Below, piece after piece: positions 1 through 64,000 of a DNA stretch of 64,000 nt. Position 1 is the first letter of the stretch. Every line of letters starts with the position of its first letter. Source of the DNA: Sinomonas sp. ASV322 (GTDB taxonomy: Bacteria > Actinomycetota > Actinomycetes > Actinomycetales > Micrococcaceae). Below the pieces are notes generated by a model. It worked only from the letters and a program-made list of their open reading frames with translations, did no database searches and was not told the origin of the DNA. Location: positions 1 through 64,000 of the forward strand of contig NZ_JAVFJJ010000005.1 in the NCBI RefSeq assembly GCF_030908245.1. The letters are read 5' to 3'. A program made the position numbers and the translations under genes.

Positions 1-255
1 GTTCCAGCACCACGCCGTGACGCGCCGGAACGAGCGGTCGGGGCCCAGGCCGGCCTCGGCCTGCGTGTCCTTTCCCAGCAGCCAGCCGAGGAAGGCCTCG
101 AGCTCGTGCCTGCGGGACAGGTCGGGGCGCCGACGAGTGGTCCCGGCCCGGCACGAGACGCACCTCCACCGCTGCGTCCCCGCGGCGGTCCGCCCGTTCT
201 TTACCAGGACGGACCCGCATACCCGGCAGGACGTCGAATTGGAAGCAACCCTCAC
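1..255 (-). CDS. IS1249-type (IS256-like) transposase, 5' part, runs off the left edge
   Basis: The minus strand reads as the first 85 residues of a transposase from a GTG at 255, with an in-frame stop just upstream. It begins with a zinc-ribbon made of CRVCG and, about 20 residues later, RCVSC. This is followed by FLGWLLGKDTQAEAG and SFRRVTAWCW, which I recognise as the N-terminal pattern of IS1249-like transposases. The catalytic part lies outside the window, so I cannot say whether the element is intact. The 5' end of the element should lie a little to the right of 255, but I could not define an inverted repeat. It borders a patch that is less GC-rich than the rest of the window, which suggests an accessory insertion. 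Confidence 0.8.
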   Translation of the reverse strand, partial: MRVASNSTSCRVCGSVLVKNGRTAAGTQRWRCVSCRAGTTRRRPDLSRRHELEAFLGWLLGKDTQAEAGLGPDRSFRRVTAWCWN

Positions 256-541
256 GCCTAAGGGTCACAGAGTAAGACGACCCCGATTTTCCCGCGCCAG
301 CACTGGGATCCAGGCCAATCCCATCCCCACGTTTTGTCCTATAACCCGCCACGGAGGCCGCCCACGCCGATCCGTCCCACTCGCCTCAGTGAAGGCACCT
401 ACATCGCCGGAAGAGACTGCTCACCACGGAGATGCCCACACCAAACGGTACGGAATTCGCGGGGAACAACACTGAGTCCCCGAAAACGCCGCTAGTTTGA
501 TGCCTGCTCGGATAGAGCTCAAACAGCGATGGGGGATAACC

Positions 542-1006
542 ATGAGTTCACTCTCAATTACTGCCGTAAAGACAGCGCACAAGAGGTCGGTTGCTCTTGC
601 GCTAGCAACCGCCGTGCTGCTCTCGGCGCCAGCGGCAGTACGTTCGGCTTCAGCTTCAAGCGACATCACGGCAGCGTCGAGGTCCGTCGCGGCGACGTCG
701 TTGGCAGCGAACGCGGCGGAAGCTTCAATACCTTCCCCATTGGCCATTGCCGGGACCGGCACGTCAGGACCATCAATATTGGAACACCAGAAGCGAATCA
801 ACATCGGGCCCGTGCTCAACTGGATCAGGTCGGCCGCTCCGTGGGTGTGGAACGCCATGGTCAATGCAGCCAGGTGGGGCTGGAGCGCCTTCATCAATTG
901 GTGGAACGGGTTGGCTGGCTGGATCCGGGGCACCATCAATTGGTTCATCGGCGGCTATCTGTGGGACTTCTTCATGGAACTCCGTCGGCACTTCTTTGGC
1001 TGGTAA
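542..1006 (+). CDS. Secreted tryptophan-rich peptide precursor (candidate bacteriocin)
   Basis: A 154-residue precursor. The ATG at 542 is chosen for the GGGGGA ribosome-binding site just upstream and because it puts a Sec-type signal sequence (KR, then a hydrophobic core, residues 10-35) at the N terminus. Residues 36-80 are Ala/Ser-rich and look like a propeptide. After a KR at 84-85, the last 69 residues contain 11 tryptophans and few charges until a basic tail (LRRH). INIGPVLNWI (86-95) resembles, from memory, the LNVGPTLEWV stretch of the leaderless bacteriocin aureocin A53. A CPBP protease, an ABC exporter pair and a small membrane protein follow on the same strand. Function as an antimicrobial peptide is inferred; no homologue was searched. 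Confidence 0.6.
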   Translation: MSSLSITAVKTAHKRSVALALATAVLLSAPAAVRSASASSDITAASRSVAATSLAANAAEASIPSPLAIAGTGTSGPSILEHQKRINIGPVLNWIRSAAPWVWNAMVNAARWGWSAFINWWNGLAGWIRGTINWFIGGYLWDFFMELRRHFFGW

Positions 1007-1018
1007 AGCATAGTTTGG

Positions 1019-1054
1019 GTCGCGTCCGAGGGAGTCGGCACGCTCGGACGCGAC
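1019..1054 (+). terminator. Hairpin between the peptide gene and its processing/export genes
   Basis: A perfect 12-bp stem (GTCGCGTCCGAG at 1019-1030 pairing with 1043-1054) with a 12-nt loop and no T-run. It lies 12 nt after the peptide stop and before the ribosome-binding site of the CPBP gene. It could be a leaky terminator or an RNA-processing site that keeps peptide mRNA in excess over transporter mRNA. The hairpin is seen; the role is inferred. Confidence 0.5.
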
Positions 1055-1073
1055 TAAATCAGAAAGGTCTTCC

Positions 1074-1790
1074 ATGAGCAGTGCTCTAAATAGAGTCACC
1101 ATTCAATTGGCTTCGCTCTGCGCGATCGCAGTACTGATTTCAACGGTGAGCTATCTGGCACTCTCAACGATTGAGATTGATGGGGATCTAGCATCGGGTC
1201 TTTCAATGGGCGCGACAGCACTCGGGCTGATGCTCTTCTCCCGCCTGTTTGCGATGCAGCCGGCGAGGATGTTAACCACTTCCTACCCAACACAAATTGC
1301 GGCCGCGCTGGCATTGGGGGCAATCTCCGTCACAGCCACATCATTTTTCTATCTTCCAATCGAGAGCGTCCGCCTCGGCCTCATCGGGATTTCGGCAGCA
1401 CTCTTTGAGGAAGTCATCTTTCGTGGACTTCCGCTCTTGATAATTCTTCGAGAATCATGCGCGCCATTGGCCAGTGGCGGCATTATACTTTTGACCTCAA
1501 TTGCATTCTCATCTCTCCACCCTTCCTTGCATCCAGTGATGTATGTGGATCGCCTCGTTTTTTCCGTACTTGCATTCCACCTCGCTACCGCAACAGAGTC
1601 CGTCTGGCCTGCGGTGGCTTATCATCTCTTCTCCAACTCGGCGGCAATAGCGCTCGTCTATTCATTTGAAGATGCCTCCGAATGGGCGATCCTCATCGCC
1701 GATTTGGCAATATTCGTCGGAATCCGTACAATTGTGGCGACGTCATGGGTCGTTGCACATGGACCAGTTGGGGGGATCTGGAACAGATGA
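1074..1790 (+). CDS. CPBP-family intramembrane metalloprotease
   Basis: A 238-residue polytopic membrane protein with the three CPBP (CAAX protease and bacteriocin-processing) motifs: EE at 112-113 in ALFEEVIFRG, FxxxH ending at H149, and HxxxN at H184/N188. These supply the catalytic glutamates and metal-binding residues of type II CAAX prenyl-protease-like enzymes. An AGAAAGG ribosome-binding site precedes the ATG. In bacteriocin loci, members of this family mature the peptide or give self-immunity, and the position right after the Trp-rich precursor fits either role. Its stop overlaps the next start (ATGA), so translation is probably coupled to the ABC ATPase gene. Confidence 0.85.
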   Translation: MSSALNRVTIQLASLCAIAVLISTVSYLALSTIEIDGDLASGLSMGATALGLMLFSRLFAMQPARMLTTSYPTQIAAALALGAISVTATSFFYLPIESVRLGLIGISAALFEEVIFRGLPLLIILRESCAPLASGGIILLTSIAFSSLHPSLHPVMYVDRLVFSVLAFHLATATESVWPAVAYHLFSNSAAIALVYSFEDASEWAILIADLAIFVGIRTIVATSWVVAHGPVGGIWNR

Positions 1791-2704
1791 CACTGCTCGT
1801 CAACCGAATTTCCAAGACGTTCGGAGCCGTACAGGCGGTCCGCGAAGTTAGCTTTTCCTGCGAGTCAAGCTCGATCACGGGCTTCATCGGACCGAACGGA
1901 TCCGGAAAGTCAACGACTCTGAAAATTGTCGCAGGCCTCGTGAAGCCTGACAGTGGCACGGTCTTGTTCAATGGCCAGCCTTACGCCTCTCTAGCAAATC
2001 CGGGTCGAGAGGTCGGGTTTCTACTGGATCCGACGGCCCACCACCCGGGAAGATCCGTGCGAGAGACCGCCCTGCTCAGCGCGATCATGATGGGCCACTC
2101 GAAGAGCCGAGTCCACGAGGTTCTGGAAGCCGTGGGCCTCGCAACCGTCAGCCGCAGGCGCGTTCAGACCCTGTCACTGGGTATGCGCCAGCGTCTGAGC
2201 CTTGCCATCGCCCTTCTTGGTGAACCCAAATGTCTCATACTCGATGAGCCGGGCAACGGCTTGGACGTCGAAGGTATGGCATGGCTCAATGAAGCCCTTC
2301 GTCTTCTCGCCTTAGACGGAGTATCCATACTCGTTTCCAGTCACTTGCTCAGCGAACTCGAAACCTACGTCGATCAGGTCGTTATTATCGATCGCGGGAT
2401 GGTCGTCGCTGCGGAGTCCCTTGAACACCTGAAGACGACCGACCGCACGCATGTCAGCGGCCCTGAGTTACGGAATATTGAACTCGCCCTCCGCGAGGCC
2501 GGACTATCTGTCGAAGCCCACGATGGCTATGGATCTCATTATCTTGAAGTTCGAGCTCTCCCCGAGCTTGTTGGCGAGATCCTCTGGAAGAAGCATCTAC
2601 AGGTGAATTTGCTGCAACAGGGGAAAGCCGATTCGTTGGCAGAATTTTACAAGGGTATTACCTCGCCTGAGTTCGCATCACCCAATAGAACGGATGGTGA
2701 GTGA
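1787..2704 (+). CDS. ABC transporter ATP-binding protein (BcrA/drug-export type)
   Basis: A 305-residue ATPase. Walker A GPNGSGKST is at 35-43, signature LSLGMRQR at 129-136, Walker B CLILDEP at 149-155 and the H-loop histidine at 186. The ATG at 1787 overlaps the CPBP stop and has a GGGGGGAT ribosome-binding site; the open frame upstream has no better start. The C-terminal 90 residues are the usual divergent tail of ABC-2 exporter ATPases. With the following permease it should form a peptide exporter or an immunity pump for the product of the 542 gene. The substrate is inferred only from gene order. Confidence 0.88.
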   Translation: MTLLVNRISKTFGAVQAVREVSFSCESSSITGFIGPNGSGKSTTLKIVAGLVKPDSGTVLFNGQPYASLANPGREVGFLLDPTAHHPGRSVRETALLSAIMMGHSKSRVHEVLEAVGLATVSRRRVQTLSLGMRQRLSLAIALLGEPKCLILDEPGNGLDVEGMAWLNEALRLLALDGVSILVSSHLLSELETYVDQVVIIDRGMVVAAESLEHLKTTDRTHVSGPELRNIELALREAGLSVEAHDGYGSHYLEVRALPELVGEILWKKHLQVNLLQQGKADSLAEFYKGITSPEFASPNRTDGE

Positions 2705-2706
2705 CC

Positions 2707-3450
2707 ATGCCTTCCCTCAGCAATCCGGCAACCAATCCGCTGGGCGTTGCTCTATATGTTGAAATGCGAAAGCTGTTCGATACGCGAAGTGCACGATGGC
2801 TGCTCCTTTTTATGGGGATTTCGGGCATCTTAGCTGTTGGATTGGTCATCGTGCTGTCGATTATGCGGCACGAGCCGTTGAACCTGTCGGCATTGCTAGT
2901 GGTATTGGCACTTCCGGCCGGCTTCGGCACGCCGATCATAGCGATTCTTTCCATCACCTCGGATTGGCAGCACAAGGATGTCATCAAATTTTTTACCTTG
3001 CAGCCCCGCCGAGGCGTCATCCTGGGCGCCAAGTACCTCGCCGTTGGACTGTTTGCACTTGCCATAATGCTTCTTGCATCCTGCCTGGCGCTGCTTACAG
3101 TGCTGGCAATATCGGCAGCAACCGGTTCCGAATTGATCTACGGGGAGATCGGCGCCAATCTCTGGCTGGTCTTCTGCACGACCACGGTCGGCGCCGTCTC
3201 CGGAGCCGCCGTAGGTTCTGCCATCCTCTCCACCCCGCTGGCGATCATCTTCGTTCTATTCCAATCGTTTGTCTTCGATGCGCTGATTGGGCTCGTTGCC
3301 GAGAAGGCGACTCCCTACCTTCAGTCCGGCTCATTTGCCAAATTCCTGACAGAAGGCGGAGATATTCTCCCAGCCATCACATCATGCACAATTTGGATTG
3401 TTATTCCAGCCTCTATTGGCATCTGGCGCAACTTGAAGTCAGACATTTGA
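2707..3450 (+). CDS. ABC-2 type permease
   Basis: About 247 residues with six hydrophobic segments and a short cytoplasmic N terminus (MRKLFDTRSARWLL), typical of the ABC-2 permeases that pair with BcrA-like ATPases. I chose ATG 2707 because GGTGAG lies 5 nt upstream. A GTG at 2701 overlapping the ATPase stop is an equally coupled alternative that adds two residues. It is the membrane half of the exporter encoded with the 1787 gene. Codon use is less GC-biased than in the metabolic genes to the right, like the rest of this locus. Confidence 0.82.
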   Translation: MPSLSNPATNPLGVALYVEMRKLFDTRSARWLLLFMGISGILAVGLVIVLSIMRHEPLNLSALLVVLALPAGFGTPIIAILSITSDWQHKDVIKFFTLQPRRGVILGAKYLAVGLFALAIMLLASCLALLTVLAISAATGSELIYGEIGANLWLVFCTTTVGAVSGAAVGSAILSTPLAIIFVLFQSFVFDALIGLVAEKATPYLQSGSFAKFLTEGGDILPAITSCTIWIVIPASIGIWRNLKSDI

Positions 3451-3481
3451 TCGCACATCCACCGAACGAAAGGCTTCCGCT

Positions 3482-3847
3482 ATGAATATTGGTCAACAGA
3501 AGCAGTTGGTCTTCCAGCTAAGACGAAAGGGAGTGCCGGAGTCCTCGCTGCCTGGCCTGCTGCAGAGCGCCCGCGAGGCATCCGCCGAGCAAGGTTCAAC
3601 GTTTAGTGTGGCTGACTTCGCCGCGAAGGTTCCCAAGGGGCGGCAACGGTCAAAGGGAACCGTCCTCGGACTCATCGCCGCCGCAGTAGTTCTGGCGGGC
3701 CTGGGCGGGCATCTTTTCCTCAGCGGCGTTGTCGGTCTGCCGCTGAGCCTTCCCACACGTCTCTGGTCTATCGCCGGCACCCTTCTCATCTTGATAGCGC
3801 TCGTGTTCGCGGCTCACCACGTTGACCGCAGGCTTCCCGAGGGCTGA
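3482..3847 (+). CDS. Small two-helix membrane protein, unknown function
   Basis: 121 residues. A hydrophilic, probably helical N-terminal half (1-58, QLRRKGVPESSLPGLLQSAR) is followed by a basic linker and two transmembrane segments (about 59-80 and 91-110) with a basic C-terminal tail. The N-terminal part vaguely resembles the helical HAAS/DUF1700 domain found before membrane segments, but I am not confident of that. It starts 31 nt after the permease on the same strand, so it is probably the last gene of the peptide locus. A small membrane protein here would be a natural candidate for dedicated immunity. That is inference from position. Confidence 0.6.
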   Translation: MNIGQQKQLVFQLRRKGVPESSLPGLLQSAREASAEQGSTFSVADFAAKVPKGRQRSKGTVLGLIAAAVVLAGLGGHLFLSGVVGLPLSLPTRLWSIAGTLLILIALVFAAHHVDRRLPEG

Positions 3848-3876
3848 CTGCACGTGAAAGCAGGCCATGCGCCATA

Positions 3877-4599
3877 TCAGACGAGGCGCTCGAGGAGGTC
3901 TGCGAGCTCGATCGGCTTTGTGAGCATGGGAAAGTGACCCGTGTCGATGTCATAGACAGGCATGCCGTCCGCGCGAGCCCGCTCGGTGACCACGGACATG
4001 GGGTCATTCGCAGGGTGTTCGGTGCAAGTGATGTACACACGCGGGATCGTCTGCGTCGCGGGATTCCTCACGGTCATCACTTCACGGTACGTACCGATCG
4101 GGTGCGGGCCACGTCGCGACAACAAGGCCACGACCTTGTCGCCGTCAACCCCTTCACCGACTGACCCAATCCCGCCCAGCCGATCCAACGGCATAGGCGG
4201 GATACGCCAGCCATCCCCAGTTGCCTCCGCCGCCGCTTGAATGCTGTCGCGCACAGGCACGGGCAGGAGATCGAACATCGACATACCGTCCACTGGCAGG
4301 AATGCGTCGAGGTACACCAGCATCGAGATCTGATCAGGGATTCGCTCGCCGACGCCGGCGGCAACCAGTCCCCCGTAACTAAAGCCGACGACAGTGACTC
4401 GATGGACCCCGATCACCTCGCAGACTTGATCGATGTGGTCACTCAGTCGGGTCGCTGGGCCGCCCTCGCTGATCCGCTCGCCAACCCCGACCAGGCTGGG
4501 CGCCAACACCTCATGTCCGCGGCCGCGAAGGACCTCGGCAAAGTCGTCCCAGAGCCATGCTCCGGTTCCAGCGCCATGGATCAAAACGAACTCGCTCAC
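3877..4599 (-). CDS. Alpha/beta-hydrolase (salicylate-esterase-like)
   Basis: 240 residues from a GTG at 4599 with an AGGGG ribosome-binding site; the longer open frame upstream shows no family similarity. It opens with [14 protein letters not shown], the oxyanion-hole region of the plant methylesterase/hydroxynitrile-lyase-like subgroup. The nucleophile elbow is GFSYGG (serine) and the catalytic histidine is in DTGHFPML. The substrate cannot be told from sequence. It is divergent from mscR, with about 190 bp between the two starts. Confidence 0.82.
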
Positions 4600-4704
4600 C
4601 GGAACCCCTGCCCAACAAATCTTCGCGAGCCGCGACGCGGACGACGTCGACATTCTACTCGCAAACCAGCCCCCAGGGCAGGAGTAGGCCCTCGCCACCG
4701 GAAG

Positions 4705-4718
4705 GTGATCTACATCAC
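4705..4718. promoter_or_regulatory. CRP/FNR-like palindrome upstream of mscR
   Basis: GTGATCTACATCAC fits GTGA-N6-TCAC, the core of CRP/GlxR/FNR-type operators. It sits about 75 bp upstream of the mscR start in the divergent intergenic region. A single short match, so weak evidence by itself. Confidence 0.35.
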
Positions 4719-4791
4719 TTCTCATGGCCATCCCGTAGGCTCCTCAAGGAGCATGGGCACCGTCATGCGTCAGGAGACCGGAGGAACATTC

Positions 4792-5886
4792 ATGGCCGCA
4801 GCCGTCCACGAAGTCAAGGCAGTCGTCGTCCGCGAGAAGGGAGCCCCCGCAACCCTCGAGACGATCCTCGTCCCCGACCCAGGCCCCGGCGAGGCGCTCG
4901 TCGACGTCCTGACCTGCGGCGTGTGCCACACGGACCTCCACTACAAGCTCGGCGGGATCGGCAACGACTACCCGTACCTGCTGGGCCACGAGTCGACCGC
5001 CGTCGTGAGCGCCGTCGGCCCCGACGTCACCGACCTCAAGCCCGGGGATCGCGTCATCCTCAATTGGCGCGCCGTGTGTGGCGAGTGCCGCGCGTGCCGC
5101 AAGGGCCAGCCGCAGTACTGCTTCGCGACGCACAACGCGACACAGAAGATGACGCTCGCCGACGGCACGCCGCTTTCGCCCGCGCTCGGCATCGGCTCGT
5201 TCGCCGAAAAGACCCTCGTCGCCGCGGGGCAGTGCACGAAGATCGACGACGACGTCGACCCGGCCGCGGTGGGTCTCCTCGGCTGCGGCATCATGGCCGG
5301 CATTGGCGCGGCCATCAATACGGGTGCGGTGCAGCGCGGCGAATCGGTCGCCGTCATCGGCTGCGGCGGCGTGGGCTGCGCGGCGATCGCGGGCGCGAAG
5401 CTCGCGGGCGCGACGACGATCATCGCCGTCGACCTCGACCCGGCCAAGGTCGACATCGCCAAGAGCCTCGGCGCGACGCACGGCGTCGTCTCCCGCGAGC
5501 AGGACCCCGTCGAGGCGATCCGCGACCTCACGGGCGGCTTCGGCGCCGACGTCGTGATCGACGCCGTCGGCCGCCCCGAGACCTACAGGCAGGCGTTCTA
5601 TGCGCGCGACCTCGCGGGCCGCGTCGTCCTCGTCGGCGTCCCGACGCCGGAGATGCTGCTCGAACTCCCGCTCCTCGACGTGTTCGGCCGCGGCGGCTCG
5701 CTCAAGTCCTCGTGGTACGGCGACTGCCTCCCGAGCCGCGACTTCCCGATGCTCGTGGACCAGTACCGGCTCGGCCGCCTGCCGCTCGACGCGTTTGTGA
5801 CCGAGCGCATCGGCCTGGGCGACGTCGAGGCTGCGTTCGAGAAGATGCACCGCGGCGAGGTCCTCCGCTCGGTGGTGGAGCTCTGA
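4792..5886 (+). CDS. mscR: S-(hydroxymethyl)mycothiol dehydrogenase / S-nitrosomycothiol reductase
   Basis: 364 residues, ATG at 4792 behind GGAGGAA. A zinc-dependent medium-chain alcohol dehydrogenase: catalytic-zinc residues C42 and GHE 65-67, structural-zinc cysteines C96, C99, C102 and C110, and the NAD fold with GCGGVG. The overall sequence is of the mycothiol-dependent formaldehyde dehydrogenase type, which oxidises the formaldehyde-mycothiol adduct and reduces S-nitrosomycothiol. The next gene is a metallo-beta-lactamase-fold protein, the same neighbour as in mycobacterial mscR loci (Rv2259-Rv2260). In this window it is one of two formaldehyde sinks beside the betaine/sarcosine demethylation genes. 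Confidence 0.92.
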
Positions 5887-6515
5887 TGGCGGCTCGCATC
5901 GAGCGGATCGTCACCTCGGGCACGTTCTCGCTCGACGGCGGGACGTGGGACGTCGACAACAACGTGTGGATCGTCGGCGACGACGAGCAGGTCGTCGTGA
6001 TCGACCCTGCGCACAACGCCGCCCAGGTCGCAGAGGCCGTGGGCGGGCGGACCGTGACGGCCGTCCTCCTCACGCACGGCCACGACGACCACATCCGGCA
6101 CGCGGTCGACTTCGCCGAACGGGTCGGCGCTCCCCTGCATCTGCACCCCGAGGACCAAATGCTGTGGGAGGACGTCTACCCCGGGACGCGCCCGGACGCG
6201 GAGATCGCGGATGGGCAGCGGTTCGCGGCAGGCGGCACAGAGCTCGTGGCTGTCCACACGCCTGGCCACTCCCCCGGCTCGGTGAGCTTCCATGCGCCCG
6301 CGCTCGGAACGGTCTTCACGGGAGACACGCTCTTCCACGGCGGCCCGGGGGCCACGGGCCGCTCATTCAGCGACTTCCCCACGATCATCGAGTCGATCCG
6401 GGGCCGCCTCCTCACGCTGCCCGCGGACACGGTCGTCAACACGGGCCACGGCGACTCGACCACGATCGGCGCCGAGGCCCCTCACCTCCAGGAGTGGATC
6501 GACCGGGGCCACTGA
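5886..6515 (+). CDS. Metallo-beta-lactamase-fold hydrolase linked to mscR
   Basis: 209 residues, overlapping the mscR stop by one base (TGATG). It has the metal-binding motif THGHDDH (HxHxDH), a later HTPGHSPGS histidine, GDTLF aspartate and NTGHGDST histidine, so both metal sites look complete. The glyoxalase-II-like size and coupling to mscR suggest that it hydrolyses the formyl-mycothiol thioester made by MscR to formate and mycothiol. That role is inferred from context and the glutathione-system parallel. Transcription probably ends at the strong hairpin at 6530-6583. Confidence 0.85.
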   Translation: MAARIERIVTSGTFSLDGGTWDVDNNVWIVGDDEQVVVIDPAHNAAQVAEAVGGRTVTAVLLTHGHDDHIRHAVDFAERVGAPLHLHPEDQMLWEDVYPGTRPDAEIADGQRFAAGGTELVAVHTPGHSPGSVSFHAPALGTVFTGDTLFHGGPGATGRSFSDFPTIIESIRGRLLTLPADTVVNTGHGDSTTIGAEAPHLQEWIDRGH

Positions 6516-6529
6516 CACGGTCTCGCAAA

Positions 6530-6583
6530 AGTACGACGACGAAGGGCGGGCTCCGCGCGGAAGCCGCCCTTCGTCGTCGTACT
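6530..6583. terminator. Strong bidirectional hairpin between convergent genes
   Basis: A perfect 20-bp inverted repeat: 6530-6549 pairs with 6564-6583, with a 14-nt loop that itself contains CCGCGCGG. There is no long T-run, as is common in high-GC actinobacteria. It lies between the convergent mscR-operon and SDR genes. Confidence 0.8.
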
Positions 6584-6599
6584 CTCTGCGACCACCTGC

Positions 6600-7388
6600 T
6601 CAGCTGGTCTTGACGGTTCCTCCGTCGATCACGACGTCGGCGCCGACCAGGCTGAGCGCGGCCGGGGACGCGATGAAGGCGACCAGCCGCGCGACCTCCT
6701 CGGGCTCGGCAATGCGGCCAGAGGCGATGCCGAACATCCCGGGCATCGCGGCCAAGAAGTCTTCGTGCTCGGCTCCGTGGGCGGCGGCGACTTTAGCGCC
6801 GAACCCGTCAGGATCACGCCACAGCCCGGTGCCCACGGGGCCGGGAGACACCGTGTTGACACGCACGCCTCGCGGCCCGAACTCTTCGCTGAGGCGTTTG
6901 CTGAACGCGACCAGCGCCGCCTTGGCTTCGCTGTAGCCGACGGGGCCGGTCGCCGGCACACGGGCATTGATCGATGCGATGTTGATGATCACGCCCTGTC
7001 GGTCAATCAGACTCGACAACGCCGCCCGTGACGTCCAGACGGCGCTGAACAGATTCAAGTCAAAAAGGTTGCGCCACTGCTCGTCGTCGGCGTCGAGAAA
7101 CCCGCCGAGCTTCAGCCGATCCGCGTCACCGGCACCCACGTTGTTGATGAGGATGTCGACTCCTCCAGTTTCGGCGAGAGCGGTTTCGACGACCGTTTGT
7201 GCACCATCGGGGGTGGACAGGTCAGCCGACACCGCCGCCACACTGGCCCGCTCCAATTCAGGAGTGACCGTGCGGGCCGCGCCCACCACGCGGGCCCCTT
7301 CGCGAGTCAACGCTTGAGCAATGGCGAGGCCGATCCCCCGGCTTGCACCCGTGACGACTGCGGTCTTTCCTTCGAGCTGGAGATCCAT
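6600..7388 (-). CDS. SDR-family NAD(P)-dependent oxidoreductase
   Basis: 262 residues. Cofactor motif TGASRGIG near residue 14, NNVG in the central strand, serine in ASINA and the YSEAK (YxxxK) catalytic pair, ending with the usual VIDGG signature. The substrate is unknown. It lies downstream of a TetR gene on the same strand. A site nearly identical to one upstream of tetR covers 7400-7424, immediately before the start, so this SDR is probably the regulator's target and may act on a reactive electrophile or quinone-type compound. That last point is speculation. Confidence 0.88.
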   Translation of the reverse strand: MDLQLEGKTAVVTGASRGIGLAIAQALTREGARVVGAARTVTPELERASVAAVSADLSTPDGAQTVVETALAETGGVDILINNVGAGDADRLKLGGFLDADDEQWRNLFDLNLFSAVWTSRAALSSLIDRQGVIINIASINARVPATGPVGYSEAKAALVAFSKRLSEEFGPRGVRVNTVSPGPVGTGLWRDPDGFGAKVAAAHGAEHEDFLAAMPGMFGIASGRIAEPEEVARLVAFIASPAALSLVGADVVIDGGTVKTS

Positions 7389-7399
7389 CTCAAACCAAC

Positions 7400-7424
7400 C
7401 TTTCTTGAACTACTGGTCTAAAAC
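7400..7424. promoter_or_regulatory. Putative TetR operator, copy 1 (upstream of the SDR)
   Basis: On the minus strand this reads GTTTTAGACCAGTAGTTC followed by AAGAAAG. It matches the site at 8054-8078 at most positions and has the TAGACC-N4-GTTCAA layout of a TetR/NemR-like box. Confidence 0.6.
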
Positions 7425-7462
7425 GTGGGCAAAAGATAGGGCGGCCCGCGGGCCGCCCCTGG

Positions 7463-8038
7463 CTAGAACGTGGAGAGGGTCGTTTCGATGATCCGGTACA
7501 GAACTGGAGCTTCGTGGGTCATGGCCATGACGCGCAGACCTGCGAGTGTGTTCGCGAGGTACTCCGCGTAGGCGCGCGGGTCGAGGTCGCGGGAAACGTC
7601 GCCGTCCCGCTGCCCACGCTGGATCCTCGCTTCGAACCAGCCCGTCGACTCGTCCTGCATCCCCCGGATCTTCTGCGCAATGTCGGCGTCGTGGCCGGCG
7701 AGCTCGACGGCAGTGTTGCCGACGAGGCATCCCCGCCGGAGGGGCTGGGCCAGATCGGAATCAACAACGAACCGGAGCGCGGCGCCGATACATTCACGGG
7801 TGGTGCCGGGATGCTCGAGCAGGCCCTTCGCGAGCTCGGCGACCTGCCGGTGGTAGAGCTCCAGGCACTTGGTGAACAGCTCCCGCTTGCTCGCGAAGGC
7901 GTTGTACAGGCTGCCCTTGGCGATACCCGTCGCCTCCGCGAGCTGAGCCGGCGAGGTGCCGCCGTAGCCGTTGGTCCAGAACGCCTCCATCGCGCGGGAC
8001 AGCACGACGTCGTCGTCGAAGGTCCGCGGTCTGCCCAT
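7463..8038 (-). CDS. TetR/AcrR-family transcriptional regulator
   Basis: 191 residues. The N-terminal TetR helix-turn-helix covers about residues 10-55 (TSPAQLAEATGIAKGSLYNAFASKRELF), followed by an all-helical ligand domain with the conserved GCLVGNTAVEL stretch of the NemR/YcdC-like subgroup. It precedes the SDR on the same strand by 74 bp. Two near-identical sites, before tetR and before the SDR, point to autorepression and repression of the SDR until a ligand binds. Confidence 0.88.
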   Translation of the reverse strand: MGRPRTFDDDVVLSRAMEAFWTNGYGGTSPAQLAEATGIAKGSLYNAFASKRELFTKCLELYHRQVAELAKGLLEHPGTTRECIGAALRFVVDSDLAQPLRRGCLVGNTAVELAGHDADIAQKIRGMQDESTGWFEARIQRGQRDGDVSRDLDPRAYAEYLANTLAGLRVMAMTHEAPVLYRIIETTLSTF

Positions 8039-8053
8039 GCCCCGACCGTAGAC

Positions 8054-8078
8054 GTTTTAGTCCGATAGGTCAAGAACG
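8054..8078. promoter_or_regulatory. Putative TetR operator, copy 2 (upstream of tetR)
   Basis: GTTTTAGTCCGATAGGTC followed by AAGAACG, on the plus strand. It lies 16 bp upstream of the tetR start and shares the GTTTTAG-CC-TAG-TCAAGAA skeleton with the 7400 site. Confidence 0.6.
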
Positions 8079-8105
8079 TCGGGCCTGCCACCAGCAGGTC
8101 GCGGG

Positions 8106-10403
8106 CTACCCCCGCTTCTCAAAACGGATCATGACGGCCTTATAGGCGGGGGTGTTGGATTCCCGCGCGACGAGCTCCTTGTGGACCAGGACATTCGTCT
8201 CGGGATAATACGCAGCGGCGCACCCCTTGGCGGTCGGATACGCAACAAGCCTGAATCGTTCCGCGAGACGGTCGGACCCGTTGAACGTCGACACGACATC
8301 AACCAGCTCCTGATCGGCAAATCCGAGTTCGTCGAGGTCGTCTGGATGGACGAGCACGACTCGTCGCGCCTTGGAAATTCCGCGATAGCGGTCGTCGAGG
8401 CCGTAGATGGTCGTGTTGTATTGGTCGTGGCTCCGGAGGGTCTGGAGAATGAGATGGCCGGGCGGCGCCTCGAGATATTCGAAGGGGCTGACCGTGAAAA
8501 TCGCCTTGCCGGCATCCGTGGCGAACGTCCGCGTATCGCGGGGCGGGCTCGGCAGCACGAATCCGCTCTTGCCCCTGACTCTGCCGTTGTAGTCCGCGAA
8601 ACCCGGAATGGTCCGGGAAATGTGGTCGCGGATCACGTCGTAATCCTCCGCCATGGCCCGCCAGTCCACAGGGTGGCTGTCCCCGAACGTCGCCTGGGCC
8701 ATCCGAGCGACAATGACCGGCTCAGCCAGGAGATGCTCGGAGACGGGACGGAGGCGGCCTTGGCTCGAGCGCACAACGGACATCGAATCTTCGATGGAGA
8801 CGAATTGGCGACCGGAAGGGTGCTTGTCGTCGATATCCGTGCGCCCGAGCGTCGGGAGGATGAGCGACGTGCGGCCATGGACGATGTGGGATCGATTCGG
8901 CTTGGTCGAGATATGCACCGTCAGGCCTGCGCTTTTGAGCCCCCGCTCAAGGAGCGCCGTGTCGGATCCGGCCGAGGCGAAATTGCCGCCCATCGAGACG
9001 AAGACGTCGACCTCCCCGGCTTCGAGCGCGTGCTGGGTTTCGACCGAGTCGTAGCCGTGCTTTCGCGGCATCGGAAAGCCGAATTCCCTTTCGAGCGCGG
9101 CACTCAGGGCCTCTGTCGGCTTCTCCCAGATCCCCATCGTCCGGTCGCCCTGGACATTGGAATGACCGCGGACCGGGCAGGCGCCCGCGCCGGGCTTGCC
9201 GAAATTCCCCTGCAGGAGGAGGAGGTTGATGATCTCCTTGAGCGTGGGGACTGAATGCGGCTGCTGCGTGAGCCCGAGGGCCCAGCAGATGATGGTGCCT
9301 TTGGAGGCGGCCAGCATGTCAGCGACAGTTTCGATCTCCGCTCGGGCCAGGCCCGTGGCCGCCTCGGTGGCTGCCCAGTCGATCGCGCGGCGCGCCTCCG
9401 CATACGCCTCGAAGCCAAGCGTCTGCGACTCGACGAATTCACGGTCGACGACGGAGCCCGGCTCGCACTCTTCGCGCACCAGAAGGAGGTGGCCCAGAGC
9501 CTGGAGGAGGGCCAGATCTCCTCCGATCCTGATCTGCAGGAATTCATCGGCGATGGATGCTCCGTCGCCGACGACGCCTTCAATTGTCTGCGGGTCCCTG
9601 AAATTCAGGAGGCCCGCCTCGGGAAGAGGATTGACGGCGACGACCTTGCCGCCATTCTTCTTGCAATCGGCGAGCGCTGACAGCATACGGGGGTGATTCG
9701 TGCCGGGGTTCTGGCCGATGACGAGGACGAGCTGCGCGTGGTGGATGTCCTCGAGGGAAACCGTTCCCTTGCCGATGCCGATCGTCGGAATGAGCGCGAC
9801 GCCCGACGATTCATGGCACATGTTCGAGCAGTCGGGAAGATTGTTGGTCCCGAGGCTGCGGGCGAAGAGCTGGTACATGAACGCGGTCTCGTTCGCGGTG
9901 CGCCCCGAGGTGTAGAACACGCAGCGGTCCGGCGTGGTCGCGTTGATGTGCTCCCCGATCAGGGCAAAGGCCTCATCCCACGCGATCGGCGAGTAATGCG
10001 TCTCGCCCGGGCGGATGACGACGGGAGCACTGATGCGGCCACGGCTTCCGAGCCAGAATTCGCTCTTGCCCTCGAGCTCCTCAATCGAGTATTCGGCCCA
10101 GAACTCGGGGGTCACGGTGCGAAGGGTGCCCTCTTCGGCGATCGCCTTGGCGCCGTTCTCACAGAACTCGGCCGGCTTCCGAGCGCCCGTGATCGACTCG
10201 GGCCACGCGCAGCCCGGGCAGTCGAAGCCGCCCCTTTGGTTGATGCGGAACATGGAGCGGGCCGTGCGGACGAGGCCAGCCTGGGCCAGGCCTCGTTCCA
10301 TCGCCACCGCGACTGCCTTGACCCCCGCGGCGGCCGTCTTGGGGGGATGGACCTCCAGCGCATCCTCATCGATGTCGTGGGGGTCTGGCTTCTGGGCAAA
10401 CAC
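8106..10403 (-). CDS. FdhF/YdeP-family molybdopterin oxidoreductase (formate-dehydrogenase-like)
   Basis: 765 residues from a GTG at 10403 with AAGGAG 9 nt upstream; the open frame further upstream looks non-coding. It is a DMSO-reductase-superfamily alpha subunit: FDCPGCAWP near the N terminus, the NMCHESSGVAL stretch with a candidate Mo-ligand cysteine, GQNPGTNHPRM, and a C-terminal molydopterin-dinucleotide-binding domain (HDQYNTTIYG). It lacks the classical four-cysteine Fe-S cluster motif, as YdeP-type members do. The substrate is not proven. Next to purU, which releases formate, a role in formate oxidation is plausible. It is probably co-transcribed with the glcG-like gene. Confidence 0.82.
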   Translation of the reverse strand: MFAQKPDPHDIDEDALEVHPPKTAAAGVKAVAVAMERGLAQAGLVRTARSMFRINQRGGFDCPGCAWPESITGARKPAEFCENGAKAIAEEGTLRTVTPEFWAEYSIEELEGKSEFWLGSRGRISAPVVIRPGETHYSPIAWDEAFALIGEHINATTPDRCVFYTSGRTANETAFMYQLFARSLGTNNLPDCSNMCHESSGVALIPTIGIGKGTVSLEDIHHAQLVLVIGQNPGTNHPRMLSALADCKKNGGKVVAVNPLPEAGLLNFRDPQTIEGVVGDGASIADEFLQIRIGGDLALLQALGHLLLVREECEPGSVVDREFVESQTLGFEAYAEARRAIDWAATEAATGLARAEIETVADMLAASKGTIICWALGLTQQPHSVPTLKEIINLLLLQGNFGKPGAGACPVRGHSNVQGDRTMGIWEKPTEALSAALEREFGFPMPRKHGYDSVETQHALEAGEVDVFVSMGGNFASAGSDTALLERGLKSAGLTVHISTKPNRSHIVHGRTSLILPTLGRTDIDDKHPSGRQFVSIEDSMSVVRSSQGRLRPVSEHLLAEPVIVARMAQATFGDSHPVDWRAMAEDYDVIRDHISRTIPGFADYNGRVRGKSGFVLPSPPRDTRTFATDAGKAIFTVSPFEYLEAPPGHLILQTLRSHDQYNTTIYGLDDRYRGISKARRVVLVHPDDLDELGFADQELVDVVSTFNGSDRLAERFRLVAYPTAKGCAAAYYPETNVLVHKELVARESNTPAYKAVMIRFEKRG

Positions 10404-10461
10404 GGCCCGCTCCTTTCCGTGGATCGAGCCGCGCGGCGGCGGCCGATCCGAGGCAGTCGAC

Positions 10462-10872
10462 TCAGGCGGACTGAAGGACCCCGGCCCCAGCAAGAGCGAC
10501 GTGCCGGTCGTTCTCAACCACGTCTCCGCTGACACCTACCGCGCCGATGACCTCGCCCTCGCCGTTGCGCAGCGGGACGCCGCCGGGGAACGTGATGAGT
10601 CCGCCGTTGGAGACCTCGATCTGATAGAGAGGGCCACCGGGCTGGGAGAGGCCACCGAGGTCGCCGCTCTCCATGTCGAACTGCCGAGACGTCCGGGCCT
10701 TCCGGATGGAGATATCGATGCTGCCCAGCCAGGCGCCGTCCATCCGGCGGAACGCCTTGAGGTTGCCGCCGGCGTCAACGACAGCGACGTTCATGCGGCA
10801 GCCGATCTCGTGCGCCGCCCTGATGGCCGCCTCGAGAACCTGCTCTGCCTGGTCGGTGGAGATGTCGCTCAT
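10462..10872 (-). CDS. GlcG/HbpS-like heme-binding-fold protein
   Basis: 136 residues, ATG at 10872 with AAAGGAG upstream. The GlcG/HbpS (PF03928) pattern is clear: ANVAVVDAGGNLKAFRRMDG-like core, ISIRKARTS, and PGGVPLRNGEGEVIGAVGVSG. Family members bind heme or cobalamin-like ligands or act as accessory proteins; the biochemical role is uncertain. It lies 58 bp upstream of the molybdopterin enzyme on the same strand, and a GntR-type palindrome lies 48 bp upstream of its start. Confidence 0.82.
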   Translation of the reverse strand: MSDISTDQAEQVLEAAIRAAHEIGCRMNVAVVDAGGNLKAFRRMDGAWLGSIDISIRKARTSRQFDMESGDLGGLSQPGGPLYQIEVSNGGLITFPGGVPLRNGEGEVIGAVGVSGDVVENDRHVALAGAGVLQSA

Positions 10873-10919
10873 GATATGGCTCCTTTCGTAGGGAACTGCC
10901 ATATCTGAAGGTATGAAAC

Positions 10920-10929
10920 TAATATATGA
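10920..10929. promoter_or_regulatory. GntR-type palindrome, site A (glcG-like/fdhF operon)
   Basis: TAATATATGA, a variant of the TGATATATCA element found at three other places in the window. It is located between the 3' end of gntR1 and the start of the glcG-like gene. Confidence 0.5.
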
Positions 10930-10972
10930 GAGTCAAGGGGTCGGCAGCCTCATGAAGCGCTCGCCACGCCTG

Positions 10973-11644
10973 CTAGACCGCGAAGAGCGCCGCCCGCACC
11001 GCCGTCTCGAACCCTTCCACATGGAGGGCCGCAAGCTCGGCAGCCCGCTGCTCCTGGCCGTCGACGACGGCACGCAGGAGCGCGACGTGCTCATGGAGAT
11101 GCCCGGCAAGGCCCGGGAGGCGATCCATGACAAGACACCAGATGCGGGTCGCGAGGTTGTCGTAGCGGACGAGGGCGTCCTCGAGGTGCGGATTGCCGGC
11201 GGCCGCGTAGATGCCGCGGTGCATTTCGGCGTCGAACCGAAGCGTCTCGCGGACGGTGGCCTTCGAGGCGTCGAAGGTGCGGACTTGCCCGAGGAGCGAC
11301 GTGAGCTGACGACGCGCGGCAGGCGACGCCACGCGTGCGGCGCGGGCCGCGGCAAGGGGCTCGAGCTGGGCGCGGATCTCGGAGATGTAGGCGAGGTCCG
11401 TGACCTCTACGGGGGTCGCGAACGTGCCGCGCCGCGAATAGGTCACAACGAGCCGATCCATCTCAAGACGCTTGAGCGCCTCGCGCACGGGCGTGCGTCC
11501 GAACCCCAGTTCCCTCGCGAGAGCCTCGTCGTTGAGGGGGTCGCCCGGCCGGATCTCGAGGGTCAGGAGCCGGTCCCTGAGGGAGAGGTAGGCCATATCC
11601 GCCAAGGACGGCCTGAGCTGCGGATCGATCACCGCGTGGACCAT
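10973..11644 (-). CDS. GntR-family regulator with FCD domain (GntR1)
   Basis: About 223 residues from ATG 11644; an in-frame ATG at 11701 would add 19 residues but has a poor ribosome-binding site. The winged helix (LTLEIRPGDPLNDEALARELGFGRTPVREALKRLE, two pieces) is followed by a FadR-C/FCD domain with metal-site histidines (MHRGIY, HEHVALL). It is strikingly similar to the regulator at 16248, including the LEPLAAARAA and RYDNLATRIWCLVMDRLP stretches, so the two arose by duplication. It is divergent from purU with a TAATATATCA site between them. Likely a ligand-responsive repressor of the methylglycine catabolic genes. Confidence 0.9.
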   Translation of the reverse strand: MVHAVIDPQLRPSLADMAYLSLRDRLLTLEIRPGDPLNDEALARELGFGRTPVREALKRLEMDRLVVTYSRRGTFATPVEVTDLAYISEIRAQLEPLAAARAARVASPAARRQLTSLLGQVRTFDASKATVRETLRFDAEMHRGIYAAAGNPHLEDALVRYDNLATRIWCLVMDRLPGLAGHLHEHVALLRAVVDGQEQRAAELAALHVEGFETAVRAALFAV

Positions 11645-11706
11645 GTCGGCACCCACCTCCACTGTTGACCCCACCGCTCTCGGCAGGATAGCCTGAGTCA
11701 TACAGC

Positions 11707-11716
11707 TAATATATCA
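11707..11716. promoter_or_regulatory. GntR-type palindrome, site B (gntR1/purU)
   Basis: TAATATATCA followed by GAGTTGTATCAGA, which holds a second TATCA half-site. It lies in the divergent promoter region between gntR1 and purU. Confidence 0.6.
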
Positions 11717-11758
11717 GAGTTGTATCAGACGGATATGACTCTCCTACCAGGAGCACCG

Positions 11759-15255
<3,497 letters not shown>

Positions 15256-15274
15256 ATCCCGGGCAGCAGTCGCA

Positions 15275-15308
15275 CGGCGGCCCGTCCCTCCCAAGGGGCG
15301 GGCCGCCG
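15275..15308 (+). terminator. Hairpin terminator after dmg
   Basis: A perfect 10-bp stem (CGGCGGCCCG at 15275-15284 with 15299-15308), 14-nt loop, 19 bp after the dmg stop. No T-run. Confidence 0.7.
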
Positions 15309-15406
15309 TCGTCCTCCTCGCGTTCGGATCCCGCGCCCGTTCCCCCGTGGCGAACCGCAGGCGATCCGGCGCGCCCTATACACCATCGTTCTGGCAGGAT
15401 TGGCCC

Positions 15407-16210
15407 ATGGGGAAGACAACAGAGTCCGAGGAACCGGACGAAGGACGATCCGCGAACGGCGTGCAGGCCGTCGATCGGGTGGTCCGCGCCCTCGAGATCC
15501 TTGCCAAGGAAGGAAGCGCCGCCGTCGGCGATATGGCCGATCGCATGGGCGTGCACAAGTCGACCGCCTCGCGCATCCTCGGGGCGCTCGAAACCCACGG
15601 CTTCGTGCAGCAGAGCACGCGCCGCGGGAAGTACCAGCTCGGCGTGGGCCTGCTCCGCGTGGCGAGCTCGATCCCGAGGCGGCTCAGCCTCGTCCACACC
15701 GCTCGCCCCGTGCTCGAAGATCTCGCGCAGCGCTACGGCGAAACCGTCAACCTCGCCGTGCGCCGCGATGTGTACGCCGTGAACGTCGACCAGGCACTGG
15801 GAGCGGCGAACCTCGCGAGCTACGACTGGATCGGCAACCTGACCCCGCTCTACGCGACGTCGAGCGGCAAGGTGTTCCTCGCCTACCTCCACTCGAGCGA
15901 ACGGGACCAGCTGCTCGAGCGGGTCGAGCTCAAGGCCCTCACGCCGCACACACTCGACCGCGAACAGCTCGAGCGTGAGCTTCCCTCGATCGTCGAGCGC
16001 GGCTACGCGTCGACCCACGGCGAGCTCGAAGACGGGCTCAATGCCATCGCCGCGCCGATATTCGGCCACACGGGCGATCTCATCGGCGCCGTGAGCGTCT
16101 CCGGCCCAGCCTTCCGCTTCGACCCGTCCGATCCCGGCGTGATCAACGCCGTTGTCGCCGCCGGGGAGGAAATCACCGAGCTCATGGGCGGCCCGGCGCA
16201 CGCCGAGTAA
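15407..16210 (+). CDS. IclR-family transcriptional regulator
   Basis: 267 residues from ATG 15407. The N-terminal winged helix (VQAVDRVVRALEIL, then VGDMADRMGVHKSTASRILGALE) and the C-terminal IclR effector domain (GNLTPLYATSSGKVFLAYL and IAAPIFGHTGDLIGAVSVSGP) are complete. The ligand is unknown. It sits between dmg and the second GntR gene, so it probably controls part of the same catabolism, for example in response to a choline, betaine or glycine intermediate. Only a weak ribosome-binding site precedes the start. Confidence 0.9.
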   Translation: MGKTTESEEPDEGRSANGVQAVDRVVRALEILAKEGSAAVGDMADRMGVHKSTASRILGALETHGFVQQSTRRGKYQLGVGLLRVASSIPRRLSLVHTARPVLEDLAQRYGETVNLAVRRDVYAVNVDQALGAANLASYDWIGNLTPLYATSSGKVFLAYLHSSERDQLLERVELKALTPHTLDREQLERELPSIVERGYASTHGELEDGLNAIAAPIFGHTGDLIGAVSVSGPAFRFDPSDPGVINAVVAAGEEITELMGGPAHAE

Positions 16211-16247
16211 GTTCGAGGGCGCGCCGCCGCTGCGTTGGGAGCGCGCC

Positions 16248-16919
16248 TCAGAGCACGTCGCGGATCGCCATCTCAAAGCTTTTCACGTGTTCGAGGGTCA
16301 GGCTCGCCGCGGCATCGGCGTCGCCGTCCGCGATCGCGTCGAGGAGACGGGTGTGCTCGCGGACGTGGTGGGCGAGATCCGGCAGCCGGTCGATCACGAG
16401 GCACCAGATGCGGGTCGCGAGGTTGTCGTAGCGGATGAGCACATCCTCGAGGTGGGCGTTTCCGGCCGCCTGGTAGATGAGCTTGTGCACCGACATGTCG
16501 ACGCGCATGAGGGCCGTGCGGTCGCCACTGCCGTCGACGCGGCCGATTTCCTTGGCCTTGGCCCGCAGCTCGGCGCGCATGTGGGGCCCGGCGTTCTCGG
16601 CGGCCCGGCGGGCGGCAAGCGGCTCGAGAAGCTCCCGGATCTCCGAAATCGCGGCGAGCTCCGTGATGTCGACGACGGTCGCGAACGTCCCGCGGCGGGG
16701 ATAGGTCACCACGAGGTGGTCCGTCTCGAGCCGCTTGAGGGCCTCGCGGACCGGGGTGCGCCCGACGCCGAGTTCCGCGGCCAGCTGGCCGTCGTTGATG
16801 GGTTCCCCGGGGCGGATTTCGAGCGTGATGAGCTTGTCCTGCAGGCGCTGATAGGCGAAGTCGGCGAGCGAGACCCCGGCCCTCGATTCCCCCGATGCGA
16901 GCGCTTCCTGCAGCGTCAT
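16248..16919 (-). CDS. GntR-family regulator with FCD domain (GntR2)
   Basis: 223 residues. GntR winged helix (LGVGRTPVREALKRLETDHLV) and an FCD ligand domain (SVHKLIYQAAGNAHLEDVLIRY) with the histidines expected for metal binding. It is a close paralogue of the 10973-11644 regulator. It is divergent from the glyA-sox operon and shares with it an intergenic region containing TGATATATCA at 16992. The arrangement suggests an autoregulated repressor of glyA-soxBDAG-sdaA. Paralogue heterodimers or different effectors are possible. Confidence 0.9.
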   Translation of the reverse strand: MTLQEALASGESRAGVSLADFAYQRLQDKLITLEIRPGEPINDGQLAAELGVGRTPVREALKRLETDHLVVTYPRRGTFATVVDITELAAISEIRELLEPLAARRAAENAGPHMRAELRAKAKEIGRVDGSGDRTALMRVDMSVHKLIYQAAGNAHLEDVLIRYDNLATRIWCLVIDRLPDLAHHVREHTRLLDAIADGDADAAASLTLEHVKSFEMAIRDVL

Positions 16920-16991
16920 GAAAGTCCTGCCTTCCCTGTTCCGTGACGGTTGACTTCTCCTCCGGGCTCAATCATACTCGTCATCAGACAT

Positions 16992-17001
16992 TGATATATC
17001 A
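16992..17001. promoter_or_regulatory. GntR-type palindrome, site C (gntR2/glyA)
   Basis: TGATATATCA, a perfect 10-bp palindrome, followed by GTGTGATAC (another half-site). It lies 44 bp before the glyA start, between the divergent gntR2 and glyA genes. Confidence 0.65.
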
Positions 17002-17044
17002 GTGTGATACTAGTTTTGATCTAGCTCCCATAGGAGGAGGCGAG

Positions 17045-18367
17045 ATGACTGATGTCCTGACCCGTTCGCTCGCAGAGACCGACCCCGAAGTCCACGCCGC
17101 GATTGCCAGGGAGCTGGACCGGCAGCGAGGCACGCTTGAGATGATCGCGTCGGAGAATTTCGCCCCGACCGCAGTCATGGAGGCCCAGGGCTCTGTGCTG
17201 ACGAACAAGTACGCGGAAGGCTACCCGGGCCGGCGCTACTACGGCGGCTGCGAGAACGTCGACGTCATCGAGCAGCTCGCGATCGACCGGGTCAAGGCCC
17301 TTTTCGGCGCCCAGTTCGCCAACGTCCAGCCCCACTCGGGCGCGCAGGCCAACGCGGCGGCGATGTTCGCGGTCCTCGAGCCCGGCGACACGATCCTCGG
17401 CCTCTCTCTCGCCCATGGCGGCCACCTCACGCACGGGATGAAGATCAACTTCTCGGGCCGGCTCTACAAGGTGGTCCCGTACGAGGTGAGCCCCAAGGAC
17501 TTCCTCATCGACATGGCCGAGGTCGAGCGGCTCGCACTCGAGCACCGGCCCAAGCTCATCGTCGCCGGCTGGTCCGCCTACTCGCGGCAGCTCGACTTCG
17601 CCGAATTCCGCCGGATCGCGGACCTTGTTGGCGCCCTCCTGATGGTTGATATGGCCCACTTCGCGGGCCTCGTCGCGGCAGGGCTCCACCCCAACCCGGT
17701 GCCCCATGCGGACATCGTGACGACGACGACGCACAAGACCCTGGGCGGGCCGCGCGGCGGCGTGATCTTCACGAACAGCCCGGAGCTCGCAAAGAAGATC
17801 AACTCCTCGGTGTTCCCGGGCCAGCAGGGCGGTCCGCTCGAGCACGTCGTCGCTGCCAAGGCGGTCGCCTTCAAGCTCGCCGCGGAGCCGGCATTCCGCG
17901 AGCGCCAGGAGCGCACGCTCCGCGGCGCGCGGATCATCGCAGAGCGCCTCCTCGAGAGCGACGTCGCCGCGGGCGGCGTCTCGGTGGTCAACGGCGGCAC
18001 GGACGTGCACCTCGTCCTCGTCGACCTGCGGAACTCAGAGCTCGATGGGCGGCAGGGCGAGGACCGCCTGCACCGCATCGGCATCACGGTGAACCGCAAC
18101 GCCGTGCCGTTCGACCCGCGGCCCCCGATGGTCTCCTCGGGACTGCGCATCGGCACGCCGGCCCTCGCGACGCGCGGCTTCGGCGAGGCCGAGTTCCGCG
18201 AGGTCGCGGACATCATCGCCACGGCACTCAAGCCCAGCTTCGACGACGACGTCGCGGATGCGCTGAGCGCCCGCGTGGCGCGGCTCGCCGACGCGCACCC
18301 GCTCTACCCAAATCTGACCCTGGTCCCGGCCGAAGACTCGAACCTCATCTCGAACGGAGCCCTGTGA
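17045..18367 (+). CDS. glyA: Serine hydroxymethyltransferase
   Basis: 440 residues, ATG 17045 behind AGGAGGAGG. All family landmarks are present: [23 protein letters not shown], and the PLP lysine in [14 protein letters not shown]. It converts glycine plus 5,10-methylene-THF to serine plus THF. First gene of a tightly overlapping operon (glyA-soxB-soxD-soxA-soxG-sdaA), it uses the C1 unit from sarcosine oxidation to turn the product glycine into serine for SdaA. This is likely a catabolic GlyA, distinct from a housekeeping copy elsewhere. The stop overlaps soxB by one base. Confidence 0.95.
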
Positions 18368-19584
18368 TGGCGGATCTCTTGCCCGAGCACCCGGATTTCC
18401 TGTGGCGCAACCCTGACCCGAAGCCCTCCTACGACGCAGTGATCGTCGGCGGGGGCGGGCATGGCCTCGCGACGGCGTACTACCTCGCGAAGAACCACGG
18501 GATGACGAACATCGCGATCCTCGAGCGCGGGTGGCTCGCGGGCGGGAACATGGCCCGCAACACGACGATCATTCGATCCAACTACCTGTGGGACGAGTCC
18601 GCGGCCATCTACGAGCACTCGCTCAAGCTCTGGGAGACCCTCCCCGACGAGCTCGAGTACGACTTCCTCTTCAGCCAGCGCGGCGTCATGAACCTCGCGC
18701 ACACGCTCCAGGACGTCCGCGAATCGGTGCGGCGGGTGGGCGCGAACAAGCTCAACGGCGTCGACGCCGAGTGGCTCGACGTCGACCAGGTCAAGGAGCT
18801 CTGCCCGATCCTCAACACGAGCGACAAGATCCGCTACCCCGTGCTCGGCGCGACGTACCAGCCGCGCGCCGGCATCGCGAAGCACGACCACGTCGCGTGG
18901 GCCTTCGCCCGCAAGGCGGACGAGCTCGGCGTCGACCTCATCCAGAACTGCGAGGTCACGGGCTTCGTCAAGGACGGCAACCGCGTGGTCGGCGTCCAGA
19001 CGAATCGGGGCACGATCGCCACTGAAAAGGTCGCGCTGTGCGCCGCCGGCCATTCGAGCGTGCTGGCGAAGATGGCCGGCTTCGACCTGCCGATCCAGTC
19101 CCACCCGCTCCAGGCGCTCGTGTCCGAGCTCCACGAGATCGTGCACCCGACCGTGGTCATGTCCAACCATGTGCACGTCTACGTCTCGCAGGCGCACAAG
19201 GGCGAGCTCGTCATGGGCGCGGGCATCGACTCGTACAACGGCTACGGCCAGCGCGGCGCGTTCCACGTCATCGAGGAGCAGATGGCCGCCGCCGTCGAGC
19301 TCTTTCCGATCTTCGCCCGCGCGCATCTCCTACGCACGTGGGGCGGCATCGTGGACGTCACGCTCGACGCGTCGCCCATCGTCGGCCTCAGCCCCGTCGA
19401 GAACCTATACGTCAACTGCGGCTGGGGCACGGGCGGGTTCAAGGGCACGCCCGGCGCGGGCTGGACCATGGCCCACACCATCGCAACCAACGAGCCGCAC
19501 CGCCTCAACGCGCCCTTCTCCCTCGAGCGCTTCGTCACCGGGGCGCTCATCGACGAACACGGCGCGGCCGCCGTCGCCCACTAG
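18367..19584 (+). CDS. soxB: Sarcosine oxidase beta subunit
   Basis: 405 residues. The ATG overlaps the glyA stop; a GTG one codon upstream also exists. The FAD-binding GGGGHG is at residues 28-33, with an [21 protein letters not shown] segment (two pieces). The AGIAKHDH stretch places histidines at 173 and 175; H173 matches the position known for covalent FMN attachment in corynebacterial SoxB. This is the sarcosine-oxidising subunit of the heterotetrameric enzyme, which produces glycine, H2O2 and 5,10-methylene-THF. Confidence 0.95.
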
Positions 19585-19615
19585 CGCCGTCGCCCATTAA
19601 TAAGGAGAGCCAGCG

Positions 19616-19963
19616 ATGATCCTGATCAGCTGCCCGAACTGCGGGCCGCGCGACGAGACCGAGTTCCACTACGGCGGGCAGGCCCACGTGGCGTACCCCG
19701 ACGACCCGAGCGCCCTGACCGACGAGGAGTGGGGACGCTACCTCTTCTACCGCGAGAACCCGAAGGGCCTTTTCGCGGAGCGGTGGGTCCACTCGGGCGG
19801 ATGCCGGAAGTGGTTCAACGCCGTCCGGGACACCGCCACCTATCGCATCGCCGCCGTCTACCGCATCGGCGAGACCCGCAGTGTTCCGTCACTCGCCTCC
19901 GGCGAGACCCGCCCAACCCGCCCTGCCGCCTCGGACCAGAGCCTCCCTGGAGGAGCCAAATGA
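19616..19963 (+). CDS. soxD: Sarcosine oxidase delta subunit
   Basis: 115 residues. A small zinc subunit: C6 and C9 in ISCPNCG plus H59 and C63 in WVHSGGC are the expected Zn ligands. The C-terminal 25 residues are Pro/Ser-rich and look disordered. An AAGGAGAG ribosome-binding site precedes the ATG. The stop overlaps soxA (ATGA), as in other sox operons. Confidence 0.93.
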
Positions 19964-22890
19964 GCCGCCAACCCAACCGCCTTCGCCAGGGCGGCCGGAT
20001 CGACCGCTCGGTGGAGCTGGCCTTCACCGTCGACGGGCGCGCCTACACCGGGCACCCCGGCGACACCGTGGCGTCCGCGCTTCTCGCGTCCGGAGTCATG
20101 GAGACGGCCCCATCGCTGTATCGCAACCGCCCGCGCGGCATCGTCGCGGCGGGGGTCGAGGAGCCGAACGCGCTCCTCAAGGTGCGCCGCCCGGGCCACT
20201 CCGTGACCGAGTCCATGCTCCCGGCCACGGCGCTCGAGCTCGTCGGCGGGATCGACGCCCAGTACCTCTCCGGCCTCGGCCAGCTCGACCCGGCCGAGGA
20301 CACGTCCGTCTACGACAAGAAGTACGTCCACGCCGACATCCTCGTGGTCGGGGCGGGGCCGGCGGGACTCGCCGCGGCCCGCGAGGCCGCCCACACCGGC
20401 GCACGGGTGGTCCTCATCGACGACCAGCCCGAGCTCGGCGGTTCGCTCCTCTCGGACCCGAACGCGAAAATCGGCGGGCAATCAGCCCTCGAGTGGGTCG
20501 CCTCCGTCCGCGGGGAGCTCGACGCCGCGCCCGAGGCCACGGTCCTGACCCGCACCAACGCGTTCGGAAGCTACGACTCGAACTACGTCATCGCCCTGGA
20601 GAACCGTACGGACCACCTCGGCAGCCGGATCGAGAACGCCGCGCTCGCGAGCGTTTCCCGACAGCGTGTGTGGCACATCCGCGCCCAGCAGGTCGTGCTC
20701 GCGACCGGCGCCCACGAACGCCCCATCGTGTTCCGCAACAACGACCGCCCCGGCGTCATGCTCGCCTCCGCGGTCCGCACGTATCTCAACCGGTACGCGG
20801 TCGCGGCCGGCTCGCGCGTCGTCGTCTCCACGACGAACGACAGCGTCTACCCGCTCGTCGCCGAGCTCATCGCGGCGGGCATCCAGGTCGCCGCCGTCGC
20901 CGATGCCCGCCCCGAGCTCTCCGCCGCCGCCGAGGCAGCGAAGGCAAGCGGCGTCGTCGTCCTCCCTGGCGCCACCGTCGTCGACACAGTGACAGGCACC
21001 CAAGGCGGCCCGCGAGTCACCTCCGCGACGATCCGGGCGATCGACGACGACGGCGCCCCCGTGGGTGCCGAGCGAACCTTCGCGTGCGACCTCGTCGCCG
21101 TCTCCGGCGGCTGGAGCCCCGTGGTCCACTTGCACAGCCAGCGGCAGGGCAAGATTGGCTGGGACGACGATCTGGTCGCGTTCGTGCCGTCGGGCGCCGT
21201 CGAGGGCCAGCAGATCGTGGGCGCCGCCCGCGGCAGCTACGCGCTCGACGACTGCCTCGCCGAGGGGACCAACGCGGGAGCGGTCGCGGCGTTCAACGCC
21301 GGCTTCGTCACCGAGGGCGGCGCGCACGCCCTCTCCGTGCCGGGCACCGCGCCGCGCCCCGTGGGCACGACCCGCCCCCTGTGGGTGGTCCGGGACGAGG
21401 ACGGGAGCCTCGCGGGTCTCGACGAGCACTTCGTGGACCTCCAGCGCGACCAGACCGTCGCGGACGTCCTTCGCGCGACCGGCGCCGGAATGCGCAGCGT
21501 CGAGCACATCAAGCGCTACACGTCGATCAGCACTGCGAACGACCAGGGCAAGACCTCGGGCGTCAACGCCATCGGCGTCATTGCCGCGGCGCTCAACAAC
21601 GGCGCGACCCCGGGCGAAATCGGCACAACGACCTACCGGGCCCCGTACGCGCCCGTCGCATTCGCGGCCCTCGCCGGGCGCGAACGCGGGGAGCTCTTCG
21701 ATCCCGAGCGCCTTACGTCGATCCACGCGTGGCACGTCGGGCACGGCGCGGAGTTCGAGCTCGTGGGCCAGTGGCTCCGCCCGCGGTACTACCCCCAGCC
21801 GGGAGAGTCGATGGACGACGCCGTCTACCGCGAGTGCGCGGCCGTGCGCTCCTCGGTGGGCATGATGGACGCGACGACGCTCGGCAAGATCGAGATTTGG
21901 GGCGGGGACGCTGGCGAGTTCCTCAACCGCATCTACACGAACGCGTTCAAGAAGCTCGCCCCCGGCTCGGCGCGCTATGGCGTCATGTGCACCCCAGACG
22001 GGATGATCTTCGACGACGGCGTCACCTTGCGCCTCGACGAGAACCGCTTCTTCATGACGACGACGACCGGCGGCGCCGCACGCGTGCTCGACTGGCTCGA
22101 GGAGTGGCACCAGACCGAATGGCCCGGGCTCGACGTGAACTTCACGTCCGTCACGGAGCAGTGGACGACGGTCGCCGTCGTCGGCCCGAAGTCCCGCGCC
22201 GTCGTCGCCCGCATCGCGCCAGAGCTGGACCTCGACAACGAGGCCTTCCCGTTCATGACCTTCCGCGAGACGACGCTCGCCTCGGGCATCCCCGCCCGCG
22301 TGTGCCGCATCTCGTTCTCGGGCGAACTCGCGTTCGAGGTCAACGTGGCCGGCTGGTACGGGCAGCAGGTTTGGGAGGACATCTTCGAGGCCGGCGCTGA
22401 GTTCGACATGACCCCGTACGGCACCGAGACGATGCACGTGCTCCGCGCCGAGAAGGGCTATCCGATCGTCGGGCAGGACACGGACGGCACCGTCACGCCG
22501 CAGGACGCGGGCATGGACTGGATCGTCTCGAAGGCCAAGGACTTCATCGGCAAGCGCTCCTACTCCCGCGTCGACACGGCGCGGACGGACCGCAAGCACC
22601 TCGTCTCGCTCCTTCCGGTCGACCCGACGTTCCGGCTCCCCGAGGGCACTCAGGTCGTCGAGTCCGGGATCACGGTCAACCCGGCCTACGGGCCCGTGCC
22701 GATGCTCGGGCACGTGACGTCGAGCTACCACTCGGCGGCGCTCGGGCGCTCGTTCGCCCTGGCCCTGATCAAGAACGGCCGCAACCGCATCGGCCAGACC
22801 CTCGTCGCCCCCGTGGGCAACCAGCTCGTCGATGTCGTCGTCGGCGACACCGTCCTCTACGACCCCGAAGGGAAGCGCCGCGATGGCTGA
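19960..22890 (+). CDS. soxA: Sarcosine oxidase alpha subunit
   Basis: 976 residues, ATG 19960 with GGAGGAG upstream. The N-terminal 2Fe-2S-ferredoxin-like domain (about 15-110) lacks cluster cysteines, as usual. It is followed by a dinucleotide-binding domain ([19 protein letters not shown]), a second Rossmann part, and a C-terminal GcvT-like folate domain (from about 590, [17 protein letters not shown]). This subunit binds NAD+ and THF and receives the iminium intermediate from SoxB. It overlaps soxG by 8 bases. Confidence 0.95.
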
Positions 22891-23542
22891 GCACCTGACT
22901 GCATCCACCCTCGCCGACCTCAACCGCCCGGCCGGCCCAGCCCTCGGCACTTCAGACCTGCGTCGCAGCCCCGCCGCCCACCTCGCGCCGCTCTTCGCGG
23001 CGGCCGAGGTGACCGGGCCGAACAGCGTCGCGCTGCGCGAAGTGCCGTTCCTGACCATGGTCGGCCTGCGCGTGGCCCCCGACTCGGACTCGGCGGACCG
23101 AGTCGAGGCCCGCCTCGGCACGCAGCTTCCTGCCCGCTGCGGCGACGTCGGCATCGGCACGGGCTGCTCGGTGCTCTGGCTGGGCCCCGACGAATTCCTC
23201 GTCGTCACCACCGCGAGCTCCGCAGAGTTCACCGCGCGCCTTGTCCAGGCCATCGGCACCGAGCCGGGCTCCGCCGTCGACCTCTCCGCGAACCGCACGA
23301 CGTTCGAGCTCACCGGACGCGCAGCACGCGACGTCCTCGAGAAGGGCTGCCCGCTCGACCTGCACCCCCGGGCGTTCGCCGTGGGGTCCGCGTACGTCAC
23401 CCAGCTCGGGCCCGTGCCGATCATCCTCTGGAAGACCGGCCCCGAGACGTACGAGATCTACCCCCGCGCGTCCTTCGCGGACTACCTCGGCCGCTGGCTC
23501 CTCGACGCAATGGCGGAGTTCAGGGCGCTGGAGCTGCTCTGA
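22883..23542 (+). CDS. soxG: Sarcosine oxidase gamma subunit
   Basis: 219 residues, ATG 22883 inside the soxA end, with GGGAAG upstream. It shows the SoxG pattern: [53 protein letters not shown] (in pieces) and [19 protein letters not shown]. It is the fourth subunit, with a GcvT-like fold but no known catalytic role. The stop overlaps sdaA by one base. Confidence 0.93.
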
Positions 23543-24918
23543 TGGCGCTGAGCGCGCTCGATATGTTCTCGGTCGGCATCGGCCCGTCGTCGTCGCACAC
23601 GGTCGGGCCGATGCGGGCCGCGGCACTGTTCATCGAGGGCTTGCGCTCAGCCGGCCTCTTGAGTGCCGTCGAGCGGATCCAGGCCGAGCTCTTCGGCTCG
23701 CTCGGAGCGACTGGCCACGGGCATGGCTCGGACAAAGCCGTGATCCTCGGCCTGCAGGGCGAACGGCCCGAGACCGTGGACACCGACACGGCCGACGCGC
23801 GGGTCGCTGCCGTCACCGCGCAGGGCAAGCTCCTGATCGCTGGCGAGCGCTGCATCGCGTTCTCGCGGGCCGACGACGTCGTGCTCCACCGTCGCCGCAC
23901 GCTGCCGTCGCACCCCAACGGGATGGTGTTCAGGGCGTTCGACGACGGCGGGGAGCTCCTGAGGGAAGGGACCTTCTATTCCGTGGGCGGCGGGTTCGTC
24001 GTCGACGAAGACGCCGTCGGGGCCGATCGCATCGTCGAGGACGAGACGCCCCTTCGGTACCCCTTTACGAGCGGCGCCCAGCTCCTCGAACACTGCCGCC
24101 GCGAGGGCATGCGCATCAGCGACATCATGCTCGCGAACGAGCTGTCCTGGCGCACGGAGGCGGAGCTTCGCGCCGAGCTCCTGCACATCTGGGCGGTCAT
24201 GAAGGAGTGCGTCCGCAACGGGTGCACCCGCACCGAGAAGCTGCTCCCGGGCGGTCTCAAAGTCCCGCGGCGGGCGCCGAAGCTCCTCGCCGACCTCGAG
24301 GCCGCACACGATGAGACCGACCCGTTCCGGGCGATGGACTGGGTCAACCTCTTCGCTTTGGCGGTCAACGAGGAGAACGCCTCGGGCGGGCGGATTGTCA
24401 CCGCGCCGACGAACGGCGCGGCCGGGATCGTGCCCGCCGTCCTGCACTACTACGAGAAGTTCGTCCCAGGGGCTGACGACGACGGCGTCGTGCGCTTCCT
24501 GCTCACGGCGGCGGCGGTGGGCATCCTCTTCAAGGAGAACGCATCCATTTCGGGTGCCGAGGTCGGGTGCCAGGGAGAGGTCGGCTCGGCATGCGCGATG
24601 GCCGCCGGCGGGCTGTGCGAGGTGCTCGGCGGCACGCCCGAGCAGGTCGAGAACGCCGCCGAGATCGGCATCGAGCACAACCTCGGCCTCACATGCGACC
24701 CCGTGGGCGGGCTCGTGCAGATCCCCTGCATCGAGCGGAACGCGGTCGCAAGCAACAAGGCGATCAACGCCGCTCGCATTGCCCTGCGCGGGGATGGCAG
24801 CCACAAGGTCTCCCTCGACAAGGCCATCAAGACCATGCGGGAGACCGGCGCCGACATGAAGGTCAAGTACAAGGAGACGTCGCGCGGCGGCCTCGCCGTG
24901 AACGTCATCGAGTGCTGA
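23542..24918 (+). CDS. sdaA: L-serine ammonia-lyase (iron-sulfur, single chain)
   Basis: 458 residues. The N-terminal beta domain has [16 protein letters not shown]. The C-terminal alpha domain has [31 protein letters not shown] and the cluster-binding cysteines, including LTCDPVGG. It converts L-serine to pyruvate and ammonia, the last step from methylated glycines to central metabolism. Overlap with soxG makes coordinated expression with glyA-sox very likely. Active-site motifs are complete. Confidence 0.95.
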
Positions 24919-24941
24919 TGCGAGAAGGGCTGTGATTGCGC

Positions 24942-25163
24942 ATGTTGTTGCAGGCCATCAAGACCGCGACCGGACGCGGACGACGGGACGACTGGTCACA
25001 GCTGATCGGCCGAACGGTAGAGGTGTGGCTTGGGGGCCAGCTCGTGACCACAGGCGTCGTGGACCAGGCGACCTCGGACGACATGGTCCTGTGGATCGCG
25101 GCCCAAGGGATCCAGCGCCGGAAGCTCTACGACAAGCTCACGGGCTACGAGATCTGGGCGTGA
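24942..25163 (+). CDS. Small conserved-looking protein, unknown function
   Basis: 73 residues from ATG 24942; a TTG at 24936 has better spacing to AGAAGGG and would add two residues. It is a compact, mixed-charge protein (DDWSQLIGRTVEVWLGGQ, then GVVDQATSDDMVLWIAAQG) with the look of a small beta-barrel, and no signal peptide or membrane segment. It begins 23 bp after sdaA and could be the last gene of that operon. I do not recognise the family. Confidence 0.55.
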   Translation: MLLQAIKTATGRGRRDDWSQLIGRTVEVWLGGQLVTTGVVDQATSDDMVLWIAAQGIQRRKLYDKLTGYEIWA

Positions 25164-25483
25164 CGGGGTCCCATTCGCGCGGCGGTGCGCTGCCGCCGGA
25201 GCGGCTGACGGCCGCTGCGCGGATGAGTCGGCTGGATTTCACAGGCCACTGGCTGGCACTCGGCGTTGACCCAGATCAGGCAGTCGAATGGCGGTCCGGC
25301 GTGCGCGATGACGTGCGCGCACCTTATTAATGGCCAGGGCGGGAATCAGTGAGGCGCTGGAAACCTGCGGCAAGCCAATCGCCCGAGCCAGTCGCTCACC
25401 CAACAGATCGAATGTATATTCGATTGTAGGGCTTGGCTGTGCTATGATTCGTACATATCTTTGATTGATGTTGGGGGGCATCG
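25164..25483. other. Intergenic region with short hairpin and LexA-like box
   Basis: About 320 bp without a convincing gene. It has a short hairpin (CGGCGG at 25180-25185 with CCGCCG at 25193-25198) just after the small gene, and the palindrome described at 25408. A run of AT-richer sequence before 25484 probably holds the promoter of the DUF222-HNH gene. Confidence 0.5.
25408..25423. promoter_or_regulatory. LexA (SOS) box-like palindrome
   Basis: TCGAATGTATATTCGA: perfect 6-bp arms TCGAAT/ATTCGA around GTAT, extended by one A/T pair on each side. It differs from the actinobacterial SOS consensus TCGAAC-N4-GTTCGA by one symmetric change per arm. It is 61 bp upstream of the DUF222-HNH start. 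Confidence 0.6.
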
Positions 25484-27061
25484 ATGGCTGCGGACGTGGA
25501 TTCGAGCACGTCAGGCGCTTGGAGGGCCAGGCCTGAGACTTCGGGGGCGGTGATACTGGTCCCTCGTCCGGGGTCACTGCTTGAGGGCTCGCTTTGGCAT
25601 CCAGACCCCTCGACACTCTCAGGCGAGGACGCGCGGCGAGCGCTCGCAGATATCGGACGGGCGCGATCATTCCTTGCGGCCCTTGAGGCCCTCGCCGTGG
25701 AGCGCATCCGGCTCGCGAGCGAAGAGGAGGCCCGCGAGGTGGCCGCCCGCGCACATTCTGAGAGCCAAGCGGAGCGGTTCGGCGGCGATGTGGGCAGGGC
25801 GCTCGCGGTGTCCGAAGTGGCAGTCGCAGAGGGCATCAGCGAGTTCGCCGCCGCGAGGCTCGTCAACTCGTCGGAGGCTCTGTGCGGGCCGCAACAGGCT
25901 GTCCTGAGTTGGCTCGAGGGTGGAGTCCTGTCCGAGGCGCACGCGCGGGTCATCACCGACGAGACGTCGACCCTGCCCGAGGCCGTGGCGGAGGAATTCG
26001 GGATCGAGTGCCTGCGACGCCTCGAGACGCGCACCGGCCGGCGGCGCACGCCGGGCGAGTTCCGGAAGGCCGTGCGGGCGCTGCGCGAACGGCTCCACCC
26101 AGACTCGATCCGGGCCCGACGGGTGCGGGCCGAGCGGGATCGCGGCGTGTGGATCAGGCCCGAACCTGACGGCATGTGCACGCTGACAGCGTTCCTCCCC
26201 GCCGAGCTGGGCCTTGCCGCTTACAACCGTGTCGACGCCATCGCCCGATCGCGTCGGGATACCGAGTCAGGGGAAGGCCGCACGCTCCCCCAGCTCCGCG
26301 CGGACGAGCTCGCCGGCCTGCTGCTCGTCAACAACGGCGGAAGCTCCGAGCACAGCAATCGCAGCATCGAGCACAGCAACGGCAGCACCGCCCGCGAACG
26401 CGATTCCGCACGCATCGGTCGTGAAGTCACCCAGGCCGACGTGCCACGCCCGGCAGCCGAGGTCGTCGTCCATGTCTCAGCGGAGTCACTGCTTGGACTC
26501 GCTGAGGAACCGGGCGAACTGGAAGGCTACGGTCCGATCGACGCCGAGACCGCCCGCGCCCTGGCCGTAGACGCGCCCACGTGGCAACTCCTGTCCACGG
26601 GAGAAAACGGGGTGCCGCTCTCGCTCGGCCGCACGGCGTACCGACCGCCGAAACGGCTGCGTCGCTTCATCGAGTACCGCGACGGCAGCTGCCAGTTCCC
26701 AGGCTGCTTAAGTCCAGCATCGAAGGCCGAGATCGACCACATCGCCGAATGGCAGGACGGGGGCACCACGGACGCGGCCAACCTCCAGGCGCTCTGCAGA
26801 AAGCACCACGCCCTCAAGAGTCTTCACCTGTGGAAACCCACTCGGCTCGAGACGGACGGAGGCGCATGGGACGGCGATGTCCTCTGGGTCTCGCCGCTCG
26901 GCACACGCGTCCTCGCGGGCCCTGCCGACCGGGAGCTCGTCTCGACAAGCGAGAAGGGACTCGCGCCACCGAAGAGCCAGCAACTCGGGGGCGCGGACAG
27001 CAGCGGACTCCGGCCGGCGAAAAGCCCGCAACTCGGGCCGTCCGACCCACCTCCGTTCTGA
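25484..27061 (+). CDS. DUF222 / HNH endonuclease (13E12-repeat family)
   Basis: 525 residues, ATG 25484 behind GGGGGG. The long helical DUF222 region (about 45-380) is followed by an HNH domain with CQFPGC, EIDHIAEWQDGG, NLQALCRKHHALKS. The conserved His, Asn and second His, and the CxxxC-like zinc pair, are present. Residues 490-525 hold two similar PPKSQQLGG / PAKSPQLGP repeats. The family is abundant and mobile-looking in actinobacteria; the mycobacterial REP13E12 members are linked to SOS boxes. A LexA-like palindrome directly upstream fits DNA-damage control. The physiological role is unknown. It lies next to a decayed folate gene. Confidence 0.85.
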   Translation: MAADVDSSTSGAWRARPETSGAVILVPRPGSLLEGSLWHPDPSTLSGEDARRALADIGRARSFLAALEALAVERIRLASEEEAREVAARAHSESQAERFGGDVGRALAVSEVAVAEGISEFAAARLVNSSEALCGPQQAVLSWLEGGVLSEAHARVITDETSTLPEAVAEEFGIECLRRLETRTGRRRTPGEFRKAVRALRERLHPDSIRARRVRAERDRGVWIRPEPDGMCTLTAFLPAELGLAAYNRVDAIARSRRDTESGEGRTLPQLRADELAGLLLVNNGGSSEHSNRSIEHSNGSTARERDSARIGREVTQADVPRPAAEVVVHVSAESLLGLAEEPGELEGYGPIDAETARALAVDAPTWQLLSTGENGVPLSLGRTAYRPPKRLRRFIEYRDGSCQFPGCLSPASKAEIDHIAEWQDGGTTDAANLQALCRKHHALKSLHLWKPTRLETDGGAWDGDVLWVSPLGTRVLAGPADRELVSTSEKGLAPPKSQQLGGADSSGLRPAKSPQLGPSDPPPF

Positions 27062-27074
27062 CGCCGCCGCCGTC

Positions 27075-27474
27075 CTGACGCCGCCGCCGTACGCCGCGAC
27101 CTCAGCGCCCGCCGCTGTGCTCTGCCTGCGCGCCGCTTCCACGGCGTGGAGCAACAGGAGGGCCGTCGTCACGGTGCCCACGCCGCCAGGAACCGGGGAG
27201 AGGCCCGAGGTGACGGCCGCGACTGAGGCGGCGTCGGCGTCGCCCATTCACCAAGGCCGAGGGCCGTGCGCGCGAGGGCATCCGCGGCCTCGAGGATCTC
27301 CCGCGTGGCGGCTTCGTGCTCGGCATACTTCGGCCCTTGACCGAAGCGCGCGACCATGCCGATGAGGGCCGCGCCTTGGGCTGCATGGAGAGCCCCTGCG
27401 GCGCCTCCTCACGGCGTGGGCTCGCGTGAGGCGAGGCGGCCGAGATAGTCCTTTATGGCTTCGGAACCGATCAC
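27075..27474 (-). pseudogene. folD: Decayed methenyl-THF cyclodeaminase / FolD fusion gene
   Basis: Minus-strand reading from GTG 27474 (AGGAGGAACC upstream) gives a cyclodeaminase N terminus: IGSEAIKDYLGRLASREPTP, then TGA at 27411-27409 where the family has glycine, then GGAAGALHAAQGAALIGMVA and YAEHEAATREILEAADALAR. About 70 residues in, near 27250, the sequence jumps to another frame with GDADAASVAAVTSGLSPVPG, the C-terminal signature of FolD (methylene-THF dehydrogenase/cyclohydrolase). So there is a nonsense codon plus a large internal deletion. An intact product would feed methylene-THF to PurU as formyl-THF. The 3' boundary is approximate. Confidence 0.8.
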
Positions 27475-27561
27475 GGTTCCTCCTGTGCGGAACGCGGTGG
27501 CGGGATCAGAGGCGAGTTCGGAGCTCTCGCCTTCGGAGGCCTCGCACTCTTGATACACGAT

Positions 27562-27571
27562 TGATATATCA
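27562..27571. promoter_or_regulatory. GntR-type palindrome, site D (folD relic / betaine operon)
   Basis: TGATATATCA, identical to site C, flanked by TGATAC (27551) and TGATAT (27577). It lies 88 bp upstream of the relic's start and 183 bp upstream of the betaine-demethylation operon. Confidence 0.6.
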
Positions 27572-27626
27572 GATCATGATATGTGCGGAGGCTGCAGCGG
27601 TCAACCCATCTGACGGTGATCCCCCG

Positions 27627-27648
27627 TTTACAGCGCATTTACAGCGCA
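27627..27648. promoter_or_regulatory. Tandem 11-bp direct repeat upstream of the betaine operon
   Basis: TTTACAGCGCA occurs twice back to back (27627-27637 and 27638-27648). Two further TTTAC motifs lie at 27706 and 27716, 10 bp apart. One-helical-turn spacing upstream of the 27754 start suggests side-by-side binding of a regulator. The regulator is unknown. Confidence 0.45.
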
Positions 27649-27753
27649 GCCCTTGACGTCGACCTGTGAACTGCCTCACTGTTGTGTATGTCGCTTCGTG
27701 TTGCATTTACTGCAATTTACCTAGTCCCTCCCCAGTTCGGATGAGAAAGACCC

Positions 27754-28986
27754 ATGAAGACTCTCGCGATTGTCGGATCCTCCCTCGCAGGCCTCTCGGC
27801 CGCCCGCGCGGCGCGCTCAGAGGGCTTCGACGGCCGGCTCGTGCTCATCGGCGACGAGCTCCACCGCCCTTACGACCGCCCGCCGCTCAGCAAGGACTTC
27901 CTGAGCGGGAAGGTCGGCGCGGACAGCCTCGCGCTCGAGGATCCCGACCAGGACTTGGGCGCCGAATGGCTCCTCGGAACGCGCGCCGAGGCGCTCGACG
28001 CAGCTGGCCGGACTGTCGTCCTCGCTGACGGGCGCCGGGTCTCGGCCGACGGCGTCGTCCTCGCCACGGGCTCGACGGCTCGCGTGCTGCCCGGCTTCGA
28101 GGGGTTCGAGAACGTCTACACGCTGCGGACGCTCGACGACGCGTGGCGCCTCCGCGACGAGCTTCGCCCGGGAGCCAAGCTGCTCGTCGTCGGTGCGGGA
28201 CTCATCGGCGCCGAAGTGGCGTCGACAGCGCGGGCCGCGGGAGTCGACGTCGTACTCATCGCCGGTGCGGGCGTTCCGCTCGGCCGCAGCGTCGGCCCGG
28301 ACATGGGGAGCATCCTTTCCGGACTCCACGCCGTCAACGGCGTCGAGCTCATCCGGGGTGCAACCATCGTCGGCCACCGTGGAGACTCCGGCAAGCGGCT
28401 CCGCGCCGTAGAGCTTTCGGACGGGCGCATCATCGAGGCCGACGCCGTTCTCGTCGCGATCGGCGGGGAGCCTGCGACCACCTGGCTCGAAGGCTCGGGA
28501 ATCCACGTCTCCGACGGGATCGTCTGCGATGACCACGGCCGAACGAACATCCCCGGCGTCGTCGCCGTCGGCGACTGCGCGGCGTGGCACGACCGGCACC
28601 TCGGCCGCACTCACCGCCAAGGGCACTGGAACGCCGCACTCACCCAGCCCGCGCGCGCGGTCAAGGCCCTCCTCGGCACCCCCGATCCGGAGCCGCTCTC
28701 GACGCTTCCGTACTTCTGGTCCGACCAGTACGGCGTCCGCATCCAGTTCAGCGGGCACGCCGAGCTCGCGGACCGCATCGAGATCGAGGAGGGCGACGCG
28801 ACGACGCACAGCTTCCTCGCCGCGTACTACCGGGGCGACCAGCCCGTCGCCGTGCTCAGCAGCGCCCAGCCGCGACTCTTCGCGAAGCGCCGGCGCGAGA
28901 TCGAACGAGCCCAACGCGGCGAAGCTGGCCAACTCGGCGAACCTGGCCAACGCAGCGTCACGGCGGCCGAGCTCTCCGCGAGCTGA
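27754..28986 (+). CDS. Ferredoxin reductase of the betaine demethylation system (FAD/NAD(P)H)
   Basis: 410 residues of the Rieske-oxygenase ferredoxin-reductase family. It has FAD motif IVGSSLAGLSAARAAR, PYDRPPLSK, the ATGSTAR segment, NAD motif LLVVGAGLIGAEVAS, and GVVAVGDCAAW before a C-terminal reductase domain. The tail carries short near-repeats (GEAGQLGEPGQ). First gene of the nine-gene operon and directly upstream of the oxygenase and ferredoxin, it should pass electrons from NAD(P)H to the ferredoxin at 30238. Assignment to betaine demethylation comes from context. Confidence 0.88.
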   Translation: MKTLAIVGSSLAGLSAARAARSEGFDGRLVLIGDELHRPYDRPPLSKDFLSGKVGADSLALEDPDQDLGAEWLLGTRAEALDAAGRTVVLADGRRVSADGVVLATGSTARVLPGFEGFENVYTLRTLDDAWRLRDELRPGAKLLVVGAGLIGAEVASTARAAGVDVVLIAGAGVPLGRSVGPDMGSILSGLHAVNGVELIRGATIVGHRGDSGKRLRAVELSDGRIIEADAVLVAIGGEPATTWLEGSGIHVSDGIVCDDHGRTNIPGVVAVGDCAAWHDRHLGRTHRQGHWNAALTQPARAVKALLGTPDPEPLSTLPYFWSDQYGVRIQFSGHAELADRIEIEEGDATTHSFLAAYYRGDQPVAVLSSAQPRLFAKRRREIERAQRGEAGQLGEPGQRSVTAAELSAS

Positions 28987-29032
28987 GACCACGAACTTCC
29001 CGCGACACGAACTACACCTCAGAAGGGACGAC

Positions 29033-30241
29033 ATGACTACCTCGACCGATTCGACCGAGAAGCTCGCATCGCAAGGAAGCGGTGCCACGAAGATCTCGGA
29101 GAGCCTCATCGCGACCTTGCCGGGCTCCACCTACGTGGAGGAGGCCGTGTTCCGCGCCGAGCAGGAGCGGATCTTCGAGCAGATGTGGTTCTGTGCCATC
29201 CGCTCGTCCGACCTCGACAAGGCTGGCGCGTGGCGCACGGTGCAGATCGGCCGCGAAAGCGTGCTGATCTCGCGGACCCGCAAGGGCGAGATCCGCGCCT
29301 TCTACAACATCTGCCGCCACCGCGGCGTGAAGCTCTGCATGGAGGAGCAGGGCGAAGCCGCCCGCAACTTCCAGTGCCCGTACCACGCGTGGACCTACGA
29401 CTTCGAGGGCAAGCTCATCGCCGCGCCCAACCTCACGAAGATGCCGGACATCGACCGGGACACCTACGGCCTCGCGAAGGTCCACCTCCGCGAATACCTC
29501 GGCTATGTGTGGGTCTGCCTGGCCGATGAGCCGCCGTCGTTCGAAGAGGACGTCATGGGCGCGATCGAAGAGCGACTCGGCGACGTGCACAAGATCGATG
29601 GCTACGACGTCGCGAACCTGAGCCTCGGCCGGCGCATCCGCTACGACGTCAAGGCCAACTGGAAGCTCATCATCGAGAACTTCATGGAGTGCTACCACTG
29701 CGCCACGATCCACCCGGAGCTCACCGAGGTCCTCCCCGAGTTCGCCGACGGGCTCGCGGCGCAGTACTTCGTGGGCCACGGCGCCGAGTTCGGCGAGAAC
29801 ATCAAGGGCTTCACGATCGACGGCTCCGAGGGCCTGGACCAGCTCCCGGGCGTTGCGGAGGACCAGGACCGCCGCTACTACGCCATCACCATCAAGCCCA
29901 CGGTGTTCGTGAACCTCGTTCCCGACCACGTCATCATCCACCGCATGTTCCCGCTCGCAACGGACCGCACGATCGTCGAGTGCGACTGGCTGTACCTCCC
30001 CTCGGTCGTGGAGAGCGGGAAGGACGTGAGCGCCTCCGTGGAGCTGTTCCACCGCGTGAACCAGCAGGACTTCGACGCCTGCGAGCGCTGCCAGCCGGCG
30101 ATGGGCTCCAAGATCTACGCCAAGGGCGGCGTGCTGGTCCCGAGCGAGCACCACATCGGCGCCTTCCACGAATGGGTCATGGAGCGCGTCGGGGAATTCG
30201 TGCCGGAGAGCAGCCACGGGACTCGGACGGAAGTGCGATGA
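29033..30241 (+). CDS. Rieske oxygenase, probable glycine betaine demethylase
   Basis: 402 residues, ATG 29033 after AGAAGGG. The Rieske cluster is C94/H96 (CRHRG) and C115/H118 (CPYHAW). The mononuclear iron histidines are H222 and H227 in ECYHCATIHPEL. It belongs to the GbcA-like group of alpha subunits. With its own ferredoxin and reductase, and choline dehydrogenase, betaine transporter and BADH in the same operon, the best prediction is glycine betaine to dimethylglycine plus formaldehyde. Stachydrine or carnitine-type substrates cannot be excluded from sequence alone. It overlaps the ferredoxin gene by 4 bases. Confidence 0.85.
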   Translation: MTTSTDSTEKLASQGSGATKISESLIATLPGSTYVEEAVFRAEQERIFEQMWFCAIRSSDLDKAGAWRTVQIGRESVLISRTRKGEIRAFYNICRHRGVKLCMEEQGEAARNFQCPYHAWTYDFEGKLIAAPNLTKMPDIDRDTYGLAKVHLREYLGYVWVCLADEPPSFEEDVMGAIEERLGDVHKIDGYDVANLSLGRRIRYDVKANWKLIIENFMECYHCATIHPELTEVLPEFADGLAAQYFVGHGAEFGENIKGFTIDGSEGLDQLPGVAEDQDRRYYAITIKPTVFVNLVPDHVIIHRMFPLATDRTIVECDWLYLPSVVESGKDVSASVELFHRVNQQDFDACERCQPAMGSKIYAKGGVLVPSEHHIGAFHEWVMERVGEFVPESSHGTRTEVR

Positions 30242-30603
30242 CAGCCGACGACATGATCCGGGTCTGCCCGCTCTCGCAGCTGGACCGAGGCGACGCAATG
30301 CGCCTCGACACGCGTCCGCCGATCGCGCTGTTCCACACCGAAGAGGGCGAGCTGTTCGCGATCGACGACACGTGCACCCACCAAGACGCGTCCCTCACGG
30401 ACGGCTACGTCGAGGGCTGCGAGGTCGAGTGCCCGCTTCACGCTTCCAAGTTCGATTTGCGGACGGGTATGGTGGACGCTCCGCCGGCCAAGCTGCCGGT
30501 CCGCGTACACGCCGTCGAGATTCACGACGGCGACATCTACGTCAAGGAATCCGACGAGGTGCCCAACCTCCCGCCCGGAATCACGATCGACGGCCACGCC
30601 TAG
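30238..30603 (+). CDS. Rieske-type 2Fe-2S ferredoxin
   Basis: 121 residues. Cluster ligands C46/H48 (CTHQDASL) and C65/H68 (CPLHASKFD) are intact. Short enough to be a free carrier, it should link the 27754 reductase to the 29033 oxygenase. ATGA overlap with the oxygenase gene suggests matched synthesis. Systems with a separate Rieske ferredoxin differ from the two-component GbcAB type of Pseudomonas, so this is a three-component version of betaine demethylase if the substrate is right. Confidence 0.9.
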   Translation: MTADDMIRVCPLSQLDRGDAMRLDTRPPIALFHTEEGELFAIDDTCTHQDASLTDGYVEGCEVECPLHASKFDLRTGMVDAPPAKLPVRVHAVEIHDGDIYVKESDEVPNLPPGITIDGHA

Positions 30604-30641
30604 ACCGCCCGCGCGAGGGCCTCGCCTAAGGAGCGACCAGC

Positions 30642-32315
30642 ATGACAGCCAAAAACTACGACTACATCATTGTCGGCGGTGGCAGCGCCGGCTCCGTCCT
30701 CGCGGACAGGCTGAGCGCGGACGGAGACCGCACCGTCCTGGTCCTCGAGGCCGGGCGGAGCGACTACCCCTGGGATCTCTTCATCCAGATGCCCGCCGCC
30801 CTCACGTTCCCGAGCGGCAATCCGCTCTACGACTGGCGGTACGAGTCCGATCCCGAGCCGTTCATGGGAGGACGCCGCGTGGCCCACGCGCGCGGCAAGG
30901 TCCTCGGCGGATCGAGCTCGATCAACGGCATGATCTTCCAGCGCGGCAATCCGCTCGACTACGAGCGCTGGGGCGCAGATCCGGGCATGGAGTCGTGGGA
31001 CTTCGCCCACTGCCTCCCGTACTTCAAGCGCATGGAGAACGCCCTCGCCGCCGCGCCCGACGATCCGTACCGCGGCCACGACGGTCCCCTCATCCTCGAG
31101 CGCGGCCCCGCAACGAACCCGTTGTTCCAGGCGTTCTTCGACGCCGCCGTCGAGGCCGGCTACCCGCGGACGGACGACGTCAACGGCTTCCGTCAGGAGG
31201 GCTTCGGCCCGTTCGACCGCAACGTCCACCGGGGCGAGCGCTACTCGGCGTCCCGCGGCTACCTGCGGCCCGCCCGGAAGCGGGGCAACGTCACGGTCCA
31301 GACGCTCGCCTTCGTCACCGGGATCGAGTTCGAGGGAACACGGGCGACGGGCGTGACCTACCGGCGCGGGGGCCAGAACCACACCGTGGGCGGCAGCGAG
31401 ATCATCCTGTGCGGCGGCGCGTTCAACACCCCACAGCTCCTCCAGCTCGCGGGCATCGGCGACCCCGAGCACCTGCGCTCTGTCGGGATCACGCCGCGCA
31501 TCGAGCTCCCCGGCGTCGGCGAGAACCTGCAGGACCACCTCGAGGTATACATCCAGCACGCGTGTCTCGAGCCGGTCTCCCAGCAGCCCTCGCTCGATCT
31601 GTGGCGCATGCCGTTCATCGGGCTCGAATGGCTCCTCGGCCGGAAGGGCCCCGCGGCGACCAACCACTTCGAGGGCGGCGGCTTCGTGCGCTCGAACGAC
31701 GACGTCGACTACCCGAACCTCATGTACCACTTCCTCCCGGTCGCCGTCCGCTACGACGGCAAGAAGGCCGAGGTGAAGCACGGCTATCAGGTCCACGTCG
31801 GGCCCATGTACTCGGACGTGCGCGGCCACCTCAGGATTCGCTCGTCGGATCCCGCGGCACGCCCCTCGATCTTGTTCAACTACCTCTCGACTGACAACGA
31901 CCGCCGCGAATGGGTCGAGGCCATCCGAGTTTCCCGCGAGATCCTCCGCCAGCCGGCAATGGCGCCGTTCAACGGCGGCGAGATCTCGCCTGGCGCGAGC
32001 GTCACGACCGATCAGGAGATCCTCGACTGGGTCGCCCGCGACGCCGAGACGGCCCTCCACCCCTCGTGCACGGCGAAGATGGGCCCGGCCTCGGACCCCC
32101 TCGCCGTCGTCGATCCGCTCACGATGAAGGTGCACGGCACCGAGGGGCTCCGCGTCGCGGACGCCTCCGCGATGCCCTACGTGACCAACGGCAACATCTT
32201 CGCGCCCGTCATGATGCTCGCGGAGAAGGCCGCGGACCTCATCCTCGGCCGGGATCTCCCCGCGGAGCCCGAGCCCTTCTACCGCCACCGCCACCAGTTC
32301 AAGGAGGCATCATGA
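30642..32315 (+). CDS. betA: Choline dehydrogenase (GMC family)
   Basis: 557 residues. FAD motif [20 protein letters not shown] signature [15 protein letters not shown] (83-97), second signature [15 protein letters not shown], and the BetA-type active-site stretch [12 protein letters not shown] with the catalytic His. The C-terminal [19 protein letters not shown] is also typical. It oxidises choline to betaine aldehyde and possibly on to betaine. It lies 38 bp after the ferredoxin gene and overlaps the ABC ATPase gene by 4 bases. Confidence 0.92.
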
Positions 32316-33427
32316 GCGCCTCGGTCATAGACCCTACGAGTTCACGCCGCGCGGCCCGCAGCGCGGACACGGGCGAACCCGCCCTCAAAGTGGACGGGCT
32401 GTGGAAGATCTTCGGCCCGAAGGCCGACAAGATCCTCGGCACCCCGGACGAACAGCTCACCCGCAAGGAGCTCCAGGTCAAGACCGGCTGCCTCGCGGCC
32501 GTGAAGGACGTCTCCTTCGAGGTTGCGCAGGGCGAGGTCTTCGTCGTCATGGGCCTCTCCGGCTCGGGCAAGTCGACGCTCGTGCGCCTCCTCACGCGGC
32601 TCATCGAGCCGACGTCGGGCACGGTCACGATCGACGGCGAGGACGTCACCCGCGCGAGCAAGACCAAGCTGCGGGCCCTGCGCCGCAACCACATGGCCAT
32701 GGTCTTCCAGCAGTTCGGGCTCCTTCCCCATCGGAAGGTCATCGACAACGTGGCCTACGGCCTCGAGGTCCGCGGCGAGGGCAAGTCCAAGCGCCTCGCC
32801 CGGGCGCAGGAGATGGTCGAGCTCGTGGGCCTCTCCGGGTACGAGCGCTCGTTCCCGGACCAGCTCTCGGGCGGCATGCAGCAGCGCGTCGGCCTGGCCC
32901 GCGCCCTCGCGGTCGACCCCCAGGTCCTCCTCTTCGACGAGCCGTTCTCCGCCCTCGATCCCCTCATCCGCCGCGACATGCAGAACGAAGTGTGCCGCCT
33001 CCACGAGGAGGTCGGGAAGACCATGGTCTTCATCACGCACGACCTTCAGGAGGCGCTCAAGCTCGGCGACCGCATCCTCATCATGCGCGACGGCGAGATC
33101 GTCCAGATCGGCACCCCCGCGGAAGTCGTCGCGAACCCGGCCGACGACTACGTGCGGGACTTCGTCTCCGAGGTTCCCCGCTCGCATGTCCTGACGCTCC
33201 GCTACGTCGTGCGGCCGCCGCGCGACGGCGAGTCCCTTGACGGGCCCATCATGCAGGCGAACCGGATCGTCCGCGACGCCGCGCAGCAGGTCCTGCACTC
33301 CGCGCTCCCCGTGCGGGTGTACGACGGCGACCGCTTCCTCGGCGTGGTTGACGACGACGACATCCTGCGCGTCGTCGTCGCCGAGGAGTCACCCGACGCG
33401 GCCGCAGGCAAGGAGCGCGCGCGATGA
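32312..33427 (+). CDS. Glycine betaine/choline ABC importer, ATP-binding protein (ProV/OpuAA type)
   Basis: 371 residues. ProV-type N terminus ([20 protein letters not shown]), Walker [31 protein letters not shown], signature [15 protein letters not shown], Walker [14 protein letters not shown]-loop [10 protein letters not shown]. The C terminus (about 300-360) looks like one degenerate CBS-like module ([20 protein letters not shown]), where family members often have two. It supplies uptake for the catabolic operon. Both ends overlap neighbours by 4 bases. Confidence 0.92.
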
Positions 33428-35481
33428 GCACGATCGCCGGGGCGCGCGAGCGCGCCGCCGAACCGGCCACGCGCCCGCCGACAGCTGTGCCGGGCGAACC
33501 CGCGCCGCGAGAAAAGGCGGGAGCGCTCCTCCGCCGCCGCTGGCGGCCTCTCCTGCTCGCCGCCGTCGTCGTCGTATGGCTCGTGCTGTGGGCGGTCCTG
33601 AAGGGAACGCAGACGCTCGAGCTCGGCGGCGCCGAGAAGACCGGCGTCCACCTCTGGCTCAACAGCCTGCGCGACGCCTTCGACGCCGCGCGCACCAACT
33701 CGGCGTTCTTCGAGTACGTCGTCCAGCCCATCACCGACGGCATCAACGGCCTCGTCACGTTCCTGCAGAACCTCTTCAGCCAGGCGCCCGCGGGGCGGCC
33801 CGTGCCCCAGGTGGGGTGGCTCGGCGTCGTCGTCCTCCTCGCGTGGGTGACGTTCGCGTTCGCCGGGTTGCGCTCGATGCTCCTCGTCGCGGCCAGCGTG
33901 CTCCTGTTCGGCTTCTTCGGCTACTGGCAGCAGAGCCTCGACACACTCATCGTGACGTTCGTCGCCGTCGGCCTCTGCACGGTCCTCGGCCTCCCGCTCG
34001 GTATCTGGATGGCCCGCAGCCGCCGTGCGTCGACGGCCATCACGCCCGTGCTGGACCTCATGCAGACCCTCCCCTCGTTCGCGTATCTCGCGCCGCTTGC
34101 CCTCGTGTTCGGCATCGGCCCCGCGGCCGCGATCATCACGACGATCATCTACGCCCTTCCGCCGCTCGTGCGCATCACCGAGCACGGCATCCGGAACGTC
34201 TCTCCGACAACGCTCGAGGCGGTCACCTCAATGGGCGGCACGGCGTGGCAGACCCTGACCAAGGTGCAGCTTCCCATGTCGCGCCGCACGATCGTCGTCG
34301 GCATCAACCAGTCCACGATGGCCGCACTCTCCATGGCCACGATCGCCGCGCTCATCAACGGCCCCGGCCTGGGCCAGCCGGTTCTCCAGGCCCTGCAGTC
34401 GCTCGACGTCGGCTCGGCCTTCGTCTCGGGCCTCGCGATCGTCCTCATGGCGATCATGCTCGACCGGACGACGACGGCCGCCTCCGAGCGCTCGAGCATC
34501 GCGGCCCGCGTGCAGCGCGGGGGCGGGGCCCTCCGCGGCCCCCGCCGACGGCGCCTCGTCGTCGTCGCGGGCGCCGTCATCGCCGCGATTGCCATCTATC
34601 TCTCGCACAGCTACCTCACGCTCGCGCAGTTCCCGGCGTCGCCCAATCTGGGGTCCCCGCTCGCGACGGCGGTCTCGACCATCGTGCAGTGGATCGTGAC
34701 GACGTTCGCCGGCTTCACCGGGTGGCTCAAGGACACGGTCACCGCGCTCCTTGTCAACCCGCTCGAGTCGCTCCTCGCGCAATCGCCGTGGTGGGTCCTG
34801 GCCTTCGTGCTGCTCGGCGTCGCCCTCGCGCTCGGCGGGCTGCGGGCGGCGGCCATCACGGTCGTGTGCGAAGCAGTCATCCTCGGGACCGGCCTCTGGA
34901 ACGAGAGCATGAAGACGCTCGCGACGACGCTCGTGGCGACGCTCCTCGTGGTGCTCGTGGCGCTGGTCATCGGCGTGTGGATGGGCCGGAACAAGCTCGC
35001 CGACTCGGTCATCCGGCCGATTCTCGACGCGTTCCAGACCATCCCGTCGTTCGTCTACCTCGTACCCGCCCTCGCACTGTTCGGCCCCACGCGCTTCACG
35101 GCCATCGTCGCCGCGTTCGCGTACGGCGTGCCGATCGCCACGAAGCTCGTCGCGGACGGCATCCGCGGCGTCTCGCCCGTGACCGTCGAGGCCTCGGAAT
35201 CGATGGGGACCACGTCGTGGCAGATGGTCTCGAAGGTCCAGCTGCCCATGTCCCGCGCAGCGGTGGTCCTCGCCGCGAACCAGGGACTCCTGTACGTGCT
35301 GTCCATGGTCGTCGTCGGCGGCCTCGTGGGCGGCGGCGGGCTCGGCTACCTCGTCGTGTCCGGGTTCTCTCAGAGCCAGCTCTTTGGCAAGGGGCTTGCC
35401 GCCGGGATCGCCATCACGGCCCTCGGCGTCATGCTCGACCGCATCACCCAACACACCGCTGCCCGCCTGGGCCGCGCCTGA
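33424..35481 (+). CDS. Fused double permease of the betaine/choline ABC importer
   Basis: 685 residues with two ProW-like permease domains in one chain. Both halves carry the conserved assembly loop: [20 protein letters not shown] / [20 protein letters not shown] in the first, and [20 protein letters not shown] / [20 protein letters not shown] in the second. The N-terminal 40 residues are hydrophilic. A single chain carrying both half-channels removes the need for homodimerisation. Similar tandem-permease proteins occur in actinobacterial betaine transporters. Confidence 0.9.
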
Positions 35482-35497
35482 CAAAGGAAGAAATCCG

Positions 35498-36493
35498 ATG
35501 AAAAAGTGGATTGAAATCTGTGGGGGTCTGGAAAAAAGGACGAAGAAGAAGGCGTTCGCCGCCGTCGTCCTGACTGCGGTGCTGGGGCTCACCGCCTGCG
35601 GAGGCGGGGACATCTCGAGCGCCTCGAACGGCGGAGGGAGCTCCGCGAAGTGCGGCGCGTTCAATGTCGCCGTGAACCCGTGGGTCGGCTACGAGGCGGA
35701 CGCGTACGTCGTCGGCACCGTGGCGAAGGCGAAGCTCGGCTGCACCGTCAATTACAAGACCCTCAAAGAAGAGGTGTCGTGGCAGGGCTTCGGCAGCGGC
35801 GAGGTGGACGCCGTCCTCGAGAACTGGGGCCACCCCGAGCTCGTGGACAAGTACATCAAGCAGCAGAAGACCGCGGTCGACGCCGGGCCCACGGGCAACA
35901 CCGGCGTGATCGGCTGGTATGTTCCGCCGTGGATGGCCAAGAAGTACCCGGACATCGCGGACTCCAAGAACCTGAACAAGTACGCCGACATGTTCAAGAC
36001 GTCCGAGTCCGGCGCCCAGGGCCAGCTCCTGGACGGCGACCCCTCGTACGTGACCAACGACGAGGCCCTCGTGAAGAACCTCGGCCTCAACTTCAAGGTC
36101 GTGTACGCGGGCAGCGAGCCTGCCCTCATCCAGGCGTTCCGCCAGGCCGAGCAGAACCACACCCCGCTCATCGGCTACTTCTACGAGCCGCAGTGGTTCC
36201 TGAACGAGGTCCCCCTCGCGAAGGTCAACCTCCCCGCCTACACGGACGGCTGTGACGCCGACGCCGCCAAGGTCGCGTGCGACTACCCGAAGTACGACCT
36301 CAACAAGATCGTCTCGACCAAGTTCGCCAACTCCGGCAGCCCCGCGTACAACCTGGTCAAGAACTTCAAGTGGACGAACGAGGACCAGAACGCGGTGGCC
36401 GGCTACATCGCGAAGGACAACATGAGCCCGGACGCGGCGGCCCAGAAGTGGATCGACGCGAACGCGGACAAGGTGGCGGCGTGGCTGAAGTAG
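35498..36493 (+). CDS. Betaine/choline substrate-binding lipoprotein (OpuAC type)
   Basis: 331 residues. A long basic N-region and hydrophobic core lead to a lipobox LTAC (C34), so it is a membrane-anchored lipoprotein. The mature part is an OpuAC/ProX-like type II binding protein: FNVAVNPWVGYEADAYVVG, then WQGFGSGEVDAVLENWG and GVIGWYVPPWMAKKYPD. Its tryptophans could form the aromatic box that holds the trimethylammonium group. It starts 16 bp after the permease and overlaps betB by 13 bases. Confidence 0.9.
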   Translation: MKKWIEICGGLEKRTKKKAFAAVVLTAVLGLTACGGGDISSASNGGGSSAKCGAFNVAVNPWVGYEADAYVVGTVAKAKLGCTVNYKTLKEEVSWQGFGSGEVDAVLENWGHPELVDKYIKQQKTAVDAGPTGNTGVIGWYVPPWMAKKYPDIADSKNLNKYADMFKTSESGAQGQLLDGDPSYVTNDEALVKNLGLNFKVVYAGSEPALIQAFRQAEQNHTPLIGYFYEPQWFLNEVPLAKVNLPAYTDGCDADAAKVACDYPKYDLNKIVSTKFANSGSPAYNLVKNFKWTNEDQNAVAGYIAKDNMSPDAAAQKWIDANADKVAAWLK

Positions 36494-38010
36494 CGACGCT
36501 TGCCGGCGCTGCCAGGTCCGTCGGTGAGGATGCGGTAAAAGGCCTCTTCATCGACGGCGCCTGGCAGCAGGCGGCCGACGGCGGGACCACCACCGTGCGC
36601 TGCCCCGCGGACGGGCGTGAGGTCGCCGTGGTCGTCTCGTCGACGCCGAAGGACGCGGAGCGCGCGATCGCCAGCGCGCGCTCCGCGTTCGACGGCGGCC
36701 CCTGGCGGCGGCTTACGGACCTCGAGCGCGGCGCGGTCATGCTGCGCGTGGCCGAGCTCCTCGAGCGGGACAAGGCGGTGTACGCGCAGGCCGAGGCGCT
36801 CGACACGGGCAAACGGCTCGTCGAGGCCGAGTACGATCTCGACGACATCGCGGCGTGCTTCCGGTATTACGGGAAGATCGCGGGCCTCGACGCGGGGCGC
36901 GTGATCGACACCGGGAGGCCGAACGCCATCAGCCGGGTCGTGTACGAGCCGCTCGGGGTGTGCGCCCTCATCGCGCCCTGGAACTATCCGCTGCTCCAGG
37001 CGGCGTGGAAGGTCGCCCCGGCCCTCGTAGCCGGCAACTCGTTCGTCCTCAAGCCGAGCGAGCTCACGCCGTCGACCTCGATCCTGCTCATGGAGACCCT
37101 CGCGGAGGCTGGCGTGCCCGCCGGCGTTGCGAACCTCGTGACCGGCACCGGGTCCAAGGTGGGCGGCCCGCTCAGCTCGGACCCGCGCGTCGACCTCGTC
37201 TCGCTCACGGGCAGCCTCCGCACTGGGCAGACGATCATGGCCGCCGCGGCGGAGACCGTGAAGCGCGTCGCGTTCGAGCTCGGCGGGAAGAACCCCAACG
37301 TCGTCTTCGCGGACGCGGATTGGGACGCCGCCGTCGACAACGCGCTCACCGCCGTCTTCCTGCACTCGGGGCAGGTCTGCTCGGCGGGGGCACGGCTCGT
37401 CGTCGAGGAGACGATCGCGGAGCGCTTCGTCGCGGAGGTCGTGGAGCGAGCGCGCAAGATCCGGATGGGCGGCCCGTTCGATCCGGGCGCCGAGACGGGG
37501 CCGCTCATCTCGGCGAAGCAGCGCGAACAGGTCCACGCCTACGTCCAGGCGGGAGTCGCCGAGGGGGCCGAGCTCCTGTGCGGGGGTTACATCCCCGACG
37601 AAGGCCCGCTCGCGGACGGCTACTTCTACCCGCCCACCGTGCTGGGCAACTGCCGTTCGGGCATGAGCGTGGTCCGCGAGGAATCGTTCGGGCCCGTGCT
37701 CACCGTCGAGACGTTCCGCGACGAGGCCGAGGCCATCGCGATCGCGAACGACACCGAGTACGGACTGGCCGGGGCGGTGTGGACTCAGGACGCGTCGAAG
37801 GCCCAACGGGTCGCGGGCGCGCTCCGGCACGGGACCGTGTGGATCAACGATTACCACCCCTACGTGCCGCAGGCCGAGTGGGGAGGCTTCGGGAAGTCCG
37901 GAATCGGCCGGGAGCTCGGCCGTGCCGGGCTCGACGAGTACCGCGAGGCCAAGCACATCTGGCAGAACCTCGCCCCGGCGCCGAGCGGCTGGTTCGGCGG
38001 GGGCGGCTAG
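36481..38010 (+). CDS. betB: Betaine aldehyde dehydrogenase
   Basis: 509 residues from GTG 36481 (AGGTGG upstream), overlapping the binding-protein gene. Aldehyde dehydrogenase hallmarks: EPLGVCALIAPWNYPLLQAA, E266 in FELGGKNPNV, C300 in SGQVCSAGARL, and EESFGPVLTVETF. It converts betaine aldehyde to glycine betaine with NAD(P)+. Operon context with betA makes the substrate assignment good; aminoaldehydes are the usual alternative. Confidence 0.9.
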   Translation: MAEVATLAGAARSVGEDAVKGLFIDGAWQQAADGGTTTVRCPADGREVAVVVSSTPKDAERAIASARSAFDGGPWRRLTDLERGAVMLRVAELLERDKAVYAQAEALDTGKRLVEAEYDLDDIAACFRYYGKIAGLDAGRVIDTGRPNAISRVVYEPLGVCALIAPWNYPLLQAAWKVAPALVAGNSFVLKPSELTPSTSILLMETLAEAGVPAGVANLVTGTGSKVGGPLSSDPRVDLVSLTGSLRTGQTIMAAAAETVKRVAFELGGKNPNVVFADADWDAAVDNALTAVFLHSGQVCSAGARLVVEETIAERFVAEVVERARKIRMGGPFDPGAETGPLISAKQREQVHAYVQAGVAEGAELLCGGYIPDEGPLADGYFYPPTVLGNCRSGMSVVREESFGPVLTVETFRDEAEAIAIANDTEYGLAGAVWTQDASKAQRVAGALRHGTVWINDYHPYVPQAEWGGFGKSGIGRELGRAGLDEYREAKHIWQNLAPAPSGWFGGGG

Positions 38011-38087
38011 GGAATCAGGCGACTGGCAAATCAGGCCGAGCGATCCAGGCCGACGAGGAATCAGCACGACTACCGAAAGGACGGACC

Positions 38088-39305
38088 ATGGCAGGAAACA
38101 GAGCGGTTGCCTACAAGGAACCCGGTGTTGTGGAAGTTATCGACACTGACTACCCGACGTTCGAGCTCAAGGACGGGCCCGGGGTCAATCCCCTCAACGT
38201 GGGCCGGAGGGTCCCGCACGGGGTGATCCTGCGGACCGTGTCGACCAACATCTGCGGCTCGGACCAGCACATGGTCCGCGGCCGGACGACCGCCCCGCGA
38301 GATCTCGTGCTGGGCCACGAGATCACCGGCGAGGTCGTCGAGGTCGGCCGGGACGTGGAGTTCATCCGGGTCGGGGACATCGTCTCGGTCCCGTTCAACA
38401 TCTCCTGCGGCCGCTGCCGGAACTGCAAGGAGCGCAAGACCGGGATCTGCCTCAACGTCAATCCCGACCGGCCGGGGTCCGCCTACGGATACGTGGACAT
38501 GGGCGGCTGGGTCGGCGGGCAGGCCGAGTACGTCCTGGTTCCGTACGCGGACTGGAACCTGCTCAAGTTCCCGGATCGGGACCAGGCCCTCGAGAAGATC
38601 ATGGACCTGACCATGCTCTCGGACATCTTCCCGACCGGCTTCCACGGCGCCGTGACCGCCGGGGTCGGGGTCGGCTCGACCGTGTACATCGCCGGGGCCG
38701 GGCCGGTGGGGCTCGCGGCCGCCGCCGGGGCGCAGCTCCTCGGTGCCGCCGTCGTCATCGTCGGGGACATGAACGAGGACCGCCTCGCCCAGGCCCGCTC
38801 CTTCGGCTGCGAAACGGTCAACGTGTCCCAGGGCGACCCCCGGGACCAGATCGAGCAGCTCCTGGGCGTGCCCGAAGTGGACTGCGGGGTCGACGCCGTC
38901 GGCTTCGAGGCCCGCGGCCACGGCAAGGACGCCTCCCACGAGGCCCCCGCGACCGTGCTCAACTCGCTCATGGACCTCACCGCCGCGGGCGGCGCGCTGG
39001 GCATCCCCGGCCTCTACGTCACGGGCGACCCGGGCGGGATCGACGAGGCCGCCCGGCACGGCTCCCTCTCCCTGTCCCTCGGCACCGGCTGGGCCAAGTC
39101 CCTCTCCTTCACCACCGGCCAGTGCCCCGTCATGAAGTACAACCGCCAACTGATGATGGCGATCCTGCACGAGAAGGTCCAGATCGCCAAGGCCGTCAAC
39201 GCCAAGGCCATCACGCTCGAGGAAGCGCCCCGAGGCTACGCCGAATTCGACGCCGGCGCCGCGACCAAGTACGTCCTCAACCCCAACGGCTACATCAAGA
39301 ACTGA
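38088..39305 (+). CDS. fdhA: Glutathione-independent formaldehyde dehydrogenase
   Basis: 405 residues, ATG 38088 after GAAAGGA. It has the Pseudomonas putida FdhA type layout: catalytic-zinc C56 (NICGSDQHMVRG), GHE 76-78, structural cysteines C107, C110, C113 and C121, the extended insertion YGYVDMGGWVGGQAEYV, and the NAD motif VYIAGAGPVGLAAAAGAQ. It oxidises formaldehyde to formate without a thiol cofactor. Being last in the betaine operon, it disposes of the formaldehyde made by the Rieske demethylase. It is independent of the mscR pathway at 4.8 kb. Confidence 0.92.
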   Translation: MAGNRAVAYKEPGVVEVIDTDYPTFELKDGPGVNPLNVGRRVPHGVILRTVSTNICGSDQHMVRGRTTAPRDLVLGHEITGEVVEVGRDVEFIRVGDIVSVPFNISCGRCRNCKERKTGICLNVNPDRPGSAYGYVDMGGWVGGQAEYVLVPYADWNLLKFPDRDQALEKIMDLTMLSDIFPTGFHGAVTAGVGVGSTVYIAGAGPVGLAAAAGAQLLGAAVVIVGDMNEDRLAQARSFGCETVNVSQGDPRDQIEQLLGVPEVDCGVDAVGFEARGHGKDASHEAPATVLNSLMDLTAAGGALGIPGLYVTGDPGGIDEAARHGSLSLSLGTGWAKSLSFTTGQCPVMKYNRQLMMAILHEKVQIAKAVNAKAITLEEAPRGYAEFDAGAATKYVLNPNGYIKN

Positions 39306-39317
39306 AGCCCGCGACGG

Positions 39318-39414
39318 CACAGCCGTCCCTGAGCCGCATAACCGTCCCTCCCACCGGGATCTACGGGACGGTTATGCCCGCAACCGACGGTTGTGAAGCT
39401 CGGGGACGGCTGTG
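39318..39414. repeat. Nested palindromic (REP-like) element after fdhA
   Basis: Two nested inverted repeats: outer 17-bp arms 39318-39334 / 39398-39414 (one mismatch) and inner 13-bp arms 39336-39348 / 39365-39377 (perfect). A third small hairpin, CAACCGACGGTTG, lies at 39381-39393. All share a CCGTC/GACGG core. The element can fold into a long cruciform or multi-hairpin RNA and may also terminate the betaine operon. Confidence 0.7.
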
Positions 39415-39516
39415 TGTGCGAGCCCGACGTGATTTCCCCCACCGGCAGCCCGGAAGCACCGAACTGGTCCCACCCCGCATGGAAGAATCGGCTGCGACGC
39501 TCGCCGGGAGGGGCAT

Positions 39517-40311
39517 ATGAAGATCTTGATCACCGGTGACTGGCACCGGGACGCCCACTGGGCAGTCGAGACCATCAAGGCGGCCCATCAGCAGGGCATC
39601 CAGCATCTGATCCACCTCGGCGATCTCGGCGCCTTCTGGCCGACCGACTACCCCGAGCTCCCGAGCCGCGAGAACCCCTTGGGCCGTGCCTACGGCTTCA
39701 CGCGCTCGGTGGCGGACGCCGTCCGGGCCGCGAAGCTGCGCTTCCTGTTCATCGACGGGAACAACGACAATCACGAGTTCCTCGCCCGCCTGCCGCGTCG
39801 GCGCGGGGGAAGCGCCGACATGATGGGGCTCACGTACGTTCCCCGCGGAACGCGATTCCGGCTTGGCGGCCGACGCTTCGGCGCGCTGGGCGGCGCGTAC
39901 TCGGTCGACCGAGCACAGCGCCGCCACCACGTGGACTGGTGGCCGGAGGAAGACGTCACGCCGGACGACGTCCGCCGCCTCGGCAGCAAGCCGCTCGACG
40001 TGCTGCTCGCACACGAGGTGCCCTCCGGCGTCGGCCTCCCGTTCCCCTACCGGCTGCATCCCGACGCCGCCGCCGTCGCGCATCGGAGCCGCGAATTCGT
40101 CCAGGCGGCCCTCGACGCGACCCAGCCGCAGCAGATGTTCTCGGGCCATTGGCATCAGCGCCTCACCGTCGATGTCCCCGGGACCAAGACGGCCCTGCAC
40201 GTCTTGGACAAGCAGCGCAGGGCCGGCAACTCGGTTGTCCTGGACACGAAGACGCTGGGTGTCGAGCCGTTCATTCGCCCCGCGGCGGCCGGGCAGACGG
40301 CGCCGGCCTGA
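39517..40311 (+). CDS. Calcineurin-like metallophosphoesterase
   Basis: 264 residues starting ILITGDWHRDAHW. The five phosphoesterase motifs are visible: GDWH, HLGDLG, DGNNDNHEF, LLAHEVPSG and FSGHWHQ, supplying the two-metal site. No signal peptide. Its substrate is unknown; single-domain proteins of this kind act on nucleotides, phosphoproteins or RNA ends. It is not clearly in an operon with its neighbours and sits between the palindromic element and an ABC transporter. Confidence 0.85.
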   Translation: MKILITGDWHRDAHWAVETIKAAHQQGIQHLIHLGDLGAFWPTDYPELPSRENPLGRAYGFTRSVADAVRAAKLRFLFIDGNNDNHEFLARLPRRRGGSADMMGLTYVPRGTRFRLGGRRFGALGGAYSVDRAQRRHHVDWWPEEDVTPDDVRRLGSKPLDVLLAHEVPSGVGLPFPYRLHPDAAAVAHRSREFVQAALDATQPQQMFSGHWHQRLTVDVPGTKTALHVLDKQRRAGNSVVLDTKTLGVEPFIRPAAAGQTAPA

Positions 40312-40396
40312 CTTCACGCGCCGTTAACCCGGCCGTGCTCTATTGGGCGCGTGCCCGAACACGGTGGGCACCGCGCGCGTGTCCTCAGGAGGTTCC

Positions 40397-42133
40397 ATGC
40401 CGCTGCTGCGCCAAGTCCCGGGCGTCGGCGCCCTGTCGCGACCGCGTCTCCGGTGGGCCGACGTCCTCATCGGCGCGGGCATCGCCGTCGTCTTCTATCT
40501 CGTCGTCAAGGCCTCGCTCGGCGCGGCCGCGCCCATCAACCTCGAGACCGCGCCCCAATCGGTATCGACCGATCCGGCGAATCTCCCCTATTACGCGCTC
40601 CGCTCGCTCCTGCGCATGTTCGCGGCCCTCGCGGCGTCCACGGTCTTCACCTTCGTCGTCTCGACGGCCGCGGCGCGGCTCCCCCGGGCCGAGAAGATCA
40701 TCCTCCCCGCGCTCGACATCCTCCAGTCGGTGCCCATCCTGGGCTTCCTGTCGGTGACGGTAACCGGATTCATCGCGATGTTCCCGGGCTCGACGCTCGG
40801 ACTCGAGGCGGCCTCGGTGTTCGCGATCTTCACGTCGCAGGCGTGGAATATGGCCTTCTCGTTCCACTCTTCCCTCGTGGCCCAGGCCAGCGATCTCGAC
40901 GAAGCGGCCCGGCTCATGCGCCTCACGAAGTGGCAGCGCTTCTGGAAGGTCGACGTCCCGTCAGGGATGATCCCGCTGGTCTGGAACGGGATGATGAGCT
41001 TCGGCGGCGGCTGGTTCTTCCTCGCCGCGTCCGAGGCCATCAGCGTGGGCAACAACTCGTACGCCCTGCCGGGAGTCGGCGCCTACGTCGCCGCGGCAGT
41101 CGGCGCCGGCGAGCTCGACCACGTCTGGTGGGCCATCGCGACGATGGCGGTCATGGTCCTCGGCGTGAACTTCCTGTTCTGGCGGCCGCTCGTCGCGTGG
41201 ACGGAGAGGTTCCGACAGGAGGACACGGCAGCGGCAGATCGTCCCCGCAGCGTCGTGCTCGAGGTCCTGTCCCATTCGACGATCCCGCGCGGGCTGGGCC
41301 GGGCCTTCGCTCCGGTCGGGCGCGGGCTCGACGCCGCGATGCGGCCCTTCGGGGTCGCCGAGCACCCGCTCTTCGTTCCCGCCATCCGGCGTCGCGCGAC
41401 CGACGTCGTGCTCATCGTCCTCGTGGCCGCCGCCATCGCGTACGGGGCGTATTGGGCCTATGACTTCATCAGCTCGAACATCGGCCTCGGCTCGTTCGGC
41501 GAAGCCTTCGTTCTGGGGCTCGTGACGCTCCTGCGTGTCGCCGTCATCATCGTCCTCGCAACCATCGTGTGGGTGCCGGTCGGCGTGTGGATCGGGATGA
41601 GCCCGAAGATCAGCCGCCTCGCACAGCCCGTCGTCCAGCTGCTCGCGAGCTTCCCCGCGAACTTCCTCTTCCCGTTCGCGATCGCGTTCTTCGTGGCCAC
41701 GAACATCCCGCTCGACGTCGGCGGGATCCTCCTCATGGCCCTGGGCTCGCAGTGGTACATCCTCTTCAACGTCATCGCGGGGGCGAGCGCGATCCCGACC
41801 GACCTCCGCCAGGCGATGGAGAGCTTCGGCCTGAGCCGCTGGCAGCGCTGGCGCCGGCTCATCCTGCCGGCGATCTTCCCGTCCTTCGTGACGGGCGGCA
41901 TCACCGCAGCCGGGGGCGCGTGGAACGCCTCGATCGTCGCCGAAGTCGTGACGTACAACCACGAGACCATCACGGCCACGGGGCTCGGCGCCTACATCGC
42001 CCAGGCCACGAGCTCCGGCGACATGGCGCGCGTGCTCGTGGGCGTCATCGTGATGTCCGTCTTCGTCGTGGGCCTCAACCGCCTCTTCTGGCGGCGCCTT
42101 TACAAGATCGCGGAAACCCGCTTCTCCCTCTGA
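40397..42133 (+). CDS. Fused double permease of a TauC/SsuC-type ABC importer
   Basis: 578 residues from ATG 40397 behind AGGAGG. Two permease domains (about 1-290 and 330-578), each with the conserved cytoplasmic loop (DEAARLMRLTKWQRFWKVDVP; AMESFGLSRWQRWRRLILP in the second). The family covers nitrate, sulfonate, taurine and aromatic-anion importers. No substrate-binding protein is encoded next to it, so the substrate and even the direction are open. The ATPase gene follows after 31 bp. Confidence 0.88.
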   Translation: MPLLRQVPGVGALSRPRLRWADVLIGAGIAVVFYLVVKASLGAAAPINLETAPQSVSTDPANLPYYALRSLLRMFAALAASTVFTFVVSTAAARLPRAEKIILPALDILQSVPILGFLSVTVTGFIAMFPGSTLGLEAASVFAIFTSQAWNMAFSFHSSLVAQASDLDEAARLMRLTKWQRFWKVDVPSGMIPLVWNGMMSFGGGWFFLAASEAISVGNNSYALPGVGAYVAAAVGAGELDHVWWAIATMAVMVLGVNFLFWRPLVAWTERFRQEDTAAADRPRSVVLEVLSHSTIPRGLGRAFAPVGRGLDAAMRPFGVAEHPLFVPAIRRRATDVVLIVLVAAAIAYGAYWAYDFISSNIGLGSFGEAFVLGLVTLLRVAVIIVLATIVWVPVGVWIGMSPKISRLAQPVVQLLASFPANFLFPFAIAFFVATNIPLDVGGILLMALGSQWYILFNVIAGASAIPTDLRQAMESFGLSRWQRWRRLILPAIFPSFVTGGITAAGGAWNASIVAEVVTYNHETITATGLGAYIAQATSSGDMARVLVGVIVMSVFVVGLNRLFWRRLYKIAETRFSL

Positions 42134-42164
42134 CCCTCGCTTCTCCAACCGGCAGGAGGCCCCC

Positions 42165-43523
42165 GTGAGCATGACCGCCACGGCCACCGAACTCATCACG
42201 GTCGCCAACGTCAGCAAGTCGTTCGCGACAGACGGCGGCGAGAAGACCGTCCTCTCCGACATCAGCCTGACCATCCGCGAGGGCGAGATCGTCGCGCTCC
42301 TCGGCCGCTCGGGGTCCGGGAAGAGCACGCTCCTCCGGTGCATCGCGGGGCTCATCGGGCCGACGGCGGGCCGCGTCGCCTACCGCGGGACGCGGCTCAA
42401 CGGCGCCAACCCTGGCACGGCCCTCGTGTTCCAGTCGTTCGCCCTGCTTCCGTGGTTCACGGTCCTCGAGAACGTCGAGCTCGGTCTCGAGGCCAAGGGC
42501 GTGAAGCCGGCCGAGCGGCGCGAGCGCGCCCTCCGCGCCATCGACGTCATCGGCCTCGACGGCTTCGAATCCGCCTACCCGAAGGAGCTTTCAGGCGGGA
42601 TGCGGCAGCGCGTCGGGTTCGCGCGCGCGCTCGTCGTCGAGCCGGACGTGCTCCTCATGGACGAGCCGTTCTCCGCGCTCGACGTGCTCACGAGCGAGAA
42701 TCTCCGGTCCGAGCTCGTGCGCATGTGGGCCGACGGCTCGATGCCCACGAAGACTGCCCTCATCGTGACCCACAACATCGAGGAGGCCATCCAGCTCGCG
42801 GATCGCGTCCTGGTCCTCGACTCGAATCCCGGGCGCATCAAGGCCGAGCTCGCCGTCGGCCTTCCGAAGCCGCGCGATCGGCGCAGCCCCGAGTTCGAGG
42901 CCCTCGTCGACGAGGTCTACGGCATCCTCACGGGGCAGAAGGCCGAGGCACGGCGCACCACCGGCGAAAGCACGACGACGACGGCGCCTTCCGGGCCAGG
43001 CCTCGAGACTCCCCTTCCGACCGCGAGCACGGGCGCGATCGGCGGCCTCCTCGAGCTCCTCGCCGCGCATGGCGGCACGGAGGGCCTCGCGGAGATCGCG
43101 GACGAGCTCCGCTACGAGATCGACGACCTCCTCCCCGTCGTCGATGCCGCGAACCTGCTCAACCTCGCGCGGCCCCAGGGCCCGGACCTCCGCATCACGG
43201 AGCAGGGGCGGCGCTACGCGGCGTCCGATCTCCTCCGCGCCAAGGAGCAGTTCGCAACGCTTGCGGTGGAGGCCGCTCCCCTCGTCCGGCACATCGTGCG
43301 TGCGCTCCGGCACAGCGACTCGGGCTCCCTCCGCGCCGACGACGTCCTCACGGAGCTCAAGGCCCTGTACGGCGACGAGGCCGAGCAGCAGCTCGACACG
43401 GCCATCGACTGGGGACGCTACGGCGAGCTCTACGAGTTCGATTCCGACTCCGACCGGCTCCTCCTGCCGACGCACCCCGACGCCGCCGCCGGGGCCGACC
43501 ACCGCGATGCGCACGAGGGCTGA
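42165..43523 (+). CDS. ABC importer ATP-binding protein with C-terminal AAA-associated domain
   Basis: 452 residues from GTG 42165 (AGGAGG 5 nt upstream). The N-terminal NrtD/SsuB-type ATPase has Walker A GRSGSGKST, FQSFALLPWFTVLENVELGL, signature LSGGMRQRVGFARAL and Walker [12 protein letters not shown]. After a Thr/Pro-rich linker (about 262-285), a helical domain (LELLAAHGGTEGLAEIADEL through LDTAIDWGRYGELYEFD) resembles the AAA-associated domain found on some of these ATPases, which probably senses or regulates transport. Partner of the 40397 permease. Confidence 0.88.
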   Translation: MSMTATATELITVANVSKSFATDGGEKTVLSDISLTIREGEIVALLGRSGSGKSTLLRCIAGLIGPTAGRVAYRGTRLNGANPGTALVFQSFALLPWFTVLENVELGLEAKGVKPAERRERALRAIDVIGLDGFESAYPKELSGGMRQRVGFARALVVEPDVLLMDEPFSALDVLTSENLRSELVRMWADGSMPTKTALIVTHNIEEAIQLADRVLVLDSNPGRIKAELAVGLPKPRDRRSPEFEALVDEVYGILTGQKAEARRTTGESTTTTAPSGPGLETPLPTASTGAIGGLLELLAAHGGTEGLAEIADELRYEIDDLLPVVDAANLLNLARPQGPDLRITEQGRRYAASDLLRAKEQFATLAVEAAPLVRHIVRALRHSDSGSLRADDVLTELKALYGDEAEQQLDTAIDWGRYGELYEFDSDSDRLLLPTHPDAAAGADHRDAHEG

Positions 43524-43603
43524 CGCGTCGGTTTTCTGGGTCTTCGGACGTCACAGGGGTGGCGCGCTCGCGCGCAGTGGTTTAGGAACTCCATAATCTG
43601 TTT

Positions 43604-44956
43604 GTGAGGCCGCCCGTAGAGTCGCCCCCGATGAGGGGATCCACCGAAGACGCCGCCCGCGCCCGTGACCGGAGCGCGGTCCTCGTCGCGCGCCGCGGGG
43701 GTCGCCGCTACCGTCTCCTCTGGCTTCTCGCGGGGCCCGGAATCCTGGCCATGCTCGGCGAGAACGACGGCCCGAGCATGATCTCCTACGCCGTCTCCGG
43801 AGCGGGGTACGGGCTCGGGTTCTTCCTGCCGTTCACGATCGCGCTGTTCGCCGTCGCCTTCGTCTGCCAGGAGATGGCGATGCGGGTCGGCGCGGTGACG
43901 GGACGGGGCTTCGGAGAACTCATCCTGAAGCGATACGGTCCCGGATGGGGCTGGTTCGGCGCGGCCGATCTCGCCGTGACCAACCTCGTGACACTCGTCG
44001 CCGAGTTCGCGGCGATCAGGATCGGCCTCGCGTACTTCGGCTACCCCGCGTGGACCGCGGCGGCCCTCGGAATGGCCCTCGTGGTCGCCACGTCGGTCCT
44101 GGGGCGATACCGGAGGTGGGAGCGCACGGTGCTCGGCCTGGCCGCGTTCAATGCGCTGTTCCTCGTCGCGGCGATCCTCGTGCGACCCGCCCCGGCAGGC
44201 GTGGGCCAGGCTATCGCGACGTGGTCCCCGCTGCCGGACGGCAGCCCGGTCACGCTTCTCCTGCTCCTCACATCCACGATCGGGGCGACGGTCACCCCGT
44301 GGATGGTGTTCTTCCAGCAGAGCGCCTCGGCGGACAAGGGCCTCACGCGCGCCGATGTACGCTACGGGCGCGTCGAGACGGGCCTCGGGGCGGCTCTCGC
44401 GGCCGTGTTCGGCGCCTCCGCCGTCGTCGTCGGAGCCGTGCTGGCCGGCCCCGGTGGCGGCGATCAGCCGGTATCCTCCGACGCGATCCCCGCTCTCCTC
44501 GACCGCGCCGCGGGAACACCCGTCGGGGCCATCTTCGCGCTCGGCCTGATCGAGGCCGGCGCGGTCGCCCTCCTCACGATTTCGGCCAGCACCTCGTATG
44601 CGATCGCGGAAAGCCTGGGCCGCCCGCACAGCTTCAACGGCCCCACGCGCAGGGCAGTCGTGTTCCATTCGGTGAACTTGGCGACGGCGGCGCTCGCCGC
44701 CGCCGTCGTGCTCATTCCCGGCGCCCCACTCGTCGCGATCGCGCTCAACGCCAATGTGCTGGCGACGGTCCTCCTGCCCGTCACACTGACGTTCCTGCTC
44801 ATGCTCGCGGCCGACCGCCAGCTCATGGGCGCCGCGGCGAACACGCGGCCGATGACGATCACGGCGGTCGCCGTCGTCGTCCTCATCGCGCTGTGCGCGG
44901 GCGCGTACGCGGTCGCGTCCTTCCTCGAAACCCTCGGCGTCCTGCCGCATCCCTAG
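43604..44956 (+). CDS. NRAMP-family divalent cation transporter, paralogue 1
   Basis: 450 residues from GTG 43604 (ATG 43631 gives 441). CATAAT at 43592-43597 lies 6 nt before the GTG, so a leaderless transcript starting at the GTG is possible. About eleven membrane segments. The TM1 metal motif, DPGN in canonical NRAMPs, reads GENDGPS. The TM6 motif reads TVTPWMVFFQQS, without the methionine-proline-histidine of Mn/Fe transporters. This pattern suggests an NRMT-like Mg2+ transporter. It lacks the extra C-terminal helix of paralogue 2; a separate 52-residue gene supplies a similar helix. Confidence 0.85.
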   Translation: MRPPVESPPMRGSTEDAARARDRSAVLVARRGGRRYRLLWLLAGPGILAMLGENDGPSMISYAVSGAGYGLGFFLPFTIALFAVAFVCQEMAMRVGAVTGRGFGELILKRYGPGWGWFGAADLAVTNLVTLVAEFAAIRIGLAYFGYPAWTAAALGMALVVATSVLGRYRRWERTVLGLAAFNALFLVAAILVRPAPAGVGQAIATWSPLPDGSPVTLLLLLTSTIGATVTPWMVFFQQSASADKGLTRADVRYGRVETGLGAALAAVFGASAVVVGAVLAGPGGGDQPVSSDAIPALLDRAAGTPVGAIFALGLIEAGAVALLTISASTSYAIAESLGRPHSFNGPTRRAVVFHSVNLATAALAAAVVLIPGAPLVAIALNANVLATVLLPVTLTFLLMLAADRQLMGAAANTRPMTITAVAVVVLIALCAGAYAVASFLETLGVLPHP

Positions 44957-45024
44957 TCGCCGATCGCACGATCCGCCGATCCGGCACGAGAACCGGACGC
45001 GGCCCGAGAACCGATGGAGAGTCC

Positions 45025-45183
45025 ATGAGAGAACCCGACGCCCCGATCGTCCCGGTGCCGGTTGCGCGGGCCGTGCTCACCCCGCGGACGCGAGCGGCGC
45101 TGCTGTGCCTCCGGGTTCTGGCCCTCGCCCTGGCCGCGATGGTCGTGTACACGTTCGTCGCCAACGTCGCGGCGGGTCCCTGA
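45025..45183 (+). CDS. Small single-pass membrane protein linked to NRAMP paralogue 1
   Basis: 52 residues, ATG 45025 with GGAGAG upstream. A hydrophilic N terminus (REPDAPIVPVPVARAV) is followed by a basic segment and one transmembrane helix (about 27-48). The TPRTRAALLCLRVLALALA part resembles the C-terminal RRVGLGTLRLYLLIAMVLV helix fused to the second NRAMP (47129 gene). It may therefore be a detached C-terminal subunit of paralogue 1. It starts 68 bp after that gene. Confidence 0.65.
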   Translation: MREPDAPIVPVPVARAVLTPRTRAALLCLRVLALALAAMVVYTFVANVAAGP

Positions 45184-45243
45184 TCTCGGTCTCAGGTTGT
45201 GAGGCTACAATCCATCAATTCCTTCGCGCGACGAGAGATATCC

Positions 45244-46635
45244 ATGCAGCATGATCGGCGTACGCCCGCGAGCCCCGAAGGGACGGGCGCCGCAGCCCTC
45301 CCCGGGCGCCATTTCCGTGTCCCCCGCAGGTGGCCCAAGGTCCTGCTCGGCGCAGGCCTCACGGCGGCGGTCGCGGTCGCGGGAGGGATCGTGTACGCCG
45401 GCGCCACTGCGGTGCAGATCAACAGCAACATCCACCGATCGGGCATCCTTGTGGACCCCGCGCAGTCCATCCAGGCCGTGCCGAAGCTGACGGCGGACAC
45501 GAACATCCTCATCATGGGCATGGACTCTCGCCTCGGAGAGGACGGGAAGCCCCTTCCGCAGGACGTCTACGACGCGCTGCACGCGGGCGGCGACGACGTC
45601 GGCGGGTACAACTCCAACGTGCTCATGCTCGTGCACATCCCGGCCGACGGATCCAAGGCGACGGCAATCTCGATTCCCCGCGACGACTACGTGGTCACCG
45701 CAGGATTCCCGGGGGCCGGGTTCAAGGCCAAGATCAAGGAGGCCTACGGCTACGCCCTCGCGGCCGAGCAGGCCACGCTGCTGCGGCAGGGCAAGCCCAA
45801 CGACGACGCGACCTACCAAGAGTCACGCGATGCCGGCCGCAAGGCGGAGATCGCGACGGTCACGAAGTTCCTCGGCAGCGTGCACATCGACCATTTCGTC
45901 GAGGTCACAATGGCCGCGTTCTATCAGGTCGCGCAGGTCATCGCACCGATCACCGTGTGCATCAACCGCGCAACGAAGGACACGTTCTCCGGGGCCGACT
46001 TCAAGGCCGGGACGCAGCAGATCGACGCGAAGCAGGCTGTCGCGTTCGTCCGCCAGCGCCGGGACACGAGCGACCCGTACTACTTCTTCACGGACCTGGA
46101 CCGCGAGCGGCGGCAGCAGGCGTTCATCGCCTCAGTCCTCCACCAGCTCAAGCAGGCCGGCACCCTGACCGACATCCCGAAGATGCAGAGCGTGTTCGAC
46201 GCCGTGAGCAAGAACATCGCCGTCGACTCGGGACTGGATCTCATCCAGCTCGCCCAGCAGGCCACGTCCCTCACGGGCGGCAACATCTCGTTCACGACCC
46301 TCCCGATCACCGGCTTCGGGACGTCGCCCGAGGGGGCGTCGATCAACACCGTGGATGTCGCGCAGGTGCAGGCCACGGTCAAGTCCCTGCTCGCGCCGCC
46401 GTCGGCCTCGGCGACGCCGACGCCCGGCTCCTCGACGGCGGCCGCGGTCCCCGCCGTCGTCGGAACGCCGGCTGCCACGGACCCCGCGGCGACAACGCCG
46501 TCTGGGGTGGCTCCCGGCGCGCCCGCCGGGTCGGGAGCAGGAGGGGCGACGACGGCGACCCCATCGCCCACGCAGAACAGCTATGCGGACTGGACGGGCG
46601 CACTCCAGGGCGGCGGCATTCCCTGCGTCAAGTAG
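45244..46635 (+). CDS. LytR-CpsA-Psr family cell-wall glycopolymer transferase
   Basis: 463 residues from ATG 45244. A basic N terminus and one membrane helix (about 31-53) precede the extracytoplasmic LCP domain: NILIMGMDSR, SNVLMLVHIPADG, ATAISIPRDDYV (catalytic arginine region), and QAVAFVRQRRD. A Thr/Pro/Ala-rich C-terminal tail (about 385-445) probably spans the wall. LCP proteins attach teichoic-acid-like or arabinogalactan-like polymers to peptidoglycan. It has no obvious functional link with the metal transporters around it. Confidence 0.9.
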   Translation: MQHDRRTPASPEGTGAAALPGRHFRVPRRWPKVLLGAGLTAAVAVAGGIVYAGATAVQINSNIHRSGILVDPAQSIQAVPKLTADTNILIMGMDSRLGEDGKPLPQDVYDALHAGGDDVGGYNSNVLMLVHIPADGSKATAISIPRDDYVVTAGFPGAGFKAKIKEAYGYALAAEQATLLRQGKPNDDATYQESRDAGRKAEIATVTKFLGSVHIDHFVEVTMAAFYQVAQVIAPITVCINRATKDTFSGADFKAGTQQIDAKQAVAFVRQRRDTSDPYYFFTDLDRERRQQAFIASVLHQLKQAGTLTDIPKMQSVFDAVSKNIAVDSGLDLIQLAQQATSLTGGNISFTTLPITGFGTSPEGASINTVDVAQVQATVKSLLAPPSASATPTPGSSTAAAVPAVVGTPAATDPAATTPSGVAPGAPAGSGAGGATTATPSPTQNSYADWTGALQGGGIPCVK

Positions 46636-46730
46636 GGCAAAAGCACAGCTTCCGACCCGGCCGCGGCCCGGGTGATCGGGTGCGGGTACGCATGCGCACA
46701 TTTTCATGTATGCTTTGTGGGCAAGGTGCC

Positions 46731-46890
46731 GTTCGTTAGCTGAGGCTCCTTCGCGTAAACAAGCCAGCGACCGTAAACGTCGAGAGACGCCACTGGTCAG
46801 GACAGGCTGCCCCGGGCTAAGGGGCAACCCCGATTGGCTCCCTCTTTGGAGGGTCACGACGCGGAGTGCCAAAGGTCTTACGAGGAAGGG
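46731..46890 (+). ncRNA. M-box (ykoK) magnesium riboswitch
   Basis: Recognised from the conserved M-box blocks in order: TTCGTTAGCTGAGGCTCCTT at the 5' end, CGTCGAGAGACGCCACTGGT in the middle, and GAGTGCCAAAGGTCTTACGA at the 3' end. These match the RF00380-type aptamer that binds Mg2+. A possible -10 element (TATGCT at 46709) lies upstream. It precedes a leader peptide, an NRAMP transporter and an MgtE-N/CBS protein, all consistent with Mg2+ homeostasis. The ends are approximate. Confidence 0.88.
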
Positions 46891-46892
46891 CA

Positions 46893-46947
46893 CCCCGGGT
46901 TTTCTGCCCGGGGCCTCCGGAGGCACGTGAAGAACGATTCCTGGAGG
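46893..46947 (+). promoter_or_regulatory. Candidate M-box expression platform
   Basis: A GC-rich hairpin CCCCGGG (46893-46899) / CCCGGGG (46907-46913) is followed by CCTCC (46914-46918). CCTCC is complementary to the GGAGG (46943-46947) ribosome-binding site of the leader peptide. Exclusive pairings could expose or mask that site according to Mg2+. The pairings are seen; the switch is inferred. Confidence 0.45.
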
Positions 46948-46956
46948 TGACTCGCT

Positions 46957-46998
46957 ATGCCAAGCGGCGATAGTAGTACCTCCTCGCGCGCCCTCTGA
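46957..46998 (+). CDS. Leader peptide between the M-box and the NRAMP gene
   Basis: A 13-codon frame (MPSGDSSTSSRAL, then TGA) with a near-perfect GGAGGTGA ribosome-binding site 6 nt upstream. It is the strongest such site in the region, better than that of the transporter itself. Its stop codon lies inside a perfect 7-bp hairpin (46995-47011). It is out of frame with the transporter. The layout suggests translation-coupled attenuation, comparable in logic to mgtL-type leaders, but the peptide has not been identified before as far as I know. Confidence 0.5.
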   Translation: MPSGDSSTSSRAL

Positions 46999-47011
46999 GC
47001 GTTCCGCTCAG
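46995..47011 (+). terminator. Short hairpin overlapping the leader-peptide stop
   Basis: CTGAGCG-TTC-CGCTCAG, a perfect 7-bp stem with a 3-nt loop. A ribosome at the leader stop would cover its left arm. No T-run follows. Attenuator or Rho-modulating role is inferred. Confidence 0.45.
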
Positions 47012-47128
47012 ACTCGCTCGCAATCGCCCCTCACTTCCGTTCCCAGCGCGCTGCCCGCTCCATTTCGGAGCGCCGTCAGCGTGCCCGCTTCTCAATCCCC
47101 GGCCACAGCCGGGAGGAAGCAGGTCCCC

Positions 47129-48838
47129 GTGATCAAGACCCCAATGACCGCAGCCCGCCGACCGTCCGCAACCTCCACCCCCCGCGCCACCGCACACGGG
47201 TCAGGCGCCCCCGCCGGAAGCGCGGTGCTCGATTCCGCGCACGTCGGCGACATCAAGGGCGCCTTCGGAACCATCCGCGCCGACGACACCTCGACGCCGA
47301 AGAGCTGGAAGACGCGCCTCAAGACCCTCCTGGCCATCATCGGACCGGGCCTCATCGTCATGGTCGGCGACAACGACGCCGGCGCCTTCGGCACGTACTC
47401 GCAGGCCGGGCAGAACTACGGCACGAGCCTCCTCTGGACGCTCCTGCTGCTCGTTCCCGTCCTCTTCGTCAACCAGGAGATGGTCCTCCGGCTCGGCGTC
47501 GTGACGGGCGTCGGCCACGCCCGGCTTATCCTCGAGCGCTTCGGCAAGTTCTGGGGCGCGTTCAGCGCGATCGACCTGTTCATCCTCAACGCGCTCACAA
47601 TCATCACCGAGTTCATCGGCATCAGCATCGGCCTGGACTACCTCGGCGTGCCCAAGATCCCCGGGGTCATCGTCGCTGCGCTCGTCGTCATCGCCGCCGC
47701 GAGCACGGGCTCGTTCAAGCGCTTCGAGCGCACCTGCATGGTCCTCGTCTTCGGCTCGCTCCTGCTCGTGCCCATCTTCTTCATGAGCAGCCCCGACTAC
47801 GGCCAGATCGGGCACGACTTCGTCGTTCCAGGCGTCCCCGCGGGCTCGAGCATCGCGGACGTGACGCTCCTGATCATCGCGATCGTCGGCACGACCATCG
47901 CCCCATGGCAGCTGTTCTTCCAGCAGTCCTACGTGATCGACAAGCGCATCACCCCGCGCTACATGAAGTACGAGAAGGCCGACCTGTGGATCGGCATCGT
48001 CATCGTGGTCGTCGGGGCCGCCGCGATCATCTCCTTCACCGCCTTTGCGTTCGCGGGCCAGCCCGAGTTCGGGCAGTTCACCGACGCCGGCGGGGTCGCG
48101 CAGGGCCTCGAGAAGTACGTCGGGCACCTCGCGGGCATCCTGTTCGCGCTCGCGCTCATCGACGCCTCGATCATCGGCGCCGCCGCCGTCGGCCTCTCGA
48201 CCTCGTACGCGCTCGGGGACGTCCTCGGCCTCAAGCACTCCCTGCACCGCAAGGTCAGCGACGCGAAGGGCTTCTACGCCGCCTTCGCCGGGATCATCCT
48301 GCTCTCCGCCGTCATCGTGATCATCCCGGGCAGCCCGCTCGGCCTCCTCACCGTCGGGGTCCAGGTCCTGGCCGGGGTCCTGCTTCCCTCCGCGACCGTG
48401 TTCCTGCTCCTCCTGTGCAACGACAAGGCCGTCATGGGCCCATGGGTCAACGGCAAGGCGATGAACATCTTCACCTCCGCCGTCATCGCGGTCCTCATCA
48501 TCCTCTCGATCGTGCTCACGTCGGCCACGCTCTTCCCGGGCATCGACGGCACCACCATCCTCGAGATCCTCGGCGGCGGCGCTGCCCTCGCCCTCCTCGT
48601 AGGCCTCGGGATGTTCACCGCGCGAGCGATCGCGAAGGCACGCGGCGGAATCTCGGCGGCTCCCGCCGTCGACCGTTCGGAGCGGCACACCTGGCGCATG
48701 CCCCCGCTTGCCCTGCTCGAGCGCCCGCAGCTCTCGCTCGCGCGGCGCGTGGGGCTCGGCACCCTGCGCCTCTACCTCCTGATCGCGATGGTCCTCGTCA
48801 TCATCCGCGTCGTGCAGCTCGCGCTCGGCGCCGCCTGA
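47129..48838 (+). CDS. NRAMP-family Mg2+/divalent cation transporter, paralogue 2 (NRMT-like)
   Basis: 569 residues from GTG 47129; GTG 47081 and ATG 47144 are alternatives. A hydrophilic N-terminal stretch of about 60 residues precedes eleven or more membrane helices and an added C-terminal helix (LGTLRLYLLIAMVLVIIRVV). The TM1 motif is GDNDAGAF (81-83 DND) instead of DPGN. The TM6 motif is TTIAPWQLFFQQ instead of the methionine-containing one of Mn2+/Fe2+ transporters. Loss of that methionine is the reported mark of Mg2+-transporting NRMTs. Control by an upstream M-box supports Mg2+ as substrate. An MgtE-N/CBS gene follows. Confidence 0.88.
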   Translation: MIKTPMTAARRPSATSTPRATAHGSGAPAGSAVLDSAHVGDIKGAFGTIRADDTSTPKSWKTRLKTLLAIIGPGLIVMVGDNDAGAFGTYSQAGQNYGTSLLWTLLLLVPVLFVNQEMVLRLGVVTGVGHARLILERFGKFWGAFSAIDLFILNALTIITEFIGISIGLDYLGVPKIPGVIVAALVVIAAASTGSFKRFERTCMVLVFGSLLLVPIFFMSSPDYGQIGHDFVVPGVPAGSSIADVTLLIIAIVGTTIAPWQLFFQQSYVIDKRITPRYMKYEKADLWIGIVIVVVGAAAIISFTAFAFAGQPEFGQFTDAGGVAQGLEKYVGHLAGILFALALIDASIIGAAAVGLSTSYALGDVLGLKHSLHRKVSDAKGFYAAFAGIILLSAVIVIIPGSPLGLLTVGVQVLAGVLLPSATVFLLLLCNDKAVMGPWVNGKAMNIFTSAVIAVLIILSIVLTSATLFPGIDGTTILEILGGGAALALLVGLGMFTARAIAKARGGISAAPAVDRSERHTWRMPPLALLERPQLSLARRVGLGTLRLYLLIAMVLVIIRVVQLALGAA

Positions 48839-48909
48839 CCCTCATTCCCAAGTCACTCGGGCTGACGTACAGTCGTCCGAGAGGCCGACGTGCCCCTGAA
48901 AGGTATGAC

Positions 48910-50169
48910 ATGAACGTCGCTACCCAGACCTTGTCCCTGTCCACCGTCCTGCGCCGCCCCGTCACCGACTCCGACGGCCACCGCACCGGAACTCTCGCCG
49001 ACGTCATCGTGCGGCTCCGGAAGGACAACTACCCGCTCGTCACGGGCCTCGTCGTCGCGATTGGCGGCAGCCGCACCTTCATCCCGGCCAGCGACCTCGC
49101 GGTGCTTGCCCCCGAACGCGTCGAGCTCGGGCACGGCCCCGCGGACGTCGGCGAATTCAAGCGCCGCGAGGGCGAAGTGCTCCTCTCCGAGGACGTCCTC
49201 GGCCACCGCCTCATCGACCTCTCCCGGGTCACGTTCGTCAAGGCGTATGACGTCCAGCTCAGCCCCGTCCTCGACGGCTGGGCCGCGACGGGGCTCGACG
49301 TGCATCGACGCCGCTGGCTCGGCCTCGGTCCCCGCCATGCCGCGCACGCGCCCCGGGACTGGATGGACTTCGAGCCGCTCATCGGCCACGCCGAGTCGGC
49401 CCGGGTGCGCCAGGCGACAGGGCGTATCCCCGAGCTCAAGCCCGCCCAGATCGCGGACATCATCGAGGAAGCGACCGAGCACGAGCAGGACGAGCTCCTC
49501 GCCCAGGTCCACGCCGACCCCGAGCTCGAGGCGGATGTCTTCGAGGAGCTCGACGAGGATAGCCAGTCCGAACTCTTCAAGGACCGCTCCGACGCCGAGG
49601 TGGCCGAGGTGCTCGCCCGCATGCAGACCGACGACGCGGCGGACGCGATCATGGACCTCCCGCAGGAACGTCGCTCGTCCGTCCTCGAGCGGCTGCCCGA
49701 CGCGCAGCGCGCCGACGTCTACCGGCTCCTCGGCTACCACGACCTCACGGCGGGCGGGCTCATGGGCACGGACTTCATCGCGCTTCCCGCGACATCGACC
49801 GCCGCGGAAGCCCTCGCGGCCGTCCGCGGCGCGGGCGACATCCAGCCGCAGGCCCTCGTGACGCTCTACTCGCTGAATCCCGACGGCACTCTCGAGGGCG
49901 TTCTGAGCCTCGCCCAGGCCGTCCAAGCCGATCCGGCGGAGCGGCTCTCGGAGCTCGCCGACCCTGACGTTGTGCTCGCCTCGCCGGCGGACGACGTCGT
50001 CGACGTCACCACGCGTATGGCGGACTTCAACCTGCTCGCCCTGCCCGTGGTCGACGACGAGCGCCGGATCATCGGCGTCGTCACCGTCGACGACGCGCTC
50101 GAGGCGGCCATCCCCGAGGACTGGTCGCGCCGCGAGAGCAACCACCGGGAGACAGGGTCCGAGGGCTAG
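48910..50169 (+). CDS. MgtE N-domain/CBS protein without a channel domain
   Basis: 419 residues, ATG 48910 with GAAAGG upstream. Residues 1-150 form two PRC-barrel-like repeats. Then come an MgtE-N superhelix (about 165-285, LKPAQIADIIEEATEHEQDE through LLGYHDLTAGGLMG) and a CBS pair (about 288-405, TLYSLNPDGTLEGVLSLAQA; LALPVVDDERRIIGVVTVDD). The five-helix MgtE channel is missing. In MgtE these cytosolic domains sense Mg2+ and gate the pore. Here they follow an M-box-controlled NRAMP, so the protein may be its Mg2+-sensing regulator. It is a soluble protein with no membrane segments. Confidence 0.85.
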   Translation: MNVATQTLSLSTVLRRPVTDSDGHRTGTLADVIVRLRKDNYPLVTGLVVAIGGSRTFIPASDLAVLAPERVELGHGPADVGEFKRREGEVLLSEDVLGHRLIDLSRVTFVKAYDVQLSPVLDGWAATGLDVHRRRWLGLGPRHAAHAPRDWMDFEPLIGHAESARVRQATGRIPELKPAQIADIIEEATEHEQDELLAQVHADPELEADVFEELDEDSQSELFKDRSDAEVAEVLARMQTDDAADAIMDLPQERRSSVLERLPDAQRADVYRLLGYHDLTAGGLMGTDFIALPATSTAAEALAAVRGAGDIQPQALVTLYSLNPDGTLEGVLSLAQAVQADPAERLSELADPDVVLASPADDVVDVTTRMADFNLLALPVVDDERRIIGVVTVDDALEAAIPEDWSRRESNHRETGSEG

Positions 50170-50272
50170 AGGGAGACCCGCTGGCCCGCATACATGCGTC
50201 CCCCGCGCCAGGTCGTGCACCTCGAGCGGCTCCTCGCCGGATTCCCGCTGTTCGGCCAGGCGCGGGAGCCCC

Positions 50273-50929
50273 TCACTGCGTGGTAACCCGCGCCGCGTAG
50301 GAGCGCGCCCGCACGGCCATGGGAACGCTGCGTTCGATCGCGATGGATCGGCTGGTCTGGGCGAGGGCGAGGAGTTTGAGGACGAGCTCGCGGCGCATGT
50401 GCATGCCGACGGCGACGTGGGCGACGAGGGCGTCGAGGTCCTCGGAGGAGGCGGCGTGGTCGAGGTCGACGTGGGCGATGAGGTCCACGGCCCGGCTGTA
50501 GACGTCCAGGGCCGCGGGCGGGACGGCGATCCCGAGGCGGTCCATCTCCTCGAGGTGGGCGTCGAGGGCGCCGCGGGCGGCGGTGGGCACGTCGGGCCAG
50601 CCGCGCAGGGCGACGACGGCGTTGCCGGCCGGGGCGCGCCCGGGCACGGGCTCGCCGAGCGACTGGACCTCGCGCTGGAGCGACTTCATGATCTCGACCC
50701 GGCTCGCGCCGGCGTCGATGAGGGCGGTGATGGCGCGGATCTGGGCAATGCTGAGGTCGTTAACCCCGCGCAGGGTCTGGATCGTGGCGATGCGGCGCGC
50801 GTGCGACGCGTCGTAGTCCGAGCGGGTCGCGGTCAGCGGCCGCCCGGGCGGGAGCAGGCCCTCGCGCAGGTAGAACTTGATGCTCGCGATGGGCACGCCG
50901 GTCAGGCCGCTGAGCTCGCGCAGCTGCAT
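50273..50929 (-). CDS. MerR-family transcriptional regulator
   Basis: 218 residues from ATG 50929 (GAGGAG 10 nt upstream); the open frame continues upstream but without a usable start context. The N-terminal MerR winged helix (MQLRELSGLTGVPIASIKFYLREGLLPPG) is followed by the dimerisation helix (IQTLRGVNDLSIAQIRAITALI). A C-terminal helical ligand region of about 120 residues has no recognisable metal-binding cysteines. Its target is unknown; the neighbouring genes do not make one obvious. Confidence 0.85.
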   Translation of the reverse strand: MQLRELSGLTGVPIASIKFYLREGLLPPGRPLTATRSDYDASHARRIATIQTLRGVNDLSIAQIRAITALIDAGASRVEIMKSLQREVQSLGEPVPGRAPAGNAVVALRGWPDVPTAARGALDAHLEEMDRLGIAVPPAALDVYSRAVDLIAHVDLDHAASSEDLDALVAHVAVGMHMRRELVLKLLALAQTSRSIAIERSVPMAVRARSYAARVTTQ

Positions 50930-51324
50930 AGTCCGTTGACTCCTCATTCCCCCCATCGAAAACGACAAACCCCAACAAAGATACAGGAATGACAGCGTCG
51001 GGAAAACTCGGATATACGACACGCTAAATGCAAGGATAGTTCGGCGGCAACGAGGTATCGTCGCACCAGAGAATTTGACGGGATCGATGCGCGGAAAGGG
51101 TACGGGATCAACAATTGAAGCCACTGCTCGAACCCAGCGAGGACCGTCTCAGCCGCGCCATAGCGGGGATGCCGCCCCTCGCCGATTCCCTCCCGGGAGC
51201 AGTTTCGCGACGTCGCAATCGCACCGAAGTGCCACGCGATGAAGCCGATCTAAATGTCCGCAAAACCGGACGTCCGGAATATTCGAACACGTCTAACGGA
51301 TTCCCCGGACGGCCCATACAAACC
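50930..51324. other. Intergenic region with no convincing gene
   Basis: Roughly 400 bp of AT-richer sequence between the MerR start and the pheromone-gene terminator. It should hold the MerR promoter. It includes a perfect palindrome CCGGACGTCCGG (51266-51277) of unknown meaning. I see no open frame with a ribosome-binding site. Confidence 0.5.
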
Positions 51325-51362
51325 AAAAGGCCCCGCCACCATCAAAGGTGGGCGGGGCCCTT
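51325..51362 (-). terminator. Rho-independent terminator of the repeat-peptide gene
   Basis: A GC-rich stem (51329-51340 with 51347-51359, one bulged G). On the minus strand it is followed by TTTT, so it terminates transcription coming from the repeat-peptide gene at 51719. This is one of the few canonical terminators with a T-tract in the window. Confidence 0.75.
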
Positions 51363-51455
51363 GGCGCGCTCCTCCGGGTCGCAAATCAACAGCGGAATGG
51401 AGGGGAACCAGACGCCAGCCTCTCGGCGATCTGGCTCTGAGCGGCGAAGGTCAGG

Positions 51456-51719
51456 TCAGAAGCTCTGCTTCATCGGGTCCGGCCAGTTGCCGATCGCGGT
51501 CGCCGACATCGGGTCCGGCCAGTTGCCGATGGCCGTGGCCTTCATGGGGTCGGGCCAGTTGCCGATCGCCGTGGCCGACATCGGATCCGGCCAGTTGCCG
51601 ATGGCCGTGGACTTCATGGGGTCCGGCCAATTACCGATCGCGGTCGTCGAAGCTACCGAAACGCCTCCCAGCGCCAGAGCGCCCACGAGGGCGAACGACG
51701 CTGTCAACTTCTTCAGCAT
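51456..51719 (-). CDS. Secreted precursor with five tandem nonapeptide repeats (candidate pheromone)
   Basis: 87 residues, ATG 51719 with AAGGA 6 nt upstream. Residues 1-24 are a Sec signal peptide (MLKK, hydrophobic core, SVAS). All the rest is five copies of AIGNWPDPM at residues 27, 39, 51, 63 and 75, separated by KST, SAT, KAT, SAT and ending KQSF. The period is 12 residues (36 bp). Between copies the DNA differs at codon third positions for Ala, Gly, Asn, Pro and Asp, while the nonapeptide is invariant, which indicates selection on the peptide. It is divergent from an HTH-TPR regulator. I infer a multi-copy signal peptide precursor; I know of no characterised homologue. Confidence 0.8.
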   Translation of the reverse strand: MLKKLTASFALVGALALGGVSVASTTAIGNWPDPMKSTAIGNWPDPMSATAIGNWPDPMKATAIGNWPDPMSATAIGNWPDPMKQSF

Positions 51720-51773
51720 GTCATGTCCTTATGTTGTAGCGGGTGCATTCGGGCAGAGCGTGCTTTGTCGTGA

Positions 51774-51813
51774 TTGACACACCAAGTAAAATAACATCCA
51801 CAGCCAGTGTCAA
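51774..51813. promoter_or_regulatory. Promoter and inverted repeat between pheromone and regulator genes
   Basis: Arms TTGACAC (51774-51780) and GTGTCAA (51807-51813) form an inverted repeat 40 bp long overall. On the minus strand TTGACA (51813-51808) is followed after 17 bp by TTTACT (51790-51785), a good -35/-10 pair for the repeat-peptide gene. The repeat spans that promoter and is a natural binding site for the divergent regulator. Confidence 0.55.
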
Positions 51814-51874
51814 GCCGCCAACGTACCGATTGCCCTGTTCAGCCGGTAAGGCGGCTCCGCGGTAGGAGGAAGTT

Positions 51875-53131
51875 GTGGGGAGCGGATTCGGAGAGAAGCT
51901 AAGGGCCGAGCGACTTGAGCGCGGCCTGACGCAGGCCGAGCTCGGTAAGGACCTGTACTCACCGAGCTATATCTCTCTGCTCGAAACCGGTCGTCGCGAG
52001 CCGACGCCCGAGGTCATCCAGGAGCTCGCGCGCCGCCTCGAGCTTGCCCCCAAGGCCCTCGAGGCCTGGAGCCAGCCCGTCTCCGTCAACGACGCCGAGT
52101 ACGTCCTCGCAGGGCTGTACGCCCGGCAGGCGTGGGACATGCGCGACTATGCGCAGGCCGCGAGCCACGCCGCAACCGCCGCCCAGTTCGCCCTCGAGGG
52201 CAAGAACAACAGCGCGTGGTGGAACATGACCTACATGCAGGCCGAGTGCCTCATGAAGCAGGGCCAGCTGGCGGAATGCCAGCGGATCGTCCAGCATCTC
52301 CTCGAGCACCCCATCATCGCCGAATCAGATGGCCTTGCCGTGCGCGCGCATCAGATGCTCGCCGCGGTGTGCCACGGCCTCGGCCAGCTGGGCACCGCCG
52401 TCGAACATGCCCGGGAGGCCGTGCGCCTCGGCGCCCAGCTCCCCGCAGGCTCGACCATCTACATCGGTGCGCTGCGCGCGCTCATCGGCGCCCTCGCCGA
52501 GAGCGGTCGCCTCGACGAGGCGTGGGATTACTGCCGGATCCTCGGCACCCTCGTCGACGACGAATCCATGGGACAGCTCTCGGGCGAGGTCGAATGGGTC
52601 ATCGGCAACGTGGCCTTCATGCGCGCCGACTACGAAGAGGGCGTCAAGCACCACGAGCGCGCCGCGAAGCTCCTCTCCCCCGCGAACGACATCGAACTGT
52701 GGGCGCGGTTCAACAAGGCCTCCGCCGCCGTCCGCCTCTCCGGCGGGATCGTCGAGCCGGAGACCCTCGCCGCGATCGAACGCGCCGAGCTTGCCCTCTC
52801 GATTGTGGGCGGATCGCGGCCCGAACAGCTCGAAGTCGCGTTCATCCGCGCCCGCTGGCTCTACCTCAACGGAGAGATCACCGCCGCGATCGAGCGCCTC
52901 AAGGAGATCCACGGCGAGAAGAACGTGCTGGGCCGCCACACCGCGGGCGAGGTCGCGCTCCTGTACGGCCGGGCCCTCAAGGCACTCGGCCGCAACGACG
53001 AAGCGCTCGAGCTGCTCAAGGACGCCCGCGAGCAGTTCAGCTACGCGGGCGCCTCGGACAAGGTGCAGCAGACCATGGACGCGATCCTCGAGATCCGCCT
53101 CGCCCAGCAGCGCTCGGACCGCCCGGCTTAG
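51875..53131 (+). CDS. HTH-XRE/TPR transcriptional regulator (RRNPP-like architecture)
   Basis: 418 residues from GTG 51875 behind GGAGGA. An XRE helix-turn-helix (FGEKLRAERLERGLTQAELG, SYISLLETGRREPTPEVIQE) occupies residues 5-60. The remainder is a helical TPR array (for example YAQAASHAATAAQFALEGKN and YEEGVKHHERAAKLL). This is the architecture of RRNPP regulators such as PlcR, Rgg and NprR, which bind imported oligopeptides. It is divergent from a gene for a secreted repeat peptide, the classic arrangement of such pairs. Direct recognition of AIGNWPDP-type peptides by this TPR domain is an inference. Its 3' end is 18 bp from convergent purC. Confidence 0.85.
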   Translation: MGSGFGEKLRAERLERGLTQAELGKDLYSPSYISLLETGRREPTPEVIQELARRLELAPKALEAWSQPVSVNDAEYVLAGLYARQAWDMRDYAQAASHAATAAQFALEGKNNSAWWNMTYMQAECLMKQGQLAECQRIVQHLLEHPIIAESDGLAVRAHQMLAAVCHGLGQLGTAVEHAREAVRLGAQLPAGSTIYIGALRALIGALAESGRLDEAWDYCRILGTLVDDESMGQLSGEVEWVIGNVAFMRADYEEGVKHHERAAKLLSPANDIELWARFNKASAAVRLSGGIVEPETLAAIERAELALSIVGGSRPEQLEVAFIRARWLYLNGEITAAIERLKEIHGEKNVLGRHTAGEVALLYGRALKALGRNDEALELLKDAREQFSYAGASDKVQQTMDAILEIRLAQQRSDRPA

Positions 53132-53149
53132 AGGCCCGAGGCCGCCGAC

Positions 53150-54079
53150 TCAGGCCTCGAAGCGGCGGCCCGTGAGCTTCTCGTACGACTCGACGTACCG
53201 CGCGCGCGTGCGCTCGACGACGTCGGCCGGCAGCGCCGGGGGCTCCTCGCCCGACGCGCGGTCCCAGCCCGCGGCCGGAGACACGAGCCAGTCGCGCACG
53301 AACTGCTTGTCGAACGAGGGCTGCGCCTTGCCGGGCTCCCACGTCGCCGCATCCCAGAAGCGAGAGGAATCCGGGGTGAGCACCTCGTCCCCGAGCGTGA
53401 TGTAGCCGGTCACGGGGTCGAGGCCGAACTCGACCTTCGTGTCCGCAAGGATGATCCCGCGCCCGCGCGCGATCCGCTCGGCCTCGCGGTAGAGCTCGAG
53501 GGTGAGGCTGCGCAGCTGGGCCGCGGCGTCGTCGCCCACCATCCCGGTGACGTCCTCGTAGGTGATGTTCTCGTCGTGCTCCCCGACCTCGGCCTTGGCC
53601 GACGGCGTGAAGATCGCCTCGGGCAGGCGCGAGCCGTCCACGAGCCCCTCGGGAAGCCGGATGTCGCACACCGTGCCGCGCTCGCGGTACTCCACGAGCC
53701 CCGAACCCGTAAGGTACCCGCGCGCGATGCACTCGACCGGATACATCTCAAGCCGCCGGCAGATCATGGCGCGGCCCTCGACCTCGGCGGGGACGCCGTC
53801 GTCCGCCGTCGAGCCGAGCACATGATTCGGCACGTTGAGCTGCTCGAACCACCACAGGCTCAGCTGGGTGAGGATGCGGCCCTTGTCCGGGATCGTGCTC
53901 GAGAGCACGTGGTCGTAGGCGCTGATGCGATCGCTCGCCACCACGAGCACCTGGTCCGCAGGCCCGTCGATCGGTTCGTAGAGGTCGCGGACCTTGCCCG
54001 AATAGACGTGCCGCCAGCCCTCGAGGACCGGGGCCTCAGTCTGGAAGCCGCGAGTCCCGGGGTTGCCGAAGTCGGCCAT
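53150..54079 (-). CDS. purC: Phosphoribosylaminoimidazole-succinocarboxamide synthase
   Basis: 309 residues. SAICAR synthetase motifs: YSGKVRDLYEP, LVVASDRISAYDHVLSSTIP, YPVECIARGYLTGSG, ILADTKVEFGLD, and GDEVLTPDSSRFWD. It joins aspartate to CAIR in purine synthesis. The start overlaps the purD stop (TGATG), so the pair is translationally coupled. Full-length by family standards. Confidence 0.95.
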   Translation of the reverse strand: MADFGNPGTRGFQTEAPVLEGWRHVYSGKVRDLYEPIDGPADQVLVVASDRISAYDHVLSSTIPDKGRILTQLSLWWFEQLNVPNHVLGSTADDGVPAEVEGRAMICRRLEMYPVECIARGYLTGSGLVEYRERGTVCDIRLPEGLVDGSRLPEAIFTPSAKAEVGEHDENITYEDVTGMVGDDAAAQLRSLTLELYREAERIARGRGIILADTKVEFGLDPVTGYITLGDEVLTPDSSRFWDAATWEPGKAQPSFDKQFVRDWLVSPAAGWDRASGEEPPALPADVVERTRARYVESYEKLTGRRFEA

Positions 54080-55377
54080 CAGACGCCTGCCTTCCCGGCC
54101 CGCTCCGGGACCGTGACCTCGCCGCGCGCCGCCTTGGCCGCGATGTCCGAACGGTACTGGCCGCCGTCGAGCCGGATGAGGCCGATGCCCTCGTAGGCTC
54201 GTTCGCGCGCCTCCTGGAGGTCTTCGCCGAGGGCGACGACCGCGAGCACGCGCCCGCCGGCGCTCACGACGTTGCCATCGTCGTCGAGCGTCGTGCCCGC
54301 GTGGAGGATGTGCACGCCGTCGACCGCGCCGGCCTTCTTGAGGCCGCGAATGCGGTCGCCCGTCCGCGGCGTGTCGGGGTAGTTCTCGGAGGCGAGGACG
54401 ACGGCGACCGCGGACTCGCGCGACCAGCGCAGCTCTTGCGCCTCGCCGAGACGGCCCTTTGCGGCCGCGAGGAGAAGCCCGCCGAGCGGGGTCTTGAGGC
54501 GAGCGAGGACGGCCTGCGTCTCGGGGTCGCCGAAGCGCGCGTTGAACTCGATGACGCGCGTGCCGCGCGACGTGAGCGCGAGGCCGCAGTACAGCACGCC
54601 CACGAACGGGGTTCCGCGCTTGGCCATCTCGTCGACGGTCGGCTGCGCGATGCGCCGCACGACCTCGTCGACGAGGCCCTCGGGCGCCCAGTCGAGCGGC
54701 GTGTACGCGCCCATGCCGCCTGTGTTCGGGCCGCGGTCGCCGTCGTAGATCCGCTTGAAGTCCTGCGCGGGCGAGAGCGGAACGACCGTCTGGCCGTCGC
54801 TCAGGACGAAGAGCGAGACCTCGGGCCCGTCGAGGAACTCCTCGATGACCACCGTGCCGCCCGCGTCGAAGCACGCCCGCGCGTGGGCAAGCGCCGCCTC
54901 GCGGTCCTCGGTCACGACGACACCCTTGCCAGCCGCGAGCCCGTCGTCCTTGACGACGTAGGGGACGCCGAACGCATCGAGCGCGTCCGCGGCCTCGTCG
55001 GCGTTCGCGGCGACGCGGGCCATCGCCGTCGGGACACCGGCCTCCGCCATGATCTGCTTCGCGAAGGCCTTGGACGCCTCAAGCTGGGCGGCCTCGCGGC
55101 TCGGGCCGAAGACGGGGATCCCCGCGGCGCGGACCGCGTCCGAGACACCCGCGGCGAGCGGCGCCTCGGGGCCGACGACGACGAGGTCCACCTCGAGCTT
55201 CTGGGCGAGCTCGGTGACGGCAACGGGGTCGTTCGCGTTCACGGCATGAGTCGGCACGACCTGCGCGATGCCCGCGTTCCCGGGCGCGGCATGCACCTCG
55301 GAAACAGCCGGATCGGCCAGGAGGGAACGGACGATGGCGTGTTCGCGGCCTCCGGGGCCGATCACGAGAACCTTCAC
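54079..55377 (-). CDS. purD: Phosphoribosylamine-glycine ligase
   Basis: 432 residues from GTG 55377 ([14 protein letters not shown]). ATP-grasp enzyme with [37 protein letters not shown] and [13 protein letters not shown]. It makes glycinamide ribonucleotide. The sequence before the GTG has no proper ribosome-binding site. GATACC lies about 7 nt upstream, so a leaderless start is possible. It uses glycine, which the sarcosine pathway also supplies, but no regulatory link is visible. Confidence 0.95.
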
Positions 55378-55460
55378 CCCCCAAGGGTATCGGGCAGGCC
55401 GCGCGCCGTGCACCGCGGGGCATCCCGTGACGGCCGATCCCGTCCGCATAGACTGCGCTC

Positions 55461-56480
55461 ATGGCCTCCCACGCAACTTTCACGGTGGACGACGCCGTGG
55501 AACTCGCTGTGATCGAACGCAGCGGCTTCGTCGAGTCCCGCCACATCGGCTCCGCCGTCGTGCTCGCGGGCGACGGCACGGTCGTGACGACGCTCGGGGA
55601 CATCCGCACACCCGTCTTCGGACGCTCCTCGCTCAAGCCGCTCCAGGCCCTCGCGACGCTTCGCAGCGGCGTCCCGCTCCGCGGCGCACAGGTGGCGCTC
55701 GCGTGCGCCTCCCACGTCGGCTCGCTCGACCACATGGACGTCGTCGAGGGGATGCTCAAGGCCGCAGGCCTGCGCGAATCGGACCTCCAATGCCCGCCCG
55801 ACTGGCCGAACGACGAGGACGCCCGCGCGTGGCTCATCCGCTCCGAGACCGGCCAGCGCCGCCTCGCATTCAACTGCTCGGGCAAGCACGCGGGCTTCCT
55901 GTGGGCCTGCTCCGTCAACGGCTGGGACCGCCGCAGCTACCTCGAGCCGAACCACCCGATCCAGCAGCGCGTGCGCGAGACGATCGAGGAGTACACGGAC
56001 GAGCGCATCTCCCACCTCGGCATCGACGGCTGCGGGGCGCCCGTCGCCGCCGTGTCGCTCACAGGGCTCGCGCGTGCATACTCGCGGCTCGCGAAGGCCG
56101 CCGGCTCGGGGCGGGACAACGTCGGCGACGCGCGGGCGGCCACGATTGCGACGTCGATGCTCGACTACGCGTGGGCCGTCCAGGGCCGGGGCCGCGAGAA
56201 CACGGTCGTCATGCAGGAGCTCGGCATCCTCGCGAAGGGCGGCGCCGAGGGCGTCCTCGTCGTCTCGACGGCCCACGGCGCGGCGGCCGCCGTCAAGATG
56301 CTCGACGGGAACGCCCGGGCTGCGACGCTCGTCGCGCTCACGATGCTCGCGGCGGCGGACGCCGTCGACGTGCCCGACGTCGCCCGGGTCCTCGAGGCCG
56401 TCGTCGAGCCGATCATGGGCGGGGGCCGCCCTGTTGGACGCATCCGGCTGGGGCGCGCCGTCTCGGCGCTGCTGGATTAG
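55461..56480 (+). CDS. Asparaginase (type found in Rhizobium etli AnsA, PF06089)
   Basis: 339 residues. It matches the thermolabile asparaginase II family rather than the classical bacterial type: [42 protein letters not shown] and [13 protein letters not shown], with the serine-lysine pairs proposed to be catalytic. Cytoplasmic; no signal peptide. It is divergent from purD across 83 bp. TAGACT at 55449-55454 ends 6 nt before the ATG, so the transcript may be leaderless. Confidence 0.88.
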
Positions 56481-56503
56481 GCTGCGGGACAGAGCTGCGT
56501 GCC

Positions 56504-56537
56504 GCGTTCCCGCCCGGTTGTGATTTCCCAATCGGTC
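56504..56537 (-). repeat. 34-bp dispersed repeat, copy 1
   Basis: Its reverse complement matches 61603-61636 at all but about three of 34 positions (shared core ATCACAACCGG preceded by GACCGATTGGGA). It lies in the 155-bp gap after the asparaginase gene. Origin unknown. Confidence 0.65.
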
Positions 56538-56635
56538 GGAAGCCCGGCGTGGCGGACGGGACACGGCTCGCGCGCCGTAAGAAGTGGGCCAGAGCGCTCG
56601 CTAGCGTGGCTTCTGATACGGCGAAAGGACTGACA

Positions 56636-57121
56636 GTGCCCCCGAGACGGAGAATAGCGGTCGACGACGGACGCGCGGCCGTCGCACAGTGGCGCGCCGC
56701 GCGCGGCGAGCAGCCCCGCGGCGAGCAGCCCCGCGGCGAGCAGCCCGGCGGCGAGGAGCCCGGCGGCGAGGAGCCTCTCGAAGCCGGGTCGGCGCCGTCG
56801 TCTGCCCTGCCTGCCCTGCCTGCCCAACCTGCCCTGCCGCGCCCGACGCTGGCGACGGCGGTGCGGTACACGCTCGAGGAGCTCGCAAGCCGCGCTCCGG
56901 GGAATTCCGTCGAGGTCCGGGTCCCGCCGTTCGGCGTCGCGCAGTGCATCGAAGGGCCGCGGCACACGCGCGGGACCCCACCGAACGTCGTTGAGACTGA
57001 CGCCGAGACGTGGCTCGGCCTCGCGACCGGCTCCCTCGCATGGGCTGACGCCCTCACGTCTGGGAAGCTCAGCGCATCGGGGACGCGGACGGACCTGAGC
57101 GAGCTCCTGCCGCTCGCGTGA
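56636..57121 (+). CDS. Sterol-carrier-family-like protein with low-complexity insert
   Basis: 161 residues from GTG 56636 with AAAGGA 7 nt upstream. The C-terminal part ([55 protein letters not shown]) resembles the MDMPI/SCP2-like sterol carrier fold seen in small actinobacterial proteins near pur genes. Residues 23-47 are five GEQP/GEEP units (15-bp DNA period), followed by a Leu-Pro-Ala string. The ligand is unknown. The repeat number probably varies between strains. Confidence 0.7.
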
Positions 57122-57130
57122 GATCGCGGT

Positions 57131-57251
57131 CCGCCGGCTCGCCTCAGCTCCGCCGGCTCGCCTCAGTTCCGCCGGCTCGCCTCAGTTCCGCCGGTTGGCC
57201 TCAGTTCCGCCGGTTGGCCTCAGCTCCGCCGGTTGGCCTCAGTTCCGCCGG
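57131..57251. repeat. 19-bp tandem repeat array
   Basis: CCGCCGG recurs at 57131, 57150, 57169, 57188, 57207, 57226 and 57245, an exact 19-bp period. The unit is CCGCCGGCTCGCCTCAGCT with CTCG/TTGG variation between the first three and later copies. It is non-coding and lies between convergent genes. No spacers, so it is not CRISPR. Confidence 0.85.
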
Positions 57252-57321
57252 CCCCAACCCCCGCCCATGCGGCTGATCCCCTTCGCAACCGGATTTCCGG
57301 CGGTTCTGCGACGCGACGGAA

Positions 57322-58089
57322 CTACCCCCGCCCCACGAACGGCATGCCCGCGGCCGTGATGAGGAGCGAGCCGACGGTCGCCGAGGGCGGGAGGGACGCC
57401 ATGAGGAACACGGCGTTGGCGGCCTCCTCGACGGGGAACGTCGGCTCGACGCGGCGCGAGCCGTCGGCCTGGAGCGCGCCCTCGCCGACGCCGAGCGTGC
57501 TCATGATCTCGGTTTGCGTGTTGCCGATGTCGATCTGCCCGCACGTGATCCCGTAGGGTCGCCCGTCGAGCTCGATGCTCTTTGTCAGGCCCGTGATCGC
57601 ATGCTTCGTCGCGGTATAGGCGACGGACTTGGGGCGCGGGCTGTGCGCCGAGATCGAGCCGTTGTTGATGATGCGCCCGCCCTGGGGAGTCTGCGCCTTC
57701 ATGGCCCGGAACGCTGCCGCCGCGCACAGGAAGCTGCCCGTGAGGTTCACCGCGACGGTCGCATCCCAGCCGGCCGGGTCGATCTCGCCGATCTCCCCCG
57801 ACGGCCCGAACATGCCCGCGTTGTTGAACAGCACATCGACCCGACCCCACCGGCCGGCGACCTCGGAGAAGAGGCGCTCGACGTCGTCTCGCGCCGTCAC
57901 GTCCGCGGCGACGGCGAACGCGCGGTCACCGAAGCCCTCGGCGGCGGCTGCGAGCGGCTCGGCCCGCCGCCCGGCCAGGGCGACGTTCCAGCCCTCGGCG
58001 AGGAGCCTGCGGGCGACGGCGCGGCCGATCCCCGTCCCGGCGCCCGTCACAATCGCGACACGCTGCGCAGCGGGTGCTGCCATGTTCAT
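57322..58089 (-). CDS. SDR-family oxidoreductase
   Basis: 255 residues, ATG 58089 with GAGGAG 5 nt upstream. Motifs: VAIVTGAGTGIGRAVA (cofactor), NNAG, serine in NNGSISAHS, and YTATK catalytic pair. It belongs to the classical SDR group of uncharacterised dehydrogenases; substrate unknown. It is divergent from aceE across about 180 bp and convergent with the sterol-carrier-like gene. Confidence 0.88.
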   Translation of the reverse strand: MNMAAPAAQRVAIVTGAGTGIGRAVARRLLAEGWNVALAGRRAEPLAAAAEGFGDRAFAVAADVTARDDVERLFSEVAGRWGRVDVLFNNAGMFGPSGEIGEIDPAGWDATVAVNLTGSFLCAAAAFRAMKAQTPQGGRIINNGSISAHSPRPKSVAYTATKHAITGLTKSIELDGRPYGITCGQIDIGNTQTEIMSTLGVGEGALQADGSRRVEPTFPVEEAANAVFLMASLPPSATVGSLLITAAGMPFVGRG

Positions 58090-58164
58090 AGAGTCTCCTC
58101 GGGTCGTTAACCACTTGACGAGCATCCGGCGGACGCGTCACTCTTAATCCACATTGCAATATTT

Positions 58165-58193
58165 CGTTTCCATTATACGGAAGAATGGAAACG
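58165..58193. promoter_or_regulatory. Inverted repeat upstream of aceE
   Basis: Perfect 10-bp arms CGTTTCCATT (58165-58174) / AATGGAAACG (58184-58193) separated by 9 bp that include a possible -10 (TATACG at 58174-58179). Position between SDR and aceE suggests an operator controlling one or both. The protein that binds is unknown. Confidence 0.55.
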
Positions 58194-58272
58194 ACGGCGT
58201 TGGCTAGGCCATCGCGGGATGACGAAGTCCCGATGGACGAGCGCGCGAACCCCGCGCGAAGAGAGGTTGCAC

Positions 58273-61062
58273 GTGTTGACTGGAGAGAATACTCAGGACA
58301 TCCTCAGCGGTCTCGGAGCCCAGCTCCCCGATCGGGATCCGGAGGAGACCGCCGAATGGATCGAGTCCTTCGACGCCCTCGTCCACGAGCGCGGCACGGA
58401 ACGCGCCCAGTTCATGGTGCGCAATATCCTCCAGCGCGCGGGAGCCCAGAGCGTCGGCGTCCCCATGGTGACGACGACGGACTACGTCAACACGATTCCG
58501 GCAGACCAGGAGCCCGAATACCCGGGCAATGAAGAAGTCGAGCGGAAGTACCGCGCGTGGATGCGCTGGAACGCGGCGATCATGGTGCACCGCGCGCAGC
58601 GTCCGGGCATCGGGGTCGGAGGGCACATCTCGACCTACGCCGGCGCGGCCACCCTTTACGAAGTCGGCTTCAACCACTTCTTCCGGGGCAAGGACCACAC
58701 CGGCGGAGGCGACCAGGTGTTCTTCCAGGGGCATGCGTCGCCGGGCATGTATGCCCGCGCGTTCATGGAGGGCCGCCTGACCGAGGAGGACCTCGACGGA
58801 TTCCGCCAGGAGAAGTCGCACCAGGGCCACGCCCTCTCGTCCTACCCGCACCCGCGGCTCATGCCGTCGTTCTGGGAGTTTCCGACCGTGTCCATGGGCA
58901 TCGGCCCGATGAACGCGATCTACCAGGCGCAGTCGAACCGCTACCTCCAGCAGCGCGGGATCAAGGACACCTCGGACCAGCACGTGTGGGCGTTCCTGGG
59001 CGACGGCGAGATGGACGAGCCCGAGAGCCGTGGCCTGCTCCAGCTCGCGGCGAACGAGAACCTCGACAACCTCACGTTCGTCGTCAACTGCAACCTCCAG
59101 CGCCTCGACGGGCCCGTGCGCGGCAACGGCAAGATCGTCCAGGAGCTCGAGGCGTTCTTCCGCGGCGCGGGCTGGAACGTCATCAAGGTCGTGTGGGGCC
59201 GCCAGTGGGACTCGCTCCTCGGCAAGGATCGCGAGGGCCACCTCGTCCGGATCATGAACGAGACCCCGGACGGCGACTACCAGACCTACAAGGCCGAGGA
59301 CGGCGGGTTCGTCCGCGAGCACTTCTTCGGGAAGTCGCCCGAGACGAAGGAACTCGTCGCGGACCTCACGGACGAGCAGATCTGGAACCTCAAGCGCGGC
59401 GGCCACGACTACCACAAGGTGTACGCGGCCTATAAGGCGGCCACCGAGTTCAAGGGCAAGCCCACGGTCATCCTCGTCAAGACGGTCAAGGGCTACGGCC
59501 TGGGCTCCCATTTCGAGGGCCGCAACGCGACCCACCAGATGAAGAAGCTCACGCTCCAGGACCTCAAGGACTTCCGGGACCACCTCCGCATCCCGATCAC
59601 GGACGAGCAGCTCGAGGCGAACCCCTATCTCCCGCCGTACTACCACCCCGGCCTCGACGCGCCCGAGATCCAGTACCTCCTCGATCGCCGGCGCGCGCTC
59701 GGCGGTTCGGTTCCCGAGCGGCGGAGCAAGCACGCCGAGGTGACGCTTCCGCCGTCGTCCGCCTATGCCGTCGCCGCGCGCGGCTCGGGGAAGCAGCAGG
59801 CCGCGACCACGATGGCCTTCGTGCGCCTGCTCAAGGACCTCATGCGGGACAAGGAGTTCGGTCGCCGGATTGTGCCGATCGTCCCGGACGAGAGCCGTAC
59901 CTTCGGTATGGACGCGTTCTTCCCGACCGCGAAGATCTACAACCCGAAGGGCCAGAACTACCTCTCGGTGGACCGCGACCTCGTGCTCGCGTACAAGGAG
60001 TCGCCGGCCGGCCAGCTCATCCACCCGGGCATCAACGAGGCGGGGGCCGTCGCGGCGTTCACCGCCGCCGGGACTTCGTATGCAACGCACGGCGAACCGC
60101 TTGTGCCGATCTACGTGTTCTACTCGATGTTCGGCTTCCAGCGCACGGGCGACTCGTTCTGGGCCGCGGGGGACCAGATGACGCGCGGCTTCATCATCGG
60201 CGCCACCGCGGGCCGCACGACCCTCACGGGCGAGGGCCTCCAGCATGCCGATGGGCACTCCCCCATCCTTGCCTCGACCAACCCGGCTGTCATCACGTAC
60301 GACCCGGCATACGGGTACGAGATCGGCCACATCGTGCGGGCTGGGCTCGAGCGGATGTACGGCGGGGCACATCCTGATCCGAACGTCATGTACTACCTCA
60401 CGGTGTACAACGAGCCGATCGTCCAGCCCGCCGAGCCGGAGGGCCTCGACGTCGACGCACTGCTCAAGGGCATGTACCGCCTGCCTGGGCGTGGTTCGGG
60501 CGGCGCCGATGGGAATGGAACCGCCGACGACGCCGTCTCGCGCCTTGCGGACGACGCTCCCCGCGCGCAGCTGCTCGCCTCCGGCGTCTCCGTGCCGTGG
60601 GCCATCGAGGCGCGCCGCCTCCTCGCCGAAGACTGGGGCGTAGCCGCTGACGTGTGGAGCGTGACCTCGTGGACCGAACTACGCCGCGACGGCCTCGCCG
60701 CCGAGGAGCAGGCGTTCCTGCACCCCGAAGCCGAGGCGCAGGTGCCGTTTGTGACGCAGCAGCTCGCGGGCACTCGTGGGCCGGTCGTGGCCGTGACCGA
60801 CTACATGAAGTCGGTGCCGGACCAGATCCGCCAGTTCGTCCCGGGCGACTACGCCGTCCTCGGTGCCGACGGCTTCGGCTTCTCGGACACCCGCGCCGCC
60901 GCCCGCCGGTTCTTCAAGATCGACTCGACGTCCGTCGTCGTCCGCACGCTCCAGATGCTCGCCCGCCGCGGCGAGATCTCGCCGGACGCGCCGCGCGAGG
61001 CGATCACGAAGTACCAGCTCCTCGACGTCAACGCGGGCCCGGAGGCCAGCACGGAGGAGTAA
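58273..61062 (+). CDS. aceE: Pyruvate dehydrogenase E1 component (homodimeric type)
   Basis: 929 residues from GTG 58273 (GAGAGG 7 nt upstream); an in-frame ATG at 58219 would add 18 residues. Full-length Ace[21 protein letters not shown], thiamine-diphosphate motif [10 protein letters not shown] through [18 protein letters not shown], and the C-terminal transketolase domain with [20 protein letters not shown]. It decarboxylates pyruvate for acetyl-CoA synthesis. In actinobacteria, E2 and E3 are encoded elsewhere. It uses the pyruvate that SdaA makes, but no shared control is evident. Confidence 0.95.
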
Positions 61063-61066
61063 TCCT

Positions 61067-61216
61067 CCGTTCAGGGGTCACCTCCCGCGGGTGCGCGCCC
61101 GTTCAGGGGTCACGTCCCGCCGGTGCGCGCCCGTTCAGGGGTCACGTCCCGCGGGTGAACTCCCGTTTGGGGGTCACCTCCCGCGGGTGCCACCCACGGG
61201 ACGTGACCCCCGAACG
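61067..61216. repeat. 32-bp tandem repeat (four copies) with an inverted fifth copy
   Basis: Units begin CCGTTC/CCGTTT at 61067, 61099, 61131 and 61163, exactly 32 bp apart, each with GGGGTCAC and TCCCGC. A reverse-oriented copy at about 61191-61216 can pair with the fourth, giving a long hairpin directly after aceE. The array probably works as, or grew from, a terminator. Confidence 0.8.
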
Positions 61217-61219
61217 TCA

Positions 61220-61260
61220 AAGAAGAGAGCTCCCGACACATGGTCGAGAGCCCTCTTCTT
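61220..61260. terminator. Bidirectional hairpin terminator between aceE and the small minus-strand gene
   Basis: AAGAAGAG (61220-61227) pairs with CTCTTCTT (61253-61260), extended inward by GCTC/GAGAGC. The A-rich left and T-rich right edges suit termination in both directions. Confidence 0.7.
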
Positions 61261-61269
61261 CGCGTCTGG

Positions 61270-61431
61270 TCAGCGGGCGGCGAACCAGCCGAGCACGCGC
61301 GTGAACCAATCGCGACGCTCGTGCCGGTCGGCGCTTACCGCGAAGTCGGGATCCGTGGTCCACTCTCGGGGAATGTAGACGGCTGCCGCCTCCTGCGTGG
61401 GTGCAAGCTGGTTGATCTCTTTCGTGGGCAT
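61270..61431 (-). CDS. Small hypothetical protein
   Basis: 53 residues from ATG 61431 (AAAGGGGAGG upstream); an ATG at 61461 would add 10. The sequence (PTKEINQLAPTQEAAAVYIP, then DRHERRDWFTRVLGWFAAR) has a polar first half and a short amphipathic, Trp-containing C-terminal helix, without signal peptide. It is a single gene facing away from the XDH-type gene and converging on aceE. I do not recognise the family. Confidence 0.5.
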   Translation of the reverse strand: MPTKEINQLAPTQEAAAVYIPREWTTDPDFAVSADRHERRDWFTRVLGWFAAR

Positions 61432-61602
61432 CTTCCTCCCCTTTCTGGACTCGTTGCTCATTCGCTCTTCCATATGTCGGAAAAAGTTTTCTGATACATG
61501 AAATTCTAGGTGGGATACCGGTTGGGGGTCAAGAGTTTGGCCTCGCTCCAGCCCGTTTCTTCCGGGCCAAAATCGTGGCGCGGCCCAACACGCCGTGTTC
61601 CT

Positions 61603-61636
61603 GACCGATTGGGACATCACAACCGGACAGGAACGC
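61603..61636 (+). repeat. 34-bp dispersed repeat, copy 2
   Basis: Inverted relative to the copy at 56504-56537 and about 90% identical. It sits in the gap upstream of the small gene and just past the 3' end of the XDH-type gene. No open frame or ribosome-binding site covers it. Confidence 0.65.
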
Positions 61637-61679
61637 AACGAGCAGCGAGCAGGGCCCGGGCCACGCGGCGGCGGACCCT

Positions 61680-64000
61680 CTACGCGCCCAGCGCGGTCGC
61701 GGGCGCGGGTGAGGCGGGCCGCAGGGGCAGGGCCAGGCCAGCCTCCTTGAGGGCGAGATAGATCCGGTCCCGTGTGACCGGGAGTTCCGTGAACCGAAGC
61801 CCCGTGGCCGCCCGCAGTGCGTTGGCGAGGGCCGGCGCGACCGGATTGAACGGGCTCTCGCTCATCGACTTCGCCCCGAGGGGCCCCAGCGCGTCCGACG
61901 TCTCCGCGAAGTACACCTCGCTCCGGGGAACGTCCGCGAAGGTCGGGATGTGGTACTGCCGCAGGATGTCGGTGGTCACCCTCCCGGTGTCGTCGACGCG
62001 GACCTCCTCCCACAGGGCCGCGCCGAGAGCCTGCGCAATCCCGCCTTCGACCTGGCCGCGACACTGCCGTGGGTTCACCACGACCCCGGCATCCGCGGCC
62101 TGGACGCTCTGCAGGATCTGCAGCTCGCCCGTTCCGCGGTGCACGGCCACGCGGAAGCCGTGGACGTTGAACGCGACCGAGCGCGGCGTGCCGCCCCAGC
62201 GGCCCTCGGCGGTCAGCTCGACGCCCCGCGCTGCCGCCGCGGCCGCCACCTCGGCCAGCGGGATCCTCCGGCCCGAACGGACGACGGCGCCACCCACGAG
62301 GGTGCATTCGTCACCGCCCAGCCCGCCCACGTCGGGCCCGGCGGGGACCGTCTCACGGACGAAACCCACGATCCGAGCGGCGAGCTCCTCGGCCGCGGCA
62401 AGCGTCGCCTTCCCGGCCACGACGGTTCCGGTGGAGCCGAACGCGCCCGTGTCGTACTCGGTGAGGGCAGTGTCGGCATTCCGGAGGACGACGTCCGAGG
62501 CCCCGGCCGAGAGCGCCGTCGCCGCGAGCTGCACGTGCACGGTGCTCGTGCCGTTGCCGAACTCGGCCGTGCCGACGTCGAGCCCGTAGCGGCCATCCGG
62601 CAGGAGAGCGATCCGCGAATGAGCGTAGTGCCCGCGCGGGGGCACGGTGTCGATCATCGACAGGGCGGAACCCTCGCCGACCATCCACTCGGGCCCGAGC
62701 TCGCCGGTGCCGAGGGGGCCATTGGCACTGAAAACCCGATTGAACTGCCGCTCGCGCTCGCGGCCGCGCTTGAGCGCCTTCGTCACAAGCCGCACGCACT
62801 GGTCGAGGCCGTAGCTCCCATACAAGACGTCCGGCTCGGGCTCGGGGTGCGAAGCAATCATCGGGTCGCCCCGGTGCACCATGTTGCGCCGGCGGAACTG
62901 CAGCGGGTCCATGCCGATCCCGGCCGCGAGCTCGTCCACGGCCGATTCGACCGCGAAGATCATCTGGCTCAGCCCGTAGCCCCGGAACGCCCCAGCGGGA
63001 ACCGTGTGCGTGTAGACGCTCCGCGCGTCGATCTTCTTGTTCGCGCACCGGTACACGCTCACGGACTCGTTGCAGCCGTGGAACATGACGCCGGGACCGT
63101 GGTTCCCGTAGGCGCCCGTGTCGGCCACGACGTCGAACGCGAGCGCCGTGAGCGTGCCGTCCCGCTTCGCCCCGGCGCGCACGCGGATAGTAAACGGGTG
63201 CCGCGTGGTCGAGGCCTGGAACTGCTCCGTGCGCGTGAACTCAAGCTGCACGGGCCGGCCGAGCCGCAGGGCCGCGAGCGCCGCGACATCCTCAGTCAGG
63301 ACCTCCTGTTTGCCGCCGAAGCCGCCGCCCACGCGCCCTGTGACCACGCGGACTCGATCGAGCGGAAGCCCGAAGATCCGCGAGAGCGTGCGTCGCGCGA
63401 GGAACGGGACCTGGGTCGAGGACCGCACGACGAGGGACCCCGAACCGCCGAGCGGATCGCCCTCGGTCCACGCGATCGAACAGTGCGTCTCGAGCGCGAC
63501 GTGCTGGACGCGGTGGGTCCTGAACGTGTCCTCATAGACGAAATCCGCAGCAGCGAGGCCCGCCTCGACGTCCCCGACCTCCGAGTGGAGCTCCGCGACG
63601 ACGTTCCGCAAGGGGTCAGCGATGCGCGCGGCAGCGGCGTCCTTCTCGCCATGCACGAGTGGCGCGCCGGGGACGAGCGCGTCTTCCGGGGTGAAGACGG
63701 CCGGCAGCACGTCATAGTCGACGACGACGGCGCGCACCCCTGCTTCCGCCGCCGCCACGGTCTCGCCCACGACGGCGGCGACCCGCTGACCGCGGAAGCG
63801 CACGACCGTGTCGAACAGGCGCGTGTCGTCAGGATCGTCCTCGACGAGCTCGTGCTGGGCGGTGGAATACAGCACGCCGGGATCGTCGTCGGGCGTGAAC
63901 ACCGCGACGACGCCGGGCACCGCGAGCGCGGCGGCAGCATCGATGGACCGGATCCGGGCATGGGCGTGCGGCGAGGGGACGAGCTTGAGGTGCAGGAGCG
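61680..64000 (-). CDS. Xanthine dehydrogenase family molybdopterin-binding subunit, 5' end outside the window
   Basis: About 773 residues are visible, reading to the right edge of the window. It starts inside the family's first domain (LLHLKLVPSPHAHARIRSID) and continues with GRVGGGFGGKQEVLTEDVAA, the molybdopterin-binding VPAGAFRGYGLSQ, and GVVVNPRQCRGQVEGGIAQA, ending with LGPLGAKSMSESPFNPV containing the catalytic-glutamate region (the usual GEP-like motif reads SESP here). It is a hydroxylase large subunit; purine, aldehyde or CO-type substrates cannot be distinguished. FAD and Fe-S subunits, if any, lie outside the window. Confidence 0.88.
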   Translation of the reverse strand, partial: LLHLKLVPSPHAHARIRSIDAAAALAVPGVVAVFTPDDDPGVLYSTAQHELVEDDPDDTRLFDTVVRFRGQRVAAVVGETVAAAEAGVRAVVVDYDVLPAVFTPEDALVPGAPLVHGEKDAAAARIADPLRNVVAELHSEVGDVEAGLAAADFVYEDTFRTHRVQHVALETHCSIAWTEGDPLGGSGSLVVRSSTQVPFLARRTLSRIFGLPLDRVRVVTGRVGGGFGGKQEVLTEDVAALAALRLGRPVQLEFTRTEQFQASTTRHPFTIRVRAGAKRDGTLTALAFDVVADTGAYGNHGPGVMFHGCNESVSVYRCANKKIDARSVYTHTVPAGAFRGYGLSQMIFAVESAVDELAAGIGMDPLQFRRRNMVHRGDPMIASHPEPEPDVLYGSYGLDQCVRLVTKALKRGRERERQFNRVFSANGPLGTGELGPEWMVGEGSALSMIDTVPPRGHYAHSRIALLPDGRYGLDVGTAEFGNGTSTVHVQLAATALSAGASDVVLRNADTALTEYDTGAFGSTGTVVAGKATLAAAEELAARIVGFVRETVPAGPDVGGLGGDECTLVGGAVVRSGRRIPLAEVAAAAAARGVELTAEGRWGGTPRSVAFNVHGFRVAVHRGTGELQILQSVQAADAGVVVNPRQCRGQVEGGIAQALGAALWEEVRVDDTGRVTTDILRQYHIPTFADVPRSEVYFAETSDALGPLGAKSMSESPFNPVAPALANALRAATGLRFTELPVTRDRIYLALKEAGLALPLRPASPAPATALGA

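Follow-up and report, generated by a model that had tools for sequence, protein, structure and literature searches.

Does a short secreted protein built from repeats form, together with the regulator encoded divergently from it, a peptide signalling system in an actinobacterium? The question is raised by one locus of Sinomonas sp. ASV322, within the 64,000-nucleotide stretch of DNA analysed here (hereafter the window). The initial annotation interpreted this pair as a peptide pheromone and its receptor, and this interpretation is supported by comparison with related genomes, in which the system is seen to belong to a family and not to one genome. At the level of sequence, such comparison shows the precursor design, its pairing with the receptor, selection on an octapeptide, divergence of the peptide code, a promoter element and extra peptide genes. 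The Sinomonas locus is best read as a member of an actinomycete family in which peptides with a Trp-Pro (W-P) core are paired either with HTH-TPR receptors or with TPR receptors that have no HTH.

The precursor ORF in the window (MLKKLTASFALVGALALGGVSVASTTAIGNWPDPMKST...) has a hydrophobic N-terminus and contains five copies of AIGNWPDPM, with a tandem repeat score of 296. The linkers between the units are KST, SAT, KAT and SAT, and the protein ends with the tail KQSF. The leader was assigned as Sec-type by a hydropathy and charge rule alone. The 87 residues and five identical repeats reported initially are recovered, and the cores use different synonymous codons while the peptide stays constant. 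However, the nonapeptide proposed as the unit was rejected, as its leading alanine varies among relatives. What the relatives conserve is an octapeptide, [IV]GNWPDP[MAV]. The features of the locus are collected in Table 1.

Table 1. Features of the precursor-receptor locus, in positions of the window
Feature	Position	Strand	Basis
Terminator-like hairpin 3′ of precursor	51320..51366	-	Fold -34 kcal/mol, z -5.4
Pheromone precursor CDS, 87 aa	51456..51719	-	ORF; orthologous ORF in 80/80 close relatives
Putative Sec signal peptide, about residues 1-24 (boundary inferred)	51648..51719	-	Hydropathy and charge rule
Core unit 1, IGNWPDPM	51615..51638	-	Tandem repeat in precursor
Core unit 2, IGNWPDPM	51579..51602	-	Tandem repeat in precursor
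Core unit 3, IGNWPDPM	51543..51566	-	Tandem repeat in precursor
Core unit 4, IGNWPDPM	51507..51530	-	Tandem repeat in precursor
Core unit 5, IGNWPDPM	51471..51494	-	Tandem repeat in precursor
Promoter/putative operator, TTGACA-N17-TTTACT-N5-TGTCAA	51774..51813	-	Conserved in Sinomonas and close relatives
HTH-TPR regulator, putative cytosolic receptor, 418 aa	51875..53131	+	Pfam; AlphaFold model
HTH DNA-binding domain of regulator	51887..52066	+	Pfam HTH_31, residues 5-64
TPR superhelix, putative peptide-binding domain	52082..53128	+	Pfam TPR families; model; fold search

The close set, drawn from named genomes, comprises the best 80 of 119 receptor relatives, from Sinomonas, Arthrobacter, Paenarthrobacter and Pseudarthrobacter. 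At all 80 loci a short ORF encoding a W-P core runs divergently from the receptor, against 3.05 expected from dinucleotide shuffles of the upstream DNA, and every one of these primary precursors retains a hydrophobic, positively charged N-terminus. Linkers vary, as does copy number (1 to 6 per precursor), but the core is kept; 77 of the 81 precursors, window included, are multi-copy. A purC motif adjoins the receptor in 76 of the 80 loci. The initial annotation had named orthologues consistently lacking a neighbouring repeat peptide as the case against it; every locus of this close set has a W-P precursor, but many diverged receptors are accompanied by no visible precursor.

The 81 precursors contain 222 cores: IGNWPDPM (167), VGNWPDPM (40), IGNWPDPA (8), IGNWPDPV (5) and IGIWPDPM (2). 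G2, W4, P5, D6 and P7 are invariant among them, and the codons of G, P and D vary. Between neighbouring copies within one precursor, pN/pS is 0.005 for the core versus 0.62 for the linkers, counting linkers of equal length alone, with a pS of 0.52. By this comparison, selection acts on the octapeptide while the linkers drift, in keeping with what was claimed from the window alone. In 69 of the 81 precursors the reading frame stops directly behind core residue 8, so the last copy has a defined C-terminus; the window precursor, with its KQSF tail, lies outside this group. Gene conversion between copies could reduce both kinds of change; synonymous change is nonetheless high.

Beyond the close set, 143 of 295 family genomes, from 17 of 32 genera, contain receptor homologues. 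Sixty diverged family loci were hand-picked from the longer list of homologues. A Sec-type W-P ORF was found at 24 of them, or 21 after removal of three ksgA fragments, against 2.0 expected from shuffles, under a rule that demanded W-P and that precursors with another motif would escape. A first look at the diverged loci, which showed changed peptides, used no W-P requirement. An order search reached another family, with peptides such as GGSWPT and SDTWPA, and the rule picked out 14 of 16 loci in this group (one a ksgA fragment; 0.55 expected). In a class search it picked out 8 of 25 loci, one of the 25 being a family locus (L231), with 0.65 expected; the peptides include DIEWP, DIGWP, DISWP and single C-terminal W-P forms. 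Scoring left out L209 and L211 (duplicates of L170 and L187) and L232 (the same gene as L222). The ksgA fragments, at L182, L185, L186 and L217, were recognised by eye as false precursor matches.

The peptide differs by lineage, also inside genera g28 and g24. The series includes FVGNWPDAV (L138, L139), RVGNWPDAS (L141), AVGIWPNS (L140), GPGNWPD (L142), PGIWPDS (L143), TGNWPNV (L144), VWIWPD (L151), VGEWPH (L161), VGDWPH (L164, L165, L170), VGNWPDP (L176) and PAVGNWPA (L194), among others. A purC motif adjoins the receptor at 36 of the 60 diverged loci; for the window, L138 and L140 the gene was confirmed by Pfam. Since this linkage is kept while the cores differ in other genera around the shared W-P, the code changed at one inherited locus. 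Leaderless candidates apart (see below), the remaining diverged receptors, above all in g24, have no precursor recognisable by the W-P rule. In a tree of 51 receptors, three such g24 receptors nest within precursor-bearing lineages, which fits precursor loss; solo receptors could have another role.

The DNA between the two genes is also conserved. As initially described, the promoter TTGACA-N17-TTTACT sits within an inverted repeat (TTGACA-N28-TGTCAA), and the layout TTGACA-N17-TTTAC[AT]-N5-TGTCAA is exact in 79 of the 80 close loci, with TTGAC-N30-GTCAA kept in all 80. The element was first read in relatives with a start pattern, which gave no start at L049, L053, L056 and L062; the scan for the exact layout covered all 80. 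With up to three mismatches, each of 15 Sinomonas genomes holds one site, at the precursor locus, and a reversed control pattern gave no match in these genomes. This single site per genome speaks against a wide Sinomonas regulon controlled by the full 40-bp element, and the idea was rejected. Among the diverged loci, and at the same stringency, the element is found in 11 of the 15 HTH loci that have a Sec-type W-P precursor, in 5 of 39 HTH loci without a Sec-type precursor and in none of the 6 loci of HTH-less receptors. The element thus tracks HTH receptors with a Sec-type precursor, the pattern expected if the receptor HTH reads it, and it may serve as an operator. The T-tract terminator claimed for the precursor corresponds to the hairpin in Table 1, which carries a T-rich tail. 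A simple pattern scan of the window picked up neither this terminator nor the TTGACA-N17-TTTACT promoter.

The divergent gene, whose start lies 155 bp from the precursor, had been described as an XRE-HTH/TPR protein, and Pfam agrees: HTH_31 (44.9 bits), HTH_3 (44.5 bits) and several TPR families score above cut-off. Two window neighbours were scanned by Pfam, namely purC, next after the receptor, and a MerR regulator. The 4.34 Mb genome contains one receptor gene at E <=1e-20. An origin on the phages or plasmids searched was rejected; these phages gave no match and the plasmids one weak match (Embleya, 27%).

In the AlphaFold model of the receptor, the TPR part is predicted with pLDDT mostly 80 to 97 and the HTH part poorly (34-52). 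A fold search with this model returned the TPR domain of LGN (Z 26.7), Rap-CSF (4gyo, Z 22.6) and NprR (5dbk, Z 22.3). The fold match is generic, the eukaryotic LGN outscoring Rap and NprR. PlcR, PrgX and Rgg do not appear among the 50 matches listed, which does not imply their absence. The family profile matches PlcR (2qfc) with E 1.1e-9 over profile positions 3-197, that is, the HTH and part of the TPR region. Among the best 60 of 118 profile matches, PlcR is the one RRNPP receptor matched over both domains, and the match to ComR chains is confined to the HTH; other HTH proteins match too, and designed PPR/TPR proteins and an immunity repressor outscore PlcR in this search. No RNPP-named Pfam family matched the receptor at E up to 1. 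Over 39 receptors, conservation is highest in helix A of repeats 5 and 6 (0.63 and 0.65), with helix B6 close behind (0.62). Conserved residues include W241 (39/39), W276 (37/39) and N245 (33/39). These helices and residues may line a peptide groove.

A second type of receptor starts at the TPR region, and in the three scanned by Pfam (L183, L188, L213) no HTH was detected. These HTH-less receptors form a single clade in the tree (support 99/99). A divergent W-P precursor accompanies 24 of the 24 loci read, a sample of 15 plus nine in which six of the nine were picked after a W-P match had been seen alongside and the other 18 were not; the loci read are part of those found, and many more are listed. 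Many of these precursors are single-copy, with the peptide at the extreme C-terminus (SIGWWPN, INNWPY, VNNWPG). Furthermore, in 10 of the first 15 loci a GGDEF gene lies downstream on the same strand, confirmed by Pfam in all ten; nine of the ten also encode an EAL domain, L218 having been read in part. This neighbour suggests control of c-di-GMP by the HTH-less receptors. L183 and L191 have a convergent downstream gene with a carbohydrate-binding module 5/12, and that of L191 shows an additional sub-threshold match to glycosyl hydrolase 18.

The same peptide recurs in further short ORFs. A search of the 15 Sinomonas genomes with the complete codon pattern for GNWPDP located 11 sites outside the main locus, in 8 genomes. 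All 11 read [IV]GNWPDP, one residue and a stop, the last residue being M in eight and I, V and E in one each. In the genome of the window, the extra ORF encodes MYSIGNWPDPM (11 residues; contig C10, ~10263-10298), with AAAGGA ahead of the start; MSSIGNWPDP[MIV] ORFs occur in three other Sinomonas genomes. These four leaderless 36-bp ORFs share a mean identity of 0.89, versus 0.35 and 0.28 in their ungapped 60-bp flanks. A neighbour resembling isocitrate dehydrogenase was recognised by eye in L087, L092 and L095; its motif was not found beside the leaderless ORF at L088. Where lineages do not use the GNWPDP code, none of 13 matches read has both the preceding [IV] and a stop one residue after.

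Genus g9, with 23 genomes, contributed nine more sites to the reading. The motif is encoded at eight of these, spread over 6 genomes, and the ninth is a chance occurrence. L104 was set aside as a chance match. Further GNWPDP matches, for example in g21 and G076, lie outside the sites read. At several extra sites the gene a short distance upstream encodes a low-complexity secreted protein, and six proteins of this sort gave no Pfam match above cut-off. Two g9 ORFs that show no evident signal peptide include both peptide codes of their own genome, one for each receptor. That of G123 holds IGWWPN, with which its TPR-only precursor ends (L102, L226), and that of G243 holds IGWWPD, as does the end of its TPR-only precursor (L101, L352). 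The D/N difference between the two genomes is therefore matched in the dual-code ORF and the TPR-only precursor.

Leaderless candidates also occur at the primary locus, in g10 (..GGIGDWPHA, ..RVNWPF) and g32 (..AVG[ND]WPD, ..CVGDWPD). They were counted at 6 of 58 HTH loci (L174, L179, L181 and L190 of the 60 diverged; L212 and L217 of the order search) versus 1.95 expected, so that each single case is weaker; the control used shuffles of non-overlapping base pairs, which are cruder than dinucleotide shuffles. Lineage-specific second-site ORFs were found in none of g17, g28, g18, g29, g24 and g10: in g17 the code pattern matches primary precursors alone, and 14 translated extra matches in the other five genera look like chance frames. 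A doubtful exception is L282 (G028), where a frame ends in GNWPNSA and the precursor code is GNWPN[VA].

These findings bear on where the peptide acts. Leaderless ORFs with the same code, four of them of 11 residues in Sinomonas, together with the g10 and g32 candidates at the primary locus, would suit a peptide acting inside the producing cell alone, translation of the ORF being the signal and the Sec-type leader incidental or regulatory; the retention of that leader by all 80 close primary precursors makes such purely autocrine action unlikely. It is less likely still that the peptide serves as an effector after secretion (as an antimicrobial, a RiPP-like product or an inhibitor) with the HTH-TPR gene merely as its transcriptional regulator. 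A secreted repeat peptide does adjoin an HTH regulator, and in L140 and L164 an ABC transporter (ABC_membrane and ABC_tran) lies on the far side of the precursor. Against this, the scan of two neighbours in the window identified purC and a MerR regulator, other short ORFs of the genome carry the code again, and HTH-less TPR receptors pair with such peptides too. Least probable, despite the commonness of TPR proteins and HTH regulators and the many diverged homologues with no visible precursor, is a pairing that results from a shared divergent promoter with no interaction of receptor and peptide, because the pairing outlasts divergence of the peptide code, TPR-only receptors located elsewhere are paired as well (24/24 read), and the precursor-less g24 receptors on the tree are nested within precursor-bearing lineages.

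We thus regard it as very probable that the locus encodes a peptide pheromone, exported, processed, re-imported and bound by a cytosolic receptor, in an RRNPP-like family in Actinomycetes. By analogy with RRNPP biology, the precursor would be exported, probably by Sec, and cut at both ends of the core to release several copies of IGNWPDPM or a close variant. An oligopeptide permease would take the peptide up again; the Sinomonas genome contains 8 SBP_bac_5 genes, whose part in re-import is putative. The divergent HTH-TPR protein would then bind the peptide in its TPR groove, which would switch its DNA binding at TTGACA-N28-TGTCAA over the precursor promoter, resulting in autoregulation. The receptor perhaps acts elsewhere too. 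A broader and more tentative proposal, which we hold to be somewhat improbable as a whole, is a class-wide Trp-Pro peptide language with HTH-TPR receptors, HTH-less receptors wired to c-di-GMP, and leaderless ORFs behind surface-protein genes that feed the circuit. If it were true, leaderless ORFs carrying the code of one or two receptors would let operon expression feed directly into signalling.

How does this family relate to known systems? The RRNPP(A) receptors of Bacillota (Rap, Rgg, NprR, PlcR, PrgX, AimR) are described, in excerpts of three sources, as TPR proteins of 250-500 residues, all but Rap with an HTH, next to a short propeptide that yields a small linear peptide and is multi-copy in some members (PMC10075063, PMC9765709, PMC11343458). 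The Sinomonas receptor, with 418 residues, TPR repeats, an N-terminal HTH and an adjacent 87-residue propeptide, conforms to this description. It differs in its actinomycete hosts, the W-P core shared by the peptides, the divergent promoter with a conserved 40-bp element, the extra same-code genes (some leaderless) and the HTH-less receptors often beside GGDEF-EAL genes. A further difference is the predominance of multi-copy precursors (77/81 in the close set), against 6.7% of large propeptides according to the excerpted part of a Bacillota survey (PMC9765709). The initial annotation had taken the five-copy precursor as a distinct version of these circuits. Multi-copy RRNPP propeptides are already on record in the excerpted sources (PMC9765709, PMC11343458), so that copy number alone is not the novelty. 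Excerpts of one of these sources and of two further texts describe RRNPP systems for Bacillota and mention no actinobacterial member (PMC10075063, PMC12700828, PMC13220807), and the first of the three treats actinobacterial signals as typically small molecules (PMC10075063).

Searches confined to open-licence PMC papers yielded no actinobacterial RRNPP-type or W-P peptide family. Among the papers searched, the string NWPDP occurs in one, concerning position sensors, and nothing relevant was found on a peptide link to Streptomyces BldK. Such a peptide-receptor family, conserved yet diversifying among Sinomonas, Arthrobacter and their relatives and hinted at elsewhere in the class, would constitute a genetically encoded actinobacterial language. 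Its predicted peptides are open to immediate synthesis and testing, the natural series of cognate pairs lends itself to the study of receptor and peptide code co-evolution, and the HTH-less receptors may offer a route from peptide signals to c-di-GMP.

Three individual systems are also close. PlcR-PapR of the Bacillus cereus group shares the HTH and TPR domains and the profile match over both; its peptide is another, identity is low and PapR is single-copy. Rap, a TPR-only receptor, acts on response regulators. It resembles the HTH-less receptors in architecture and, in the excerpted account, has several pheromone copies per propeptide, up to 8 in the duplicated pheromones Phr3T and Phr105; Rap has an N-terminal three-helix bundle (PMC11343458), whereas the actinomycete TPR-only receptors begin at the TPR region and often adjoin GGDEF-EAL genes. 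Lastly, the leaderless communication peptide of the LCP-RopB system in Firmicutes is, as excerpted, a signal from a very short ORF that has no signal peptide (PMC10518010). The putative MYSIGNWPDPM-type leaderless ORFs of four Sinomonas genomes are similar in this respect, but they occur alongside a multi-copy, Sec-type precursor with the same code, which the leaderless genes repeat.

A second receptor type, built of TPRs without an HTH domain, accompanies precursors with a Trp-Pro core. Since a GGDEF(-EAL) gene follows such receptors at ten loci (L188, L192, L213, L215, L216, L218, L223, L224, L225 and L226), gene order suggests that they could provide a route from peptide to c-di-GMP. Two loci, in genera g18 and g17, carry an ABC transporter gene beyond the far side of the precursor (listed below), and its product may be a peptide exporter.

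Features located in this part of the analysis
Feature	Location	Strand	Position
ABC transporter gene (ABC_membrane + ABC_tran), genus g18	L140:2-1132		beyond precursor, far side
ABC transporter gene (ABC_membrane + ABC_tran), genus g17	L164:3814-5235		beyond precursor, far side
Dual-code short ORF, no evident leader	L101, L102, near 2480-2640	-	
Leaderless ORF MYSIGNWPDPM, 11 residues	G000 contig C10, about 10263-10298 (L087:3464-3499)	+	
Tandem array, 19/38-bp units	window 57130-57252		
Tandem array, 32-bp units	window 61067-61190		

At L101 and L102, two loci of one genus, the peptide codes of both receptors of a genome are united in a single short ORF, and the D/N difference between the two genomes mirrors their respective TPR-only precursors. 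Upstream of the short pheromone ORFs at these loci and at L105, L103 and L091 lie genes whose products end in FDPGSSPD, FDPGSTPD or similar; those scanned gave no Pfam match above the cut-off. The 11-residue ORF in the window's own genome is preceded by its own Shine-Dalgarno-like sequence. Its neighbours are a gene for a secreted low-complexity protein before it and, after it, a convergent gene reading as isocitrate dehydrogenase.

Several purC-linked receptors retain both TPR and HTH with no visible precursor (L148, L152, L153, L155-L160, L162, L163 and others) and are possible eavesdroppers. Upstream of the receptor at L169, the promoter element persists with two mismatches and is followed by a fragment, LGVWPAS, that lacks an obvious start codon and is perhaps a decayed precursor.

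Among the class-level loci, L234, L247, L250, L253 and L255 contain short Sec-type ORFs with a C-terminal double cysteine, in some cases with Trp-Pro ahead of the cysteines; these perhaps represent a different peptide class. Lastly, a frame at L282 ends in GNWPNSA in a genome (G028) whose precursor code is GNWPN[VA], and would reflect either chance or a second-site gene.
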